This document shows positions 1 through 64,000 of a stretch of DNA of 64,000 nt, in pieces (positions within the stretch are counted from its first letter, which is position 1; each line of letters opens with the position of its first letter). The DNA comes from Corynebacterium kroppenstedtii (GTDB lineage: Bacteria > Actinomycetota > Actinomycetes > Mycobacteriales > Mycobacteriaceae): assembly GCF_016894245.1 (NCBI RefSeq), contig NZ_CP069792.1:2046001-2110000 (forward strand), written 5' to 3'. Both the position numbers and the translations under genes were made by a program. The notes beneath the pieces were generated by a model. It did not search any database. It worked only from the letters and a program-made list of their open reading frames with translations, and was not told where the DNA came from.

Positions 1-350
1 TCGTCGGACGTTCCGGGTTGCGGCGTGGTGGGCATCGCGTCGAGAGCACGCTCAAACTCTTCGAGATTCTCATAGTCTGCAAGCTCAGTCTGCGAATTGC
101 CGTTGTCATCACTATCAGATTGGCTCGCGGTTGAGGAGGAATCATCCGTGAGCAACACGAGAATACGAGACGGATGCTCCTGTGAGGCTTCATTAGCCGC
201 TGTAATAAACGTTTCGTAATCGTCGTTAATTGACGCGACGATGATCAAAGTGAGCACACGGCCGGTCGTGACTTCGCCACCCGACTCACGGACGGTAACG
301 AGGCGTTTAGAGATGTCGCGGGTTGTTGTATTGGGGAGGTTAATGATCAT
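1..350 (-). CDS. opcA: Glucose-6-phosphate dehydrogenase assembly protein OpcA, N-terminal part
   Basis: The gene begins at an ATG at 350 and runs off the left edge, so only about 116 N-terminal residues are present. They start MIINLPNTTT and continue with a strand-rich stretch (VTVRESGGEVTTGRVLTLII), which matches the usual OpcA N-terminus. OpcA is needed for full activity of the G6P dehydrogenase encoded just upstream; zwf ends 60 nt before this start. An acidic Ser/Asp-rich segment (about residues 79-93) is visible before the edge. It is the last gene of the tkt-tal-zwf-opcA operon. Identity rests on context plus the N-terminal sequence, and is fairly secure. Confidence 0.85.
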   Translation of the reverse strand, partial: MIINLPNTTTRDISKRLVTVRESGGEVTTGRVLTLIIVASINDDYETFITAANEASQEHPSRILVLLTDDSSSTASQSDSDDNGNSQTELADYENLEEFERALDAMPTTPQPGTSD

Positions 351-410
351 GCGTCGGTTTTCTCATTCCCTGAAAATGTGCGTGTGATGTGAGGACGAGC
401 GGTGATAGTT

Positions 411-2114
411 TTACGGGCGCCGCCAGGTGCGTCCTGACCGCGAAAGCATACGATCAGCACTTTCAGGGCCCCACGTTCCAGCCGGATAATCGTCAGGACG
501 TCCTCGTTCAGCCCAATATTTGACGATGGGATCAAGGATCTTCCACGAGAGCTCCACCTCTTCATTGGTGGGGAAGAGGCTAGCTTCATCCAAGAGAGCA
601 TCCAGGATCAAACGCTCATAGGCTTCGGGGGATGCCTCAGTAAACGCTTCCGAGTAGGCGAAGTCCATGTTGACGTCACGAACTTCCATCGCGGAACCGG
701 GAACCTTCGAGCCGAAGCGCATCAGAACTCCCTCGTCGGGTTGCACACGAATAACAACCGCGTTGGGGCCAAGAGCAGTCGTCTCATCAGCGTCAAAAGG
801 AAGATAGGGCGCGTCTTTGAACACCAAAGCGATTTCCGTCACTCGTCGGCCCAATCGCTTGCCAGTCCGTAGATAAAATGGCACGCCCGCCCAGCGTCGA
901 GAATTAATCTCCAATGTGCAGGCCGCGTAGGTTTCAGTTTTCGAGTCTTCGGCAAAACCTTCTTCATCGCGAAGGCCACCGACGAATTCAGAGCCCTGCC
1001 ATCCTGCGGTGTACTGGCCCCGGGCTGTCGTTTTAGAGAACGGGGGAACGGCACTGGTGGCTCTCAGGACTTTAATCTTTTCAGTCTGCAGATCGCGGGG
1101 CGTGAAAGCCAGAGGCTCTTCCATGGCGATTAACGCAAGAAGCTGGATGAGGTGGTTCTGGATAACGTCTCGTGCAGCGCCGATGCCATCGTAATAACCA
1201 GCCCGTCCGCCTAGGCCAATGTCTTCTGCCATAGTGATCTGGACGTGGTCGATAAAGGATGCGCTCCACAGGGGCTCAAAGAGCTGATTCGCAAAGCGCA
1301 GCGCCATAATATTCTGAACTGTTTCCTTGCCCAGGTAATGGTCGATACGGAAGACTGAGCGTTCAGGGAAAACGCTGTTGACAATGCGGTTAAGCTCCCG
1401 AGCTGATTCCTCATCATGGCCAAAGGGTTTCTCAATAACCACGCGCCGCCAACCGCCGGCACTATCTTTTGCGAGGCCTGAGCGTTGAAGTTGGTGACAC
1501 ACGTTCGGGAAATAGGCAGGAGGAACAGAGAGATAAAAGGCCCAGTTCCCGGCCGTGCCACGGGTATGGTCGACCTCCGCCAGAGTCTCGGCCAACGCAT
1601 CGAAGCACTCATCTTGGTCAAATGTGCCTTTGACGAAGATCAACCCCTCGGCCAGGCGCTCCCATACCGATCGCCTGAAGGGAGTACGAGATCCCGCGCG
1701 AACGTCGTCATACACCTTTTTAATGAAATCTTCTTTGGTCCAGTCACGACGGCCATATCCCACCAGGGTGAATCCCGCAGGGAGCAGGCCGCGGTTGGCA
1801 AGGTCATATACCGCGGGGAGAAGTTTCTTTCGTGCTAGATCGCCCGTGACACCGAAAATAACGAGCCCACATGGTCCCGCGATCCTGGGCATCCTCTTAT
1901 CCCTGGGATCGCGGAGCGGATTAGCCCAGTCGTCGGGAAAAGCGCTATTGTCCAGCAGATTCTCATTAGACTCCACTGTTACCCGGTTGAGCTGTTCTTC
2001 GGCGGATGGCTCCTGATGAGCCGCAGCATGACCTTGGTTCACGTCGTTCTCGGTTTCTCCTTCTGGGGTGTAGGTCTGCCGGTGCGACGCGGCGGCCGCG
2101 TTGGGATTATTCAC
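411..2114 (-). CDS. zwf: Glucose-6-phosphate 1-dehydrogenase
   Basis: Oxidises glucose 6-phosphate to 6-phosphogluconolactone with NADP+, the entry of the oxidative pentose phosphate pathway in the cytosol. The Rossmann motif GVTGDLA lies near residues 88-94 and the substrate/catalytic motif RIDHYLGKE near 256-264. The call at GTG 2114 gives 567 residues, about 50 more than I recall for corynebacterial Zwf. The first ~60 residues are polar, Asn/Glu/Ala-rich and unlike the conserved core, which starts around WANPLRDPRDKR. No convincing Shine-Dalgarno precedes the GTG, so translation may start further in. It lies 109 nt downstream of tal and 60 nt upstream of opcA, in the same operon. Confidence 0.95.
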   Translation of the reverse strand: MNNPNAAAASHRQTYTPEGETENDVNQGHAAAHQEPSAEEQLNRVTVESNENLLDNSAFPDDWANPLRDPRDKRMPRIAGPCGLVIFGVTGDLARKKLLPAVYDLANRGLLPAGFTLVGYGRRDWTKEDFIKKVYDDVRAGSRTPFRRSVWERLAEGLIFVKGTFDQDECFDALAETLAEVDHTRGTAGNWAFYLSVPPAYFPNVCHQLQRSGLAKDSAGGWRRVVIEKPFGHDEESARELNRIVNSVFPERSVFRIDHYLGKETVQNIMALRFANQLFEPLWSASFIDHVQITMAEDIGLGGRAGYYDGIGAARDVIQNHLIQLLALIAMEEPLAFTPRDLQTEKIKVLRATSAVPPFSKTTARGQYTAGWQGSEFVGGLRDEEGFAEDSKTETYAACTLEINSRRWAGVPFYLRTGKRLGRRVTEIALVFKDAPYLPFDADETTALGPNAVVIRVQPDEGVLMRFGSKVPGSAMEVRDVNMDFAYSEAFTEASPEAYERLILDALLDEASLFPTNEEVELSWKILDPIVKYWAERGRPDDYPAGTWGPESADRMLSRSGRTWRRP

Positions 2115-2222
2115 GGTCGATTGTCCATGCCTTTCTCATCAGGTCCTTGGTTGACCCCGACTCGGCAGTGTCACCATGCTGGGGGAGCAACAGCTACTTC
2201 CGGTAAACAACTCGCTGAGTGG

Positions 2223-3458
2223 TTAGCTGGATAAGCGGGAATCAATATTGGCGATCAATTCATTCCAACTATCCACAAATTTAGCGACGCCGTCATCCTC
2301 AAGCACATTCACCACGTCAGCGAAATCAATGCCCAATGATTCGAGAGCGTCAAAGTATGCTCGGGCGTCATCTCCTGTGCCCGTGAGCGCATCTCCATGA
2401 ACGCCACCGTTGGACTGAAGAGCGTCCAGAGTCACCTCCGGCATGGTGTTGACGGTGCAAGCACCAGCAAGTTCGGTGACGTACAACGTGGGTGTGTAAT
2501 CAGGGTTCTTGACGCTGGTCGACGCCCATAGCGGTCGCTGCACGTTAGCTCCGGCACTTGCAAGTTTGTGCCAACGCTCAGCTTCTGAGGAAAGATCACC
2601 GTTATTGGCAGCAGCGCTGCTCTCAGCGTCCTCGTCCCCAAAAACCCGGCAGAACGCTTCATAAGCGAGCTGCGCGTTATGGATACCCGCCATTCCCTTG
2701 AGGGTCTCTACATCTCGGGATGCGGATGGGGCGATATCAGCAAGTTTATGGTCGACGGCACCATCAACCCGAGAGACGAAGAAACTAGCTACGGAATGAA
2801 TAGAGGATAGGTCCTTGCCCGACGAGTGGGCGCGTTCAAGACCATCGATGAAAGCCTTGATCACGTCTTTGTATCTCTCCACTGAGAAGATAAGGGTGAC
2901 ATTCACGCTAATTCCTGCGGCGATAGTATCCGTAATCGCTGGTAAAGCTTGTTTTGCCGCAGGAATCTTGATCATCACGTTGGGTTTGCCCACGCGATCC
3001 CACAACTCTTTAGCTTGTTCCACCGTTTTCTCAGGATCGTGCGCATAACGGGGGTCCACCTCGATGGATACCCGTCCGTCTTGGCCCTGCGATGCCTCAT
3101 AAACATCTTTGAAGGCTTCGCACGCGTCGCGGACGTCGTCAATAGCCATGTCAAAAACTGCTTCCGACGCCGAACGACCCTGCGAATTCAGCGTCGCTAA
3201 CTGGTCGTCGTATGCAGTCCCAACGGTCATGGCTTTTGAAAAGATCGCCGGGTTCGTCGTCACGCCGACGATTCCCGCGTCGGCAATGAGCTCGTTCAGG
3301 TTCGCAGATTTCAGACGATCACGAGAAAGATCATCGAGCCACACCGACGTGCCTGCGTCGGCTAGTTGACGGACATTCTCGTTGGCTGAGGAGGGGAGAT
3401 ACTCGGAGGGAAAACTCGAATCGCCTCCCTGCACGTGGGATGCGTTATCAGAGGTCAC
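2223..3458 (-). CDS. tal: Transaldolase
   Basis: Transfers a dihydroxyacetone unit between sugar phosphates in the non-oxidative pentose phosphate pathway. The Schiff-base lysine lies in PNVMIKIPA, and the family motifs TSVWLDDLSRDR, GVTTNPAIF, ISVNVTLIFSVERY, HSVASFFVSRVD and TLYVTELAG are present. The frame is open to a TTG at 3464, but GTG at 3458 is preferred because AAAGGA sits 7 nt upstream. The protein is then about 411 residues, longer than the ~360 typical of corynebacterial Tal. The extra length is a polar N-terminal segment and an insertion near DEDAESSAAANNGDLSSEAE. It is 48 nt downstream of tkt. Confidence 0.95.
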   Translation of the reverse strand: MTSDNASHVQGGDSSFPSEYLPSSANENVRQLADAGTSVWLDDLSRDRLKSANLNELIADAGIVGVTTNPAIFSKAMTVGTAYDDQLATLNSQGRSASEAVFDMAIDDVRDACEAFKDVYEASQGQDGRVSIEVDPRYAHDPEKTVEQAKELWDRVGKPNVMIKIPAAKQALPAITDTIAAGISVNVTLIFSVERYKDVIKAFIDGLERAHSSGKDLSSIHSVASFFVSRVDGAVDHKLADIAPSASRDVETLKGMAGIHNAQLAYEAFCRVFGDEDAESSAAANNGDLSSEAERWHKLASAGANVQRPLWASTSVKNPDYTPTLYVTELAGACTVNTMPEVTLDALQSNGGVHGDALTGTGDDARAYFDALESLGIDFADVVNVLEDDGVAKFVDSWNELIANIDSRLSS

Positions 3459-3505
3459 GATCAAATCCTTTCATCACGTAACGCGCAAATATGACGTAGA
3501 TGGTC

Positions 3506-5683
3506 TTAGTTCTCTACAACAGAGGTGGCAGCATCGACGACGGCGTCGACAGTAAAGCCGAACTTTTCAAAGAGCTCACTGGCAGCAGCTGATGCTCCGA
3601 AGTGTTCAAGGCTGACGGCTTTACCTTGCGAGCCGAGAAGCTGATACCACGGCATTGCGATGCCCGCCTCTACTGACACGCGGGCGGTGACGTCGTGAGG
3701 AAGGACTTCCGCCTGATATGACTTGTCTTGCTCCAAGAACCAATCCATACATGGAACGGACACAACACGCGTTGCTACACCGCGAGATTCCAAAACTTTG
3801 GCAGCCTCGACAGCGAGCTGGACTTCCGAACCCGAGGCCATCACGATGACCTGCGGGCGTTCCGCAGACTCACGAACCAGGACATAAGCACCACGGCGGA
3901 CACCGTCCCGAGCGAGTTCCTTGGTTCCCTTCAACACAGGTAAGTTCTGGCGGGACAATGCCAGCGCTTTGGGGCCCGCGGGCGAATCAATCGCTGCACT
4001 CCAGGCGGAGGCAGTCTCATTCGCGTCAGCAGGACGCACGACCGCAAGGCCGGGGATAGCGCGCAGGGCAGCAAGATGTTCCACAGGTTGATGGGTGGGG
4101 CCATCTTCACCCAGCCCGATCGAGTCGTGTGTCCACACGTAGTACACGTCGGTCTTCATCAACGCAGCCAAACGTACTGCAGGGCGCATGTAGTCGGAGA
4201 AGACCATGAAAGTGCCGCCATAGGGGCGCGTCGGCCCGTGGAGAGCAATTCCGTTGAGAATAGAACCCATCGCATGCTCACGAATACCGAAGTGAAGCAC
4301 CCGGCCATAGGGTTGTGCATTCCATGAATCAGTAGAGATGGTGGACGGGCCGAACGAATCCGCATCCTTGATAGTTGTGTTATTCGATCCGGCTAGGTCG
4401 GCAGAACCTCCCCACAGCTCCGGTAGGGTCGCACCCAGCGACTGAAGAGTGACCTCCGAGGCTTTCCTCGTCGCGATTCCGGAACCATCAGCCTCCCACT
4501 CGGGCAGATCAGCATCCCAGCCATCAGGAAGTTTCCGGGCATACAGACGATCCAATAGCGCTTTCCGATCCGGATTCTCCGTGGCCCACCGGTCAAAGTC
4601 TGCCGACCAGGCCTCATGAGCGCGGGCACCTCGCTCACGGAGTAACCGCGTATGAGAAAGAACGTCATCAGAGACTCCGAAAGTCTGATCAGGATCGAAA
4701 CCTAAGATGCGCTTAACGGCGGCAACTTCATCATCACCGAGTGCTGCTCCGTGAACAGCTCCGGAATTCATCTTGGTGGGGGACGGGTAACCGATAACGG
4801 TTCGAACGCGGATAAGCGTCGGACGATTGGTTTCGCGCTGGGCTAACGTGATCGCGGCTTCTAGCGCCTGAATATCTTCACCGGACTCGACATTGAGAAC
4901 CTGCCATCCATAGGCTTCATACCGGGCGCAGACGTCTTCATTAAACGCAATCGTCGTATCGTTTTCGATCGATATACGGTTGTCATCCCAAAAAGCGATG
5001 AGGTTGCCGAGTTTCTGCGTCCCTGCAAGTGATGACGCCTCGCTAGTCACGCCTTCTTCCAGGTCACCGTCGGAAGCAATCACATAAATGAAGTGGTCGA
5101 AGAGTGACTGTCCTGCCGGAGCATCAGGGTCAAAAAGCCCCCGCTCACGACGGGCGGCCATGGCCATACCGACGGATGAGGCCAAACCCTGCCCCAGAGG
5201 ACCGGTCGTAATTTCAACCCCTGCCGTATGCCCGTACTCCGGATGGCCGGGAGTCAATGAGCCCCAGGTACGGAGCTGCTTGAGGTCGTCGAGCTCTAGG
5301 CCAAATCCACCCAAGAAGAGCTGGGCGTAAATAGTCATCGAACTATGCCCGCAGGATAAGACGAATCGGTCGCGGCCTACCCAGTCGGGATCCGAGGGAT
5401 CATGGCGCATTGTTCGCTGGAACAAGGTGTAGGCCAGGGGAGCCAAGCTCATCGCAGTGCCGGGGTGACCGGATTTTGCCTTCTGAACAGCATCTGCAGC
5501 TAAGACGCGGACTGTGTCGACGGATCGCGAGTCGATCTCATCCCAGTCTTTTGGGAAAGCTGGTTCCACGGCTCTGCGGATATGGTCGGGAACGAGCTCC
5601 CGAGCTTCTGCATATCGCTTGATGACTGCCGAAGTCTTATCAATCACCTTCTGATCACCTTTCTGTGCGCGTGCCGTAGACAT
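3506..5683 (-). CDS. tkt: Transketolase
   Basis: Thiamine-diphosphate enzyme moving two-carbon units between sugar phosphates. Visible motifs are GHPGTAMSLAPLAYTLF near the N-terminus, the ThDP/Mg motif SDGDLEEG followed by FWDDNRISIEND, the substrate segment HDSIGLGEDGPTHQPVEHLAALR, and the C-terminal domain ending near SLEHFGASAA. Length (725) is normal with a short N-terminal extension. It is the first gene of the tkt-tal-zwf-opcA operon and is divergent from ctaB across 431 nt. The ATG at 5683 has only a weak ribosome-binding sequence. Confidence 0.96.
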   Translation of the reverse strand: MSTARAQKGDQKVIDKTSAVIKRYAEARELVPDHIRRAVEPAFPKDWDEIDSRSVDTVRVLAADAVQKAKSGHPGTAMSLAPLAYTLFQRTMRHDPSDPDWVGRDRFVLSCGHSSMTIYAQLFLGGFGLELDDLKQLRTWGSLTPGHPEYGHTAGVEITTGPLGQGLASSVGMAMAARRERGLFDPDAPAGQSLFDHFIYVIASDGDLEEGVTSEASSLAGTQKLGNLIAFWDDNRISIENDTTIAFNEDVCARYEAYGWQVLNVESGEDIQALEAAITLAQRETNRPTLIRVRTVIGYPSPTKMNSGAVHGAALGDDEVAAVKRILGFDPDQTFGVSDDVLSHTRLLRERGARAHEAWSADFDRWATENPDRKALLDRLYARKLPDGWDADLPEWEADGSGIATRKASEVTLQSLGATLPELWGGSADLAGSNNTTIKDADSFGPSTISTDSWNAQPYGRVLHFGIREHAMGSILNGIALHGPTRPYGGTFMVFSDYMRPAVRLAALMKTDVYYVWTHDSIGLGEDGPTHQPVEHLAALRAIPGLAVVRPADANETASAWSAAIDSPAGPKALALSRQNLPVLKGTKELARDGVRRGAYVLVRESAERPQVIVMASGSEVQLAVEAAKVLESRGVATRVVSVPCMDWFLEQDKSYQAEVLPHDVTARVSVEAGIAMPWYQLLGSQGKAVSLEHFGASAAASELFEKFGFTVDAVVDAATSVVEN

Positions 5684-6114
5684 GCTTACCGTCTATGTAG
5701 CGACCGCTAAGTTGGTTCCCGCTGAAGCAAAATTCCCGCGGAATAAAACTCCTCGGAGTAAACGAACACCAGTTTAGGCTGAAGTTTCATCGCGGTCTAC
5801 GAGGCTATTCAAAGGGTATCGGCACAGGCTCTCATGCCCGCCTCAGGCACCCTCTTCAGAGGGGCAGCATGGCCTGACGAAACGCGGCGCCTACGAGCCC
5901 CGTCGGGGTCGAGTGTTCACGATGGAATTTCCTCCTCGAGTAAAAATCCCGTGGCAAGTCAACGAATAACATCGTGATTGTTAGACTAGGGCGGTGACTG
6001 TCCTAAATATGGTCATAGCTACGACGCACAGATGCCCATCACCAGTGCCGAGACAAGCATGAACGATCAGTCAGCGATGAGGACTGTCAGCGGACATGGA
6101 GGAAAAAGAGGCAA
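5684..6114. promoter_or_regulatory. Divergent tkt/ctaB intergenic region
   Basis: A 431-nt gap holding promoters for both directions. On the plus strand a -10-like TAGACT lies at 5982-5987, which would give ctaB a leader of roughly 120 nt. Several short dyads occur: ATTCC-CGC-GGAAT near 5732-5744, ACTCC-TC-GGAGT at 5748-5759, CCCTCT-TC-AGAGGG at 5850-5863 and CCCC-GTC-GGGG near 5899-5909. I see no credible gene; the short open frames lack coding character. Confidence 0.45.
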
Positions 6115-7032
6115 GTGGAGAAGATAAAGGCGTATGTGGCGCTCACGAAGCCACGGGTAATTGAGCTTCTCCTGGTCGCAACGATTCCTGCCATGCTTCA
6201 GGCGGATCGCGGTACTATCCACCTCTGGCTCATCTTGTTAACGCTTGTCGGGGGATGGATGGGAGCTGCCGCTGCCAACTCTTTCAACATGATCGTCGAC
6301 AGTGACATCGACAAGGTTATGAAGAGGACCCAGAACCGTCCCTTGGTGGACGGCCGGCTGACTCTCACGGAAGCCAAGGTTTTTGCCTCATCGATGACTG
6401 TGCTGAGCTTTTTGTTCCTCACATTCTTGTGTCATTCGCTCTTAGCAGCAGTTTTCGTGATGCTGACCATCCTCTTTTATATTTTCGTCTACACGAAATG
6501 GCTCAAGCGCCGGACGTGGCAGAACGTGATTTGGGGCGGGGCAGCAGGATGCATGCCCGTCATTGTGGGCTGGGCCGTTATTGCTGATAACACGTCCAAT
6601 CATTCGGTGGCTGGATGGCTACAAGCCGTCGCGCTATTTATGATCATCTTCTTCTGGACACCGCCGCACACGTGGGCTCTAGGTATGCGATATGAAGAGG
6701 ATTATCGCGGCGCCGGGGTGCCCATGATGCCAGTAGTGAAAACACGAGCTCAGGTTGCGAAACAAATTCTTCTCTATACCTGGCTTACTGTCCTCACATC
6801 CCTCACCCTTATTTTCGCCTCCGGGTGGTTTTACACTCTCACCGCAATCGGGGCAGGGGCATGGTTCATTATCAGCGCCACTCGCCTTTACAAGCGAATC
6901 TCTACTGGTAAACCAGTGAAACCTATTAGGTTATTTATTTTATCGAATAACTACTTGTCGTTGTTGTTCGTTGGTCTCTCCATTGATGCGGTGATCAATT
7001 TACAATCGCTTCACGAAGTTCTTGGTTTTTAA
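6115..7032 (+). CDS. ctaB: Protoheme IX farnesyltransferase (heme O synthase)
   Basis: UbiA-family membrane prenyltransferase that attaches farnesyl to protoheme to make heme O, the precursor of heme A for the aa3 oxidase. The N-terminus [16 protein letters not shown] is diagnostic. The first Asp-rich motif region reads [20 protein letters not shown] and the second region carries [22 protein letters not shown]. About nine membrane segments are visible over 305 residues. The start is GTG 6115, with GGAGG about 12 nt upstream; an ATG at 6096 is out of frame. It is convergent with ctaA, which acts next in the pathway. Confidence 0.95.
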
Positions 7033-7106
7033 GATCTGATCACGAAACACAATGATCTATACGACAAATAGAATTCTCGTAGAGCCGTTCGTGTAGACAA
7101 AGCAAA

Positions 7107-7176
7107 GTCCGCCGGGACCCCCGATACACATAAACCAGTGACACCTCCGTGGGGAGGTGGGGATTCCTCGGCGGAC
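7107..7176. terminator. GC-rich nested hairpin between convergent ctaB and ctaA
   Basis: An outer stem GTCCGCCG (7107-7114) pairs with CGGCGGAC (7169-7176). Nested inside is a perfect 7-bp hairpin, CACCTCC (7142-7148), loop GTGG, GGAGGTG (7153-7159). A CCCC/GGGG pairing between the two is also possible. There is no T-run on either side, so it may be a non-canonical bidirectional terminator or a structured RNA rather than a standard intrinsic terminator. The rest of 7033-7234 holds nothing gene-like. Confidence 0.5.
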
Positions 7177-7234
7177 AAGAACATGATCGACGGAAGCCGC
7201 TAGAAAGCGCAGCAGGCTTCCTAAAATCTTTAAC

Positions 7235-8278
7235 CTAAATTCTTGGGGCTGCGCGTCGTTTGCCCTGTGCCCACAACACTGCTGTCACAGCACAGATCAC
7301 ACCAGAACCAATAACGTGAAGCGGAACAGTCCACCGGGGAACGCCCAGCCAGTATTGGACGATGCCAACCCCGGCTTGGAGAACAATCAAGACGACCAAC
7401 CATTGTGTCGTCTTCATGATCGCTCGGTCAGCTCGAACAGTGAGAAGCCCGAACAATAAACCTGCCACGAGGCCGAGGTACAGGTACATCGCGTGCGCAT
7501 GCAGGTGCGCCATCAGATCAAGCGGTATTTGGAGCCGTGAATCGGCGGGGACCTCCGAGTCGCCTGCGTGAGGGCCAGCACCCGTCACCATGGTTCCTGT
7601 GATCAGGGTGATCCCCATCGCGATGGACGACATGAGAGCCAGCCAGCGCAAAGGCTGCGGGTACATCACCTGGGCTTTACCGTCGTCGGGTTCGTCGATG
7701 CGAACCCACAGCAAGGCAGCAAGCCATACGAGCACCATCGAGGGTAAAAAGTGCAGGGCAACCATCCACCACGCCAGATCAAGGTGAACGGAGATACCGC
7801 CGATGACCGCCTGGGCTATCACGCCGATTCCTTGGATGAACGCCAAGACGATGATTTCTGAACGCCGTTTGGCACGTGACACCGCGAGAAACGCCAAAAT
7901 GACGAAAATGATCAAAACAAAGGTGAGCGTGCGATTTCCGAATTCTATGAGTTGGTGAACCCATGGGATTGATCCAGATTCTGGAACCAATGATCCCGGT
8001 TGACACTCGGGCCACGTAGGACAACCCAGGCCTGAAGCTGTTACACGAACAATCGAGCCCGTGAATGTGATGCCGATCTGGGCAATTAACAACGCCAACA
8101 CAAACAATCGCTGGCGGGCCGCAGTGCACACTGGGAAGCGGGTCAAACGGGCAAAAGAATAGCAGCCGCGCACGAATCCTCCCGGTGTAGATGGAGGAGT
8201 CGCCGCATCTTCACGGGAGTCGGGACCTAATTGTGTCGGTTCGTCACGCCGAGCATCATTAGTCTGAATTGCACTCAC
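7235..8278 (-). CDS. ctaA: Heme A synthase (COX15/CtaA family)
   Basis: Membrane enzyme that oxidises the C8 methyl of heme O to give heme A for cytochrome aa3 oxidase. The signature GSIVRVTASGLGCPTWPECQPGS follows the first membrane helix, and histidines likely to bind heme lie in HQLIEFGNRTLT, ALHFLPSMV and MAHLHAHAMYLYLGL. About eight membrane segments are present. The frame opens at 8326, but GTG 8278 (VSAIQTND) is preferred because a TAGGCT -10-like box ends 8 nt upstream and GGAGA is adjacent. The protein is then 347 residues. It lies downstream of the ABC pair and is convergent with ctaB. Confidence 0.93.
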   Translation of the reverse strand: MSAIQTNDARRDEPTQLGPDSREDAATPPSTPGGFVRGCYSFARLTRFPVCTAARQRLFVLALLIAQIGITFTGSIVRVTASGLGCPTWPECQPGSLVPESGSIPWVHQLIEFGNRTLTFVLIIFVILAFLAVSRAKRRSEIIVLAFIQGIGVIAQAVIGGISVHLDLAWWMVALHFLPSMVLVWLAALLWVRIDEPDDGKAQVMYPQPLRWLALMSSIAMGITLITGTMVTGAGPHAGDSEVPADSRLQIPLDLMAHLHAHAMYLYLGLVAGLLFGLLTVRADRAIMKTTQWLVVLIVLQAGVGIVQYWLGVPRWTVPLHVIGSGVICAVTAVLWAQGKRRAAPRI

Positions 8279-8403
8279 GATTCTCCAGCCTACAGCCCGC
8301 ACAGCGAACACCACGATCGCACACACGTGGGGTTATTCACGAAAATGCTTACGCGGAGTTGGAGGCCTCTGATGTCCCCGATCTCACCGACGACGGCGAC
8401 GCT

Positions 8404-9261
8404 CTACGCAGTGAAGCGAAACAGCTTGCTAGCAGCAAAACCGCCGAGAGCCGACCACATGAGCATGATCACGAGAGCAAAAACGTTGAAACTCCCGTGG
8501 AACGCGTCAATAAGTCCTTGAGTCAAGGCAACCGAGGGGAAGAGCATGAGCAGCGCATGAATACCTTCGCGAATTCCCGGCTCCATGGCGACGATTGCAG
8601 CAACACCCATGAGCCCGAACCACAGGAGGTTCCCCAGCGCCAAAACAACCTCAGAATGGAGGGTTCCGCCCAATAACAGCCCTAAGGCGGTGAAGGCGAC
8701 AGCTCCCACGATAAGGAAAACAATCCCCATTACGACGCCGAGGGGGGTCGTTGACCACCCCATAACCATAGCGATCGCACCGAGCACCAGGGTTTGAAGT
8801 AACACGACGACCACGACGGCGCACGCTTTACCTGCAATAATGGCCCACTTCGGGAGGGCCGAGGCTCCCATTCGCTTCAAGGCTCCGTATCGACGGTCGA
8901 AGACGACGGCAATCGCCTGACCCGTAAAGCCCGCAGACATCACCGCAACGGCTAAGACCATGGGGAACAGGCGCGCGATCGGATCCTCGAGGTCGAGGAA
9001 GGGCATCAATGTGAAGCCGATGAGCATCGCAATAGGGATGACCATCGAGAGAAGCTGCTGCTCACCATGACGCAAGAACAGGAGAGTCTCCATTCTCGCT
9101 TGAGCAGAAACAAGCTTCGTCGTCGACGCTCGTCGGGGCTGCGGTTCAAACGTCCCCGGCGCGAAACGCGAATCCTCGGCGGTCTCAGTGTCCTGAGAAG
9201 AGGCCTCAGTGGGGGCTTGGGGGTCAGTAGGAGACTGCGTGCCGTGATTGTCTGCCATCAT
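8404..9261 (-). CDS. ABC-2 type transporter permease
   Basis: Membrane subunit of a two-gene ABC exporter. A polar N-terminal tail of about 65 residues (TDPQAPTEASSQDTETAED) precedes six hydrophobic segments, beginning near LLSMVIPIAMLIGFTLMPF. The arrangement is that of ABC-2/DrrB-like permeases. Its start abuts the ATPase stop, so the two are translationally linked. The substrate cannot be told from sequence. The conserved position beside ctaA and mptB in corynebacteria argues for an envelope or cytochrome-related role, but that is inference. Confidence 0.88.
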   Translation of the reverse strand: MMADNHGTQSPTDPQAPTEASSQDTETAEDSRFAPGTFEPQPRRASTTKLVSAQARMETLLFLRHGEQQLLSMVIPIAMLIGFTLMPFLDLEDPIARLFPMVLAVAVMSAGFTGQAIAVVFDRRYGALKRMGASALPKWAIIAGKACAVVVVVLLQTLVLGAIAMVMGWSTTPLGVVMGIVFLIVGAVAFTALGLLLGGTLHSEVVLALGNLLWFGLMGVAAIVAMEPGIREGIHALLMLFPSVALTQGLIDAFHGSFNVFALVIMLMWSALGGFAASKLFRFTA

Positions 9262-10260
9262 TTAGGACCTCATCTCTCGTCCGGTGATATCCAAGAAGAC
9301 GTCCTCAAGACTCCGATGGTCCACCGTTAGATCGGTAATTAGGATTCCTTGAGCACTAGCAGCGGCCGCTATAGCACCCACTGCTCCTGGGTTGGCCTGT
9401 CCGTCTACGCGGTAATGCTGTGGGCGCACAGCAGAGACACGAAGGGGTGGCTGGCTCACTTTCGGCGCGTCATCGGACCCCGCTTGGGCAGCACCTTTGC
9501 GGGTATTCTCTGCCAGAAAACTGTTCGCAGCCGATAAATCCAGCGCGCCCGACGTCGTTAAGGAAATTCGCGCATCGGCCGCGTTGGTTAATTCCTGTGT
9601 GGTCCCGTGGGCGACGACACGGCCATGATCAATGATCAACACGGTATCCGCTAATGATTCCGCTTCATCCATCATGTGGGTGGTGAGCAAAACGGTCACC
9701 CCATCCCGACGGAGGGAGCTGATTAAATCCCATACAGCTAATCGTGACTGAGCGTCCAAACCAGCAGTGGGTTCATCTAAGAAGATGACTTCCGGCCGGC
9801 CGACTAACGCACAGGCCAATGAGAGCCGCTGCTTCTGGCCACCACTGAGCCGACGGTACGGCGTTTGGGCATGGTCAGTCAGCCCGACGATCTCCAGAAG
9901 CCAGGAGGGATCTAGAGGATTCTGACTGTAACTCGCCAACAGAGACAGCATCTCTTTGACTCGGATTCCTGGGTATGAACCCCCGTTCTGGAGCATGATG
10001 CCGATACGGGCACGAATCTCGTCAGTTTGTGTTGACGGGTCCATCCCGAGAAGCTCAATCGATCCGGAATCGGGAGTCTGGAATCCCTCACACATTTCGA
10101 TCGTTGTGGTTTTACCGGCACCATTTGGGCCCAGCAGAGCGAAAACTTCGCCACGACGAACTGAAAAGCTGATGCCATCGACGGCCCGCCGGGATTTGAA
10201 AGTCCGGACGACGGAATCGAGGGTTAACGCATCACCACGCGAATTTTTCGAGTGAGTCAC
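9262..10260 (-). CDS. ABC transporter ATP-binding protein (DrrA-like)
   Basis: ATPase partner of the adjacent permease. Walker A GPNGAGKTTT, the signature RLSGGQKQRLSLACAL, Walker B EVIFLDEPTAGLD and switch-loop TTHMMDEAESLAD are intact. A C-terminal extension of about 100 residues after the NBD contains a Ser/Ala-rich stretch and ends SLEDVFLDITGREM, the usual tail of the CcmA/DrrA subfamily. The GTG start at 10260 has no ribosome-binding site but a TACACT box (10274-10269) ends 8 nt upstream, indicating a leaderless transcript and a promoter separate from mptB. Confidence 0.93.
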   Translation of the reverse strand: MTHSKNSRGDALTLDSVVRTFKSRRAVDGISFSVRRGEVFALLGPNGAGKTTTIEMCEGFQTPDSGSIELLGMDPSTQTDEIRARIGIMLQNGGSYPGIRVKEMLSLLASYSQNPLDPSWLLEIVGLTDHAQTPYRRLSGGQKQRLSLACALVGRPEVIFLDEPTAGLDAQSRLAVWDLISSLRRDGVTVLLTTHMMDEAESLADTVLIIDHGRVVAHGTTQELTNAADARISLTTSGALDLSAANSFLAENTRKGAAQAGSDDAPKVSQPPLRVSAVRPQHYRVDGQANPGAVGAIAAAASAQGILITDLTVDHRSLEDVFLDITGREMRS

Positions 10261-10313
10261 AGGGTACGAGTGTAGCGCGACGAACTGATACCGACAGAGA
10301 GACTCAGCGTTAA

Positions 10314-12161
10314 CTACCGCAGTGAACGCGACCGGTCACGATTGCCCGTGTTCTTCCTCGTCTTGTGTTGGGCGCTACGCGAGATTCTGGGCCTCGATGT
10401 GTGGTTGCGATCCACATGTCCAAGCACAATCCCTGGGGATCGAACCTCGATGACCTTGAGAATGAAATACCCCAGTACCGCCAAGACTAGGAAGCTTATT
10501 GCGGCGACGATATATGTTTGAGTCACGCTCCACGCAGGCAACTTCAGTCCGCGAGGAAGAACGAAGAAACTGAGAATGATGGAATAGATGACGGCCGTAT
10601 TTCTGAATAGAGGACGGTTCGCCCACGCAGCGAGCGGAATGATGGCCCACAACGCGTACCAAGGGTGAACAACGGGGAAAAGAAGAACGAGAACAAGCAT
10701 TCCGACCCCGTATCCACCGACGGGATGAAGGCGACCACGATAGGTCGCCACGAGCATGCGGACCATCCACAGCGCAGCAACAGCCAACCCCACCCCATGA
10801 ATAAACGACGTCATAGCCTCGGTATGGTCGCCCAGACCGAGCAGGCTTCCTAGGAAGCCAGCAAAAATACCGAGCAGCGTGGTAATCGACATCCAGCTGA
10901 CGATATCGGCTGCTCCGCCCTGCACGGTAAGCCATTGAAGGCCGAGGCCAGAAGCGAACGATAAGCCGACGACGAAAAACATCAACAGGGATCCGACGAT
11001 CACAGTGGCGAGCAGCCACGCATGTTTGCGGTGGATGGAGCGAATGAGTGTGACCCACACAAAGCCCAGCGCAACAATGCTGGTCACTTTGACCATGATC
11101 GCACAACAGATCGCTCCGACGCCGGCAACGAAATACAGTATGCTTCGCCGAGTGAACAGCGTCGACGCCGGCGTCGTCGGTTCTATAGAAGCCACGGAGG
11201 AAAACTCAGACCCGGACGAGGAGTCCTCCAACGGACGTTCGAAAGCTCTGAAGCACCATTCCATGCCGACCATCAATAGGCCGAGCATGATTGACTCGTT
11301 ATGGATACCGCCGACAAGGTGAAGAAGCGATAACGGGTTTAACACGCCAAGCCACAACGCAGCCGATGCCTCCACACCACAGCGGCGGGCGAGTTTGATG
11401 ACAGCCCATGCGCACAATGTTAGGCCGATAATTGACACCAGCCGGTAGAGGAAAACAGCCGCAATAATGTTCTCGTTGGTTAACCACGAGATCACTTGGC
11501 CACCCATGATGGCGACAGGTCCATAGGGGGACGGCGAGTGGGACCACACTAAAGGCACCGATCGAGCAAGAGGATCTGCTACGCCTAATAAATCAACCGG
11601 ACCACCTTGATACGGGTTGAGGCCTCGAGCTGCAATCGCACCCTGAGCTATATACGAATAAATGTCCTGGGTGAAGAGCGGAGCGGTAAAGCCCAGAGGG
11701 ATGACCCAGGCAACAAAGGTTCGAACCATCACCGGTGCGGTAGCCCAACCATGCCCTTGCTCCCGTGGCCCGGCTAAAGCGAAATACCCCATGAGTGCCC
11801 ACGCGGTAACGAGAAAACCGATGCCAACGAACACAAGCACAGTGGAAGTCAACAGCATTCGTCCCATGAGGTTGGCAATGGGGAAGTCCCAGAGCGTGTT
11901 GTCAACAACAGGCATCGCCCCTGCACCCCAACCCCCAATCATTATTAGGACGGATCCGAAGGCTCCAAGCCACCGCAATAATGCGAATCGGCGAAGATCG
12001 GAGACCCCGAACCGCTTCAGGCGTGGTCGCGCCGGCCCTTCACCGTGAAAAACTTCTGCGGATCGTGAACCAGCAACCCCAAACTCCGGGACAACGGACG
12101 AAATTTCCCGCCGGCTGAAGTCCAGGAATCGGCGGAAGAACGATGGCCCACGAGTGCCCAT
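10314..12161 (-). CDS. mptB: Polyprenol-phosphomannose-dependent alpha-1,6-mannosyltransferase MptB
   Basis: Multi-membrane-spanning GT-C glycosyltransferase that uses polyprenyl-phosphomannose to extend the alpha-1,6-mannan core of lipomannan/lipoarabinomannan on the outer face of the membrane. The protein (615 residues) has a basic cytoplasmic N-tail of about 55 residues and about a dozen hydrophobic segments. The first extracytoplasmic loop carries TQDIYSYIAQGAIAARGLNPYQ, the acidic/aromatic GT-C loop, followed by VWSHSPSPYGP. A Ser/Thr-rich loop interrupts the middle (EDSSSGSEFSSVASIEPT). GGGAGGACC lies before the ATG. It is divergent from sufR, as I recall for C. glutamicum. Confidence 0.9.
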   Translation of the reverse strand: MGTRGPSFFRRFLDFSRREISSVVPEFGVAGSRSAEVFHGEGPARPRLKRFGVSDLRRFALLRWLGAFGSVLIMIGGWGAGAMPVVDNTLWDFPIANLMGRMLLTSTVLVFVGIGFLVTAWALMGYFALAGPREQGHGWATAPVMVRTFVAWVIPLGFTAPLFTQDIYSYIAQGAIAARGLNPYQGGPVDLLGVADPLARSVPLVWSHSPSPYGPVAIMGGQVISWLTNENIIAAVFLYRLVSIIGLTLCAWAVIKLARRCGVEASAALWLGVLNPLSLLHLVGGIHNESIMLGLLMVGMEWCFRAFERPLEDSSSGSEFSSVASIEPTTPASTLFTRRSILYFVAGVGAICCAIMVKVTSIVALGFVWVTLIRSIHRKHAWLLATVIVGSLLMFFVVGLSFASGLGLQWLTVQGGAADIVSWMSITTLLGIFAGFLGSLLGLGDHTEAMTSFIHGVGLAVAALWMVRMLVATYRGRLHPVGGYGVGMLVLVLLFPVVHPWYALWAIIPLAAWANRPLFRNTAVIYSIILSFFVLPRGLKLPAWSVTQTYIVAAISFLVLAVLGYFILKVIEVRSPGIVLGHVDRNHTSRPRISRSAQHKTRKNTGNRDRSRSLR

Positions 12162-12610
12162 GTGTAGGTCCTCCCATCGTTTCCCCGCTAGTTCTTACTG
12201 TCAGCGCATAAGGTCCACGCGCTGCATGTTCAAGCGCACTGTGTCCCTCAAATTCAAGCACGCCCACTCCAAGGCATTGCCATCACGTCGAGTGTAGTCA
12301 ACGTCGCCGGCTGAATCGTTTTTGTGTCCCCCCCCGTCCGGACTAGCAAAACAAACCGTAATTCACCCCCTCTGTGTAGGAATAGAATTCCGACACACTA
12401 ATGTTGTGTAAAGTGTGATAGCGCAGGTGGGGACAGCCCCACGCTATGCACCGTCGTGGGCAGAGACCTCCATGTGCGGCCTCATCCCCACGACACTTCA
12501 CGTGTGACGGCGTGAAACACAAAGCGATCTTGGGCTTACACGCCGGATGACAAGCAGCGACGAAACTCCGCCCTATCGGATGCTTCGTTTTCGTGAGAGA
12601 GGAAGGCGCT
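12162..12610. promoter_or_regulatory. mptB/sufR divergent promoter region
   Basis: 449 nt without a gene. It holds a run of eight C residues near 12331-12338, a candidate SufR operator at 12395-12409, and -10-like boxes TAGAAT (12383-12388) and TAATGT (12399-12404) close to that operator. The sequence from about 12420 to 12590 is GC-rich untranslated leader of the suf operon if transcription starts near the operator. A short frame at 12547-12753 overlaps sufR in another frame and is not credible. Confidence 0.5.
12395..12409 (+). promoter_or_regulatory. Candidate SufR operator
   Basis: The sequence reads ACACT-N5-TGTGT, followed after three bases by GTGTGA. As I recall, the mycobacterial SufR site is described as ACACT-N5-TGTGA, so this differs at the last position. 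It overlaps candidate -10 boxes about 200 nt upstream of sufR. The position fits autorepression of the suf operon when SufR carries its cluster. Confidence 0.5.
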
Positions 12611-13345
12611 ATGAACGACCATGCCCCCGGACCAGAGGGCCAGACTCGTCAACGCATCATGTCTCTCCTCCTGCACCACGGAACGATGAGCGCATCCGAG
12701 CTAAGCAAAGAGCTGAAGTTAAGCGCTGCAGGAGTTCGACGCCATGTCGATAATCTGGTCTCCGACGGCTTAGCGGAAGAGGCACCAGCAACAGGTGGAG
12801 CGCCTCGCGGACGTGGCCGCCCAGCCCGCGTTTTCCGGTTAACCGATAAAGGAAGAGGCAACTTTGGCTACGACTATGACCGCGTCGCAGTACTAGCTCT
12901 CGAAGCGCTACGAGATGCCGGTGGCCCTAACGCTGTTATTCACTTCGCACAGCAACGGATGAGCGATATTCTTCGCGAAGCGGGGCTGGATGACGAGATT
13001 TCCGACCTTGCTGACCCCGACGATGTCGAGGCCATGGTCACCAAAGTTGCTGATGCCCTGAGCAAACACGGGTACGCAGCAACTGTGGACAAAGCTGGTG
13101 GTGGAATCCAAATCTGTCGCCATCATTGCCCTATCCAAGGAGTCGCTGAGCATTTTCCTGAGATGTGCGCCGCTGAACACGAGGCGGTTCGTGAGGTCTT
13201 AGGCCACCACACTCAACCTTTAGCCACCATCGTTGATGGGAACGGCGTGTGCACAACGCATATTCCCTTGGAACCCGTTATCAACCAGAAGCGCGATAAG
13301 GGGAGTGGCGATAAACGCCACCCAGCTTCGTCAACATCATCATGA
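12611..13345 (+). CDS. sufR: Fe-S-responsive transcriptional repressor SufR
   Basis: DeoR/ArsR-like winged-helix regulator that senses Fe-S status and controls the suf operon. The N-terminal helix-turn-helix reads TMSASELSKELKLSAAGVRRHVDNL, with a Gly/Arg-rich wing (GGAPRGRGRPARVF). Three cluster-ligand cysteines lie in CRHHC...EMC (about residues 169, 173 and 186 from this start), with a fourth Cys at about 214. The longer frame from 12593 is rejected because GAGAGAGGAAGG ideally precedes the ATG at 12611. It is the first gene of the operon, 75 nt before sufB. Confidence 0.93.
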   Translation: MNDHAPGPEGQTRQRIMSLLLHHGTMSASELSKELKLSAAGVRRHVDNLVSDGLAEEAPATGGAPRGRGRPARVFRLTDKGRGNFGYDYDRVAVLALEALRDAGGPNAVIHFAQQRMSDILREAGLDDEISDLADPDDVEAMVTKVADALSKHGYAATVDKAGGGIQICRHHCPIQGVAEHFPEMCAAEHEAVREVLGHHTQPLATIVDGNGVCTTHIPLEPVINQKRDKGSGDKRHPASSTSS

Positions 13346-13420
13346 GTCCATAATCTGCCTAAATTTTCACTTCCGGAAAATTGACCATCATCACACGCAA
13401 CATAAGAGGAGTCACAGCTC

Positions 13421-14875
13421 ATGACCCAAACACCGACAGCTCCTGCCGGGCCACAATCATCACCACAAAGTGATGAAGAGATCATTGAATCCATCGGAGG
13501 TGGATATAACTACGGATGGCATGACAGCGACGTAGCCGGAGCCTCTGCACGGCGCGGCATTGATGAAGATGTTGTTAAGGACATCTCAGCAAAAAAGAGT
13601 GAGCCGGAATGGATGTTGAAGAACCGTCTCAAGGCTCTCTCCGTCTTCCAGAAGAAGCCGGTGCCTAACTGGGGCGCGGACCTGTCCGGAATCGACTTCG
13701 ACCAGATCAAATACTTCGTCCGCTCCACAGAAAAACAAGCCGCGACGTGGGATGACCTTCCAGAGGACATTAAAAACACCTACGACCGCATTGGTATCCC
13801 AGAGGCAGAAAAAGAGCGCCTCGTCGCAGGCGTCGCCGCACAGTACGAATCTGAGGTTGTCTATCACCAAATCCGTAAGGATCTGGAAAAACAAGGCGTC
13901 ATTTTCGTTGATACCGACACGGCTTTGAGAGACTATCCCGAATTGTTTAAAGAGTATTTCGGGACCGTTATTCCAGCCGGTGACAATAAATTCGCTGCAC
14001 TGAACACCGCGGTGTGGTCAGGCGGTTCATTTATTTACGTGCCAAAGGGCGTCCACGTCGAAATCCCTCTTCAGGCCTACTTCCGCATTAATACGGAGAA
14101 CATGGGTCAATTCGAGCGCACGTTGATCATCGTCGACGAAGATGCCTATGTTCACTACGTTGAGGGATGTACGGCGCCTATCTATAAGACTGATTCTCTG
14201 CACTCAGCTGTCGTCGAGATCATTGTTAAAAAAGGTGGTCGTTGCCGGTACACGACCATCCAGAACTGGTCTAACAATGTCTATAACCTGGTCACCAAGC
14301 GCACGAAGTGCGAAGAGGGTGCCACCATGGAGTGGATCGATGGCAACATCGGGTCCAAGGTTTCGATGAAATATCCCGCCGTGTGGATGACCGGGCCGTA
14401 CTCCCGTGGCGAGGTTCTCTCCGTCGCGATGGCGGGCGAAGGCCAGTACCAGGACACTGGCGCCAAGATGGTGCACATGGCTCCTCACACGAGTTCCAAC
14501 ATTGTGTCGAAATCAGTTGCTCGCGGGGGTGGGCGTGCGGCCTACCGTGGCCTCGTCAAAGTTAATCCGAACGCGCATCACTGCACGGCCAATGTCGAAT
14601 GTGATGCCTTGCTTGTCGATAAGATTTCGCGGTCGGACACCTATCCCTACAATGACATCCGCAATGACCACGTGTCCCTTGGCCACGAGGCTACGGTCTC
14701 TAAAGTGTCTGAGGATCAACTCTTCTATCTCATGAGCCGAGGCCTCGCTGAGGACGACGCCATGGCGATGATCGTTCGTGGCTTTGTCGAGCCCATTGCG
14801 AAAGAGTTGCCCATGGAATATGCCCTCGAACTCAATCGCCTCATTGAATTGCAAATGGAAGGATCCGTGGGATAG
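13421..14875 (+). CDS. sufB: Fe-S cluster scaffold subunit SufB
   Basis: Core component of the SufBC2D scaffold on which Fe-S clusters are built in the cytosol. The 484-residue sequence shows the family landmarks [62 protein letters not shown] and the C-terminal [49 protein letters not shown] is 9 nt upstream of the ATG. No intein is present (some actinobacterial SufB proteins contain one). The stop is directly followed by the sufD ATG. Confidence 0.97.
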
Positions 14876-16138
14876 ATGACTGACGTACTCAAGGCCGAGG
14901 AAGTCGAAGCTGCTGCCGACAAGGCAAAAGAAGTCGGTGCTTTCGACGCGAACACAACCAACACCACAGGGGCTAAAACAAAAGGCGACGTATTTACGTC
15001 ATTCAATGTAGACGACTTCTCCGTCCCTCGCGGCCGCGACGAAGATTGGCGTTTCACTCCCTTGCGGCGGCTCAACGGGCTTCACGACGGGTCGTTTCCG
15101 GGTGAACACGCACCGAAACCAGTCAGCGCAGATATCCCCGACGGAACATCTGGCGTACACGTAGAAGAGGTTCCGGCCGACGATGACCGCCTTCGCGCAG
15201 CCGGAGCCCCCGTGGATCGCGTCGGTGCGCAGGTCTTCGCCAGCCTTCAACGCGGAACCGTACTCACCATCGACGACAACACCGTTGTCGACGGTGATAT
15301 TACGTTGACGTTCACGGGAACTGGCCCCGACACCACGTCCTTCGGAGCACTGGCCGTCATCGCTGGTGAACACGCCGAAGCCAACGTCGTGCTCCGGTTC
15401 GAAGGACATGGCAACTACGCAGACTTCCACTCGTACTCGATTGGAACAGGTGCACATATCAACGTCGCCATTATCGACGATATGGATGACGACGCCGTCC
15501 ATCTAGCCAACGAGCAGCTCCGATTGGATCGTGACGCCGTCATGCGCCACGGATACAGCGCCTTCGGTGGCTCCGTGGTGCGCAATATCTCCCACGTAGC
15601 GTTCAAAGCGCCCGGGGCAGATTGCGAACTCTCCGGCGTGTACTTTGCCGACGACGGACAATACTTCGAGCAACGTCTACTCGTTGACCACTCTGAGGCG
15701 AATTGCCGCTCCAACGTGATGTACAAAGGGGCACTCCAAGGCGATCCGAACTCGGACCTCCCCGAAACACGCACAGCGTGGGTTGGCGACGCACTGATCC
15801 GTGCACAGGCCGACAACACGGACACGTACGAGAAAAACATGAACCTCGTTTTGTCCGAGGGCGCGCGCGCAGATGCCGTTCCGAACCTCGAAATCGCCAC
15901 CGGCGAAATCATTGGCGCTGGTCACGCGGCCACCGTCGGACGCTTCGACGACGAACAGCTCTACTACCTGATGAGCCGTGGGATCCCCGAGCCCGTTGCC
16001 CGACGCCTTATCGTCCACGGATTCTTCACCGAAGTCATTTCACGAATCCCGATACCGGCCGTCCAAGATGAACTCGAAAAACGCGTCTCCGAGGAACTCG
16101 ACACTGTCAGCCTCGACGAGCTGAATTCACTGAGCTAA
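14876..16138 (+). CDS. sufD: Fe-S cluster assembly protein SufD
   Basis: SufB paralogue forming the SufBC2D complex. The N-terminal part is variable and acidic; the conserved core follows RGRDEDWRFTPLRRLNGL. A beta-helix region carries HVAFKAPGADCELSGVYFADDGQYFEQRLLVDHSEANCRSNVMYKGAL, and the C-terminus has GHAATVGRFDDEQLYYLMSRGIPEPVARRLIVHGFF, including the conserved His. The ATG immediately follows the sufB stop, so translational coupling is expected. Confidence 0.96.
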   Translation: MTDVLKAEEVEAAADKAKEVGAFDANTTNTTGAKTKGDVFTSFNVDDFSVPRGRDEDWRFTPLRRLNGLHDGSFPGEHAPKPVSADIPDGTSGVHVEEVPADDDRLRAAGAPVDRVGAQVFASLQRGTVLTIDDNTVVDGDITLTFTGTGPDTTSFGALAVIAGEHAEANVVLRFEGHGNYADFHSYSIGTGAHINVAIIDDMDDDAVHLANEQLRLDRDAVMRHGYSAFGGSVVRNISHVAFKAPGADCELSGVYFADDGQYFEQRLLVDHSEANCRSNVMYKGALQGDPNSDLPETRTAWVGDALIRAQADNTDTYEKNMNLVLSEGARADAVPNLEIATGEIIGAGHAATVGRFDDEQLYYLMSRGIPEPVARRLIVHGFFTEVISRIPIPAVQDELEKRVSEELDTVSLDELNSLS

Positions 16139-16195
16139 TCCATCCACCGTGCGTCACTAGCTGTATCTCACGGATCATCAAACACAAGGAGAACA

Positions 16196-16954
16196 ATGAG
16201 TACCCTCGAAATTCGCGACCTCGAAGCTGTCGTCAAGCCTACTGAACCAGGGGAAGAGCCAAAGCAAATCCTTAAGGGCGTCAACCTGACCATCAACTCA
16301 GGTGAGACCCACGCGATCATGGGACCTAATGGATCGGGCAAGTCAACGTTGTCATACACCATTGCTGGCCATCCTCGTTATGAAGTCACCGGTGGGGAAG
16401 TGCTATTAGACGGCGAAAACATCATCGACATGTCTGTGGATGAACGAGCCCGAGCCGGTTTGTTCCTCGCTATGCAGTACCCGGTCGAGGTCCCCGGCGT
16501 GTCAATGGCTAACTTCCTCCGCACGTCAGCAACCGCGGTGCGTGGAGAAGCTCCACGGCTCCGTGACTGGATCAAAGAAGTTAAGGACGCCCAAAAAGAG
16601 CTAAAAATCGACACCTCATTTTCCGAGCGTGCCGTCAATGAAGGTTTCTCCGGTGGCGAAAAGAAGCGTCACGAAATTCTGCAGCTTTCGTTGCTCAAAC
16701 CCAAGTTCGCCATTCTCGACGAGACAGACTCCGGACTCGACGTCGATGCCCTTCGTATCGTTTCCCAAGGGATCAACGACTACAAAGAGCAGAACAATGG
16801 CGGAATCATGCTCATTACGCACTATAAGCGCATTCTGAACTATGTGCGCCCTGACTTTGTGCACGTCTTCGCCAACGGCCGCGTCGTTACGACTGGTGGC
16901 CCTGAGCTCGCCGACAAGCTCGAAGAAGAAGGCTACGACGCTTTCGTAGGCTAA
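16196..16954 (+). CDS. sufC: Fe-S cluster assembly ATPase SufC
   Basis: ABC-type ATPase that drives conformational change in the SufBCD scaffold. Walker A MGPNGSGKST is at residues 42-51, the signature reads GFSGGEKKRHEILQ, Walker B FAILDETDSGLD and the switch His lies in LITHYKRILNYV. Length (252) is typical. AAGGAG is well placed before the ATG. It is followed, before sufS, by a strong hairpin with a T-run, so the operon is probably partly terminated here. Confidence 0.97.
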   Translation: MSTLEIRDLEAVVKPTEPGEEPKQILKGVNLTINSGETHAIMGPNGSGKSTLSYTIAGHPRYEVTGGEVLLDGENIIDMSVDERARAGLFLAMQYPVEVPGVSMANFLRTSATAVRGEAPRLRDWIKEVKDAQKELKIDTSFSERAVNEGFSGGEKKRHEILQLSLLKPKFAILDETDSGLDVDALRIVSQGINDYKEQNNGGIMLITHYKRILNYVRPDFVHVFANGRVVTTGGPELADKLEEEGYDAFVG

Positions 16955-16964
16955 CCAGCCCCAC

Positions 16965-18829
<1,865 letters not shown>

Positions 18830-18968
18830 TCTTCGGTCGATAGCCTTTATTGGTTATACCGGACTGAGCATCATCAATGCTTTATGGGACTAGAAACAAT
18901 CAGTGGAAACAATGACAGCCGGGTAATCCCCGTAGACAGCGCCCATCCAGGAAGAACGAGGAGTTCCA

Positions 18969-19430
18969 ATGGCACAAGACGACACGACCACACAAGATCA
19001 AGCTGCCAGTTCGTACGAATCCTATGACGACGCAGGTTCGGTAACGGGACCGGGAACGGGGATGGATGGCTCCATCCCCAGCGTTCCGGATCTACCGCCC
19101 ATGGACGATGACCAGCAGAAAATCGCTAATGCGGTCCAGGACAGCCTGTACGATGTCGTCGACCCTGAGCTCGGCATCAACGTTGTTGATCTCGGGTTGG
19201 TTTACGACATTTGGGTCGACGACGATGACAATGTTGTGGTCTACATGACATTGACCTCTCCTGCCTGCCCGCTCACTGACATGCTGGAAGACCAGTCAAC
19301 AGATGCCGTGGTCGGCCGCGGTATTGCTGACAATATGCGTATTGAGTGGGTGTGGACTCCGCCGTGGGGACCACACATGATTACTGAAGAGGGCAGAGAG
19401 CAACTCCGTGCCCTCGGGTTCGCTGTCTAG
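18969..19430 (+). CDS. sufT: SufT-like MIP18/DUF59 Fe-S maturation protein
   Basis: Small accessory factor of the MIP18 family, thought to help Fe-S cluster maturation or carriage. The conserved part begins at about residue 52 (QDSLYDVVDPELGINVVDLGLVYDI), then YMTLTSPACPLTDMLEDQ with the conserved Cys, and WTPPWGPHMITEEGREQLRALGF at the end. The first 50 residues are acidic and low-complexity. GAGGAG is 5 nt before the ATG. It is last in the suf operon, 139 nt after sufU. The gap holds no terminator that I can see. Confidence 0.9.
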   Translation: MAQDDTTTQDQAASSYESYDDAGSVTGPGTGMDGSIPSVPDLPPMDDDQQKIANAVQDSLYDVVDPELGINVVDLGLVYDIWVDDDDNVVVYMTLTSPACPLTDMLEDQSTDAVVGRGIADNMRIEWVWTPPWGPHMITEEGREQLRALGFAV

Positions 19431-19479
19431 CTCGGCTTGAGTTCGGGCATTTCGTGCCGACGTGAACCACCGACCCGAC

Positions 19480-20790
19480 TTACCGACGTGGGAGCGGGGT
19501 GGCACTCCCACGCCACAGAGACATAAACATGCGTCGGGCCAGTGAACGTTTGGCTTTACGTTCCTGTCGTGAATGTCCGTCCGGTTTAATCATCACCCTC
19601 ACGAGGCGAGCGACGACGGACACCATGGATCGGGCGATATCCAACCCGTGAGAGGACGTCAGGTAGTCGCGAATCCGTGGCGGGGACATGGCGAAGAATT
19701 CGCGATAAAACAGGCGCATCTCCTCTGGTTTCAGTTGGAGCGTTGCGCCCAAGCCACGCCGTTGAAGCCATCCTGCCACCCATCCTCCAGGAGGCCCGTG
19801 TACTGCTCCGACGGTACGTTGAAGAAGGCTCGGGTATCGGGCCCAATGGGCAGCCCAGCCGATTTCTTTATCAGCGCGATCTATCGCAGTTCCGATGCTG
19901 TAACCAGTGGCAGCGTGCATCAATCCCGCAGCTGCACCCCATGGAAAAATGCTTGTCACACCGTTGTTTCGACGTGTTACGTGCGGGATTCGTCGTCGTA
20001 GGGGTGCGACGGGAAAACTCACGACTTCCTCGCGAACAGCGTGCCGACGCGCGGTTTCTGGATCAATACCGAGCTGTTCGAGTCGCCGGTCGAGCGCCCA
20101 TCGCAAATGTTCCACTTGCGCTGTTTCGGAATGTGGCGAGTGCTCAGGCCCGCGGCATGATGTTGCGACAATTGTTTCCTCGATCAGCCATCGGCCGTGT
20201 CCCAGAGGCATCCGATAGTTGAACGTCATACGAGAAAATGCATCAACGCCTGGATGGGCCGTCGTCGATGCACCGTCATCGGATGTCGGGCGGGAACAAG
20301 AAGCACTGTCAGGTAATGTTCGCATGTCCATCAGCACTGACCGACGGTGGTCGCGCGGTAGAAGATGCTCGGGGAGGACTAGCCCTACCGCGAGTTGCCG
20401 AACTGGGAGGAAACCACCGCTCGACGCGCGTGTATCAATGACCACGTGCCCGTCGTCACGCGTGGAGTCATACCACTGGTCGTGAATAGATAGAGATTGC
20501 GTGCCGCCCGCGTCACGCAACTGGTCACGTAACGCATCCGGATTGAGAATGACATAGGTCTCCGGAAGGGCAACTTCCCAACCGTCGCCGCACACACGTG
20601 GCCGAGACTGGGAGAAATATGGATGCGGATGCTGACGTAGCCACTGCGGTATTTGGTGTGCCCACGCACCCATCGTCGGCGGGTAATGCGAACCATGTGG
20701 GTCCCAGCATTCCACGGAATAACCGGAACGGAGCGCAGCAACAGACGCTGCTGTTCCTGCAGGACCTAGCCCGACCACCGAAAAACGCAT
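19480..20790 (-). CDS. Lycopene cyclase-family flavoprotein
   Basis: Single-chain FAD-dependent cyclase-like protein of 436 residues. The N-terminal dinucleotide motif VVGLGPAGTAASVAALRSGYSVECWDPHG is followed by TMGAWAHQIPQWL, LMDMRTLP, FNYRMPLGHGRWLIEETIVAT and PWGAAAGLMHAATGYSIGTAIDRA. These match, in order, the CrtY/CrtL motif series, including the Glu-Glu-Thr motif. No other carotenoid gene is in the window. It is a different type from the heterodimeric C50 cyclases known in C. glutamicum, so the substrate is uncertain. The ATG is preceded by TACAGT (20802-20797) at 6 nt, suggesting a leaderless mRNA. A hairpin, GTGGGAG/CTCCCAC (19488-19511), lies over the 3' end. Confidence 0.8.
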   Translation of the reverse strand: MRFSVVGLGPAGTAASVAALRSGYSVECWDPHGSHYPPTMGAWAHQIPQWLRQHPHPYFSQSRPRVCGDGWEVALPETYVILNPDALRDQLRDAGGTQSLSIHDQWYDSTRDDGHVVIDTRASSGGFLPVRQLAVGLVLPEHLLPRDHRRSVLMDMRTLPDSASCSRPTSDDGASTTAHPGVDAFSRMTFNYRMPLGHGRWLIEETIVATSCRGPEHSPHSETAQVEHLRWALDRRLEQLGIDPETARRHAVREEVVSFPVAPLRRRIPHVTRRNNGVTSIFPWGAAAGLMHAATGYSIGTAIDRADKEIGWAAHWARYPSLLQRTVGAVHGPPGGWVAGWLQRRGLGATLQLKPEEMRLFYREFFAMSPPRIRDYLTSSHGLDIARSMVSVVARLVRVMIKPDGHSRQERKAKRSLARRMFMSLWRGSATPLPRR

Positions 20791-20941
20791 AACCTCACTG
20801 TATCGTCAGAGCAGCATCGGAACTGGAACGAGGATTAGCGAGGGGCAACACCGTCCGTAAAACACTGAGTAGTTCGCCCAACGGTAAGGCCATAGTCGAT
20901 GGTGTGAACAAAGCCGCGTCCACGCGATATACTGCCGGCTT

Positions 20942-22570
20942 GTGATTACCACCGAGGATCTTGACGTTCGCGTTGGCGCGCGAACACTTCTGACAGCACC
21001 TGGACACCATCTGCGCGTCCAAGCCAGGGATCGCATCGGTCTTGTGGGCCGCAACGGTGCAGGCAAAACGACGACCATGCGTATTTTGGCGGGAGAAACA
21101 CAGGCTTACGGTGGAACTGTTAGTCGGTCCGGCGATATTGGGTACCTTCCCCAAGATTCAAAAGAAGGCGATATCGAACAGTCGGCACGGGATCGTGTGC
21201 TATCCGCCCGTGGGCTCGATCGGCTTCGCTCTTCCATGGATCGGCAGCAGGAAATCATGGAGACCGGTACCGACGCTCGTCGCGATGCGGCGATCCGCAA
21301 GTTTTCGCGCCTTGAAGAGCGTTATCACTCGTTGGGCGGGTATGAGGCTGATGCTGAAGCCGCGCGGATTTGCGATGCGCTTGGCCTTCCCGCGCGCGTG
21401 TTAGATCAGCCACTCAAGACTCTTTCAGGTGGTCAACGGCGTCGCGTCGAATTAGCTCAGATTCTCTTCGCAGCGTCCACCGGGGGTGGAAAATCCGACA
21501 CAACGCTGCTCCTCGACGAGCCAACGAACCACTTGGATTCAGACTCCATCACATGGTTGCGCGATTTCTTGTGCAAGCATGACGGCGGTTTAGTGGTTAT
21601 CTCTCACGACGTTGAATTGCTCGAGGCCGTGTGTAACAAGGTGTGGTTCCTGGATGCCACGCGGGCCGAAGCCGATGTGTACAACATGGGGTGGAAAAAA
21701 TACCAACAGGCACGCGCCACCGACGAGACTCGTCGTCGACGTGAAAAGGCAAATGCGGAAAAGAAAGCCGCAGCACTACGGGCTCAGGCTGCACGGTTCG
21801 GGGCGAAGGCAACAAAAGCAGCTGCTGCCAAGCAGATGCTAGCGCGCGCAGACCGCATCGTCAGCGAACTCGATGAGGTCCATGTATCGGATAGGGTTGC
21901 GCATATTTCATTTCCTGAACCTGCTCATTGCGGTAAAACTCCGCTCAACGCCCACGGTTTAACGAAGATGTATGGGTCTCTCGAAGTTTTCGCTGGGGTG
22001 GACTTAGCCATCGACAAGGGTTCCCGCGTCGTCATTTTGGGTTATAACGGTGCTGGAAAGACGACCCTCCTTAAGCTCCTCGCCGGCGTCGAACGGAGCG
22101 ATGGGGAAGGGGGAATTGTTACTGGCCACGGGCTCAAAGTTGGCTATTTCGCGCAGGAGCATGACACGATCGACCCCGACGCTTCCGTGTGGGAAAACAC
22201 TGTTCAGGCATGTCCCGATTCCGGTGAACAAGACCTCCGCGGTCTCCTCGGTGCTTTTATGTTCTCGGGCGATCAGCTTCAGCAGCCGGCTGGCACCTTG
22301 TCTGGTGGTGAGCAGACCCGTCTTGCGTTGGCGGCTCTTGTTGCGTCTCGCGCGAACGTCTTGCTCTTAGATGAGCCGACAAACAACCTTGATCCTGTGT
22401 CGCGTGAGCAAGTCCTTGCGGCTTTACGGACGTACACGGGTGCGGTTGTCCTTGTCACGCACGATCCTGGAGCAGTCAAGGCCCTTAATCCGGAGCGTGT
22501 CATTGTCCTTCCCGATGGCGACGAGGACATGTGGAATGACGAGTATATGGAGATCGTGGAGCTCACGTAG
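20942..22570 (+). CDS. ABC-F family ATPase
   Basis: Soluble protein with two ABC domains and no membrane segment, the layout of ABC-F ribosome-associated translation factors. The first domain has GRNGAGKTTTMRIL, LSGGQRRRVELAQIL and LLLDEPTNHLD. A basic coiled linker (TRRRREKANAEKKAAALRAQAARFGAKATKA) follows at about residues 260-300. The second domain has GYNGAGKTTLLKLL, LSGGEQTRLALAAL and VLLLDEPTNNLD. It may be a translation factor or a ribosome-protection protein; the sequence does not decide. The GTG start has no ribosome-binding site, but a near-consensus TATACT at 20928-20933 ends 8 nt upstream. Confidence 0.92.
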   Translation: MITTEDLDVRVGARTLLTAPGHHLRVQARDRIGLVGRNGAGKTTTMRILAGETQAYGGTVSRSGDIGYLPQDSKEGDIEQSARDRVLSARGLDRLRSSMDRQQEIMETGTDARRDAAIRKFSRLEERYHSLGGYEADAEAARICDALGLPARVLDQPLKTLSGGQRRRVELAQILFAASTGGGKSDTTLLLDEPTNHLDSDSITWLRDFLCKHDGGLVVISHDVELLEAVCNKVWFLDATRAEADVYNMGWKKYQQARATDETRRRREKANAEKKAAALRAQAARFGAKATKAAAAKQMLARADRIVSELDEVHVSDRVAHISFPEPAHCGKTPLNAHGLTKMYGSLEVFAGVDLAIDKGSRVVILGYNGAGKTTLLKLLAGVERSDGEGGIVTGHGLKVGYFAQEHDTIDPDASVWENTVQACPDSGEQDLRGLLGAFMFSGDQLQQPAGTLSGGEQTRLALAALVASRANVLLLDEPTNNLDPVSREQVLAALRTYTGAVVLVTHDPGAVKALNPERVIVLPDGDEDMWNDEYMEIVELT

Positions 22571-22586
22571 ACGGGCGACTATGTAA

Positions 22587-22608
22587 TGCGCCCCTCGAGT
22601 CGGGCGCA
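22587..22608. terminator. Hairpin after the ABC-F gene
   Basis: TGCGCCC (22587-22593) and GGGCGCA (22602-22608) form a perfect 7-bp stem with loop CTCGAGTC. It is 16 nt past the stop. There is no T-run, so it is a weak or Rho-assisted terminator at best. Confidence 0.45.
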
Positions 22609-22649
22609 CCACCCTGGCAGAATCAGAAGAAAGTCCTTAGAGTGGATGT

Positions 22650-23321
22650 ATGTCTGATAAGAAGAATGTACTAATCATTGGTGGACACGGTAAAGTTGCG
22701 CTGAAGCTCGCACCCCTGCTGGTGAGAGATGGTTTCAGCGTTCATTCACTCATTCGGAATCCAGATCAGAGTGAGGACATCACCAAAACCGGCGCAAACC
22801 CGGTTGTTAAAGACGTCGCCTCCTTGACCGCTGAAGAGTGGGATGAGCTTCTCATTGGCGTCGACGCGATCGTGTGGAGCGCCGGAGCTGGTGGCAAGGG
22901 TGGTACCGAAGCGACCTATGCCGTCGACCGCGACGCAGCGATAGCATCGATCGATGCTGCTCAACGGTTAGAGAGCTCCCCGCGCTACATCATGGTCAGC
23001 TTCTGGGGCTCTACAACCGTCGACCTACCCGAGGACAACTCGCTCTATCACTATTCACTAGCCAAGCGTGCTGCGGACCAACATCTGTTGGATTCCTCAT
23101 TAGATTTCGCCATCCTGGCACCGACGGCGCTCACCATGGAGCGGGCCAAAGGAATCGACGTCCACACCGTAGAGGACACCGCAAACCAGGAGCGCCCCGC
23201 AGATACGTCCCGAGAGCTCGTCGCTCACGTAGCAGCGTATGAGGTTGAAGCACCGACTGCGCCGAATAAGATCATTCCGTTCGCCGACGGTGACTCGCAG
23301 CTAGGCGACGCTCTGGGATAG
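22650..23321 (+). CDS. NAD(P)-binding atypical short-chain dehydrogenase
   Basis: Rossmann-fold protein of 223 residues in the NAD(P)H-binding/atypical SDR group. The nucleotide motif is VLIIGGHGKVALKLAPLLV and the second-strand signature is LLIGVDAIVWSAGAGGKGGTEATYAVDRDAAIASIDAA. YHYSLAKRAADQHLL resembles the YxxxK segment. Substrate unknown. The ATG has no ribosome-binding site but a TAGAGT box (22638-22643) ends 6 nt before it. Its last 21 nt overlap the convergent amidotransferase gene. Confidence 0.85.
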   Translation: MSDKKNVLIIGGHGKVALKLAPLLVRDGFSVHSLIRNPDQSEDITKTGANPVVKDVASLTAEEWDELLIGVDAIVWSAGAGGKGGTEATYAVDRDAAIASIDAAQRLESSPRYIMVSFWGSTTVDLPEDNSLYHYSLAKRAADQHLLDSSLDFAILAPTALTMERAKGIDVHTVEDTANQERPADTSRELVAHVAAYEVEAPTAPNKIIPFADGDSQLGDALG

Positions 23322-24041
23322 CTCCCGAGAGTATGAGCGGCAGAAATCGACGAAGTTTGCGAGAATCTGCCGCGCGGGGGATACGTCGACTTTCGCGGTA
23401 GCGTTGACGATGGACGTGAACTCATCGACGCCGAAGTAACCGTAGTTGCGGTAGAACTCCATCCGCTGACGCAGCCCCGACGCATCCATTTCGGCGTGGA
23501 ATTGTGTGGCCCACTGTGTCTCACCAATCCGGAAAATCTGGATCGGGCAGGCATCACCATATGCCAACAGGGTGGCGTCCTGGGGGAGGATCTCTATATT
23601 TTCCGTGTGGCCGGTAAATGCTTGGAACGTTAAGGGAAGCGACCGGCACAGAGGGTCCGACGCGGCAGCGTCGGTCAAGCGAACCTGCGTCGGTCCGGAG
23701 TCTTCGGGATGAAGGCGGGCGATGGTTCCGCCATGAGTATCTGCTAAGACATGGGCGCCGAAGCAGATATTAATGACGGGAATCCTTATGCCTGTGAGGG
23801 CTCTTAGAAGGCGCTCGATGTGCTCCTGCTCATCGTCCTTATGAGGGTTTGTCACCGTATGGGGCGAGCCACCGACGAAGATGCCGTCGATACCGTGAAG
23901 ATCTCCCAGTTCAGCGGATTCGCTATCAAGCATTCGCTGTTCAAGCTCGTGAGGTTGAAGGCCGCTAGCGCTCATGAAGTCATAAAGTTCGCTTGCGGCA
24001 ACATCAGCTCCGTGACGAGGCGAGAACAGCACAAAATTCAT
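23301..24041 (-). CDS. Class I glutamine amidotransferase-like protein
   Basis: Stand-alone amidotransferase-fold protein of 246 residues. The nucleophile elbow reads INICFGAHVLAD with the catalytic Cys, and the His/Glu of the triad lie in QFHAEMD. Similar single-domain proteins (GuaA-N-like) act on gamma-glutamyl compounds or are of unknown function. I recall a homologue near acnR in C. glutamicum. The upstream sequence carries the 15-bp block TAGACTAAGCTGTCT (24059-24045), shared exactly with the region before metH. No ribosome-binding site is evident. Confidence 0.88.
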   Translation of the reverse strand: MNFVLFSPRHGADVAASELYDFMSASGLQPHELEQRMLDSESAELGDLHGIDGIFVGGSPHTVTNPHKDDEQEHIERLLRALTGIRIPVINICFGAHVLADTHGGTIARLHPEDSGPTQVRLTDAAASDPLCRSLPLTFQAFTGHTENIEILPQDATLLAYGDACPIQIFRIGETQWATQFHAEMDASGLRQRMEFYRNYGYFGVDEFTSIVNATAKVDVSPARQILANFVDFCRSYSRELSQSVA

Positions 24042-24109
24042 AGCAGACAGCTTAGTCTATATGGATAGATCTTGTAAATTCGCTTTTCAAGGCCAAACAA
24101 TGCCAGAGA

Positions 24110-25468
24110 TTAATTCCTAAAACCATGAACAGGCGCAGGGAGCTGACCGCCGCGACGAATAAACGTTGCTGACGATGCTCCATGAACTGGCATGATCGGG
24201 GCTCGTCCCAGAAGACCACCGAAGTCAACGTCGTCTCCCACGGTCTTCCCGGGAACCGGAATAACTCGTACAGCAGTTGTTTTATGGTTCATCATACCGA
24301 TCGCTGCTTCGTCGGCAATCATCCCAGAAATCGTCTCTGGGGGAGTATCGCCCGGAACTGCAACCATGTCCAACCCCACTGAACAAATCGAGGTCATTGC
24401 CTCTAATTTATCCAAGGTGATTGACCCTTCGCGAGCCGCATCAATCATGCCAGCATCTTCACTAACTGGAATGAAAGAACCTGATAGCCCACCAACATGC
24501 GAGCAGGCCATCATCCCGCCCTTCTTGACCGCATCGTTCAGCAAAGCCAAGGCTGCCGTCGTGCCATGCGTCCCGACCTTCCCAAGCCCCATTTCCTCAA
24601 GAATATGAGCGACCGAATCACCGATTTCAGCAGTAGGGGCGAGGGAAAGATCGACAATTCCAAAACGTTTACCTAGGCGTTCTGCGGCTAGTGCCCCCAC
24701 GAGCTGTCCCATCCGAGTCACTTTAAAGGCGGACTTCTTAATGACTTCCGCCATGTCATCAAATGAGCAATCAGGCACCTTTGCGAGGGCACGTTGGATA
24801 ACCCCGGGGCCTGATACGCCGACGCTGACTACGCAATCGGGCTCCTCAATTCCATGGAACGCGCCGGCCATGAAGGGGTTGTCGCCAACAGCGTTGGAGA
24901 AGACGACGAGTTTGGCTGGCCCCAACACCGAGTTCTCTGTGTTGGAGTGTGCCGATTCAACGATCACTTCACCCATCCGCCCGATGGCGTCCATATTCAG
25001 TCCGGCACGGGAGGAGCCAATATTGACCGATGAACATACCAACCCGGTGGATGCCAGGGCTTCGGGAATGGAATCGATAAGCGCCCGATCGTATTTCGTC
25101 ATTCCCTTTTCGACGAGGGCAGAATAGCCGCCGACGAAGTCCACACCGGTGGTTTTCGCCGCTTTATCCAAGGCGTGAGCAAGGGGTGTCGGATCCACAC
25201 AGTCTGAGGCAGCGGCGACGAGAGACACAGGGGTGACTGATACGCGCTTGTTGACAATAGGTATTCCGAGTTCTCGGGAAATCCCTTCGGCCACCGGAAC
25301 GAGATGCTCAGCGCAGCTCGTAATGGTGTCATAAATATGAGTGGCAGCCTTCTCGATATCAGAATTCGCACAGTGGAGAATGTTGATTCCCATGGTCACG
25401 GTGCGAATATCGAGACGCTGCTCCTCAATCATGGAAATGGTCTCGAGAATATTATGCTTTGTATCCAT
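24110..25468 (-). CDS. UPF0210 (PFL-like, DUF711) family protein
   Basis: 452-residue conserved protein of the UPF0210/DUF711 family. The start reads [28 protein letters not shown], with glycine-rich segments [17 protein letters not shown] and [25 protein letters not shown]. The family has a pyruvate-formate-lyase-like fold but lacks the glycyl-radical features, and no function is established that I know of. It sits 12 nt downstream of the ACT-domain gene, and this two-gene pairing is found widely in bacteria, implying joint function, possibly metabolite-sensed. Confidence 0.88.
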
Positions 25469-25480
25469 ACCAACACCGGC

Positions 25481-25750
25481 CTATAACTCGTGCATGGCAC
25501 GGAAAATAGCTTCCGACTGAAGACGTATCTTGAGTTTCTGCTCTACCTCTACGGGTTTCATAGCATCCTGTAGAGCATCGAGACTTTGAGAATTCTCATC
25601 AAAATCTACTTGCAGAATCATGGTGAAATAATCACCAATAATTGTTTGAGACACGTTAGTAATATTTGCGTCTACTTTTGCCAATTGCGTGGCCACAGCA
25701 GCGATAATTCCGGTGTGATCTAACCCGGTGACGGTCATGATCGCGATCAT
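25481..25750 (-). CDS. ACT-domain protein (UPF0237 family)
   Basis: Small regulatory-type protein of 89 residues made of one ACT domain: MIAIMTVTGLDHTGIIAAVATQLAKVDANITNVSQTI, then FTMILQVDFDE. ACT domains bind small ligands such as amino acids. The frame is open to 25807, but the ATG at 25750 is chosen because TATTCT (25763-25758) ends exactly 7 nt upstream, the leaderless arrangement seen repeatedly here, and because this start gives the family's normal length. It is upstream of, and surely co-transcribed with, the UPF0210 gene. Confidence 0.88.
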   Translation of the reverse strand: MIAIMTVTGLDHTGIIAAVATQLAKVDANITNVSQTIIGDYFTMILQVDFDENSQSLDALQDAMKPVEVEQKLKIRLQSEAIFRAMHEL

Positions 25751-25953
25751 GTTATACAGAATAGCGGGAACCCATAGCAGGAAAACAACTGCGCTTCCAT
25801 CCCTCATACGTGCCTGATACGTGGCGTTTTTGCTCGCACGTGGAAGTCTGGCGCGGCGTCGTCAAGATATGCACGCAGCACCGTCAAAGGCATGAGGGTA
25901 TGAAAAAAGAGGCGCTACATAACGCAGCACCTCTGTGGTTGGCCTAACACGAC

Positions 25954-26514
25954 CTACTTGCGCAAACTGTCTTCCAAAACATCAAGGGCGAGGGGTAACT
26001 CCGGAGCAGTATCACCTGCACCAACGGCAGAGAGCACCCCATCAAAAACGACGATCAGCAACGAACAAATGACCTCAGGGCTGACATCGGTCCGCATGAC
26101 ACCGTCGTCTATCTGCTGGGAGACCCTTCGCCGCACCGCATCGTCGATACGCTTGTGTTCGCTATTCCAACGACAACGAAATGATGGGTCAGTCCGGACG
26201 AGCCTTCCCACTTCGAGCTGGGTTAATGCCCATTGGTATCCATCAGGATTGTCGACGATGTTTCGCATAACGTCGATCAGTCCGTGAGAGGCTGCAATGT
26301 CTGCCATGTGAATCGCGTCTTCGCGCGCTAGTTCAAAGAACAGACCTTGTTTATCGCTAAAGTGGTGGAAGATCGCTCCGCGGGTTCGTCCGGTCGCCTC
26401 CTCGAGCCGCCGTACTGTTGCGCCTTCGTAGCCGTATTCGGCGAAACATGTACGCGCGGCGTCGAGAATCTGTGACCTCCTTCTTTCGAGGTCAACGTCA
26501 CTGACTTTAGGCAT
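25954..26514 (-). CDS. acnR: TetR-type repressor of aconitase, AcnR
   Basis: TetR-family regulator (187 residues from the ATG at 26514). The helix-turn-helix segment is CFAEYGYEGATVRRLEEATGRTRGAIFHHFSDKQGLFFELAREDA, close to C. glutamicum AcnR, which represses acn and responds to citrate and metal. It lies 30 nt after acn in the same direction, as in C. glutamicum, so it is probably autoregulated through the acn promoter. The frame extends to TTG 26520, but the ATG is better placed behind AACAGG. Confidence 0.93.
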   Translation of the reverse strand: MPKVSDVDLERRRSQILDAARTCFAEYGYEGATVRRLEEATGRTRGAIFHHFSDKQGLFFELAREDAIHMADIAASHGLIDVMRNIVDNPDGYQWALTQLEVGRLVRTDPSFRCRWNSEHKRIDDAVRRRVSQQIDDGVMRTDVSPEVICSLLIVVFDGVLSAVGAGDTAPELPLALDVLEDSLRK

Positions 26515-26544
26515 GACCAATACCTGTTGCGAAGGCAGTCTGCC

Positions 26545-29334
26545 TTAGCTGTCTTCCTTCATCATCCGACGCAGGACGTACTGGAGGATGCCTCCGTTCC
26601 GGTAGTAGTCTGCCTCACCGGGTGTGTCGATACGAACAACTGCATCGAAGTTGACGGTTTCACCGTTTTCCTTCGTCGCGGTCACCTTGACCGTCTTCGG
26701 GATGGTGTCATCGTTGAACTTCTCGATGCCTTCAATGTCGTAGGTTTCCGTGCCATCGAGGCCCAGCGACTTCCAGGATTCGCCCTCTGGGAACTGAAGC
26801 GGGATGACGCCCATACCGATCAGGTTGGAGCGGTGAATACGCTCGAAGGATTCGGCAATGACGGCCTTAACACCCAACAGCAGGGTGCCCTTAGCTGCCC
26901 AGTCACGGGACGAACCGGTGCCGTATTCTTTACCGCCCAAGACGACGAGAGGAGTCTTTTCCTTCTCATAGTTCAGCGCAGCGTCGTAAATGAAGGACTG
27001 CGGTCCGCCTTCTTGGGTGAAGTCTCGGGTGTATCCACCGGAAACCCCATCAAGGAGCTGATTCTGCAGGCGAATGTTGGCGAAAGTACCGCGGACCATG
27101 ACTTCGTGGTTACCACGACGAGATCCCAATGAGTTGTAGTCCTTACGGGCCACACCCATGGAGTCCAGGTACTGGGCCGCCGGGGTACCGGGCTTAATTG
27201 CCGACGCGGGGGAGATGTGGTCAGTGGTCACTGAATCGCCCAACAGCGCGAGGACACGAGCGCCCTTCACGTCCTCAACCGGATCCGGTTCGACGGACAT
27301 GCCATCGAAGTAAGGGGCACGGCGAATGTAGGAGGACTCATCATCCCACGCGAATGTTTCACCATCCGGGGTATCCAGGTTCTTCCAGCGGTCGTCGCCT
27401 GCGAAGACATCTTGGTAGTCCGTCTCGTACATTTCACGGGAAATGCTGGACTCGATCGTGGATTCGATCTCATCCGTGGAGGGCCAAATGTCTTTGAGGT
27501 AGACGTCGTTGCCATCCTGGTCTTGGCCAAGTGGCTGCTCGTCAAAATCGAAATCCATCGTCCCGGCAATTGCGTAAGCAATAACCAAGATAGGCGATGC
27601 AAGGTAGTTCATCTTGACGTCTGGCGAGATGCGGCCTTCGAAGTTCCTGTTACCGGACAGGACAGCCGTTGCGGCAAGGTCAGCCTGGTTAATGGCCTGT
27701 GAGATTTCGGCGGGCAGTGGGCCGGAGTTACCGATACAGGTTGCACAACCGAAGCCGGAGAGATAGAAACCGAGGGCTTCGAGGTCTTTCCAGAGGTCAG
27801 CGCGCTCGAAGTAGCCATTAACAACCTGCGAACCAGGGGCACAAATGGTTTTGACCCATGGCTTCGCGTGCAGTCCCTTTTCAGCAGCCTTACGCGCGAG
27901 CAAACCTGCGCCAACCATCACTGAGGGGTTGGAGGTGTTAGTACACGAGGTAATCGATGCAATCGCGACCATGCCGTGGTCGAGCGTGTATTCGCCACCT
28001 TCAGGGGACTTCACGACGATCGGGGACGAGGGGCGACCCTCAGCGCCCTCGGCGGCAGATTCGCCATGGCCAGGCCGGGACTCGTTGTAGTCGGCGACAT
28101 CTTCCTTAGCAGGAGCATCTGCTTCGACAACGTCCTTGACTTCGCCATCACTGTAGTTGTGAAGGTCCTTGCGGAACTGAGCCTTAGAATCGGTGAGCTC
28201 GATGCGGTCCTGTGGGCGCTTAGGTCCAGCGATCGATGCAACGACCGTCGAGAGATCCAATTCGAGGTACTCGGAGTACTCTGCCTCCGGAGTGTTCTCG
28301 TCAAGCCACATGCCTTGTTCTTTAGCGTAAGCCTCGACGAGAGCGCACTTCTCTTCGGAACGGCCAGTCAAGCGTAGATACCTGATTGTCTCTTCATCGA
28401 TCGGGAAGATGGCCGCTGTCGATCCGAATTCTGGCGACATGTTACCGATGGTTGCACGGTTAGCAAGCGGCACTGAAGAAACGCCTTGGCCGTAGAACTC
28501 AACGAACTTACCGACGACTCCGTGCTGACGAAGCATGTCGGTAATGGTGAGGACGACGTCCGTCGCGGTCACGCCGGCGGGGATCTCACCCGTGAGCTTA
28601 AATCCAACAACGCGTGGCACCAGCATCGACACCGGCTGGCCGAGCATGGCAGCCTCGGCTTCAATACCGCCGACACCCCAGCCCAGAATTCCGAGGCCGT
28701 TTTCCATCGTCGTGTGGGAGTCAGTACCAATACATGTATCCGGGTAGGCAAGACCGTCACGGTCGAACACGACCCGGGCGAGGTACTCGATGTTTACCTG
28801 GTGAACAATGCCTGTTCCCGGGGGAACAACCCGGAAGTTGTCAAAGGCGCCAGTGCCCCAACGGAGGAACTTGTAACGCTCGTCATTGCGCTGGTATTCA
28901 ATTTCGACGTTCTTCTCGATGGCATCTTCGGAGCCGAACGCTTCGATAATCACTGAGTGGTCAATGACCATCTCTGCAGGGTTGAGCGGGTTAACCGATT
29001 CTGCCTTGCCACCCAACGTGACCACCGCGTCGCGAATGGTAGCGAGGTCAACGATGCAGGCGACACCCGTGAAGTCCTGCATAAGGACGCGGGCCGGGGT
29101 GAACTGAATCTCAGTATCGGGCTCTGCGCTCGGTTCCCAGTTTGCAACAGCTTTGATGTGGTCAACAGTAGTGTTCTTGCCATCCTCGTTGCGGAGGAGG
29201 TTCTCTCCCAAAACCTTGAGGGAGTACGGTAATTTTTCCATGCCAGGAACGGCGGAAAGACGGAAATAGTCATACGACTTATCTCCAACCTTCAACGTCG
29301 ATTTGGCATCAAAGGAGTTCTTACTTTCTGACAC
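26545..29334 (-). CDS. acn: Aconitate hydratase (aconitase A)
   Basis: TCA-cycle enzyme converting citrate to isocitrate with a [4Fe-4S] cluster. Cluster cysteines lie in [13 protein letters not shown] and [59 protein letters not shown] and [15 protein letters not shown] are diagnostic of the AcnA/IRP type. The frame opens at 29409, but GTG 29334 ([13 protein letters not shown]) aligns with my memory of the C. glutamicum N-terminus and has GGAG 6-7 nt upstream. A linker of about 60 residues between the main domain and swivel is acidic and Gly/Ser-rich. It is regulated by AcnR (operator at 29534-29549) and depends on the suf genes for its cluster. Confidence 0.96.
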
Positions 29335-29533
29335 AGCGAGCTCCAGTCCTCTTCTCTTTCGACTTTCAGGGGTTACAGCTGTCAGAAAACTACTGACAAA
29401 GCTGCACAACGTCGTGATTCCTCATGATCCATTGTGGCAGCATTCAAGGCCGCCTGCGCGCAATACCTTGAACTTTGCTCTCAGAATCCCATGACAAGGG
29501 GGTTTGCCCAGCATATTGCAGCCCAAACTCTAA

Positions 29534-29549
29534 CAGTACAGACGTACTG
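29534..29549 (-). promoter_or_regulatory. AcnR operator in the acn promoter
   Basis: CAGTAC-AGAC-GTACTG fits the published AcnR motif CAGNACNNNCGTACTG of C. glutamicum at every fixed position. On the minus strand it ends one base before a -10-like TAGAGT (29532-29527), so it fills the -35/-10 spacer and would block RNA polymerase. Transcription would begin near 29520. Confidence 0.88.
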
Positions 29550-29729
29550 TAAGCGAATCTGGGGCCTTATTCACCCCCAAAAGTTACTTCCGGGGCCTGA
29601 AAGTTGATCCTGTGAGATCAAAAGGTCGCCCACAAGGCATTGATTCCTTTCACTTGGGAAACGTATTGGGGTAAAGCATTCACTTACGACGCGGCACGCA
29701 GCGTCGACAACCGCATGGGAGAGTTAAAG

Positions 29730-29804
29730 ATGCGCGCCTCAAATAGAGCGCTCGCTATCGCGTTACAGTCGGCGACTTTCGGCGGGTTAGGGCAGAGGAC
29801 TTAA
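29730..29804 (+). CDS. Possible 24-residue leader peptide
   Basis: A short frame, ATG to TAA, that begins MRASNRALAI and ends GLGQRT. GGGAGAG lies about 6 nt before the ATG, which is better than many real starts here. The stop overlaps a second strong Shine-Dalgarno-like AAGGAGG (29803-29809) with no start codon at a suitable distance. It could be a regulatory leader peptide or chance. No family is recognisable. Confidence 0.2.
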   Translation: MRASNRALAIALQSATFGGLGQRT

Positions 29805-29888
29805 GGAGGCCCGAGAGCGACCCCTTCTGGCGCATTTATTAGCTGATCCACAAACTAAGGGGAAGCGCCACAGCGTTCCCAAACCTTC

Positions 29889-29913
29889 AACCTCAACTTG
29901 AGGTTCAAGTTGA
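29889..29913. promoter_or_regulatory. Two interlocked palindromes
   Basis: AACCTCAA-C-TTGAGGTT (29889-29905) and TCAACTTGA-GGT-TCAAGTTGA (29893-29913) share the same central bases and are each perfect. The half-site CTCAACTT/AAGTTGAG resembles MerR/SoxR-type operators but the spacing does not fit the usual 19-bp promoter arrangement. The regulator is unknown. Confidence 0.45.
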
Positions 29914-29933
29914 CACGCCGAGAATATTCAAAA

Positions 29934-29949
29934 CGTGGTGTAAATCACA
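29934..29949. promoter_or_regulatory. Candidate GlxR (CRP-type) binding site
   Basis: CGTGGTGTAAATCACA compared with the GlxR/CRP consensus TGTGANNTANNTCACA: the right half is perfect and the left half keeps GTG. GlxR is the global cAMP-responsive regulator of corynebacteria. It is placed upstream of the wall-hydrolase gene, and 400 nt from acn's predicted transcription start. Confidence 0.4.
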
Positions 29950-30144
29950 CTTTGTAATTATTCCGTTATCATCCCTGGTCAAGCCTTTAAGCGAGACTCT
30001 TGTCAGGATGTGAAGCTTGTTTTTTATGTGATTAGAGTTTCTTCCGATGTTCACGTGCTCTACGGTGGCACTGTTCAAAAAAATAAAGCTGTGCAACCAA
30101 AGTCGATACAAGTCAACCCCTGAGGCTAGAGAAGACTCTTCAAC

Positions 30145-30330
30145 CATCCGCCAACCGGGCATGCGGGGAAGTATGCCCGATTGACAGAAGGTGAGGGGAT
30201 CGGCACACCAACGTGGCTACAGTGGGCAGAAAGTCGTCAAGCTTTAAACCTTGACTTTCCTGTTACCACTTCCGTGGGTCGCTAGGTTCCGTAGCAAGGC
30301 TGGTTATCAGGTTTCTACCTCTATTGACTG
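30145..30330 (+). promoter_or_regulatory. Possible structured leader RNA of the NlpC/P60 gene
   Basis: Elements in order are CCGCCAACCGGGCATGCGGG with a GGGCAT/ATGCCC stem, GGTGAGGGGATCGG, and GGGTCGCTAGGTTCCGTAGC shortly before the coding start. Their order loosely recalls the ydaO/c-di-AMP riboswitch that often precedes actinobacterial wall hydrolase genes, but the conserved positions do not match well by eye. I can claim only a candidate structured leader. Confidence 0.2.
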
Positions 30331-30384
30331 ACGGCTTCAGGCATAGCTCAGACGATGAATGCTTCCGATCAAAGGAGAAATGGC

Positions 30385-32832
30385 GTGGTAGACCGCAGGG
30401 CCTTCCGGACGTCCCATCCGCGACATGCACGCACTCGGCTTGCGGCCGTCTTGCTGTGTGCCGGGCTAGGGGTAACCTCTGCTCCACATGCCATGGCAGC
30501 GCCGAACGACGATCCCAATTCCGTCGCGTCGCTTGCCAACGATTTAACTCAGGCACAGAAAAAGCTGACTGAGCTGCAAAATGAACAAGGCGGCATCCGT
30601 CAAGAAGCAAATAAGACTGTGTATGAGCTGGATGAGGCCACCAGCGATGCAAACGATGCACAGGAGAAGGTTGTCCAGGCACGGGCGAGGCTCGACAAGT
30701 CCCAAAAAGACGTCGAGGAAGCCCAGGACAAGTTAAACTCCCTGTCGCGTTCGCAGTACACGCAAGGTCAAGATTCCAATGCGGTGACGATGGCAGCTGG
30801 GGAAGATGCCGTCGCTAATACTCTTGACCGCGCTTCATACTTGCGCACCGAGGCAGCGAAGCAACGCAAAGTTGTCTCGCAGCTAGACAAGGTGCGTACT
30901 CAGGCTGCTAATGAGGAGTCCTCTCTCCGCAAGCTGCTTGCCGACGCCTCCGCTAAGCGTAAGGACGCGAAGGAATCCAAGGACAAGGCTCTTGAAGCGA
31001 TTCAAACAGCGTCACGAAAAGCAGCGGACCTGCAAAAATCTATCCAGGAAGCCGAAGCTCGCAAGAATGAGATCCAGTCACGCCTCGACGAAGTAAAGGG
31101 CGACAAGACTGGTTCCTCTAGCAATTCAACAGCGGCGCCGGCTCAGAACAACGCCAGTGACACAAGTGCGGCAAGTCCTTCCACCTCTGCTTCGGCAACG
31201 CAGGACACCAAACCGGCTTCGGATTCTGCATCACCAGCTAATAACGCTGCTGACAACCAGGACAACTCGTCGGACAGCGCTTCGTCTGACGACCAATCGA
31301 GCACAAGCTCTGCGCCGACAACGGAGCAATTAGCGTACGACACGGCTAATGACGGTGATGCGGGGGCCGGCGAGCCCAAGCAGGAATCCACCGAGCCCTC
31401 GTCGGATGCAACTGAGCAGCCGTCTTCAAATGAGCCAGCTACGGCTTCCTCGGAGAATTCTGCCCAGGATCAGCAGGATTCTGCGCAGAATGACCAGGCA
31501 GACAGCTCCAGTAGTGCAGATAATGCGGACGACCAGGGCGCTAAGGCCGACCAGGGCATTGACTACGCTGCTGCAGATCAGACCGAAAAAGAGCGGTCCG
31601 AAGCTGCCGTCGACGCGAAGCAGAAAGCTGATAACGCTTTAGCTGCCGCCAAGGATGCCAAGGAGAAGGAAGACAACGGCGATCCAACCGTTGAGCAGGC
31701 ACGTCAAAATGCAGCCAACCTGGCGACGATCGCTTCCGAGGCGGTCAAGCGTGTAGAAGAGTTGACCGAAAAGCTGCGGCAGATTTTGGGTGCAGCCTTC
31801 GATTCCTCGTCTAACGACGCTGACAAGGCGCTCATCGGGCTCACCTCGAGTGGCTTGGCGGCCTTAGCAGCCGGACTGAAGGCAGGCCAGGAAGGAAACG
31901 ACCCGGTTGCTGCCGCCGTTAATGGCGGGCGTCAGGCAGCGCGTCAAGCGTGGGACCAGATTCAGAATCAGTCCGATAACAGCGGCAGTAACGCCGGTAA
32001 CACCGGTAGTGCTAACACCGGTTCGGGATCTGCGTCTACGGCAACGGACAACACTGGTAGCGGCTCGGGTAGCGACAACAGTGGATCCACGGCTTCTGGT
32101 TCCAGCTCGACGAGATCTGACAACACGAGTAATGATCAGAGCAGCAGCTCAACATCGTCGGGTAGCACTGGATCAACCAGCACTGACACCGACAGCGATG
32201 GATCCGACTCGGACGACGAATCCACGTCGACTACTTCGCAGCTAGTCAACGGTCTCAAGAACAACTCTGACGCCTTGAACCGAGTGACCGACGGTACTGA
32301 CCAGGCATCACTCGCTACCTCAATTGGCGGAGGAAACTCAGCCAATAGCTCCACGACGGGAACGACCAACACAGGCGACAATGCACAAACCGCAACCAGC
32401 GGTTCTGCAGAAACCCGGATCAACGCCGTCATCGCTCGTGCGCAATCACAGCTAGGGGTGCGTTACTCCTGGGGTGGCGGAAACTACTATGGCCCGACCG
32501 TCGGCATTAGGGATGGCGGGGTCGCTGACCAATACGGCGATTACGCTCACGCTGGTTTCGACTGCTCCGGCCTGGTGCTGTACGCCTTCTACATCGCTGG
32601 CTTCAAGTTGCCGCACTACACAGGAGCGCAGTACCAATCGGGAACTCAGTATCCTGCTTCCCAGATGAAGCGCGGTGACCTGATCTTCTACGGTCCTAAT
32701 GCTAGCCAGCACGTCGCAATCTACCTGGGCAACGACCAGATGATTGAGGCACCTGAGTCCGGCTCAGTCGTCAAGATCAGCCCAGTTCGTTATGGTGGCA
32801 TGACTCCGAACGTTGTCCGGCTCATCTCATAA
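30385..32832 (+). CDS. Secreted NlpC/P60 peptidoglycan endopeptidase, expanded form
   Basis: Exported D,L-endopeptidase of the RipA/Cg1735 type. GTG 30385 is chosen because AAAGGAG is 7 nt upstream; the ATG at 30355 has none. A signal peptide (basic RRAFRTSHPRHARTR, hydrophobic LAAVLLCAGLGV, cut near AMA-APND) precedes a coiled coil of about 200 residues (LTQAQKKLTELQNEQ to IQSRLDEVKGD). About 430 residues of Ser/Asp/Ala/Gln/Thr-rich low complexity follow, broken by an Ala-rich helical part near EKERSEAAVDAKQKADNALAA. The C-terminal domain starts near RAQSQLGVRYSWGGG with catalytic Cys in FDCSGLVLYAF and His in QHVAIYLG. The coiled coil probably autoinhibits or localises, as in RipA. The linker is unusually long. 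Confidence 0.9.
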   Translation: MVDRRAFRTSHPRHARTRLAAVLLCAGLGVTSAPHAMAAPNDDPNSVASLANDLTQAQKKLTELQNEQGGIRQEANKTVYELDEATSDANDAQEKVVQARARLDKSQKDVEEAQDKLNSLSRSQYTQGQDSNAVTMAAGEDAVANTLDRASYLRTEAAKQRKVVSQLDKVRTQAANEESSLRKLLADASAKRKDAKESKDKALEAIQTASRKAADLQKSIQEAEARKNEIQSRLDEVKGDKTGSSSNSTAAPAQNNASDTSAASPSTSASATQDTKPASDSASPANNAADNQDNSSDSASSDDQSSTSSAPTTEQLAYDTANDGDAGAGEPKQESTEPSSDATEQPSSNEPATASSENSAQDQQDSAQNDQADSSSSADNADDQGAKADQGIDYAAADQTEKERSEAAVDAKQKADNALAAAKDAKEKEDNGDPTVEQARQNAANLATIASEAVKRVEELTEKLRQILGAAFDSSSNDADKALIGLTSSGLAALAAGLKAGQEGNDPVAAAVNGGRQAARQAWDQIQNQSDNSGSNAGNTGSANTGSGSASTATDNTGSGSGSDNSGSTASGSSSTRSDNTSNDQSSSSTSSGSTGSTSTDTDSDGSDSDDESTSTTSQLVNGLKNNSDALNRVTDGTDQASLATSIGGGNSANSSTTGTTNTGDNAQTATSGSAETRINAVIARAQSQLGVRYSWGGGNYYGPTVGIRDGGVADQYGDYAHAGFDCSGLVLYAFYIAGFKLPHYTGAQYQSGTQYPASQMKRGDLIFYGPNASQHVAIYLGNDQMIEAPESGSVVKISPVRYGGMTPNVVRLIS

Positions 32833-32988
32833 ACTAGGCTAGGTCTGCACTCCACACGCACTGCTCACTCCCGTCCTTATCGACGTGGGGATCACCTTGC
32901 CGGTACGGTCGTGTACTGGCACGGCACGAGCGCAGCGTGTGGCTTTTGCCGTTAACACCATTGTCTACTGAGAATTGAGACTGTTGAG

Positions 32989-34170
32989 ATGGCCATAAAC
33001 GATGCCCCGGCGTTGACAGAACCGCCTGGCAGGAAGGACGATCGACCGGCGCACAACCAGATCAACGCCAACGATTGTGGCAACTCACAGACCAGTGAGT
33101 ACCCCGTTGACGCTATCGTTGTCGCCTCATTCGGTGGCCCAGAAGGACTAGATGATATTCGTCCTTTCCTCGAAAATGTAACTAGGGGTCGTGGCATCCC
33201 GCCGGAGCGTCTCGACGAAGTAGGAGAACACTATCACCACTTCAACGGCATCAGCCCTCTTAATGGTTTAAACCGCGAGATCATTAGACACGTCGAAAAA
33301 GAACTTGAAAAGCAAGGTCGCAATCTCCCTGTGTATTTCGCTAACCGGAATTGGCATCCATTCTGGAACGAGACCATAGAGAAGATGGCTCATGACGGAA
33401 TCCGCCATGCGCTTGTATTTGCTACCTCTGCATGGGCGGGATATTCGGGATGCCGTCAATATGATGAAGACATTGAAAAAGCACGACGCCATTGCCATGA
33501 CCAGGGAATTACGCCCCCGGATTTAACGAAGCTGCGTCAGTTTTACGACCACCCAGAGTTCATCGAGGCTGAAGCAGAAGCCGTACAAGAAGCACTCGCC
33601 AAAATACCCAGCAACAGGAGAGAAGACTGTCGAATAGTTTTCACAGCTCACTCTATTCCGGTCTCCGCGGATAAGACGTCCGGAAACCCCGATGATGGGG
33701 ACTACCTGTATTCACGGCAAATTTATGAGGCCGCACATTTGACGGCCACCAAACTTGGGCTGTCAGACGATGATTTCGACCTCGTCTGGCAATCGCGTTC
33801 CGGCCCACCGCATATTCCGTGGTTGGAACCCGATATTGTGGATCATATTTCAACACTCCACGACCAGGGGATTCCGGCTGCGGTTGTGTCTCCTATAGGG
33901 TTCGTGTCCGACCACGTAGAAGTGGCATGGGACCTTGACACTGAGCTAGCTCATGAAGCAAAAGATTTTGATATGGCCATCGAGCGGGCGGCAACCGTGG
34001 GGCCAACGCAGCGATTCACCCGAATGATCATCGATTTGATCGATGAATACATCGAAGGCAGAGAGCCTCTCCGCCTCGGCGGTGAGCCCCAACATGGATG
34101 CAGCCTCAACGGGGTCCCGTGTTTTGACAACTGCTGTGTTCCCCCGGCAAAGCACAAACACCATAAATAG
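32989..34170 (+). CDS. hemH: Ferrochelatase (coproporphyrin III ferrochelatase type)
   Basis: Inserts iron into the porphyrin; in actinobacteria the substrate is coproporphyrin III (CpfC). Motifs are VVASFGGPEG, FNGISPLNGLNREI, ATSAWAGYSGCRQY, FTAHSIPVS and WQSRSGPPHIPWLEPDI. Cysteines that may hold the actinobacterial [2Fe-2S] cluster are C155 and the C-terminal CSLNGVPCFDNCC (371, 378, 382, 383). The protein ends in a His/Lys-rich tail HKHHK. The first 38 residues are an atypical polar extension with no homology that I recognise. It is monocistronic or co-transcribed with the wall hydrolase (156 nt gap). Confidence 0.94.
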   Translation: MAINDAPALTEPPGRKDDRPAHNQINANDCGNSQTSEYPVDAIVVASFGGPEGLDDIRPFLENVTRGRGIPPERLDEVGEHYHHFNGISPLNGLNREIIRHVEKELEKQGRNLPVYFANRNWHPFWNETIEKMAHDGIRHALVFATSAWAGYSGCRQYDEDIEKARRHCHDQGITPPDLTKLRQFYDHPEFIEAEAEAVQEALAKIPSNRREDCRIVFTAHSIPVSADKTSGNPDDGDYLYSRQIYEAAHLTATKLGLSDDDFDLVWQSRSGPPHIPWLEPDIVDHISTLHDQGIPAAVVSPIGFVSDHVEVAWDLDTELAHEAKDFDMAIERAATVGPTQRFTRMIIDLIDEYIEGREPLRLGGEPQHGCSLNGVPCFDNCCVPPAKHKHHK

Positions 34171-34177
34171 TCGCAGA

Positions 34178-34218
34178 GATTACCTAGGGATTGTTCATCT
34201 TGGTATCGATTACCTAGG
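34178..34218. repeat. Direct repeat GATTACCTAGG, 30 bp apart
   Basis: GATTACCTAGG occurs at 34178-34188 and 34208-34218, in the short convergent gap after hemH and running into the stop of the next gene. The second copy sits in a near-palindrome, GATTACCTAGGTATC. There is no T-run. It may be a regulatory or termination element, or a local duplication. Confidence 0.6.
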
Positions 34219-34989
34219 TATCGCACGAAGCATCTCGCGGACAGCGTAATCCAGCGAGGCTATCCGGGCCTGCCGAATAACCCTGAGCAGAGGGAGGACG
34301 TGCTCGTCCCACGTTGCTCCATTGTCGGTAGCGCGCGCTGTATCAATAATTGCTGATAGATGGTCAGCTCGCGCGGACAGCTTCTCTGCTCTCGGATTAA
34401 AACCTGCAGGAAAACCAGCAGAGTCATAAAAATCCGTCAGAGTTCCCACCCGAAGCCGTACATCCGGGACATCAGCAATAGCTGCTCGCATCGATGTAAT
34501 CATCGACGCAGCGTTCCTCGTAGCCTCGGAAAGAGCTAAATCAGCTTCACCAATCGCTGGTGCCGGAGGAGCCGGCACGTCTTCCCCAATTGACGACGCC
34601 GTTAAACGCGGGATCCCGTCGGAACGAGAGGGAATAACCAATACGCGCGAATCTGGATCCCCAGACGAAATCACCAATCCCGCTCCCGCGCGGGAAATAG
34701 CCTTCTGGTCATCCGAATGACCGGGCACGTGCGGAGGATCACCGGGCGCTGCCAAAACTATACGGACGAGCGGGTCGTCGGCAGTGTGATCGGAATAATC
34801 CGACGCTGCCTGTCGGAGTTCACCCAACAAGTGGACCATCTCGTTGCGCGGAAGTGAATACAGATCATGCCACGCATCAATAGTGTCGTCCGTCGACGCC
34901 TCACCAATGAGCCAAAACGCTGTCCATGCTGCTGACCGGTGGACGCGCGCCCACTCATTGCACAGGCCCGAGATAGTTGACACATTCAT
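34210..34989 (-). CDS. Conserved hypothetical protein
   Basis: 259 residues from ATG 34989, alpha-helical, acidic and without signal peptide or membrane segment. Features are LYSLPRNEMVHLLGELRQAASDY, an Ala/Pro linker (GEDVPAPPAPAIGEADLALSEATRN) and a helical C-terminus (LLRVIRQARIASLDYAVREML). I do not recognise a family. The start is supported by TATGGT ending 8 nt upstream, whereas the frame itself opens at 35007. It is divergent from the DUF3097 gene. Confidence 0.7.
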   Translation of the reverse strand: MNVSTISGLCNEWARVHRSAAWTAFWLIGEASTDDTIDAWHDLYSLPRNEMVHLLGELRQAASDYSDHTADDPLVRIVLAAPGDPPHVPGHSDDQKAISRAGAGLVISSGDPDSRVLVIPSRSDGIPRLTASSIGEDVPAPPAPAIGEADLALSEATRNAASMITSMRAAIADVPDVRLRVGTLTDFYDSAGFPAGFNPRAEKLSARADHLSAIIDTARATDNGATWDEHVLPLLRVIRQARIASLDYAVREMLRAIPR

Positions 34990-35070
34990 GGCGTGCCACC
35001 ATAGCACCTCTCACGGGATACCGTGTCCTCGTCTCACCAGGTTCACGTCGCCTCAGTACACTTCCTCGGT

Positions 35071-35901
35071 ATGAGTTTCCACGACCGCTATTCAGGTGAC
35101 ATCTATGCCGGGCATCCACGCTCCAAGCCCCGCGAGTTCCCCGTACTCCCAGCTAAACCTGGCTTAGTGGTTGAAGATATCGCCAGTGGTTATGTGGGAG
35201 CGATCGTCGAATTTGAGCGGACATACGACGGAGATTTCGTTCGGTTGGAGGACCGATACCGACGAACGCGTCTGTTCAAAATGCGCAAAGGGGCGTTCCT
35301 CTACGAAGGAAAACCCGTCACATTAGTCCGCTATGTTCCACCAAAAGATCCACGACAACAACGAAGCGCATCCGGATCACGGCGTGTAGAAAACCTGCGT
35401 GCCAAAGTAGCTGCTCCATCACGAATCTGGGTCGAAGGCGTCCATGACGCGGCGATCGTGGAGCGTATATGGGGCCATGATCTTCGCGTAGAAGGCGTCG
35501 TCGTCGAGTACCTTGAGGGTCTCGATAATGCACCGCAACGGGTACAAGATTTTCATCCCACTGCTGAGCGTCGTATCGGGATCCTCGCCGACCACCTGGT
35601 TGAGGGTTCAAAGGAATCGTTATTGACCCAGGAGCTTGGTCCGCATGTCATGGTGACTGGTCACCCGTTCATTGACATCTGGGCTGCCGTCAAACCATCG
35701 TCCGTTGGTATCAAGGCCTGGCCCGACGTTCCTTATGGTGAGGATTGGAAGACGGGTGTGTGCCGACGGCTCGGATGGTCGGATCCGAAAGAGGGGTGGA
35801 ACCGTGTCTACAACAGTGTGAATTCGTTCCGAGACGTCGATTCCTCGCTCATTGGTGCGGTTGAACGACTGGTCGATTTTGTCACCGTCGGGCCCGAGTA
35901 G
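35071..35901 (+). CDS. DUF3097 family protein
   Basis: 276-residue cytosolic protein of an actinobacterial conserved family. Segments such as LEDRYRRTRLFKMRKGAFL, RIWVEGVHDAAIVERIWGHDLRVEGVVVEYLEGLDNA and GILADHLVEGSKES are family landmarks. The WVEGVHDA segment followed by acidic residues resembles a TOPRIM-like core, which would suggest nucleic-acid handling, but this is inference. ATG 35071 is preferred over the frame start 35023 because TACACT (35057-35062) ends 8 nt upstream. Confidence 0.8.
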   Translation: MSFHDRYSGDIYAGHPRSKPREFPVLPAKPGLVVEDIASGYVGAIVEFERTYDGDFVRLEDRYRRTRLFKMRKGAFLYEGKPVTLVRYVPPKDPRQQRSASGSRRVENLRAKVAAPSRIWVEGVHDAAIVERIWGHDLRVEGVVVEYLEGLDNAPQRVQDFHPTAERRIGILADHLVEGSKESLLTQELGPHVMVTGHPFIDIWAAVKPSSVGIKAWPDVPYGEDWKTGVCRRLGWSDPKEGWNRVYNSVNSFRDVDSSLIGAVERLVDFVTVGPE

Positions 35902-35953
35902 GCAGAAACGACGACCCTGTTTTCTGTCATAGCCTTTCTGTACGCTGGACAAC

Positions 35954-36388
35954 GTGAATGCCTTGGTGTGGTTTATCGGTGCGGTACTTCTAGCTGTGCT
36001 GGAGCTTTTCGGTGGCGATTTCGCACTATTGATGTTGTCTGGCGGTGCTCTCGCCGCAGCAGGTGTGTCTTTTTTCCAGGCCCCGCTCTGGGTCTCAGTC
36101 GTGGTTTTCGCTGTTGTGTCATTAACACTCATGTTCGTTCTGCGTCCCTTTTTGAAGCGCAAACTCAGCGAAAAGATCGAAACAGCGGATTTCTCGCCGC
36201 GAGCCTTGGTGGGAACAACAGGGGAGACGGTCGAGCAGATTTCGTCCTCATCGGGGATTGTTCGGCTCAATGGCGATTTCTGGTCCGCTCGGAGTGCCTT
36301 TCATGACGACGTTTTCGAACCTGGGGACACCGTCGTGGTGAGCCGCATTGAAGGCAACACAGCTTTTGTCTTAGACAGGAGGGATTAA
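35954..36388 (+). CDS. NfeD-like membrane protein
   Basis: 144 residues: two or three hydrophobic segments (VWFIGAVLLAVLELFGGDFALLMLSGGALAAAG, then VVVFAVVSLTLMFVL), then a soluble OB-fold NfeDb domain (ALVGTTGETVEQISSSSGIVRLNGDFWSARS to GDTVVVSRIEGNTAFV). NfeD proteins pair with SPFH proteins in membrane microdomains, and the SPFH gene follows 3 nt later. GTG 35954 is preceded by TACGCT ending 7 nt upstream, the leaderless layout. Confidence 0.9.
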   Translation: MNALVWFIGAVLLAVLELFGGDFALLMLSGGALAAAGVSFFQAPLWVSVVVFAVVSLTLMFVLRPFLKRKLSEKIETADFSPRALVGTTGETVEQISSSSGIVRLNGDFWSARSAFHDDVFEPGDTVVVSRIEGNTAFVLDRRD

Positions 36389-36391
36389 TTC

Positions 36392-37636
36392 ATGAGCGCT
36401 GGCACTATCGTGATCGTAGCCATCATTGTGGTCATCGTCCTTATCATCATGATGTCCATCAAGTTGGTCCCACAGGGGACGGCGGCAGTCATTGAACGAC
36501 TCGGACGGTACACGAAAACTGTCGAAGGGGGAATAACGTTCCTCATTCCATTTGTCGACCGTGTCCGATCCCGCGTGGATACCCGCGAACGTGTCGTCAG
36601 CTTCCCGCCCCAAGCGGTGATTACGCAGGATAACTTGACCGTGGCAATTGATACCGTGGTCACGTTCCAAATAAACGACCCCATGCACTCCATCTACGGT
36701 GTGGATAATTACCTCACCGGTGTTGAGCAGACCACGACGGCTACGCTTCGTGATGTCGTGGGTGGCATGACGCTGGAAGAGACTTTAACGTCACGCGAGG
36801 TCATTAATAGACGTCTCCGTGGTGAACTGGATAACGCCACGACAAAGTGGGGGCTGCGTATTAGTCGAGTCGAGCTTAAAGCGATTGATCCGCCACCGTC
36901 GATTCAGCAGTCGATGGAAAAGCAGATGAAAGCAGACCGCGAAAAGCGTGCCATGATTTTGACTGCGGAGGGTCAGCGCGAGGCTGATATCAAGACTGCC
37001 GAAGGTGAAAAACAAGCGCGTATCCTTGCCGCCGAGGGCGAAAAGCATGCTGCCATCTTGCAAGCGGAAGCCGAGCGCCAGGCTGAAATTCTTCGCGCCG
37101 AGGGACAGCGAGCAGCCCGTTACCTACGCGCACAGGGTGAAGCTCGCTCCATCCGTAAGGTGAATGCTGCTATCAAAACCTCGCAGGTCACGCCGGATGT
37201 TCTTGCTTTCCAATACCTCCAAAAGCTTCCTGAGATGGCTGAAGGATCTGCCAACAAGATGTGGCTGATTCCGTCGCAATTCGGTGATGCCCTGGAGTCC
37301 TTCACCAAGCAGTTCTCAGACAAGGATTCCGACGGGGTATTCCGCTACGAAGCTCCTAGTGTCGACGAAGAAACCAAGGCAGAGGCAGCGACGGATGAGG
37401 ATGACGACTGGTTTACCACTCAGTCGGCCCCAGAAATCGCCAAAGCCGTCGCTGAGGCAAACGCCGTCGCGAACAAAACGGTGGATGATCCATTAGACAG
37501 TGCTCTGGCCGCTAAACGGAACACGGCGAAGAAGCTCGGGGAAGATCCCTCCACTGCGGGTTCAGAGAGCATCGACGTTGCCGATGCTGACGATCAACCG
37601 GACGTCGATTCACCGGAGGACGCGTCGAACGAATAG
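36392..37636 (+). CDS. SPFH/Band 7 (stomatin/QmcA-like) membrane protein
   Basis: 414 residues. An N-terminal membrane anchor (IVIVAIIVVIVLIIMMSIKLV) leads into the SPFH domain (VPQGTAAVIERLGRYTKTVEGGITFLIPFVDRV to GLRISRVELKAIDPP), then a long coiled coil with repeats of the type AEGEKQARILAAEGEKHAAILQAEAERQAEIL. The C-terminal 100 residues are acidic and disordered. Such proteins form oligomeric membrane scaffolds affecting protein quality control. A stop at 37634-37636 is directly followed by the stop of the convergent gene, with no spacer. Confidence 0.93.
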   Translation: MSAGTIVIVAIIVVIVLIIMMSIKLVPQGTAAVIERLGRYTKTVEGGITFLIPFVDRVRSRVDTRERVVSFPPQAVITQDNLTVAIDTVVTFQINDPMHSIYGVDNYLTGVEQTTTATLRDVVGGMTLEETLTSREVINRRLRGELDNATTKWGLRISRVELKAIDPPPSIQQSMEKQMKADREKRAMILTAEGQREADIKTAEGEKQARILAAEGEKHAAILQAEAERQAEILRAEGQRAARYLRAQGEARSIRKVNAAIKTSQVTPDVLAFQYLQKLPEMAEGSANKMWLIPSQFGDALESFTKQFSDKDSDGVFRYEAPSVDEETKAEAATDEDDDWFTTQSAPEIAKAVAEANAVANKTVDDPLDSALAAKRNTAKKLGEDPSTAGSESIDVADADDQPDVDSPEDASNE

Positions 37637-38242
37637 TTAAAGTTCCTCTGCTCGGGTCAAAAGGTGGACGGCAAGATCCCATCCCGCTTGCTCTGCCTGC
37701 CAGCCCGCCGCGACAAGACGCTGCGACATTGCTTGTTTAGAGATACCGAGCTCTGCCGCAGCGTCATTTTGTGTATACCCCTGCCGCATGAGCGCTGTTG
37801 CTTCTCGACCTTCCTCAGTCCTCCGGGTTAGCACGTGGCCGATCAACGAAAACGCCGCGGAAATATCTGAAGCGAGCTCTGAACTTGCTATGGAAGAGTC
37901 CTGGGAGATCGTGGCTATCGACGCGCCCACTGTGCCGGCCCGCTTACCTGTACAACTACGGGCGACAACGGACGGATCGTGTCCTCCTATTCCAATCCCA
38001 ATAGCCCACTCACCAGCAGAAAGAAAAGCCATGACGACTTGCGCTTCAGATTCTGCGTCGCGGGTAAGAAGTGAAATCTCTTCCACGCCTTCTACTGTGG
38101 ACTTGAGAACTCCCGCCAAGTGCTCCATAGCCTGAGCACTATTTTTTACGTATTCCGCCCGTCTCATGGTCCGTCCCCGGAACCGAGCATGTACTGCAAA
38201 AAGTGATCGAGCCGACGTTCCTCGCGTGTGAGCCATTGCCAT
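37637..38242 (-). CDS. Small HTH-containing conserved protein
   Basis: 201 residues. The C-terminus holds a likely helix-turn-helix (GYTQNDAAAELGISKQAMSQRLVAAGWQAEQAG). The N-terminal two thirds is a mixed alpha/beta domain with EWAIGIGIGGHDPSVVARSCTGKRAG, reminiscent of regulatory sensor domains but not one I can name. A role as a transcription factor is inferred from the HTH. TATCCT ends 7 nt before ATG 38242, a leaderless layout. It is convergent with the SPFH gene. Confidence 0.72.
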   Translation of the reverse strand: MAMAHTRGTSARSLFAVHARFRGRTMRRAEYVKNSAQAMEHLAGVLKSTVEGVEEISLLTRDAESEAQVVMAFLSAGEWAIGIGIGGHDPSVVARSCTGKRAGTVGASIATISQDSSIASSELASDISAAFSLIGHVLTRRTEEGREATALMRQGYTQNDAAAELGISKQAMSQRLVAAGWQAEQAGWDLAVHLLTRAEEL

Positions 38243-38263
38243 GAAGTCAAGGATACTAGCTTG

Positions 38264-39181
38264 TCATATTCTCGTGTTTTCGTGCGTTTCAATCGTGGTG
38301 TCGTCTTTACTTGCCCGTGGTGGCCGCGCAATATCGACAATTAAGCCCGTCAGGCCGACCCCAAAAAGTATGACACTGATCAAAATGGTTAAGGGGCTAC
38401 CTTGTCCCGCCGCAGCGTCGCCAACGAGAACAGTAGCGATCGTACCTGGAGCCGACCCAACTACCGTTGCCAAGGTAAAGGGCAATGCGTTTATCGACGA
38501 CAAAGCACACACATAGTTCAGAACAGAAAATGGGACGGCGGCAATCATGCGGAGAGAACCAACTGCTAGCCAGCCGCGGCGTCGTAAATGGGCATTAACC
38601 CCATCGACAGCAGGGTGGGTGAGGCGTGACTGCACCCAGTCTCGTCCCAGACGGCGAACAATGAGCAGGGATAGTAACGCTGAACATCCGGTCGATATCA
38701 GCGCGACACCTATGCCAATAAGCGGGCCGAAGAGGACGCCACAACTAAGGGTAAAAACTGTCCGGGGTATTGGAAACTGGGTTGCAAGAATATAAACAGC
38801 CGAAAAGACAAAGGGAAACCACCACCCAGCACCCACGGACCAGTCTCTGAAGGTGGTCACTGAGGGGAGTGGAACGACGAATAGGGCGGCTCCCAGCGCA
38901 ACGAGGATGATAACACTCAGCACTTGATTGAGACGTGTCCAACGCAACCAACCGTGACACACATCGCGAATGATGACGCCGATGATATTGAGGAACTGCG
39001 CTAAAGCTCGTGACGTTGTTGTTATGGCATGACGGATCCAGGATCGTCGGCCGGGTGAGTCGGCCTGAGCGCACGTTTGAGTTACTACGTCACGTCGTCG
39101 CATAACGTCGGCAAGCCTACCTTCTGGCTGCTCCGTGGATAAGAAAGGTGACCCCAGATTGTGGCTCACATTATTCACCAC
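38264..39181 (-). CDS. TVP38/TMEM64 (DedA-superfamily) membrane protein
   Basis: 305 residues with about six hydrophobic segments. The family core is FVFSAVYILATQFPIPRTVFTLSCGVLFGPLIGIGVALISTGCSALLSLLIVRRLGRDWV, followed by RRRGWLAVGSLRMIAAVPFSVLNYVCALSSI. The superfamily includes lipid scramblases/flippases; the function here is unknown. The start is unsettled: GTG 39181 has no clear ribosome-binding site, and later starts (for example at MRRRD) would remove the polar N-tail. Confidence 0.85.
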   Translation of the reverse strand: MVNNVSHNLGSPFLSTEQPEGRLADVMRRRDVVTQTCAQADSPGRRSWIRHAITTTSRALAQFLNIIGVIIRDVCHGWLRWTRLNQVLSVIILVALGAALFVVPLPSVTTFRDWSVGAGWWFPFVFSAVYILATQFPIPRTVFTLSCGVLFGPLIGIGVALISTGCSALLSLLIVRRLGRDWVQSRLTHPAVDGVNAHLRRRGWLAVGSLRMIAAVPFSVLNYVCALSSINALPFTLATVVGSAPGTIATVLVGDAAAGQGSPLTILISVILFGVGLTGLIVDIARPPRASKDDTTIETHENTRI

Positions 39182-39322
39182 ACATAGGGGAGACGTACGT
39201 CACATCACGCTAGAATTGACAGATAATTCGCTATCAAACGGGCGGTAGCGACGTGGAGTCGGGAAAATATCAACCAATGGGGACTACCCTGAGAAGGGAG
39301 TGAACGTCGTGCAGGCTCCGCT

Positions 39323-39364
39323 GTGTTTAACGAAAACACCTGCAAGATAACCATTATGAATGGT
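39323..39364. promoter_or_regulatory. Two inverted repeats upstream of mutA
   Basis: GTGTTT-AACGA-AAACAC at 39323-39339 and ACCATT-ATG-AATGGT at 39350-39364 lie about 90-130 nt before mutA in the 270-nt gap after the divergent TVP38 gene. Both are perfect dyads of operator size. No known corynebacterial regulator motif is matched with confidence. Confidence 0.45.
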
Positions 39365-39452
39365 GTTGCCACAGCATCGCTGAGCTAGACCACTGCACCG
39401 GTTCACCTAAAGAGATTAACCTACTTTGAACGACCAGGACGGAGGGTCAGTT

Positions 39453-41315
39453 GTGACTGACTCACAGGTTGGCACGGAAGATGCCGCCCTGCAGCACGAA
39501 TGGTATCGGGCAGTTGCGAAAGTTTTTGCTCGAACCCGCAAGCAGGATCCTTCCGACGTTCCGGATGATGTGTGGAAGAAGCTCATCAAGCCGACTTACG
39601 ACGGAATAGATGTCAAACCGCTGTATATGCGGACCGATCAAGGACCAGAACCATCTGCTCCCGGTGAATTCCCATATACACGTGGAGCTAAGCTCCTTGA
39701 GGCTGACAATGCCGGATGGGGAATTCGCGAGGTTTTTGGACCTGCCGTCGAAGTTAATGCAACTGCCGGCGGACAGAGCGCGAAAGACATTAACAAGCGA
39801 ATCCTCCACGCACTGAATGTCGGGACCACAGTTATTGAGCTCAAGGGAATTCAACCCACGGATATCTCAGGAGTCCTCAATGACGTCTATCTTGATCTTG
39901 CCCCGATTGCGCTTGCTACCCCCTCTGAAGAATTAGGGGACGCTTTTCTCGATTTCCTTGAGGCCAATGGCGACGACAAGACGACTGCTGACCTCGGCGC
40001 TTCACCGCTGACGTCAGGCTTCGATTCATCGCAAAGTGTTGATCTCGACACAGCCATTGCATGGGCAAAGAAAGCATCTCAACTTCCCGGGGCAGTTCAC
40101 GCCATCACTGTCAACGGTGTTTCGTTAAGCAACCAAGGTGCTACAGACTCCCAAGAAATTGGGCTGGTCCTGGCGGCAACGCTTGAGTATTTGCGGAAGC
40201 TTACCGAAGCAGGTCTATCTGTCGATGACGCAGTCGATCAGATTTCGATTCGTCTCGCCGCGACCGACGACTTCTTCTCGACGATCTGTAAATTCCGTGC
40301 GCTCCGGTCGCTTCTGGCACGCGTGTGGGAAGTGTTGGGGATTGTGGAGCATCCTTTGCCCGCGATCCATGCGGAAACAGCACCAGTGATGTTCGCTCAG
40401 CGCGACCCCTACACGAATATTCTCCGGTGCACGATTGCTTCATTTGCGGCAGGCGTCGGTGGGGCCACGAGCGTACTGGTTCATCCCTTCGACTATGCAA
40501 TCAAGAATGGGTTGCCGGGAGCTCGACGTAGCTTCGCTCATCGCATTGCGCGAAATATCAACCTTCTCCTTTTGGAAGAGTCTCACTTGGGATTTGTTGC
40601 TGATCCCGCTGGTGGCTCGTACTACGCTGAGTTCTTCACCGACCAGCTCGAGGAGAAGTCATGGGGAGTCTTAACAGACGTCGAATCTAAGAATGGCTTC
40701 ATCGCTGAAACCGATAACGGCGATATTCAACGACTCCTCGACGAATCGTATGAAAAACGGCGCGACGATATTGCTCATCGCCGTACCAAGGTGACAGCGA
40801 TCAACGAATTCCCGAACCTTGCAGAAAAGCCTTTGGCGGCCGATCTGCGCATCGAGCCGACGGGCGTTCGGCGTTGGGGAGCAGATTTTGAGGCGCTGAG
40901 GAACAGGTCGGACGCGTTCTTCGAGAAGGAAGAGAAGCGGCCTGTCATAAAATTGGCGCCTCTCGGCCCCCTGGCCAAGCACAATATTCGCACTGGTTTC
41001 ACCACGAACCTCCTGGCCTCTGGTGGTATCCAGGCGGATAACCCAGGACAAGTCACCCCGGACGACGAGAACTTCGCAACTCAATTCAAAGACGCCCCCA
41101 TCGTGGTCGTCTGCGGTACGGATGCGGAATATGCAGAGAATGCTGGTTCCGCTATCGATGCCCTGCGAGCTGCAGGAGTGAAGAAGGTTCTCCTGGCGGG
41201 CGCTCCGAAGGCCGTTGAGAATCTCGATGATTCTTCAAAGCCTGATGACTACCTGAACATGAAGATTGATGCAGTCTCGACGTTGTCGGGCCTGCTCGAT
41301 GAGCTCGGCGCATAA
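39453..41315 (+). CDS. mutA: Methylmalonyl-CoA mutase small (beta) subunit
   Basis: Non-catalytic partner of the cobalamin-dependent mutase that interconverts methylmalonyl-CoA and succinyl-CoA. It shows the mutase TIM-barrel pattern ([51 protein letters not shown]) and a degenerate B12-like C-terminal domain without the DxHxxG motif, as expected for the small subunit. The frame is open to TTG 39426, but GGAGGG at 39441-39446 is 6 nt from GTG 39453, which fixes the start there. The protein is 620 residues. Confidence 0.95.
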
Positions 41316-41338
41316 TCGCTGTTAGGACTGTGACAACA

Positions 41339-43591
41339 ATGAGCACAAGTATTCCGAATTTTGCCGATGTTTCGCGAGCTACAGAGAAGGCAGCGACGAC
41401 ATCAGCTGAAGAAGATAAGGGGACGTGGACAGTACCCGAGGGTTTCGACGTCAAACGCGTCTACAACGGCGAAGATAGGAACCATGTCCTCACGGCAGGG
41501 CATCCCCTCGATTCGTATCCCGGCATCAAACCATTCATGCGGGGTCCGTATCCGACGATGTACACGAACCGTCCGTGGACGATTCGCCAGTACGCTGGTT
41601 TCTCGACCGCTGCAGAGTCGAACGCGTTCTACCGTCGCAACCTGGCTGCAGGCCAGAAGGGTTTGTCGGTGGCCTTCGACCTGCCGACTCACCGCGGTTA
41701 TGACTCAGACAATCCGCGTGTTCAGGGCGACGTCGGTATGGCTGGTGTAGCCATCGACTCCATCCTGGATATGAAGGAGCTGTTCGAGGGAATTGACCTC
41801 GGTAGCGTGTCGGTCTCAATGACGATGAACGGTGCTGTTCTGCCGATTTTGGCCCTGTACATCATCGTCGCCGAGGAGCAGGGTGTTCCTCCGGAGAAGC
41901 TAGCCGGAACGATTCAGAATGACATTCTGAAGGAGTTCATGGTCCGTAATACTTATATTTATCCTCCGCAGCCGTCGATGAGGATTATTTCGGAGATCTT
42001 CGAATACACCTCTAACAAGATGCCGCGGTGGAACTCCATTTCGATTTCCGGATATCACATTCAGGAAGCTGGAGCTACGGCTGACCTCGAACTGGCTTAC
42101 ACCCTGGCGGATGGACTTGAGTACATTCGCGCTGGCCTGAATGCTGGCCTTAACATCGACGCTTTCGCACCTCGCCTCTCGTTCTTCTGGGGCATTTCGA
42201 TGAATACCTTCATGGAAATTGCGAAGCTCCGTGCTGGCCGTATTTTATGGAGCGAAATCGTCAGTAAATTCAACCCTGAGAACCCGAAGTCACGCGCTCT
42301 GCGTACACACTCCCAGACATCGGGGTGGTCGCTTACCGCTCAGGATGTGTATAACAACGTGGGGCGTACCTGCATCGAGGCTATGGCGGCAACGCAGGGA
42401 CACACGCAGTCACTGCACACGAACGCTCTGGACGAGGCTCTCGCGCTCCCGACAGATTTCTCGGCTCGTATTGCCCGTAACACCCAGCTGATTTTGCAGC
42501 AAGAGTCCAATACGGTGCGTCCGGTCGACCCGTGGGCTGGCTCCTACTACGTCGAATGGCTGACCAACCGGTTGGTCGAGGAAGCTCGCGAGCACATTCG
42601 CGAAGTGGAAGAAGCCGGCGGTATGGCGAAGGCCACCGAGCAAGGCATTCCGAAGCTGCGTATCGAAGAGGCTGCAGCACGTACGCAGGCTCGTATCGAC
42701 TCTGGCCGTCAGGCTCTCATCGGTGTCAATAAATATGTGGGCGTCGAAGATGAAGCCATCGAAGTCCTGAAGGTTGAAAATAGCCGTGTTCGTCAGGAAC
42801 AGCATGACAAGCTACAGAAACTTCGTGCTGAACGTGATCAAGGCGCTGTCGACCAAGCTCTGAATGCTTTAACCGGAGCTGCAGGCATGGACGGATCTCA
42901 CGGTAATCTTGAGCACAATCTTCTGAAACTTGCTGTCGATGCTGCCCGCGTTGGTGCCACCGTCGGGGAGATGTCTGATGCTCTCGAAAAAGTATTCGGC
43001 CGTCACCAGGCAGAGATCCACACGCTCTCGGGTGTGTATAAAGACGAGGTAGGTAAGGACCGTTCCGTGGGTAATGTCGCTAAAGCCACCGCTATGGCGG
43101 ATGCATTTGCCGAGGAAGAAGGTCGTCGGCCACGTATCTTCATTGCGAAGATCGGACAGGATGGTCACGACCGTGGGCAGAAAGTCGTGGCGTCCGCCTA
43201 TGCTGACTTAGGTATGGACGTTGACGTCGGACCTCTATTCCAAACTCCTGCCGAAGCTGCTCGGTCTGCTGTTGATTCCGACGTGCACGTCGTCGGGGTA
43301 TCGTCGCTGGCAGCTAGCCACTTAACAATTGTCCCGGAGCTCCGCGAGGAATTGAAGAAGCTGGGCCGCGAAGACATCATGATCATCGTGGGTGGCGTTA
43401 TTCCTCCAGGAGATTTCCAAGAACTGTACGACGACGGTGCCGCCGCTATTTACCCACCGGGCACTGTTATCGCAGATTCGGTGATCGACATGTTGACTAA
43501 GCTATCAGCACACATGGGAATTGAGCTTCATGTCGACGATGACGAAAAATCGGACGACTCTGATGAAGCTGAGGACAAGGCAGAGGCCTAA
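41339..43591 (+). CDS. mutB: Methylmalonyl-CoA mutase large (alpha) subunit
   Basis: Catalytic subunit, adenosylcobalamin-dependent. The substrate domain carries [56 protein letters not shown] and later [29 protein letters not shown]. The C-terminal B12 domain has [12 protein letters not shown], with the cobalt-ligand His near residue 610, then [11 protein letters not shown] and [11 protein letters not shown]. An acidic tail ends the protein. ATG 41339 is preferred, because AGGA lies 11 nt upstream but only 2 nt from the alternative GTG 41330. It follows mutA by 23 nt. Confidence 0.97.
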
Positions 43592-43683
43592 GGCATAACG
43601 CTAGGGAATAGCGGCACAACATTCACGATTACCGAGAGTTTTGCGTCTGACTTAACGAGTGTTCGGTGGTGAGCGGAATGATA

Positions 43684-43777
43684 AAGAATCATTATTCTTC
43701 CCGTTTGTGTCGAGATTCCTTAGCTGCATGATGAGCGCTCTTTTCCCGGCCAATTGGGGTGGGGAAGAGGGCGCTTT
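43684..43777 (+). terminator. Dyad plus terminator-like hairpin after mutB
   Basis: First, an AT-rich dyad AAGAAT-CATT-ATTCTT (43684-43699), overlapping ATGAT-AAAGA-ATCAT. Second, a larger imperfect hairpin whose arms AGCGCTCTTTTCCC (43734-43747) and GGGAAGAGGGCGCT (near 43762-43775) pair and are followed by TTGTCCTC. The second is a probable terminator of mutAB. The first could be an operator for meaB. The rest of the 330-nt gap is AT-rich near 43850-43890 and carries no gene. Confidence 0.55.
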
Positions 43778-43921
43778 GTCCTCATGGTGACCATTATGTA
43801 GAGAGTAACGTCGAGCATCTCGCGGTCCGCCGAGTTTTCAAACAAAGACATAATTAATTACATGATTTACTTATAAAATTACTTTTTATGACGAGCTCTT
43901 CGTAGAAAGGCGGAGATATCA

Positions 43922-45064
43922 ATGTCTTCCGATAGCCAAGCGCGGGGAGATGAATTTCTCGAGTCAACCCTCGGGTCTTTAACGACGACCGCAGGGACTG
44001 AAGTTCCAGGAAAGTCAGCGGTTGCTCCGGAAGCGGTTAAGCGAGCCCGCCACCGCATCGACGTGGACGCTTTGTTCACCTCTGTACGCAATAATGAGCG
44101 CACCCAACTTGCTCGGGCTATCACTTTGCTTGAGTCATCTGCGCCGGCGCATCATGTGTTAGCCCAAGAACTATTGGTGAAGTTGCTTCCTTTCTCTGGA
44201 AAGGCATTGCGGGTAGGTATTACGGGCGTCCCTGGCGTCGGTAAATCTACGTTCATTGAGCGCCTTGGGTTGTACCTCGTGGAAAACGGCCACAAAGTCG
44301 CGGTGCTCGCTATTGATCCTTCGTCTACCCGTTCACGAGGGTCAATTTTGGGGGATAAGACACGAATGACGAAGCTATCGCAGAGCGAGAACGCGTATAT
44401 TCGACCATCACCGAGCGCCGGAACACTTGGTGGTGTAGCTAAAGCGACCCGCGAAACGATGATTGTCATGGAAGCCGCAGGTTACGACGTTATCCTCGTC
44501 GAGACTGTCGGTGTAGGGCAGTCGGAAGTTGCTGTTAGCGAGATGGTCGACTGCTTCACCTTCCTGGCATTAGCAGGCGCTGGGGACCAGCTGCAGGGCA
44601 TCAAAAAAGGCATTCTTGAGCTTGCCGACCTTGTCGCTATCAACAAGGCAGATGGGGATAACGTTCGCCGAGCAAAGAGAGCTGCGCGGGAACTGGGTGC
44701 GGCGATGCGGATGGTTCGACCAGCAAATGCATCGTGGAAACCGCCGACAATGACGATGTCTGCTGCTGAAGGCAACGGCGTTGAGGAGTTCTGGAAAGTA
44801 GTTGAAGAGCACCATGATCAAATGGTGGCCGAGGGCCGATTTGATGAGCAACGTAAAAATCAGCAAATTGGCTGGACATGGCAAATGGTCCATGAAACTC
44901 TACTAACCCGGTTAAACACATCTGAGGCAGTAAAAAAGGAAAAGAAGCTGATTGAAAAGCAGCTTCGCGCCGGCCAGGTGACACCGACGATTGCGGCAGA
45001 ACGCATCCTCAAGGCTTTTGATACCGGAGAGACGACTGGTGGCCAGCTGAGTAAACACGAGTAG
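43922..45064 (+). CDS. meaB: Methylmalonyl Co-A mutase-associated GTPase MeaB
   Basis: G3E/SIMIBI-class GTPase chaperone that loads and protects adenosylcobalamin in methylmalonyl-CoA mutase. Walker A GITGVPGVGKSTFIERLG lies at residues 99-116, with the switch/Mg segment IDPSSTRSRGSILGDKTRM, VETVGVGQSE (G3) and NKADGDN (base recognition). The C-terminal dimerisation helices follow. GGCGGAGA precedes the ATG. It is in the same direction as mutAB but separated by 330 nt and a probable terminator, so it may have its own promoter. Confidence 0.95.
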   Translation: MSSDSQARGDEFLESTLGSLTTTAGTEVPGKSAVAPEAVKRARHRIDVDALFTSVRNNERTQLARAITLLESSAPAHHVLAQELLVKLLPFSGKALRVGITGVPGVGKSTFIERLGLYLVENGHKVAVLAIDPSSTRSRGSILGDKTRMTKLSQSENAYIRPSPSAGTLGGVAKATRETMIVMEAAGYDVILVETVGVGQSEVAVSEMVDCFTFLALAGAGDQLQGIKKGILELADLVAINKADGDNVRRAKRAARELGAAMRMVRPANASWKPPTMTMSAAEGNGVEEFWKVVEEHHDQMVAEGRFDEQRKNQQIGWTWQMVHETLLTRLNTSEAVKKEKKLIEKQLRAGQVTPTIAAERILKAFDTGETTGGQLSKHE

Positions 45065-45090
45065 CCAAGATAGTGCTACTTGTATGGCAA

Positions 45091-45132
45091 AACCCGGGTC
45101 CTGATCAATGTTCAATCGGAACCCGGGTTTAT
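45091..45132. terminator. Bidirectional terminator between meaB and tRNA-Leu
   Basis: AACCCGGGT (45091-45099) pairs with ACCCGGGTT (45121-45129) around a loop of about 21 nt. The plus-strand side continues TTATT and the minus-strand side TTTGCC. The stem ends 5 nt from the tRNA 3' end and would serve both converging transcripts. Confidence 0.75.
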
Positions 45133-45136
45133 TCTG

Positions 45137-45222
45137 TGTCCGGAGGGGGACTTGAACCCCCACGCCCGTTAATAGGGCACTAGCACCTCAAGCTAGCGCG
45201 TCTGCCATTCCGCCACCCGGAC
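45137..45222 (-). tRNA. tRNA-Leu (anticodon GAG)
   Basis: On the minus strand the acceptor GTCCGGG pairs with the 3' CTCCGGAC end (G7 opposite T). The D-arm is GGCGGAATGGCAGACGC, the anticodon arm is CTAGC-TTGAGGT-GCTAG with GAG at the anticodon, there is a long variable arm (GTGCCCTATTAACGGGC) typical of class II tRNA-Leu, and the T-arm is GGGGGTTCAAGTCCCCC. The discriminator is A and the CCA end is not encoded. It reads CUC and CUU. It flanks the likely acquired unit to the right. Confidence 0.93.
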
Positions 45223-45260
45223 AGGGTAAAAAGTCAGCAATTAGCTGAGCACGAGGCAAT

Positions 45261-45289
45261 ACTCTAGTTGTCTCAAAGTCTGTGCACAA
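45261..45289 (-). promoter_or_regulatory. Candidate tRNA-Leu promoter
   Basis: On the minus strand TTGTGC (45289-45284), a 17-nt spacer and TAGAGT (45266-45261) match a sigma-A promoter. The start would be about 45254, leaving roughly 30 nt of 5' leader before the mature tRNA end at 45222. Confidence 0.55.
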
Positions 45290-45328
45290 ATCTGCTGGTC
45301 ACAAATCGTGACACACGTCTTGAAGGGC

Positions 45329-45350
45329 CCACGCAATTCCGGATGCGTGG
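45329..45350. other. Perfect hairpin in the tRNA-Leu/lipoprotein gap
   Basis: CCACGCA (45329-45335) and TGCGTGG (45344-45350) with the 8-nt loop ATTCCGGA. On the plus strand it is followed some 10 nt later by TTTCTTTTT. It could be a terminator or a relic of the insertion boundary. The rest of 45223-45526 has only promoter-like AT pockets (for example TACTAT near 45441). Confidence 0.45.
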
Positions 45351-45526
45351 CAATGGGGATTTCTTTTTCCCCTGCGTATCGGGGCTAATTCGATAACTGG
45401 TCATCACCGACTGACGCTAGGCAAGGACGTCTTAGTGCGCTACTATTAGGCCAGATTCGCACCGCACCCTGGGGGACAGGCACGCGGAGCGCAATGGGGG
45501 ATTAATTTTTGGGGGATCTATCTACG

Positions 45527-46273
45527 ATGACATGTTCGTCGCTCAATCCAAGTCCTAATAGATACCGTGTGCCCACGGTATCGCTATCGGCCCATCACCA
45601 GCGTAAGAAAGGCCTCCTCGAGTTTACTTGTATCGCTATGGCCGTATGGATGCTAGCGGGGTGTCACACAACCACTGACAAGAGCAGTGAAATAAATTCG
45701 GGCCTTTCCGAAACGACGTTGAGCAGTTCTGTAATGACGCATCCTCCCATTTCTTCACAATCACCTGTAGAGAAATATGACTCAAAGAAGAACAATGATG
45801 AGGTCCCATTGTGGGAGCGCCCGGAAATATTGGCTAAATATCCGGTGAAAGCAAAGAAGAACCCCGATGGATCCTATGACTACTCAGACCCACGTTTTGA
45901 GAACGCCGACCTCTGCGAAGATGCTCCGCCAGGGTATTGGGAGAGTAGGGGATTCATAAAGAAATCATCCGAAAAAGATGAATTTTTGCATTTTAATGAC
46001 TGCCTTTTGAGAGAGAAGAATGAAACGCAGCCACTATTGATGGATTTCGGCACCGACAAACGAAGTAGAGAAGAAGTCCCAGGTAAAAGGGTTGAGAACG
46101 AGAATCCTGCAACCTTTACACGTTGGGGAAGCATAGTAGGAGATCCTCATTGCGTGGTCTACACCGAAACTCAACTCGGACGCGTCGCGGTTCAAGCTAT
46201 AGATGAGTCACGGACTTTGAACGAAGCAGAATTATGCGATTTAGTTAAAACACTGAATGAGAGGTTAACTTAA
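45527..46273 (+). CDS. Putative lipoprotein (DUF3558-like)
   Basis: About 248 residues. A basic N-region (HHQRKKG) and hydrophobic LLEFTCIAMAVWMLAGC form a lipoprotein signal with lipobox LAGC. The mature part is Ser/Thr-rich, then carries WERPEILAKYP, CEDAPPGYWESRGF, FNDCLL and DPHCVVYTETQLGRVAVQ, with paired cysteines. This resembles the DUF3558 lipoproteins found next to type VII-related genes in other Corynebacteriales; that assignment is tentative. The gene is strikingly AT-rich compared with its neighbours. The start is uncertain: TTG 45509 is also in frame, and GGGGG precedes both. The next gene starts 1 nt after its stop. Confidence 0.7.
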   Translation: MTCSSLNPSPNRYRVPTVSLSAHHQRKKGLLEFTCIAMAVWMLAGCHTTTDKSSEINSGLSETTLSSSVMTHPPISSQSPVEKYDSKKNNDEVPLWERPEILAKYPVKAKKNPDGSYDYSDPRFENADLCEDAPPGYWESRGFIKKSSEKDEFLHFNDCLLREKNETQPLLMDFGTDKRSREEVPGKRVENENPATFTRWGSIVGDPHCVVYTETQLGRVAVQAIDESRTLNEAELCDLVKTLNERLT

Positions 46274-46274
46274 A

Positions 46275-48068
46275 GTGGCCATTTCGATTGATACTTGTTC
46301 CCTAGATAGGGCTCTAGAATTCCTAGAGAATGGAAATGATATCTCTGGGGGCAAATATATTCTATATTCCAAAAAATTATCTGGGGACTACACTGGTGAG
46401 CCTGGGTTGCGAATGTTGGGGGAGCAACATTGTCAGGTAATTGACGGTGAAACCGGCAGCGCGATGCAGACTTTGCGGCAGCTCCGGCATCTCATCCGCT
46501 GGTTGGCTGAAGGCACGAAGGAAATGCGGGGTGCGTTTGTTGGCCAAGACGATGCCTCAGCGGCCATACTCTGCGGGCTGAAGTCGATACAGGACACAGA
46601 GTTCACCTTCCCGACACGTCCAGATGGAGCATTTAGCCCCTTTGATTTCACTGACCCCACTCACGGTGGCACCGATGACCCGGCGGCCCTCGTGGCCATG
46701 CTTGATGCCGGGAACGATAGCGACATTTATGCTCTTGCCGACTATTGGCGCAGCCTGTCCAGTTCTTTAAACAAGACTGTCGACGCCCTCGCACGAGCCC
46801 GCACTCAATTGGAAGAAAATGCCGGAGAAGCAATTAACGCCGCAGCCGCCTGCTGCGGCCAGGTGATGGCCACGGCTCAAACTTTCGCCGATAACGCCAC
46901 CGCCATGCACGCTTCCGTCTCCCAACTGCCCCACATCCGGCAGACTGCCCGCACGCAGATTGCCGCCATCGAAGCCGAGCACGCCGCAGCGGTCGCCGCA
47001 GCCACCAACCCCGCCGGAGTACAGGCAGCCGGAGAAGCAGCACGGGCAGCCACTCGTGAATTCATGACCGGCCCTTATCAAGCCATGCTCACTGCGGCGG
47101 TGCCACCACTACGCAACCTCACCGAACGACCCAACGTCGGGCAGGGTGGAGGACACCTCACTGCACATGCACCAACAGCCATACACAGCAGCACAGCCGG
47201 TGTTTCCCCGACTAGCGTCATGAGCGCCACCCACGGCACACCAGCCGTCGGAACAGCCGGGACATCCGTCGGAGGAACAACGACCAGCACAGGTGGAGGA
47301 CCAGCAGGCGGAGGGGTAGTTGGCAACACCACCACACCACCGACCCCGGCAAATACAGTCCCCGCCGCGGTTCCTTCTCAATTCCGGCCATCTAAGGGAA
47401 CGAACAGTTTTTCTCCTTCACACACCAATCCCGGAGCATCCGCACATACACACATCCCCATGCCGTATGGGCCGCCGACAACTATTGCGGTCAATCAGTC
47501 GCCACGTACCTCCGCACCTCACACTCCACGGACCTCGTATAATAATGGCCCCAACAACGCCCCAAAAACACCCGGGTCCCACGATCCGTGGAACCGGAGA
47601 AACGTCGGCGACTACTACAAGCCGGGCACAACAACATCTCATCCCGGTGGACGCCTTTCGAGTCCTTCCAACGAACCTCGGACCCGCAGCGTCATAGTGC
47701 ACCCTGGTCCTCATGACCACAGCCCAGTGCATGGCAACGACCGCAATAGGTTTTCACACAGTGACATGACGGACCGTGGAAATTCATACAACGATCGAAA
47801 TTACGGTCACAACGAACACTCAACGGGACAAAGTAACTTTCCACATCCCACCGGGCACGACGGTTCACGCCCAACCACGGGCAGGACGGGCATCGCGCCC
47901 ATGGGCGGCTACGGCAACTCATCTAAAAAACAAAAACAAGAGCCAGAAGGGAAATACAAGCCCATCACCAGCGAATTCGAGGCCGACTACAACCTGCGGC
48001 AACTCCGGGGAGATATTGGTCTCACCACGCCACACGTGATCGGCGCACAACTGCGGGAAAACAAGTGA
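46275..48068 (+). CDS. WXG100/PPE-like helical protein with low-complexity C-terminus
   Basis: 597 residues, not matching a family that I can name. Residues 1-130 are mixed. About 135-275 are strongly alpha-helical: IYALADYWRSLSSSLNKTVDALARARTQLEENAGEAINAAAACCG, then ADNATAMHASVSQLPHIRQTARTQIAAIEAEHAAAVAAA. This resembles the helical hairpin of WXG100/PPE/EspB proteins with a W-x-x-L turn. About 290-550 is a Pro/Gly/Thr/Ser/His/Asn-rich disordered region, ending in a compact ordered tail (ITSEFEADYNLRQLRGDIGL). There is no signal peptide. GTG 46275 has GAGAGG upstream and is coupled to the lipoprotein gene. The first ~150 nt are AT-rich and the rest GC-rich. A secreted T7SS-type substrate is inferred only. 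Confidence 0.6.
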   Translation: MAISIDTCSLDRALEFLENGNDISGGKYILYSKKLSGDYTGEPGLRMLGEQHCQVIDGETGSAMQTLRQLRHLIRWLAEGTKEMRGAFVGQDDASAAILCGLKSIQDTEFTFPTRPDGAFSPFDFTDPTHGGTDDPAALVAMLDAGNDSDIYALADYWRSLSSSLNKTVDALARARTQLEENAGEAINAAAACCGQVMATAQTFADNATAMHASVSQLPHIRQTARTQIAAIEAEHAAAVAAATNPAGVQAAGEAARAATREFMTGPYQAMLTAAVPPLRNLTERPNVGQGGGHLTAHAPTAIHSSTAGVSPTSVMSATHGTPAVGTAGTSVGGTTTSTGGGPAGGGVVGNTTTPPTPANTVPAAVPSQFRPSKGTNSFSPSHTNPGASAHTHIPMPYGPPTTIAVNQSPRTSAPHTPRTSYNNGPNNAPKTPGSHDPWNRRNVGDYYKPGTTTSHPGGRLSSPSNEPRTRSVIVHPGPHDHSPVHGNDRNRFSHSDMTDRGNSYNDRNYGHNEHSTGQSNFPHPTGHDGSRPTTGRTGIAPMGGYGNSSKKQKQEPEGKYKPITSEFEADYNLRQLRGDIGLTTPHVIGAQLRENK

Positions 48069-48107
48069 ACCGCTGCATCGGAACAGATATCCGGGCATAC
48101 TGGGGTC

Positions 48108-48710
48108 ATGAGCGATTCACCGAAAGCAACCGACAACACGCAAGAACCAACCTCTGGCACCACCGCGACCAGCACACCGAGTTACGTTGACCCGCGATTC
48201 AAAGCCGCAGACCCATACGCATACCTACCGGACGTTCCCACATTTCCGCTAAGCAGTGCAGACTTCTCATCGGGCGATGAACTACCAGACGACTTACAAG
48301 GACCCGACGGGGTTTCACCCCAACTCTCGTGGTCTGACCTTCCAGAAGGAACAAAATCCCTGGCAGTTACCGTCTACGACCCCGATGCCCCCACGGTCTC
48401 CGGCTACTGGCACTGGGCAGTATTCAATCTCCCCGCCGATCTCGCAGAACTCCCCAAAAACGCCGGATCCGAAGACACGCCATCCCTCCCGGAAGGCGCC
48501 CAAACCCTCAAAGGCGACTCGGGAAAACGCGGCTACTACGGGGCAATGCCTCCAGAAGGACACGGCCCGCACCGCTACCTCTATGCCGTCCATGCGGTCG
48601 ACGTCGACAAGCTCGACATCCCGGAGGACTCAACTCCGACAATCCTCGGTTTCAACCTCAACTTCCACACCCTCGCACGCTCAATAATTTGGGGCTGGGC
48701 AGAAAACTAA
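48108..48710 (+). CDS. YbhB/YbcL-type PEBP (Raf kinase inhibitor-like) protein
   Basis: 200 residues. The PEBP ligand-site motif is VTVYDPDAPTVSGYWHWAVFNLP, with GPHRYLYAVHAVD and the C-terminal FHTLARSIIWGWAEN. The biochemical role of bacterial PEBPs is poorly known. The first ~50 residues are a polar Thr/Ser/Pro-rich extension. It is convergent with pyrD (7 nt gap). Confidence 0.92.
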   Translation: MSDSPKATDNTQEPTSGTTATSTPSYVDPRFKAADPYAYLPDVPTFPLSSADFSSGDELPDDLQGPDGVSPQLSWSDLPEGTKSLAVTVYDPDAPTVSGYWHWAVFNLPADLAELPKNAGSEDTPSLPEGAQTLKGDSGKRGYYGAMPPEGHGPHRYLYAVHAVDVDKLDIPEDSTPTILGFNLNFHTLARSIIWGWAEN

Positions 48711-48717
48711 AGAACCA

Positions 48718-49878
48718 CTACGAGGCCGGGATCCAGGGGAGCTCCCGGCCCACAGCCTCAGCGATCGAACTCAATCCATGGCGTCGAACCTGCTGGGCCA
48801 AACCACGATGGATATCCCGAATCCAATCTGGGCCACCATAAATCAACCCGGTGTACCCCTCGAGCAAGCTCGCGCCGGCACCGATACGCTCCCAGGCCTG
48901 CTGCGGGGTTTCAATTCCACCCACAGAGACAAGAGTCAACGACTCGCCCACGTGTTTGCGTAACAAACGCAGAATCTCCAGGGAACGGTCTGCCACCGGA
49001 CGACCCGACACACCGCCAGCGCCCATCGCCTCCACGTCAAACGACGGCGTCATTAAATGCTCGCGGGAAATGGTCGTATTCGTCGCCACAATCCCGGCAA
49101 GCCCCTTGTCTTGGGCCAAATCCGCAACCGCGATAATGTCGTCATCACACAGGTCAGGGGCAATTTTAACCAACACAGGTGTGTCCTCGACCTCATCAAG
49201 AACAGCGTCCACAATTGGCCCCAAAGAATCCACAGCCTGCAAATCCCGCAGCCCTGGAGTATTCGGGCTCGACACGTTAACCACCACAAAATCTGCGTGA
49301 TGCCCAAGCAAACGAGCCGATAAGCGATAGTCCTCCGCAGCCTCGTCAATCGAGGCTTTCTTCGTCTTCCCGATATTAACCGCAATCACATCACGGCTTC
49401 GGCGGCGAGCAATTCGCCGTGCGCACACCACGGCACCCTCGTTGTTAAAGCCCATCCGATTTAAAATCGCATGGTCCCGTCGCAACCTAAAAAGGCGGGG
49501 GGAGGGATTACCAGGCTGTCCCTGCGCCGTCACAGTCCCCAACTCGGCGAACCCAAAGCCCAAAGGAGCCCACACATCAGGGGACGTTGCGCTCTTATCA
49601 AACCCCGCAGCCAGGCCCAACGGACGAGGAAACTTCACACCGAAAACAGTCTGTTCCAGCGCTGTGTCATGAACAGCCCACCATCGCTCAAGAGCCCGAT
49701 TAGCCATCGACATCCGCTGAAAAATGCCCAAGGCCTTCGTCATTAATGAATGAATAGTCTCAGGGTCCAAGCGAAACATTTGCCGCAACGACCAGGAATA
49801 AATAACGCTTCGTACGGGATGCGATTTCCTGTATTCGTCAAGATCGGCATCAATACGATCATTGCTGGTCAACGACAT
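48718..49878 (-). CDS. pyrD: Dihydroorotate dehydrogenase (quinone), class 2
   Basis: Membrane-associated FMN enzyme of pyrimidine synthesis that passes electrons to menaquinone. The N-terminal helices (SWSLRQMFRLDPETIHSLMTKALG) are the class 2 membrane arm. The FMN/orotate motifs are FPRPLGLAAGFDKSATSPDVWAPLGFGFAELGTVT, NRMGFNNEGA, VVNVSSPNTPGLRDLQ with the catalytic Ser, and VGGIETPQQAWERIGAGASLLEGYTGLIYGGP. GAAGGAAG precedes the ATG. It starts 3 nt after the stop of the lipoprotein gene, so they form an operon. Confidence 0.96.
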   Translation of the reverse strand: MSLTSNDRIDADLDEYRKSHPVRSVIYSWSLRQMFRLDPETIHSLMTKALGIFQRMSMANRALERWWAVHDTALEQTVFGVKFPRPLGLAAGFDKSATSPDVWAPLGFGFAELGTVTAQGQPGNPSPRLFRLRRDHAILNRMGFNNEGAVVCARRIARRRSRDVIAVNIGKTKKASIDEAAEDYRLSARLLGHHADFVVVNVSSPNTPGLRDLQAVDSLGPIVDAVLDEVEDTPVLVKIAPDLCDDDIIAVADLAQDKGLAGIVATNTTISREHLMTPSFDVEAMGAGGVSGRPVADRSLEILRLLRKHVGESLTLVSVGGIETPQQAWERIGAGASLLEGYTGLIYGGPDWIRDIHRGLAQQVRRHGLSSIAEAVGRELPWIPAS

Positions 49879-49880
49879 GG

Positions 49881-51065
49881 TTACGCTTCCTTCTTCACGG
49901 GATAGCTCGGTTCACTCGAGGCACCCTCATGACGCGCCTCACTAACCTGATCCTTGGATATGTGTTGCACAGTCGATGACTGCGGCGACGCAATCAACAG
50001 GCCCCCATCGCCGTCAACAACAACCGACTGAGCATCGGGAATCGTATGCATCGTCGCTACCTTGACTGGAACACCCGACGAAATGTCATAACCAATAACA
50101 GTGTTCTTACCCGTTGACGTCACCCACACCGTGCGCGTGTTGGCATCCCAAGCCACGCCCCACGGGACGGAGTCGGTATGGATTGTTTGGTGTTTCCTCA
50201 AAATATCGTCGGCTGTGAAAACCTCAATCGAGTTCAACTTGGTTGACGACGCCACAACGACCCCGTCCTGCCCACCGGCAATCTTCCCAGCACCTTGGCC
50301 GATCCGTAGCGACGACCCTTCCTTGTCCTCACCGGGATACACACCCGTCAAACTCGACTGCTTCTTATCGAACACTGCTGACATCTCTTTATCTGACCCA
50401 GACTTAGGATCAGGATCGACAATCAGCGATTGGGTTGCTCCTTCGCCGATAGAAACAGTTGACTTCCCATCCTTATCAGAACCATCCAAAGGGAAGTACT
50501 TAATTTTCTTCTCACCGGCGAAAGTCACGCTGGCGACATCGTTGGTCACGGCTGCCGTCGTCGCGGTACCGTCGATCTCGAGATCGTGGACCTTCTTACC
50601 TTGTCCATCGAAAACGAGCACATGGTTCTCACATGCGACAGAAAAACCGCCCCCTGCGGCCCGAGAAAGATCTTTACAATCCTTGCCAAGATCAACCGAC
50701 TTGGGGTTACCGTTCGTCCAGTCCGACGAGGTCCCGACAACCATTTTTCCACCGGACAGCCCGGCGATGACTGATGAGTCTGATTGACCACTCACCACCA
50801 CATCAGAAATACCGTCGCCGGGGAGGTCGACATCGCGAGTATCGCCCGACGGGGGTTCTGCGGCAGGTACCGACGTCGGAGAAACGTCCTCCGCCTTCGA
50901 TAACGCTTCTTGATCATCGCTGCGTGAGCACCCCGCCAGCATCGTGACGGCCAGACCACTGCAACACGCGATGCTTATCGCTCGCGCACCAAGGCGTCGT
51001 TGTTTGCGCTGCGTCGGCAATGTACCAGTACGAATCGATTGACCAGGAGTACCGTCGGAAATCAC
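49881..51065 (-). CDS. Putative lipoprotein with beta-propeller-like repeats
   Basis: 394 residues from GTG 51065. This start is chosen because TAGCGT (51078-51073) ends 7 nt upstream; the frame runs on to 51137. The signal RKQRRLGARAISIACCSGLAVTMLAGC has lipobox LAGC (Cys about 46). The mature protein is Gly/Ser/Asp-rich with repeated strands such as VVVSGQSDSSVIAGLSGGKMVVG, AWDANTRTVWVTSTGKNTVIGYDI and SVVVDGDGGLLIASPQSSTV, like YncE/NHL propellers. Function unknown. It is co-transcribed with pyrD. Confidence 0.78.
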   Translation of the reverse strand: MISDGTPGQSIRTGTLPTQRKQRRLGARAISIACCSGLAVTMLAGCSRSDDQEALSKAEDVSPTSVPAAEPPSGDTRDVDLPGDGISDVVVSGQSDSSVIAGLSGGKMVVGTSSDWTNGNPKSVDLGKDCKDLSRAAGGGFSVACENHVLVFDGQGKKVHDLEIDGTATTAAVTNDVASVTFAGEKKIKYFPLDGSDKDGKSTVSIGEGATQSLIVDPDPKSGSDKEMSAVFDKKQSSLTGVYPGEDKEGSSLRIGQGAGKIAGGQDGVVVASSTKLNSIEVFTADDILRKHQTIHTDSVPWGVAWDANTRTVWVTSTGKNTVIGYDISSGVPVKVATMHTIPDAQSVVVDGDGGLLIASPQSSTVQHISKDQVSEARHEGASSEPSYPVKKEA

Positions 51066-51213
51066 TCTCGTAACGCTACTACAGGTCAAGGAGCTAAGAC
51101 ACCGAGGCGACGGCCGGGAATGGATGGTGATCCTCACATGCTTTCATGTCTGCGCGAACTGCCCCTACGCTGGAAGGTAACGGTGAGCCCATAAAGTTGC
51201 TAGCCTACTTGCC

Positions 51214-52332
51214 GTGTCTCTATCCATTTCCGGGCTCCTAGTCCGGGCTACACGACAGGTAGTTTCTATGGCCAATTCGGCACTCACCTCTATTTCAGGG
51301 GTAGTTCACGACGCGCTCACGCACGTACATCAACTCCATCAGGCTCACGGTTTTCTCGGATCAGTGACGGGAAGGATCCACGAAACCGCATCCTCATTAG
51401 CGCAATCGCCAGCCTCGTGGCTGAGCCAGGCGGACACGTCCGCTCACGCTGCTAGCCATGCCCATGTAGCCACTGATCTTGCGGCCGCCGGTACCGAGAC
51501 CCACATGAGTTGGATACAAACGATCATCCTATCGATCATCCAGGGCCTCACAGAGTTCTTGCCTGTGTCATCGTCGGGCCATCTCCGCATCGTGTCCCAA
51601 CTTCTGTGGGACCAGGATGCAGGTGCCTCCTTCACTGCTGTCGTTCAGTTGGGGACAGAAGCGGCAGTGTTGGTGTTTTTTGCCAAGGACATTTGGCGCA
51701 TCATCACCGGATGGTTCGCTGGCCTGATGGATAAAACCAAACGCGGGGCTGACTACCGCATGGGGTGGATGGTGATTGTAGGCACCATTCCCGTGGGAAT
51801 TACCGGATATCTCCTCAAAGATTTCATCCGAGACAATTTCCGCAATTTATGGGTCACCGCCGCGGTTCTCATCCTGTTCTCGTTCGTGTTCATTTGGGCC
51901 GAACGGGTAGGCCGTCATACGCGGACGGAAAAGGACTTGACCATGCGTGACGCCATTATTATGGGATGTGCTCAATGCCTTGCACTCATTCCCGGCGTCT
52001 CTCGTTCGGGCGGCACCGTGTCCGCGGGGCTCTTCCTCAGTCAGGACCGTGAGGCTGCGACGCGTTTTTCGTTTTTGCTAGCTATCCCTGCCGTTCTGGC
52101 TTCCGGACTTTTTTCTCTGCCTGATGCTTTTCACCCATCCGACGGGCAAATCGCTTCCGGTCCGCAACTTTTGGTAGGTACCTTAATAGCGTTTGCGCTG
52201 GGCTACGCCTCTATTGCGTGGTTGCTCAAATTCGTCGCCAACCATTCATTTGCCTGGTTTGCTGCGTACCGCATCCCGGTGGGGATTATCGTAATGATCC
52301 TCCTGGCTACAGGCGTGATGGCAGCCGCCTAA
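51214..52332 (+). CDS. uppP: Undecaprenyl-diphosphatase UppP (BacA) with N-terminal extension
   Basis: Membrane phosphatase recycling undecaprenyl diphosphate for wall synthesis. The catalytic motifs are [15 protein letters not shown] and [15 protein letters not shown], with about eight membrane segments. The conserved protein begins at [10 protein letters not shown] (ATG 51505, about 275 residues). The open frame starts at GTG 51214, and TAGCCT at 51201-51206 ends exactly 7 nt before it, the leaderless layout used elsewhere here. No such box or ribosome-binding site precedes 51505. The 97-residue extension is Ala/His/Ser-rich and amphipathic. I annotate the long form but it needs proof. Confidence 0.88.
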
Positions 52333-52366
52333 GCCCTATCGCCCGGAGGGCCGTAGACTAGGGCTC

Positions 52367-53929
52367 ATGCAGTCGTGGCAAAAACCCCTTGTTGCTGATT
52401 TCCGTTCCGTTGTCGAGGAGGACCAGCCGGTTCCTCTCCAGATGTGGGATACGGCATCCCGTAAGATCACCCCTCTCACACCGTCCGACGAGGCGACGGT
52501 ATATGTCTGCGGAATTACCCCGTATGATTCGACGCACTTGGGGCATGCTGCTACGTACGTCACCTTTGACGTTTTGAATCGGCAGTTACTGGCGAATGGC
52601 CACCGCGTGAATTTCGTGCAGAATGTCACTGACGTGGACGATCCGCTTTTCGAGCGAGCCCAACGCGACGGGGTGGATTGGAAGGAGCTGGGGGAGGGAC
52701 AAACCGACCTGTTTCGCCAGGATATGGCTAATCTTGGGGTGATTCCACCAACGTCATATGTCGGTGCAGTTGAAGCTATTCCCGACGTCATCGACATGGT
52801 TAGTACTTTGCTCGACAACGGGTCTGCCTATGTTGTGGACGATCCCACCTACCCAGATGTCTATGCCGATCGAACAGCGACTCCACAATTCGGTTACGAA
52901 TCGCGTTACGACGAATCCACGATGGAACAATTCTTCGCGGAGAGGGGCGGCGATCCAGACCGCCCCGGGAAACGCGATCCATTAGATTCCCTACTGTGGC
53001 GCGCAGAGCGCCCCGGTGAACCGGCGTGGGATTCACCCTTTGGACGCGGACGGCCCGGATGGCATATTGAGTGCGCCGCTATTGCAGCTCGGTATTTAGG
53101 CAGTCATTTTGATGTCCAGGGCGGGGGAGAGGACCTCATTTTCCCTCACCACGAATACTCGGCAGCCCACGTAGAAGCGGCATGCGGTGTAGAACGCATG
53201 GCTGACCATTACATGCACACCGGACTTATCGCCCTCGGTGGCGTCAAGATGAGCAAGTCGTTGGGCAACCTTGTATTTGTATCCAGGTTGTGCAATGCCG
53301 GAACTGATCCATCGTCAATTCGTTTAGCCCTCTACGCAGGGCATTATCGTGATCAGCGCAACTGGTCAGATGCTCTTTTGGCTGCCGCTTCACGGCGTTT
53401 AGCACTGTGGCGCACGGCCGTCGAGACTGTTCATACTCGCAACAATGCTGATTCTGAAGCGCGAGCTCGTCGATTAGTCGACGACGTTCGCCAGGCCCTC
53501 GCTACCGACCTGGACACACCAGCCGCTGTCGATCTCATCGACGAGTGGGCAGGCGGTATCGTCGACAAGGAGAAGATCTGGAACCTGCCTGGTGTCGACG
53601 GGAAGAACGCCCACGAATCGCTATCTGTTCCAGTTCCCTGCGCGGCTCCAGCGACGGATGAAAAACTCAGTGTTGCTCAAGGGAAGATCACTATTCTGGA
53701 CGACGGGAAAGACAGCGAAGCGGATGCCAAGTCTGTGGAGCTTGCGTCCGCAACGGCGGGTACCCAGCGGTGCGGAGCGCACTCACATGCATCAGGGGAA
53801 CTTACTGTAGACCTGTTACCCGCAACCCATCAGCGCGGTGATGACCCTTCTGCTTTATATTCTCATCTTTCACCCGCTGCAGCTCTCGTTGCCGGGTGTG
53901 TCGATGCTCTGCTTGGGCTGAAACTGTAA
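52367..53929 (+). CDS. mshC: Mycothiol ligase MshC (cysteine:glucosaminyl-inositol ligase)
   Basis: Adds cysteine to GlcN-inositol in mycothiol synthesis, and is a cysteinyl-tRNA synthetase paralogue. Motifs are [17 protein letters not shown] (HIGH box with Zn-Cys 48), [20 protein letters not shown] and [13 protein letters not shown]. The MshC-type start ([11 protein letters not shown]) supports MshC rather than CysS. Length is 520, about 100 more than the usual ~415. The excess lies between the C-terminal helices (about residues 405-490: [19 protein letters not shown] onward). TAGACT (52354-52359) ends 7 nt before the ATG, so it is probably leaderless. Confidence 0.92.
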
Positions 53930-53981
53930 ATCACCGCCGGATTTGGTCGAGCACCCCAACAATAGACTAAGCTGTCTATCT

Positions 53982-56900
53982 GTGAGTGATGAGTGTCAAC
54001 CTTTGAATCCTACGAGTTCCGAGTTTCTCCAGGCCCTCCATGACCGGGTACTTATCGGTGACGGAGCTATGGGGACGCAACTTCAAGCTATTGAGCTTGA
54101 CTTAGACGCAGATTTCCAAGGACTCGAGGGATGCAACGAAATTCTCAACATCACCCGTCCCGACATCCTGGCCGACATTCACCGCCGATACTTCGAAGCG
54201 GGAGCCGATGCTGTAGAAACAAATACCTTCGGCTGCAACCTTCCCAATTTTGCAGACTACGGTATCGAAGATCGCATTCAGGAGATTGCATACGCCGGCG
54301 CCCAGATCGCTCGATCGGTTGCTGACGACATGGGGCCGGGGCGGGAAGGCATGAGGCGCTTCGTTCTTGGGTCATTAGGCCCGGGAACAAAGCTTCCGAC
54401 ACTCGGGCATGCTCCGTTCTCAGATCTCCGCGATGCATACACGGAAGCAGCCCGCGGATTAGTCCGCGGTGGCGCAGACGCCATCCTGATCGAGACCGCA
54501 CAAGACCTCTTGCAAGTAAAGTCCGCTGTGCATGGCGTACAGCAAGCTTTCCAAGATTGCGGCACGCCTTTACCGATCATGTGTCACGTAACGGTAGAAA
54601 CGACCGGCACGATGCTGCTGGGGTCAGAAATCGGCGCAGCTCTCACCGCCCTGGAACGCCTAGGCATTGACGTCATCGGGATGAACTGCGCAACCGGCCC
54701 CGACGAGATGAATGAACACCTGCGGTATTTATCCGCCCATGCACCCATGCCGGTATCAGTCATGCCGAACGCTGGCTTGCCAGAGCTCGGGGCCAACGGG
54801 GCTGTCTATCCTTTAACTCCCGACGAACTAGCCACGGCCAGTGTCCACTTCGTGCGTGATTATGGACTGTCCATGGTCGGTGGCTGCTGCGGTACAACCC
54901 CCGAGCACATTACCGCCGTTCGCGACGCCGTAATCGGTTCGCCGTCCTCACAACAGAATGACACGGAGTCTCCCGCCGTCACACGCCCGGCGCGCCACCA
55001 CGGTGTCGACGATAATGTCTCGTCCTTATATTCAACTGTGCCGCTGACTCAGGACACGGGAATCACCATGATCGGAGAGCGGACGAACTCCAATGGGTCA
55101 AAGGCTTTCCGCACTGCGATGCTCGAGGGCGACTGGAATAAGTGTTTGGATATCGCTAAGGCCCAGACTCGCGATGGTGCCCACATGATTGATTTGTGCG
55201 TCGACTATGTGGGCCGTGATGGGACACAAGACATGGCCGAGCTTGCGAGTCGTTTGGCGACGAGCTCAACGCTGCCGATCATGTTGGATTCGACGGAGCC
55301 CGATGTTATTCGTGTGGGACTTGAGCATCTTGGTGGCCGATGCGCGATCAACTCGGTGAATTTTGAGGACGGTGATGGCCCGGGGTCACGCTATGACCGG
55401 ATTATGTCACTGGTCAAGAAACATGGCGCGGCGGTAGTGGCTCTCACTATCGACGAAGAGGGGCAGGCGCGGACTGCGGAGAAGAAAGTTGAGATCGCTG
55501 AACGCCTTATTTCGGACATCACCACGCGGTGGGGGCTTCGCGAAAGCGACATCATCGTCGATTGCCTTACTTTCCCGATTTCGACCGGACAAGTAGAGAC
55601 CCGGCGCGATGGTATCGAAACGATCAACGCCATTCGCGAAATCACCACACGTCACCCCGACATCCACACCACGCTGGGACTGTCGAATATTTCTTTCGGG
55701 CTTAATCCGGCAGCACGCCAAGTCTTGAATTCAGTCTTTCTGAATGAATGTATCGAGGCCGGGCTGGATACAGCCATTGCCCACTCCAGCAAGATCGTGC
55801 CGATGAACCGTATCGATGACGATCAACGCACCGTCGCCCTGGACATGGTCTATAACCGTCGTGGAACGGAAGGACGAGGTGGAACGGCCCCAGAGGATTA
55901 CGATCCGCTGCAAACCTTCATGGAATTATTCGAAGGCGTCTCGGCCGCCGATGCCAAGGACGCACGGACAGAGGCCCTGCAGGCACTCCCGCTCTTTAAG
56001 CGGCTAGCGCAGCGCATCATCGATGGAGAAAAGAACGGACTTGAAGCTGATCTCGATCTCGCCCGGGCTGACAAAGACCCCCTCGAGATCATTAACCAAG
56101 ATCTCTTGTCTGGCATGAAAGTAGTCGGAGACCTCTTCGGCTCGGGCCAGATGCAGCTTCCCTTCGTGCTGCAATCAGCTGAAACAATGAAAACAGCCGT
56201 ATCCCACCTTGAACAGTTCATGGAGGCTACCGACGACTCCGCCTCCAAGGGCAAGATCATCCTGGCCACGGTCAAAGGAGACGTCCACGATATCGGGAAA
56301 AACCTCGTGGACATTATCTTGTCCAATAACGGCTACGACGTAGTTAACCTGGGCATCAAACAACCAATTTCCAGCATCCTTCACGCAGCATCTGAGCACC
56401 ACGCTGATGTCATCGGCATGTCCGGACTTTTAGTGAAATCGACGGTCGTCATGAAAGACAACCTCCTCGAGATGAACACAGCCGGCGCAGCCACCTATCC
56501 CGTCCTCCTCGGCGGAGCAGCACTGACTCGCACCTACGTCGAAAATGACCTCGACGAACTCTACCAGGGCGATGTCCACTATGCGCGCGACGCTTTCGAA
56601 GGCCTGAACTTGATGGATCAGATCATGTCCATGAAGCGCGGCTCACAGCGAGAACTCACCGAAGAACAAATCGCCGCTGCCACACGCGCACAAAAAAAGA
56701 AAGAAGAACGGAAAGCCAGGCACGAACGCTCACGAAAGATCGCCGCAAAGCGGAAAGCAGAAAGCACCCCTACCGTCATTCCTGATCGCTCCGACGTCGC
56801 CACCGATACCCCCATCGCAACCCCACCATTCTGGGGCACACGCATAGTCAAAGGCCTACCCGTGAGAGACTATCTCACCTGCCTCGACGAACGCGCCCTT

Positions 56901-57665
56901 TTCATGGGCCAGTGGGGCCTCCGCGGAACACGTGGCGGCGACGGCCCCTCCTACGAGGAACTCGTCGAAACCGAAGGGCGCCCACGGCTCAGAGCATGGA
57001 TCAATGATCTCAAAGCAGAAGGAATCCTCAACCACTCGGCTGTCGTCTACGGATACTTCCCGGCTGTCTCAGAAGGCAACACCGTCCACATCCTGCCCGT
57101 GCCCGACGAGGCAGAAAACCCAGATCCCGCGGCACAACCCGTGACATCATTCGAGTTCCCACGCCAACAACGGGGACGGTTCCTCTGCATCGCAGACTTC
57201 ATCCGCTCACGCGACGAAGCCCAGCGCACCGGGCACACCGACGTCTTCCCACTTCAGCTCGTCACCATGGGGCAACCCATCGCGGACAAAGCCAACGTCC
57301 TCTTCACAGACAACCACTACCGCGAATACCTCGAACTCCACGGCATTGGCGTCCAACTGACCGAAGCTCTTGCCGAATACTGGCACTCCCGCGTCCGAGC
57401 CGAACTCGCCTTCGCCGACGGCACCCACGCCGGCGACGACGACGGCACCGAAGACCGAGCATTCTTCGACCTCAAATACCGAGGAGCACGCTACTCCTTT
57501 GGCTACGGATCATGCCCCGACCTGGAATCGCGCCGGGCACTGGTGGACCTTCTACGTCCTGAGCGGATCGGCGTCGAGTTGTCTGAAGAGCTGCAATTGC
57601 ACCCTGAGCAATCAACTGACGCGTTCGTGCTTTACCACCCGGAGGCAAAGTACTTTAACGTCTAA
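53982..57665 (+). CDS. metH: Cobalamin-dependent methionine synthase
   Basis: Methylates homocysteine using methyl-THF. Four modules appear in order. The Hcy/Zn domain has GDGAMGTQLQ, GMNCATG and GGCCGTTPEH. The pterin domain has ITMIGERTNSNGSKAFR, NSVNFEDGDG and LGLSNISFGL. The B12 domain has TVKGDVHDIGKNLV with the cobalt-ligand His. The reactivation domain lies in roughly the last 280 residues, with LFMGQWGLRG and RYSFGYGSCPD. A basic coiled linker (RAQKKKEERKARHERSRKIA) precedes the last. GTG 53982 is preferred over TTG 53943. TAGACTAAGCTGTCT at 53963-53977 directly precedes it. Confidence 0.96.
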   Translation: MSDECQPLNPTSSEFLQALHDRVLIGDGAMGTQLQAIELDLDADFQGLEGCNEILNITRPDILADIHRRYFEAGADAVETNTFGCNLPNFADYGIEDRIQEIAYAGAQIARSVADDMGPGREGMRRFVLGSLGPGTKLPTLGHAPFSDLRDAYTEAARGLVRGGADAILIETAQDLLQVKSAVHGVQQAFQDCGTPLPIMCHVTVETTGTMLLGSEIGAALTALERLGIDVIGMNCATGPDEMNEHLRYLSAHAPMPVSVMPNAGLPELGANGAVYPLTPDELATASVHFVRDYGLSMVGGCCGTTPEHITAVRDAVIGSPSSQQNDTESPAVTRPARHHGVDDNVSSLYSTVPLTQDTGITMIGERTNSNGSKAFRTAMLEGDWNKCLDIAKAQTRDGAHMIDLCVDYVGRDGTQDMAELASRLATSSTLPIMLDSTEPDVIRVGLEHLGGRCAINSVNFEDGDGPGSRYDRIMSLVKKHGAAVVALTIDEEGQARTAEKKVEIAERLISDITTRWGLRESDIIVDCLTFPISTGQVETRRDGIETINAIREITTRHPDIHTTLGLSNISFGLNPAARQVLNSVFLNECIEAGLDTAIAHSSKIVPMNRIDDDQRTVALDMVYNRRGTEGRGGTAPEDYDPLQTFMELFEGVSAADAKDARTEALQALPLFKRLAQRIIDGEKNGLEADLDLARADKDPLEIINQDLLSGMKVVGDLFGSGQMQLPFVLQSAETMKTAVSHLEQFMEATDDSASKGKIILATVKGDVHDIGKNLVDIILSNNGYDVVNLGIKQPISSILHAASEHHADVIGMSGLLVKSTVVMKDNLLEMNTAGAATYPVLLGGAALTRTYVENDLDELYQGDVHYARDAFEGLNLMDQIMSMKRGSQRELTEEQIAAATRAQKKKEERKARHERSRKIAAKRKAESTPTVIPDRSDVATDTPIATPPFWGTRIVKGLPVRDYLTCLDERALFMGQWGLRGTRGGDGPSYEELVETEGRPRLRAWINDLKAEGILNHSAVVYGYFPAVSEGNTVHILPVPDEAENPDPAAQPVTSFEFPRQQRGRFLCIADFIRSRDEAQRTGHTDVFPLQLVTMGQPIADKANVLFTDNHYREYLELHGIGVQLTEALAEYWHSRVRAELAFADGTHAGDDDGTEDRAFFDLKYRGARYSFGYGSCPDLESRRALVDLLRPERIGVELSEELQLHPEQSTDAFVLYHPEAKYFNV

Positions 57666-57763
57666 TTCGTTGCCGCGACTGTGACCATCGTGACAACCAG
57701 ACGACGCACCATTCCATGAACTCCTCGCGCTGCGGTGCAGTGCCACTCCGTACACTATGTTGC

Positions 57764-58453
57764 ATGCGTGCGATTGCTTGGGACATGGATGGAACCCTCG
57801 TCGATACTGAACCGCGATGGGGGATAGCCACCTACGAGATGGCCACGTTGATGGGAGTAGACCTCACACCCGAACAACGAGCGGTCACCGTCGGCGGAAC
57901 TGCGGAACACACCATTTCAGCATGCTTGGAATTCGCCGGGAAGACCCCAAACCCGGCACTCATTGACACCTGGAAAACGTGGTTTTTTGCGCGAATGGGC
58001 GAGATTCTTTCCGAGGGGTTCGACTTTCGGCCCGGTTTTCCCACGCTCCTCAAAGATATTCACGACACGGGTATCCCCCAAGCACTGGTCACCAACACGG
58101 CCCGCTCGTTGGTGGATCACTGTTTACCAGTTATCGGTGGCGCGTTCTTTGCCACGTCGGTAGCCGGGGACGAGGTCCCTCGCGGTAAGCCCTATCCCGA
58201 CGGCTATGCGCGAGCATGCGACCTGATGAACGTCAATCCCGACGACGTCCTCGTCGTAGAAGACTCACCGACCGGAATGTCTGCAGCTCGTGCGGCCGGA
58301 TGCCGTGTCCTCGGCGTTCCGGTGGAGCCGGGCCTAGAGCTGCCTCAGGGAATAAAAACCCTCCATGAACTACGCGGAGTGACCAGTTTCGCTTCGCGCG
58401 ATGGGCATGCGTGGGGCATCGACGATTTCCGCGAACTATGGAACGAACTCTAG
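57764..58453 (+). CDS. HAD-superfamily phosphatase
   Basis: 229-residue haloacid-dehalogenase phosphatase of the beta-phosphoglucomutase-like group. Motif I is [11 protein letters not shown], motif [10 protein letters not shown], motif III near [12 protein letters not shown], and motif [26 protein letters not shown]. The substrate is not deducible. The ATG at 57764 replaces the frame start at 57716 because TACACT (57751-57756) ends 7 nt upstream. It lies between metH and hisE. Confidence 0.92.
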
Positions 58454-58494
58454 ATGTGCATACGCCACGGCGAGCATATGAAAGAATGACGACT

Positions 58495-58758
58495 GTGAAG
58501 AATTTTGATGAGCTTTTCGCTGAAATCACCGACCGCGCACAACAGCGCCCCGAAGACTCAGGAACTGTTGAAGCTCTCGACAAGGGCCTCCACTTCCTTG
58601 GAAAGAAAGTTGTTGAGGAAGCCGGCGAAGTATGGTTAGCCGCTGAATATCAGTCAGACGACGAACTATCTGAGGAAATCAGCCAGTTGCTCTACTGGCT
58701 ACAGGTTATCGCAGTCAAACGCGGTCTGTCCTTGGACGATATTTATCGCTATCTGTAG
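58495..58758 (+). CDS. hisE: Phosphoribosyl-ATP pyrophosphohydrolase
   Basis: Second step of histidine synthesis, removing pyrophosphate from PR-ATP. The MazG-like core is [36 protein letters not shown], with the metal-binding acidic residues EExxE and D. GTG 58495 gives 87 residues starting [11 protein letters not shown], matching the usual length. ATG 58486 adds three residues and is equally possible. It lies 89 nt upstream of hisG. Confidence 0.95.
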
Positions 58759-58847
58759 TCCTTCTACCTACATTCCTTCAGCAACCACGGCACCCCTGGT
58801 TCGCACCATTTTCCACCTTCCTTTTTTGCATTCAGGAGTTTAAATCC

Positions 58848-59702
58848 ATGCTTCGCGTCGCCGTTCCCAACAAGGGTTCCCTGTCTCAGACTGCCACCCA
58901 CATTTTGGAGGAAGCGGGGTACAAAATGCGCCGAGACTCCAAAGATCTCACGTCATGGGACGCACAAAACGACGTGGAATTTTTCTTCCTCCGCCCCAAA
59001 GATATCGCTATCTACGTCGCCAAAGGCCACCTCGATCTAGGAATCACCGGCCGCGACTTAGCTGCGGATTCTGCTGCGAATGGGGTGGATGAACTCCTCG
59101 CCCTTGGCTTCGGCGCGTCGACCTTCCGCTACGCGGCCCCCGAGAATGAGGAGTGGAATCTCAACAAGATCGAGGGAAAGCGCATCGCGACGAGCTATCC
59201 GCATCTGGTCAGTGCAGATCTCGCAAAGCGGGGCATCCAGGCCGACGTTATCCGATTGGATGGGGCGGTAGAGATTTCCATCCGTCTCGGGGTAGCTGAC
59301 ATCATCGCTGATGTTGTCTCCACGGGACGAACTCTGCGCCAACAGGGGTTGTCGCCGTTTGGGGACGTGATTTGTAGATCCGAGGCCATCATTGTCGGCC
59401 GGCATAATCAGCCCGTTACTGATGAACACCAGATCCTCTTGCGACGGATTGAGGGCATTCTGCATGCGAAGAATTACCTCATGATTGATTACAACTGCCC
59501 GAAGTCGCTCCTGGCTGAGGCTACCAAGCTCACACCTGGTTTATCTGCGCCCACTGTTTCACCACTTGCCGACGATGACTGGGTCGCGGTCCGCGCGATG
59601 GCTCCGCGCAAGGACGCTAACCAACTTATGGACCGCTTATCGGCATTGGGTGCGGAAGCAATTCTGGCAACGGATATTCGTATTGCACGCCTTACTCGGT
59701 AA
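58848..59702 (+). CDS. hisG: ATP phosphoribosyltransferase, long form
   Basis: First enzyme of histidine synthesis. The N-terminus [26 protein letters not shown] and the PRPP loop [25 protein letters not shown] are present. The length (284) and the C-terminal segment ([45 protein letters not shown]) show the feedback-regulated long form with the ACT-like domain. AGGAG precedes the ATG. Confidence 0.96.
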
Positions 59703-59753
59703 ACGCGCCTATGTTATTCAGTGGTCACACGAACGTCTGCACAGCGCGTGGCG

Positions 59754-60602
59754 CTAGTTCCGCGCGTCGTCAGGCCACCCCGGATAGAGCAGTTCCGTTC
59801 CACCTTTGGCGGGACAAAGAGACTGAAAAGAGCACCAATCGCACAGTTTGGATTCTTTGGGCAGAAACCGGCCCATCTTCCCGTCGCGGGTGATCTTCGA
59901 CCATAGGTCGCCAATATCCCGTTCGAAGTACTCCAACTCCACCTGGGAAGGGGCCAGGTACATAGAATCCATCACCTTGAGGTACATGAGGCGGAGTTGC
60001 GTCGGGATGATATTGAATAAACGCCAGTACACAAGCGCATAAAACCGCATTTGGAATACGGCCTGCTGGCTAAACCGCGGTATAGGTTTCTTGCCAGTTT
60101 TGTAATCGACCACGCGGATTTCTCCTGTCGGAGCAACGTCGACACGATCAATGAACCCTCGCACGGGAACGCCATTAGGCAGCGTGGTGTCCACCAACAT
60201 TTCGCACTCGTCAGCGTCGAAGTTTTCGGGGTTTTCCATGGCGAAATACCCCTTCAAGAGGGACCGGCATTCCACTAAGAAGGGGAAAAGCTTGTCATCA
60301 GGAACGAGTTTCCTTAGGTCCGGATCCTTGTCAACCATCTGTGCCCAATGCGGTTTGAGCATTTTGGTGGCTTTGGGATACGTGCGCTCTGGACGTGGTT
60401 GGCCGTACATATTCTCTAATACAGCGTGCACTAAAGTGCCCTTGACCTGCGCAACCGTCTTTGGCTCAGGAAGCCGATCAATGGCACGATACCGGTACAA
60501 AAGAGGGCACTGCCGGTAATCTCCTGCCCGGGAGGGGGATAAAGCCATACGACGTCGAGCACTCATGATCCATGACCCTAGCGCATCACCGTCGTCGCCC
60601 AT
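59754..60602 (-). CDS. RecB-family (Cas4/AddB-like) exonuclease
   Basis: 282 residues with a PD-(D/E)XK nuclease core: GTLVHAVLE, GFIDRVDVAPTGEIRVVDYKTGK (catalytic D, D, K) and QAVFQMRFYALVYW. Cysteines at about 32 (RQCPLLYRYR) and CDWCSFQSLCP near the C-terminus form the Fe-S staple of this family. It acts on DNA, in repair by inference. The start could be ATG 60602 or the later MSARRRM (60566). It is divergent from trmI with overlapping -10 boxes. Confidence 0.9.
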   Translation of the reverse strand: MGDDGDALGSWIMSARRRMALSPSRAGDYRQCPLLYRYRAIDRLPEPKTVAQVKGTLVHAVLENMYGQPRPERTYPKATKMLKPHWAQMVDKDPDLRKLVPDDKLFPFLVECRSLLKGYFAMENPENFDADECEMLVDTTLPNGVPVRGFIDRVDVAPTGEIRVVDYKTGKKPIPRFSQQAVFQMRFYALVYWRLFNIIPTQLRLMYLKVMDSMYLAPSQVELEYFERDIGDLWSKITRDGKMGRFLPKESKLCDWCSFQSLCPAKGGTELLYPGWPDDARN

Positions 60603-60610
60603 GCACCCCG

Positions 60611-60617
60611 TAGACTA
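60611..60617. promoter_or_regulatory. Overlapping divergent -10 elements
   Basis: TAGACTA reads TAGACT on the plus strand (60611-60616) and TAGTCT on the minus strand (60617-60612). Both fit TANNNT, so one 7-bp element could serve both trmI and the nuclease gene. The minus-strand ATG is 9 nt from its box. Confidence 0.5.
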
Positions 60618-60634
60618 TCCGTGAGCTACCGTGA

Positions 60635-61519
<885 letters not shown>

Positions 61520-61671
61520 TTATCTCAGAGGTATCTATCTCGAGGAATGGCACGCGATGAGGATGTATGACGAAGCCATACATCCAGGTGAGCCTGGGCT
61601 TAGCATTCGCCCTCAAAGAGGTTAGAACCGACACCGATAGAGAGCTTGATTGTCTTTGTAGACTGGTAGTT

Positions 61672-63390
61672 ATGACGACAGCTTCACAACAAACCTCATC
61701 CCACAGCACACCACCGAGCACCGCGCGAAAGGACGGCAACAGCGAAGCGACCCCGTCGCTGAAAGAATTACAATTAGCCAATCGGACCTTAGGTACACGA
61801 AACGCCAAGCTTGTCGAGATGCTGAAGGCATCACGCGACAAATTAGACGCTCTTAATGAACAAATCCGGGCATTGTCCGATCCGCCGAGTACGTACGGAA
61901 CCCTCCTAGAACTTAATCCCGGTGGGCATTCCGCCGAAGTATTTACGTCTAATCGACGGATGCGTTTAGTGGTTGCTCCCGGGGTGGATACCTCGCAGTT
62001 AACGCCCGGCGCGCTCGTTCGTTTAGGAGAGGGGCAGGAAGTCGTCGAACATTGTGGTTTTAGTGATTTCGGCGATATCGCTGTGGTTAAAGAGTTTCTA
62101 CCCGGCGGCTCCCGGGTCGTCGTCGCTGATACGATGGGCGATTTGCGCGTCCTCAAGATTGCTGCGCCACTCTACGAGTTGTGGTCGCAGAAAAACGTCG
62201 GCGCAGGGGATCAGGTGCTCGTTGATTACCGGGCGGGCTACGCCTTCGAATCCATCCCGAAGGCCGACGTCGAAAATCTTATTTTGGAAGAAATCCCCGA
62301 GGTGTCCTATGAGGACATTGGGGGTCTGCATAACCAAATTGAGATGATTCATGACGCTGTTGAGCTGCCCTTCACTCATCCTGACTTGTATCGGAAGTTT
62401 GATCTCCAGCCGCCGAAGGGCGTTTTGCTCTATGGCCCACCTGGCTGCGGAAAAACGTTGATTGCCAAGGCTGTGGCCCATTCGTTAGCGGAAAAAATGG
62501 GTAGTGGGGGAGAGAGTTACTTCCTGAACATTAAGGGCCCGGAGCTGCTCAATAAGTTTGTGGGCGAAACGGAGCGGCAGATTCGGCAGATTTTCGACCG
62601 TGCTCGATCGATCGCTGAGGACGGGCGGCCGGTCATCGTGTTCTTCGATGAAATGGATGCGATCTTTAGGACTCGTGGCTCGGGTATTTCCTCCGACCTA
62701 GAAAATACCGTTGTTCCACAGCTTCTGTCTGAAATCGACGGGGTTGAGGACCTGCGCAATGTCATTGTTATTGGTGCCTCTAACCGTGAGGAAATGATCG
62801 ATCCGGCTATTCTTCGGCCGGGTCGGTTGGATGTGAAGATCCGCGTTGAGCGTCCCGATGAAAAATCGGCGCGGGAAATCGCAGAGCTATATCTTGTGGA
62901 TACGCTTCCGTTGGATCCGGCCCTGGTTGAGGAAACTGGAGACCGGCATGCTGCTGTGGCTGCGCTGATCGATGAGCTCAGTAGTCGGATGTATGCCCAG
63001 CACTCGGATAATGAATTTGTTGAGCTCACTTTCGTGGATGGTAGCCGCGAGGTGCTCTATTACCGTGACTTCGCCTCTGGCGCGATGATTGCCAATATCG
63101 TCGACCGCGCAAAGAAGAATGCGCTGAAACGAGCGTTAGCGTCGGGGCAGCCTGACAATCATGGTGTCTCACTCGAGGATGTCAGAACGGCAGTTGACCA
63201 GGAGTTCGCTGAAAATGATGACCTCCCCAACACCGCCAATCCCGACGAATGGGCACGGATCTCTGGGCGAACAGGCCAGCGTGTCACAGAGGTAACGGTG
63301 GCGCGCCACAACCGGAAGACCACAACCGTGACAGAGGCGACCGAGCCAGCAGATACCGATTCGGGCAAAGGACATACCGATGCTTCATAA
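61672..63390 (+). CDS. arc: AAA+ ATPase forming ring-shaped complexes (ARC/Mpa)
   Basis: Hexameric unfoldase of the pupylation pathway. An N-terminal coiled coil ([34 protein letters not shown]), OB-like domains and an AAA+ module with [29 protein letters not shown] and [20 protein letters not shown] are intact. The C-terminus is Thr/Asp/His-rich and ends KGHTDAS, without the GQYL tail that docks mycobacterial Mpa to the 20S proteasome. This agrees with the absence of a proteasome in Corynebacterium. ATG 61672 has TAGACT ending 7 nt upstream; the frame start at 61567 is rejected. It overlaps dop by 11 nt. Confidence 0.95.
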
Positions 63391-64000
63391 CCAACCCAGA
63401 GTGATAGGGACAGAAACCGAATTCGGGATTTCGTGTCCCGAGAACCCCGCAGTCAGCCCTATTCTGACCTCGACGGCCGCTGTCATGTCGTATGCCGACG
63501 CGCTGGGGCTCGGTGCTCGGCGGACGCGCTGGGATTATGAGCCTGAATCGCCTCTTCGTGACGCGCGCGGGTTTGATCTTCGTCGATACGCTATGAATCA
63601 CGCGCCCGTGTTGGAACCCAATGCTATGGGCGCGGCAAATATCATTCTGCGCAATGGCGCACGGTTCTATGTGGATCACGCGCACCCGGAGTATTCATCT
63701 CCCGAGGTCACAGATGCGTTGTCGGCGGTGATCTGGGATAAAGCCGGTGAGATCATTATGCACCGGGCTGCGCGCGCTGCTACGCAGGCCGGCATCGGGC
63801 AAGATCAGGATCATTGGGATCTCAAGACCTACAAGAACAATGTGGACGGCAAAGGTGCCTCATACGGAACCCATGAGAACTACCTGTATCGCCGCGACAC
63901 AGATATGGCCACGATTGAACAAGGACTGATCCCTTTCTTCGTGACGCGCCAGATTATGACTGGAGCTGGTCGCGTCGGCCTTGGGCAGCAGGGGGATACT
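63380..64000 (+). CDS. dop: Deamidase/depupylase Dop, N-terminal part
   Basis: The frame from ATG 63380 (overlapping arc) stays open to the window edge, 207 codons. It begins [21 protein letters not shown], the ATP/Mg-binding start of the Dop/PafA carboxylate-amine ligase family, and continues [32 protein letters not shown] and [21 protein letters not shown]. The sequence fits Dop better than PafA. Dop deamidates Pup to Glu form and removes Pup from substrates. The pup and pafA genes would be expected to the right. Confidence 0.92.

What the first reader, a model, noticed from the sequence alone, without database searches (positions are those of the whole stretch)
45223..48070. Two-gene unit next to tRNA-Leu: lipoprotein plus WXG/PPE-like protein with long disordered tail
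Between conserved meaB/tRNA-Leu and PEBP/pyrD lie two coupled genes (1-nt gap). One encodes a lipobox protein and one a 597-residue protein with a helical hairpin containing YWRSL and LEENAGEA, then a Pro/Gly/Thr-rich tail and a compact C-terminus. DUF3558-type lipoproteins beside PPE/EspB-like genes occur in other Corynebacteriales. No ESX core gene is nearby, so this may be an orphan type VII substrate with its own lipoprotein partner. The tRNA side suggests insertion. The family calls are inference.
Basis: partly seen in the sequence, partly recalled or inferred. Interest (0 to 1): 0.72.

Follow-up and report, generated by a model that had tools for sequence, protein, structure and literature searches.

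The report
Swappable surface-protein pair in Corynebacterium
Two neighbouring genes, one for a membrane-anchored lipoprotein and one for a probably secreted protein shaped like EspB of tuberculosis bacteria, share a short stretch at their junction that is swapped as one block between otherwise similar copies, which suggests a matched recognition pair, perhaps for telling relatives from strangers.

Summary

The new result is a hypervariable cassette across the gene junction: the lipoprotein's C-terminal domain plus the first ~45 residues of the EspB-like protein. In 101 locus pairs with cores at least 90% identical (mean 94%), these parts average 50% and 55%. They change together (r 0.92; 0 of 2000 permutations reach it); the lipoprotein part is GC-poor in 89 of 89 units. 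In one genome only the cassette is replaced between conserved flanks.

Best reading: a matched lipoprotein/ESX-substrate pair for self/non-self discrimination, like the M. smegmatis mid locus in logic. Binding, secretion and phenotype are inferred; effector-immunity, anchoring, or phage- or host-driven variation without binding remain open.

The parts
45136..45222 (-). tRNA-Leu(gag), neighbour, divergent from the pair; not part of the module
   Evidence: same neighbour in 4 of 4 genomes of the group
45509..46273 (+). DUF3558-type lipoprotein gene (likelier start ATG 45527); lipobox LAGC at residues 49-52
   Evidence: relatives with DUF3558; profile-profile; cysteines C136, C165, C215, C243 invariant in A2
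45806..45942 (+). conserved left block in the lipoprotein gene (86% DNA identity between the two loci of the genome group)
45943..46412 (+). hypervariable low-GC junction cassette: lipoprotein C-terminal domain, 1-nt gap, and first 46 codons of the EspB-like gene
46275..48068 (+). EspB-like (PE-PPE fold) protein, 597 aa, putative ESX substrate
46413..47167 (+). conserved helical core (82% DNA identity between the two loci)
47168..47837 (+). disordered-looking Pro/Gly/Thr-rich tail, differing between loci A and B but 87% alike among orthologues
47838..48068 (+). conserved C-terminal module ending N..LRG....P.VIG; a similar ending occurs in PPE/EspB-type proteins beside EspG genes in other actinobacteria

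Best explanation
A two-gene recognition module of Corynebacterium. (1) Inferred: the EspB-like protein is exported by the genome's ESX-4-like type VII system. (2) Lipobox seen, location inferred: the DUF3558-type lipoprotein sits on the outer face of the membrane. (3) Shown in sequence: the lipoprotein's C-terminal domain and the first ~45 residues (first helices) of the EspB-like protein lie in one contiguous GC-poor cassette that differs as a block between otherwise near-identical loci; replacement by recombination in the conserved flanks is the inferred mechanism. (4) Inferred: the two facing ends bind each other, only matched alleles fit, and diversity is kept because the fit tells self from non-self at the cell surface (partner choice, kin recognition or antagonism).
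Against: No evidence of binding, secretion or phenotype. Contiguity alone would make the two ends travel together. 11 of 126 core ORFs lack an adjacent lipoprotein hit (two at contig ends; one has it about 460 nt away). One genome carries the same cassette at two loci (L086/L088). Canonical export motifs are not conserved: WxG in 1 of 22, YxxxD/E at that place in 4 of 22. Foldseek E-values are modest (best 3.5e-3; none at or below 0.001).
Confidence: 0.42

Rival explanations
1. Variation without matching: the two ends are the most exposed parts of a surface complex and are diversified by phage or host-immune pressure; they travel together only because they are contiguous.
For: Block exchange follows from contiguity: the cassette is about 470 bp with little conserved sequence inside. 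Low GC and sharing across species fit horizontal exchange of any exposed antigen.
Against: The variable parts are the 3' end of one gene and the 5' end of the next, whereas the long tail, presumably exposed, is about 87% alike among orthologues of one locus.
Confidence: 0.25
2. Effector-immunity pair: the EspB-like protein harms neighbouring cells, and the polymorphic lipoprotein protects the producer by binding the variable N-terminal helices.
Confidence: 0.17
3. Ordinary substrate plus anchor or export helper: the lipoprotein tethers or assists the EspB-like protein; the junction evolves fast because it is weakly constrained.
For: Near-constant gene pairing; EspB itself needs a dedicated chaperone, EspK (PMC10140165, passages).
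Against: Identity does not decline gradually: cassette identity hardly depends on core identity (Spearman 0.21 and 0.18), and locus pairs with cores of 97% or more have both ends under 60% in 7 of 13 cases. GC of the cassette is shifted by 11-13 points.
Confidence: 0.12
4. Recent orphan insertion beside a tRNA.
For: Both loci here sit beside tRNAs; four named loci (L059, L063, L065, L067) lie just behind a tRNA-Gln.
Against: 8 of 8 loci of the group keep their tRNA; genus-wide presence; no plasmid or phage match; in one distant genome the pair also lies between meaB and pyrD (L151).
Confidence: 0.03

Closest known systems
EspB of mycobacterial ESX-1 (PE-PPE fused substrate)
   Same: Predicted fold over residues 1-284; helical N-terminal part followed by a Pro-rich, disordered-looking tail, as described for EspB (PMC10140165, passages).
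   Different: About 11-15% sequence identity; WxG and YxxxD not conserved; encoded away from ESX genes; no NCBIfam EspB_fam hit for the window protein; DUF3558 lipoprotein partner; hypervariable N-terminus.
M. smegmatis mid locus (Msmeg0069-0071), kin or mating identity
   Same: Polymorphic stretch across adjacent genes, including the N-terminal portion of the downstream protein, tied to type VII secretion (PMC9040860, sections 11 and 17).
   Different: Lies inside esx1; Msmeg0070 is a Pro-rich transmembrane protein without known relatives; no homology to the present pair was tested. Phenotype known there, unknown here.
PPE/EspB-type proteins beside EspG genes in other actinobacteria
   Same: Similar C-terminal ending; L074 is PPE by Pfam (32.7 bits, cut-off 26) with EspG next door, L077 resembles EspB_fam with EspG next door.
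   Different: Shorter, no DUF3558 neighbour found by our profile in L073-L077; only weak tail or C-terminal matches.
DUF3558 lipoproteins (PF12079)
   Same: Lipobox, four invariant cysteines, profile-profile 98.3%.
   Different: The window's own protein has no direct Pfam hit.
ExsI/ExiR iron uptake of C. glutamicum T7SS
   Same: ESX-4 substrate with a membrane partner (PMC12607788, abstract and passages).
   Different: ExsI is a ~100-residue-class WXG100 protein of the ESX locus; no polymorphism reported in what I saw.

Membership tests
EspB family | PE-PPE fused helical fold | tested here: met
EspB family | WxG motif in the PPE part | tested here: not met
   W158 invariant in 22 of 22 but Gly at +2 in 1 of 22
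EspB family | YxxxD motif in the PE part | tested here: not met
   YxxxD/E occurs at residues 152-156 in 4 of 22 rows, not conserved; other positions were not scanned
EspB family | encoded in an ESX-1 locus | tested here: not met
   ESX genes about 0.9 Mb away
EspB family | secreted, tail cleaved by mycosin | not testable with these tools
   a mycosin gene exists in the genome
EspB family (NCBIfam NF052471) | model match | tested here: not met
   no NCBIfam family at E up to 10
WXG100_2 (PF25547) / PPE (PF00823) | Pfam score over cut-off | tested here: not met
   WXG100_2 20.8 bits against 27; PPE not listed for the window protein
DUF3558 (PF12079) | Pfam match of the window lipoprotein | tested here: not met
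DUF3558 (PF12079) | homology to members by profile, lipobox and cysteine pattern | tested here: met
   hhalign 98.3%, E 2e-14 to a set whose members L044 and L047 exceed the Pfam cut-off
Polymorphic toxin of a type VII system | conserved N-terminus with exchangeable C-terminal toxin domain | tested here: not met
   variable part is N-terminal, C-terminus conserved; no toxin family in Pfam or NCBIfam
mid-type kin recognition locus | polymorphism across adjacent genes | tested here: met
mid-type kin recognition locus | identity phenotype in mating or co-culture | not testable with these tools
   needs bench work

The most novel reading that the evidence does not exclude
A genus-wide Corynebacterium self-identity system in which one short cassette rewrites both halves of a lock and key at once: the outward domain of a lipoprotein and the N-terminal helices of the ESX-4 substrate that it reads, so that a single recombination event creates a new, internally matched identity type.
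Probability: 0.33. Interest if true: 0.88.

Novelty: new variant of a known kind. Interest (0 to 1): 0.7.

Why it matters
ESX-4 is the ancestral type VII system and its job outside mycobacteria is poorly known. A near-universal, highly polymorphic EspB-like protein with a co-varying lipoprotein gives it a concrete candidate substrate and a testable role in cell-cell recognition. The layout, one recombining cassette spanning the end of one gene and the start of the next, would be an economical way to keep two interacting partners matched while they diversify.

Tried and rejected

Papers: searches returned no paper that, from the listings, describes this pair; the library holds open-licence papers only.

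Full report
Check of the observation. The two ORFs, the one-base gap, the lipobox, the quoted motifs, the tail and the tRNA-Leu are all there. GC falls to 45-46% across the first gene and the junction. The genome is a single contig of 2.48 Mb. The closest named proteins are from C. kroppenstedtii and C. parakroppenstedtii, so I place the window in that group; this is inference.

A second copy and the machinery. The same genome carries a second pair at C1:605513-607826 beside tRNA-Ser(gga). It also carries an ESX-4-like locus with EccB, mycosin, EccD, EccC, an Rv3446c-like protein and two WXG100 proteins. In four genomes of the group (G000, G088, G126, G137) locus A lies at tRNA-Leu and locus B at tRNA-Ser in 8 of 8 cases. 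One locus-A copy (G137) is broken.

The family. With the single window protein, 151 of 242 genus genomes match; with the profile A3, 230 of 242 (the profile includes a low-complexity tail, so a few weak matches may be tail only). In 298 genomes drawn from the order, 17 match, 5 of them Corynebacterium; the other 12 match weakly (best E 2.3e-7), mostly in tail and C-terminus. Of 126 core ORFs found in 128 fetched loci (some places fetched twice), 115 have a lipoprotein ORF directly upstream on the same strand; of the 11 without, two lie at contig ends and one has it about 460 nt away. Position is not fixed across the genus. Of 47 larger loci, only the own locus and L151 (genome G166) have the meaB/PEBP/pyrD flanks. 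In the 7 genomes outside the group where a strong meaB match and a listed pair share a contig (G041, G044, G046, G090, G118, G127, G139), they are not neighbours.

The cassette. Aligning close relatives showed a variable first part of gene 2 and a variable last part of gene 1. I tested this on 109 units, 89 after removing duplicates. For 101 locus pairs with core identity of 90% or more (mean 94.2%), the EspB-like N-part averages 54.8%, the lipoprotein C-domain 50.4% and the 40-residue linker just before it 79.9%. Of these pairs, 63 have both ends under 60%, 16 both at 80% or more, 1 is discordant and 21 are intermediate. Within 11 clusters (133 locus pairs, core at least 85%) the two ends correlate at r 0.925; shuffling lipoproteins within clusters gave mean 0.225, maximum 0.585, 0 of 2000 as high. 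On the 481 pairs before de-duplication, the partial correlation given core identity is 0.863 for the two ends and 0.066 for N-part against linker. The positional profile falls from 77-85% just before the invariant cysteine to 34-60% beyond +10, is 35% at positions -30 to -11 before the invariant Gly44, and recovers to 90% and more in most of the core. GC of the lipoprotein part is below the core and the surroundings in 89 of 89 units, by 11.3 points on average; the N-part is below the core in 87 of 89. Pairs of loci are not independent; the permutation addresses this only in part.

Direct cases. At locus B, G088 (one contig) is 89-96% identical to G000 over unit positions 701-1100, 47-69% over 1101-1700 and 78-94% over the next 600 nt, while G126 and G137 are 98-100% identical to G000 over 1101-1500. 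G137 is about 99% identical to G000 over positions 601-1500 but about 87% over 1601-3200, which points to recent exchange between species. Elsewhere, L026/L090 have core 100%, N-part 48%, lipoprotein domain 44%; L085/L087 99, 48, 40. Against a simple one-type-per-locus rule, L086 and L088 in one genome carry the same cassette.

Mechanism. Shown: pairing, fold prediction, block co-variation, base composition. Inferred: ESX-4 export, surface location, binding of the two variable ends, and recognition as the selective reason. Contiguity alone would also give block co-variation, so binding is a hypothesis. Tandem lipoprotein ORFs in 6 of 8 loci of two genomes (0 of 12 others examined) would fit spare immunity or receptor genes. 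The nearest functional precedent is the M. [quoted passage not shown] No homology between the two systems was tested.

Verdict. The finding is a near-universal genus module with an unusual recombining junction: a new variant of polymorphic, type VII-linked identity loci, if the inference holds.

Noticed in passing
L005:5511-8082 (own genome, C1:605513-607826): Second lipoprotein/EspB-like pair beside tRNA-Ser(gga); shares three blocks with the window pair (82-86% DNA identity), the rest only about 40-50%.
   Followed up: yes
L144, L145, L147, L148, L149, L150: Two DUF3558-type ORFs, some partial or broken, precede one EspB-like gene in 6 of 8 loci of genomes G051 and G166.
   Followed up: partly
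L083 (G137 locus A), L054 (C. silvaticum), L051 (C. oculi): Broken copies: the EspB-like gene is split into pieces in each, and in L051 the lipoprotein too.
   Followed up: no
L073-L077: C-terminal ending similar to that of the Corynebacterium proteins in PPE/EspB-type genes of other actinobacteria; EspG confirmed next door in L074 and L077; L075 and L076 lie near subtilisin-like ORFs that look like mycosins (by eye only).
   Followed up: partly
L151 (G166:C57:106000-124000): A distantly related pair in another species also lies between meaB and pyrD with a tRNA-Leu(gag), but with the tRNA on the other side.
   Followed up: partly
L059, L063, L065, L067: In four named loci the pair lies just behind a tRNA-Gln.
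   Followed up: no
L194 (own genome, C1:665589-665909): A further weak DUF3558 match (32.4 bits, below cut-off 34.1) apart from the two pairs.
   Followed up: no
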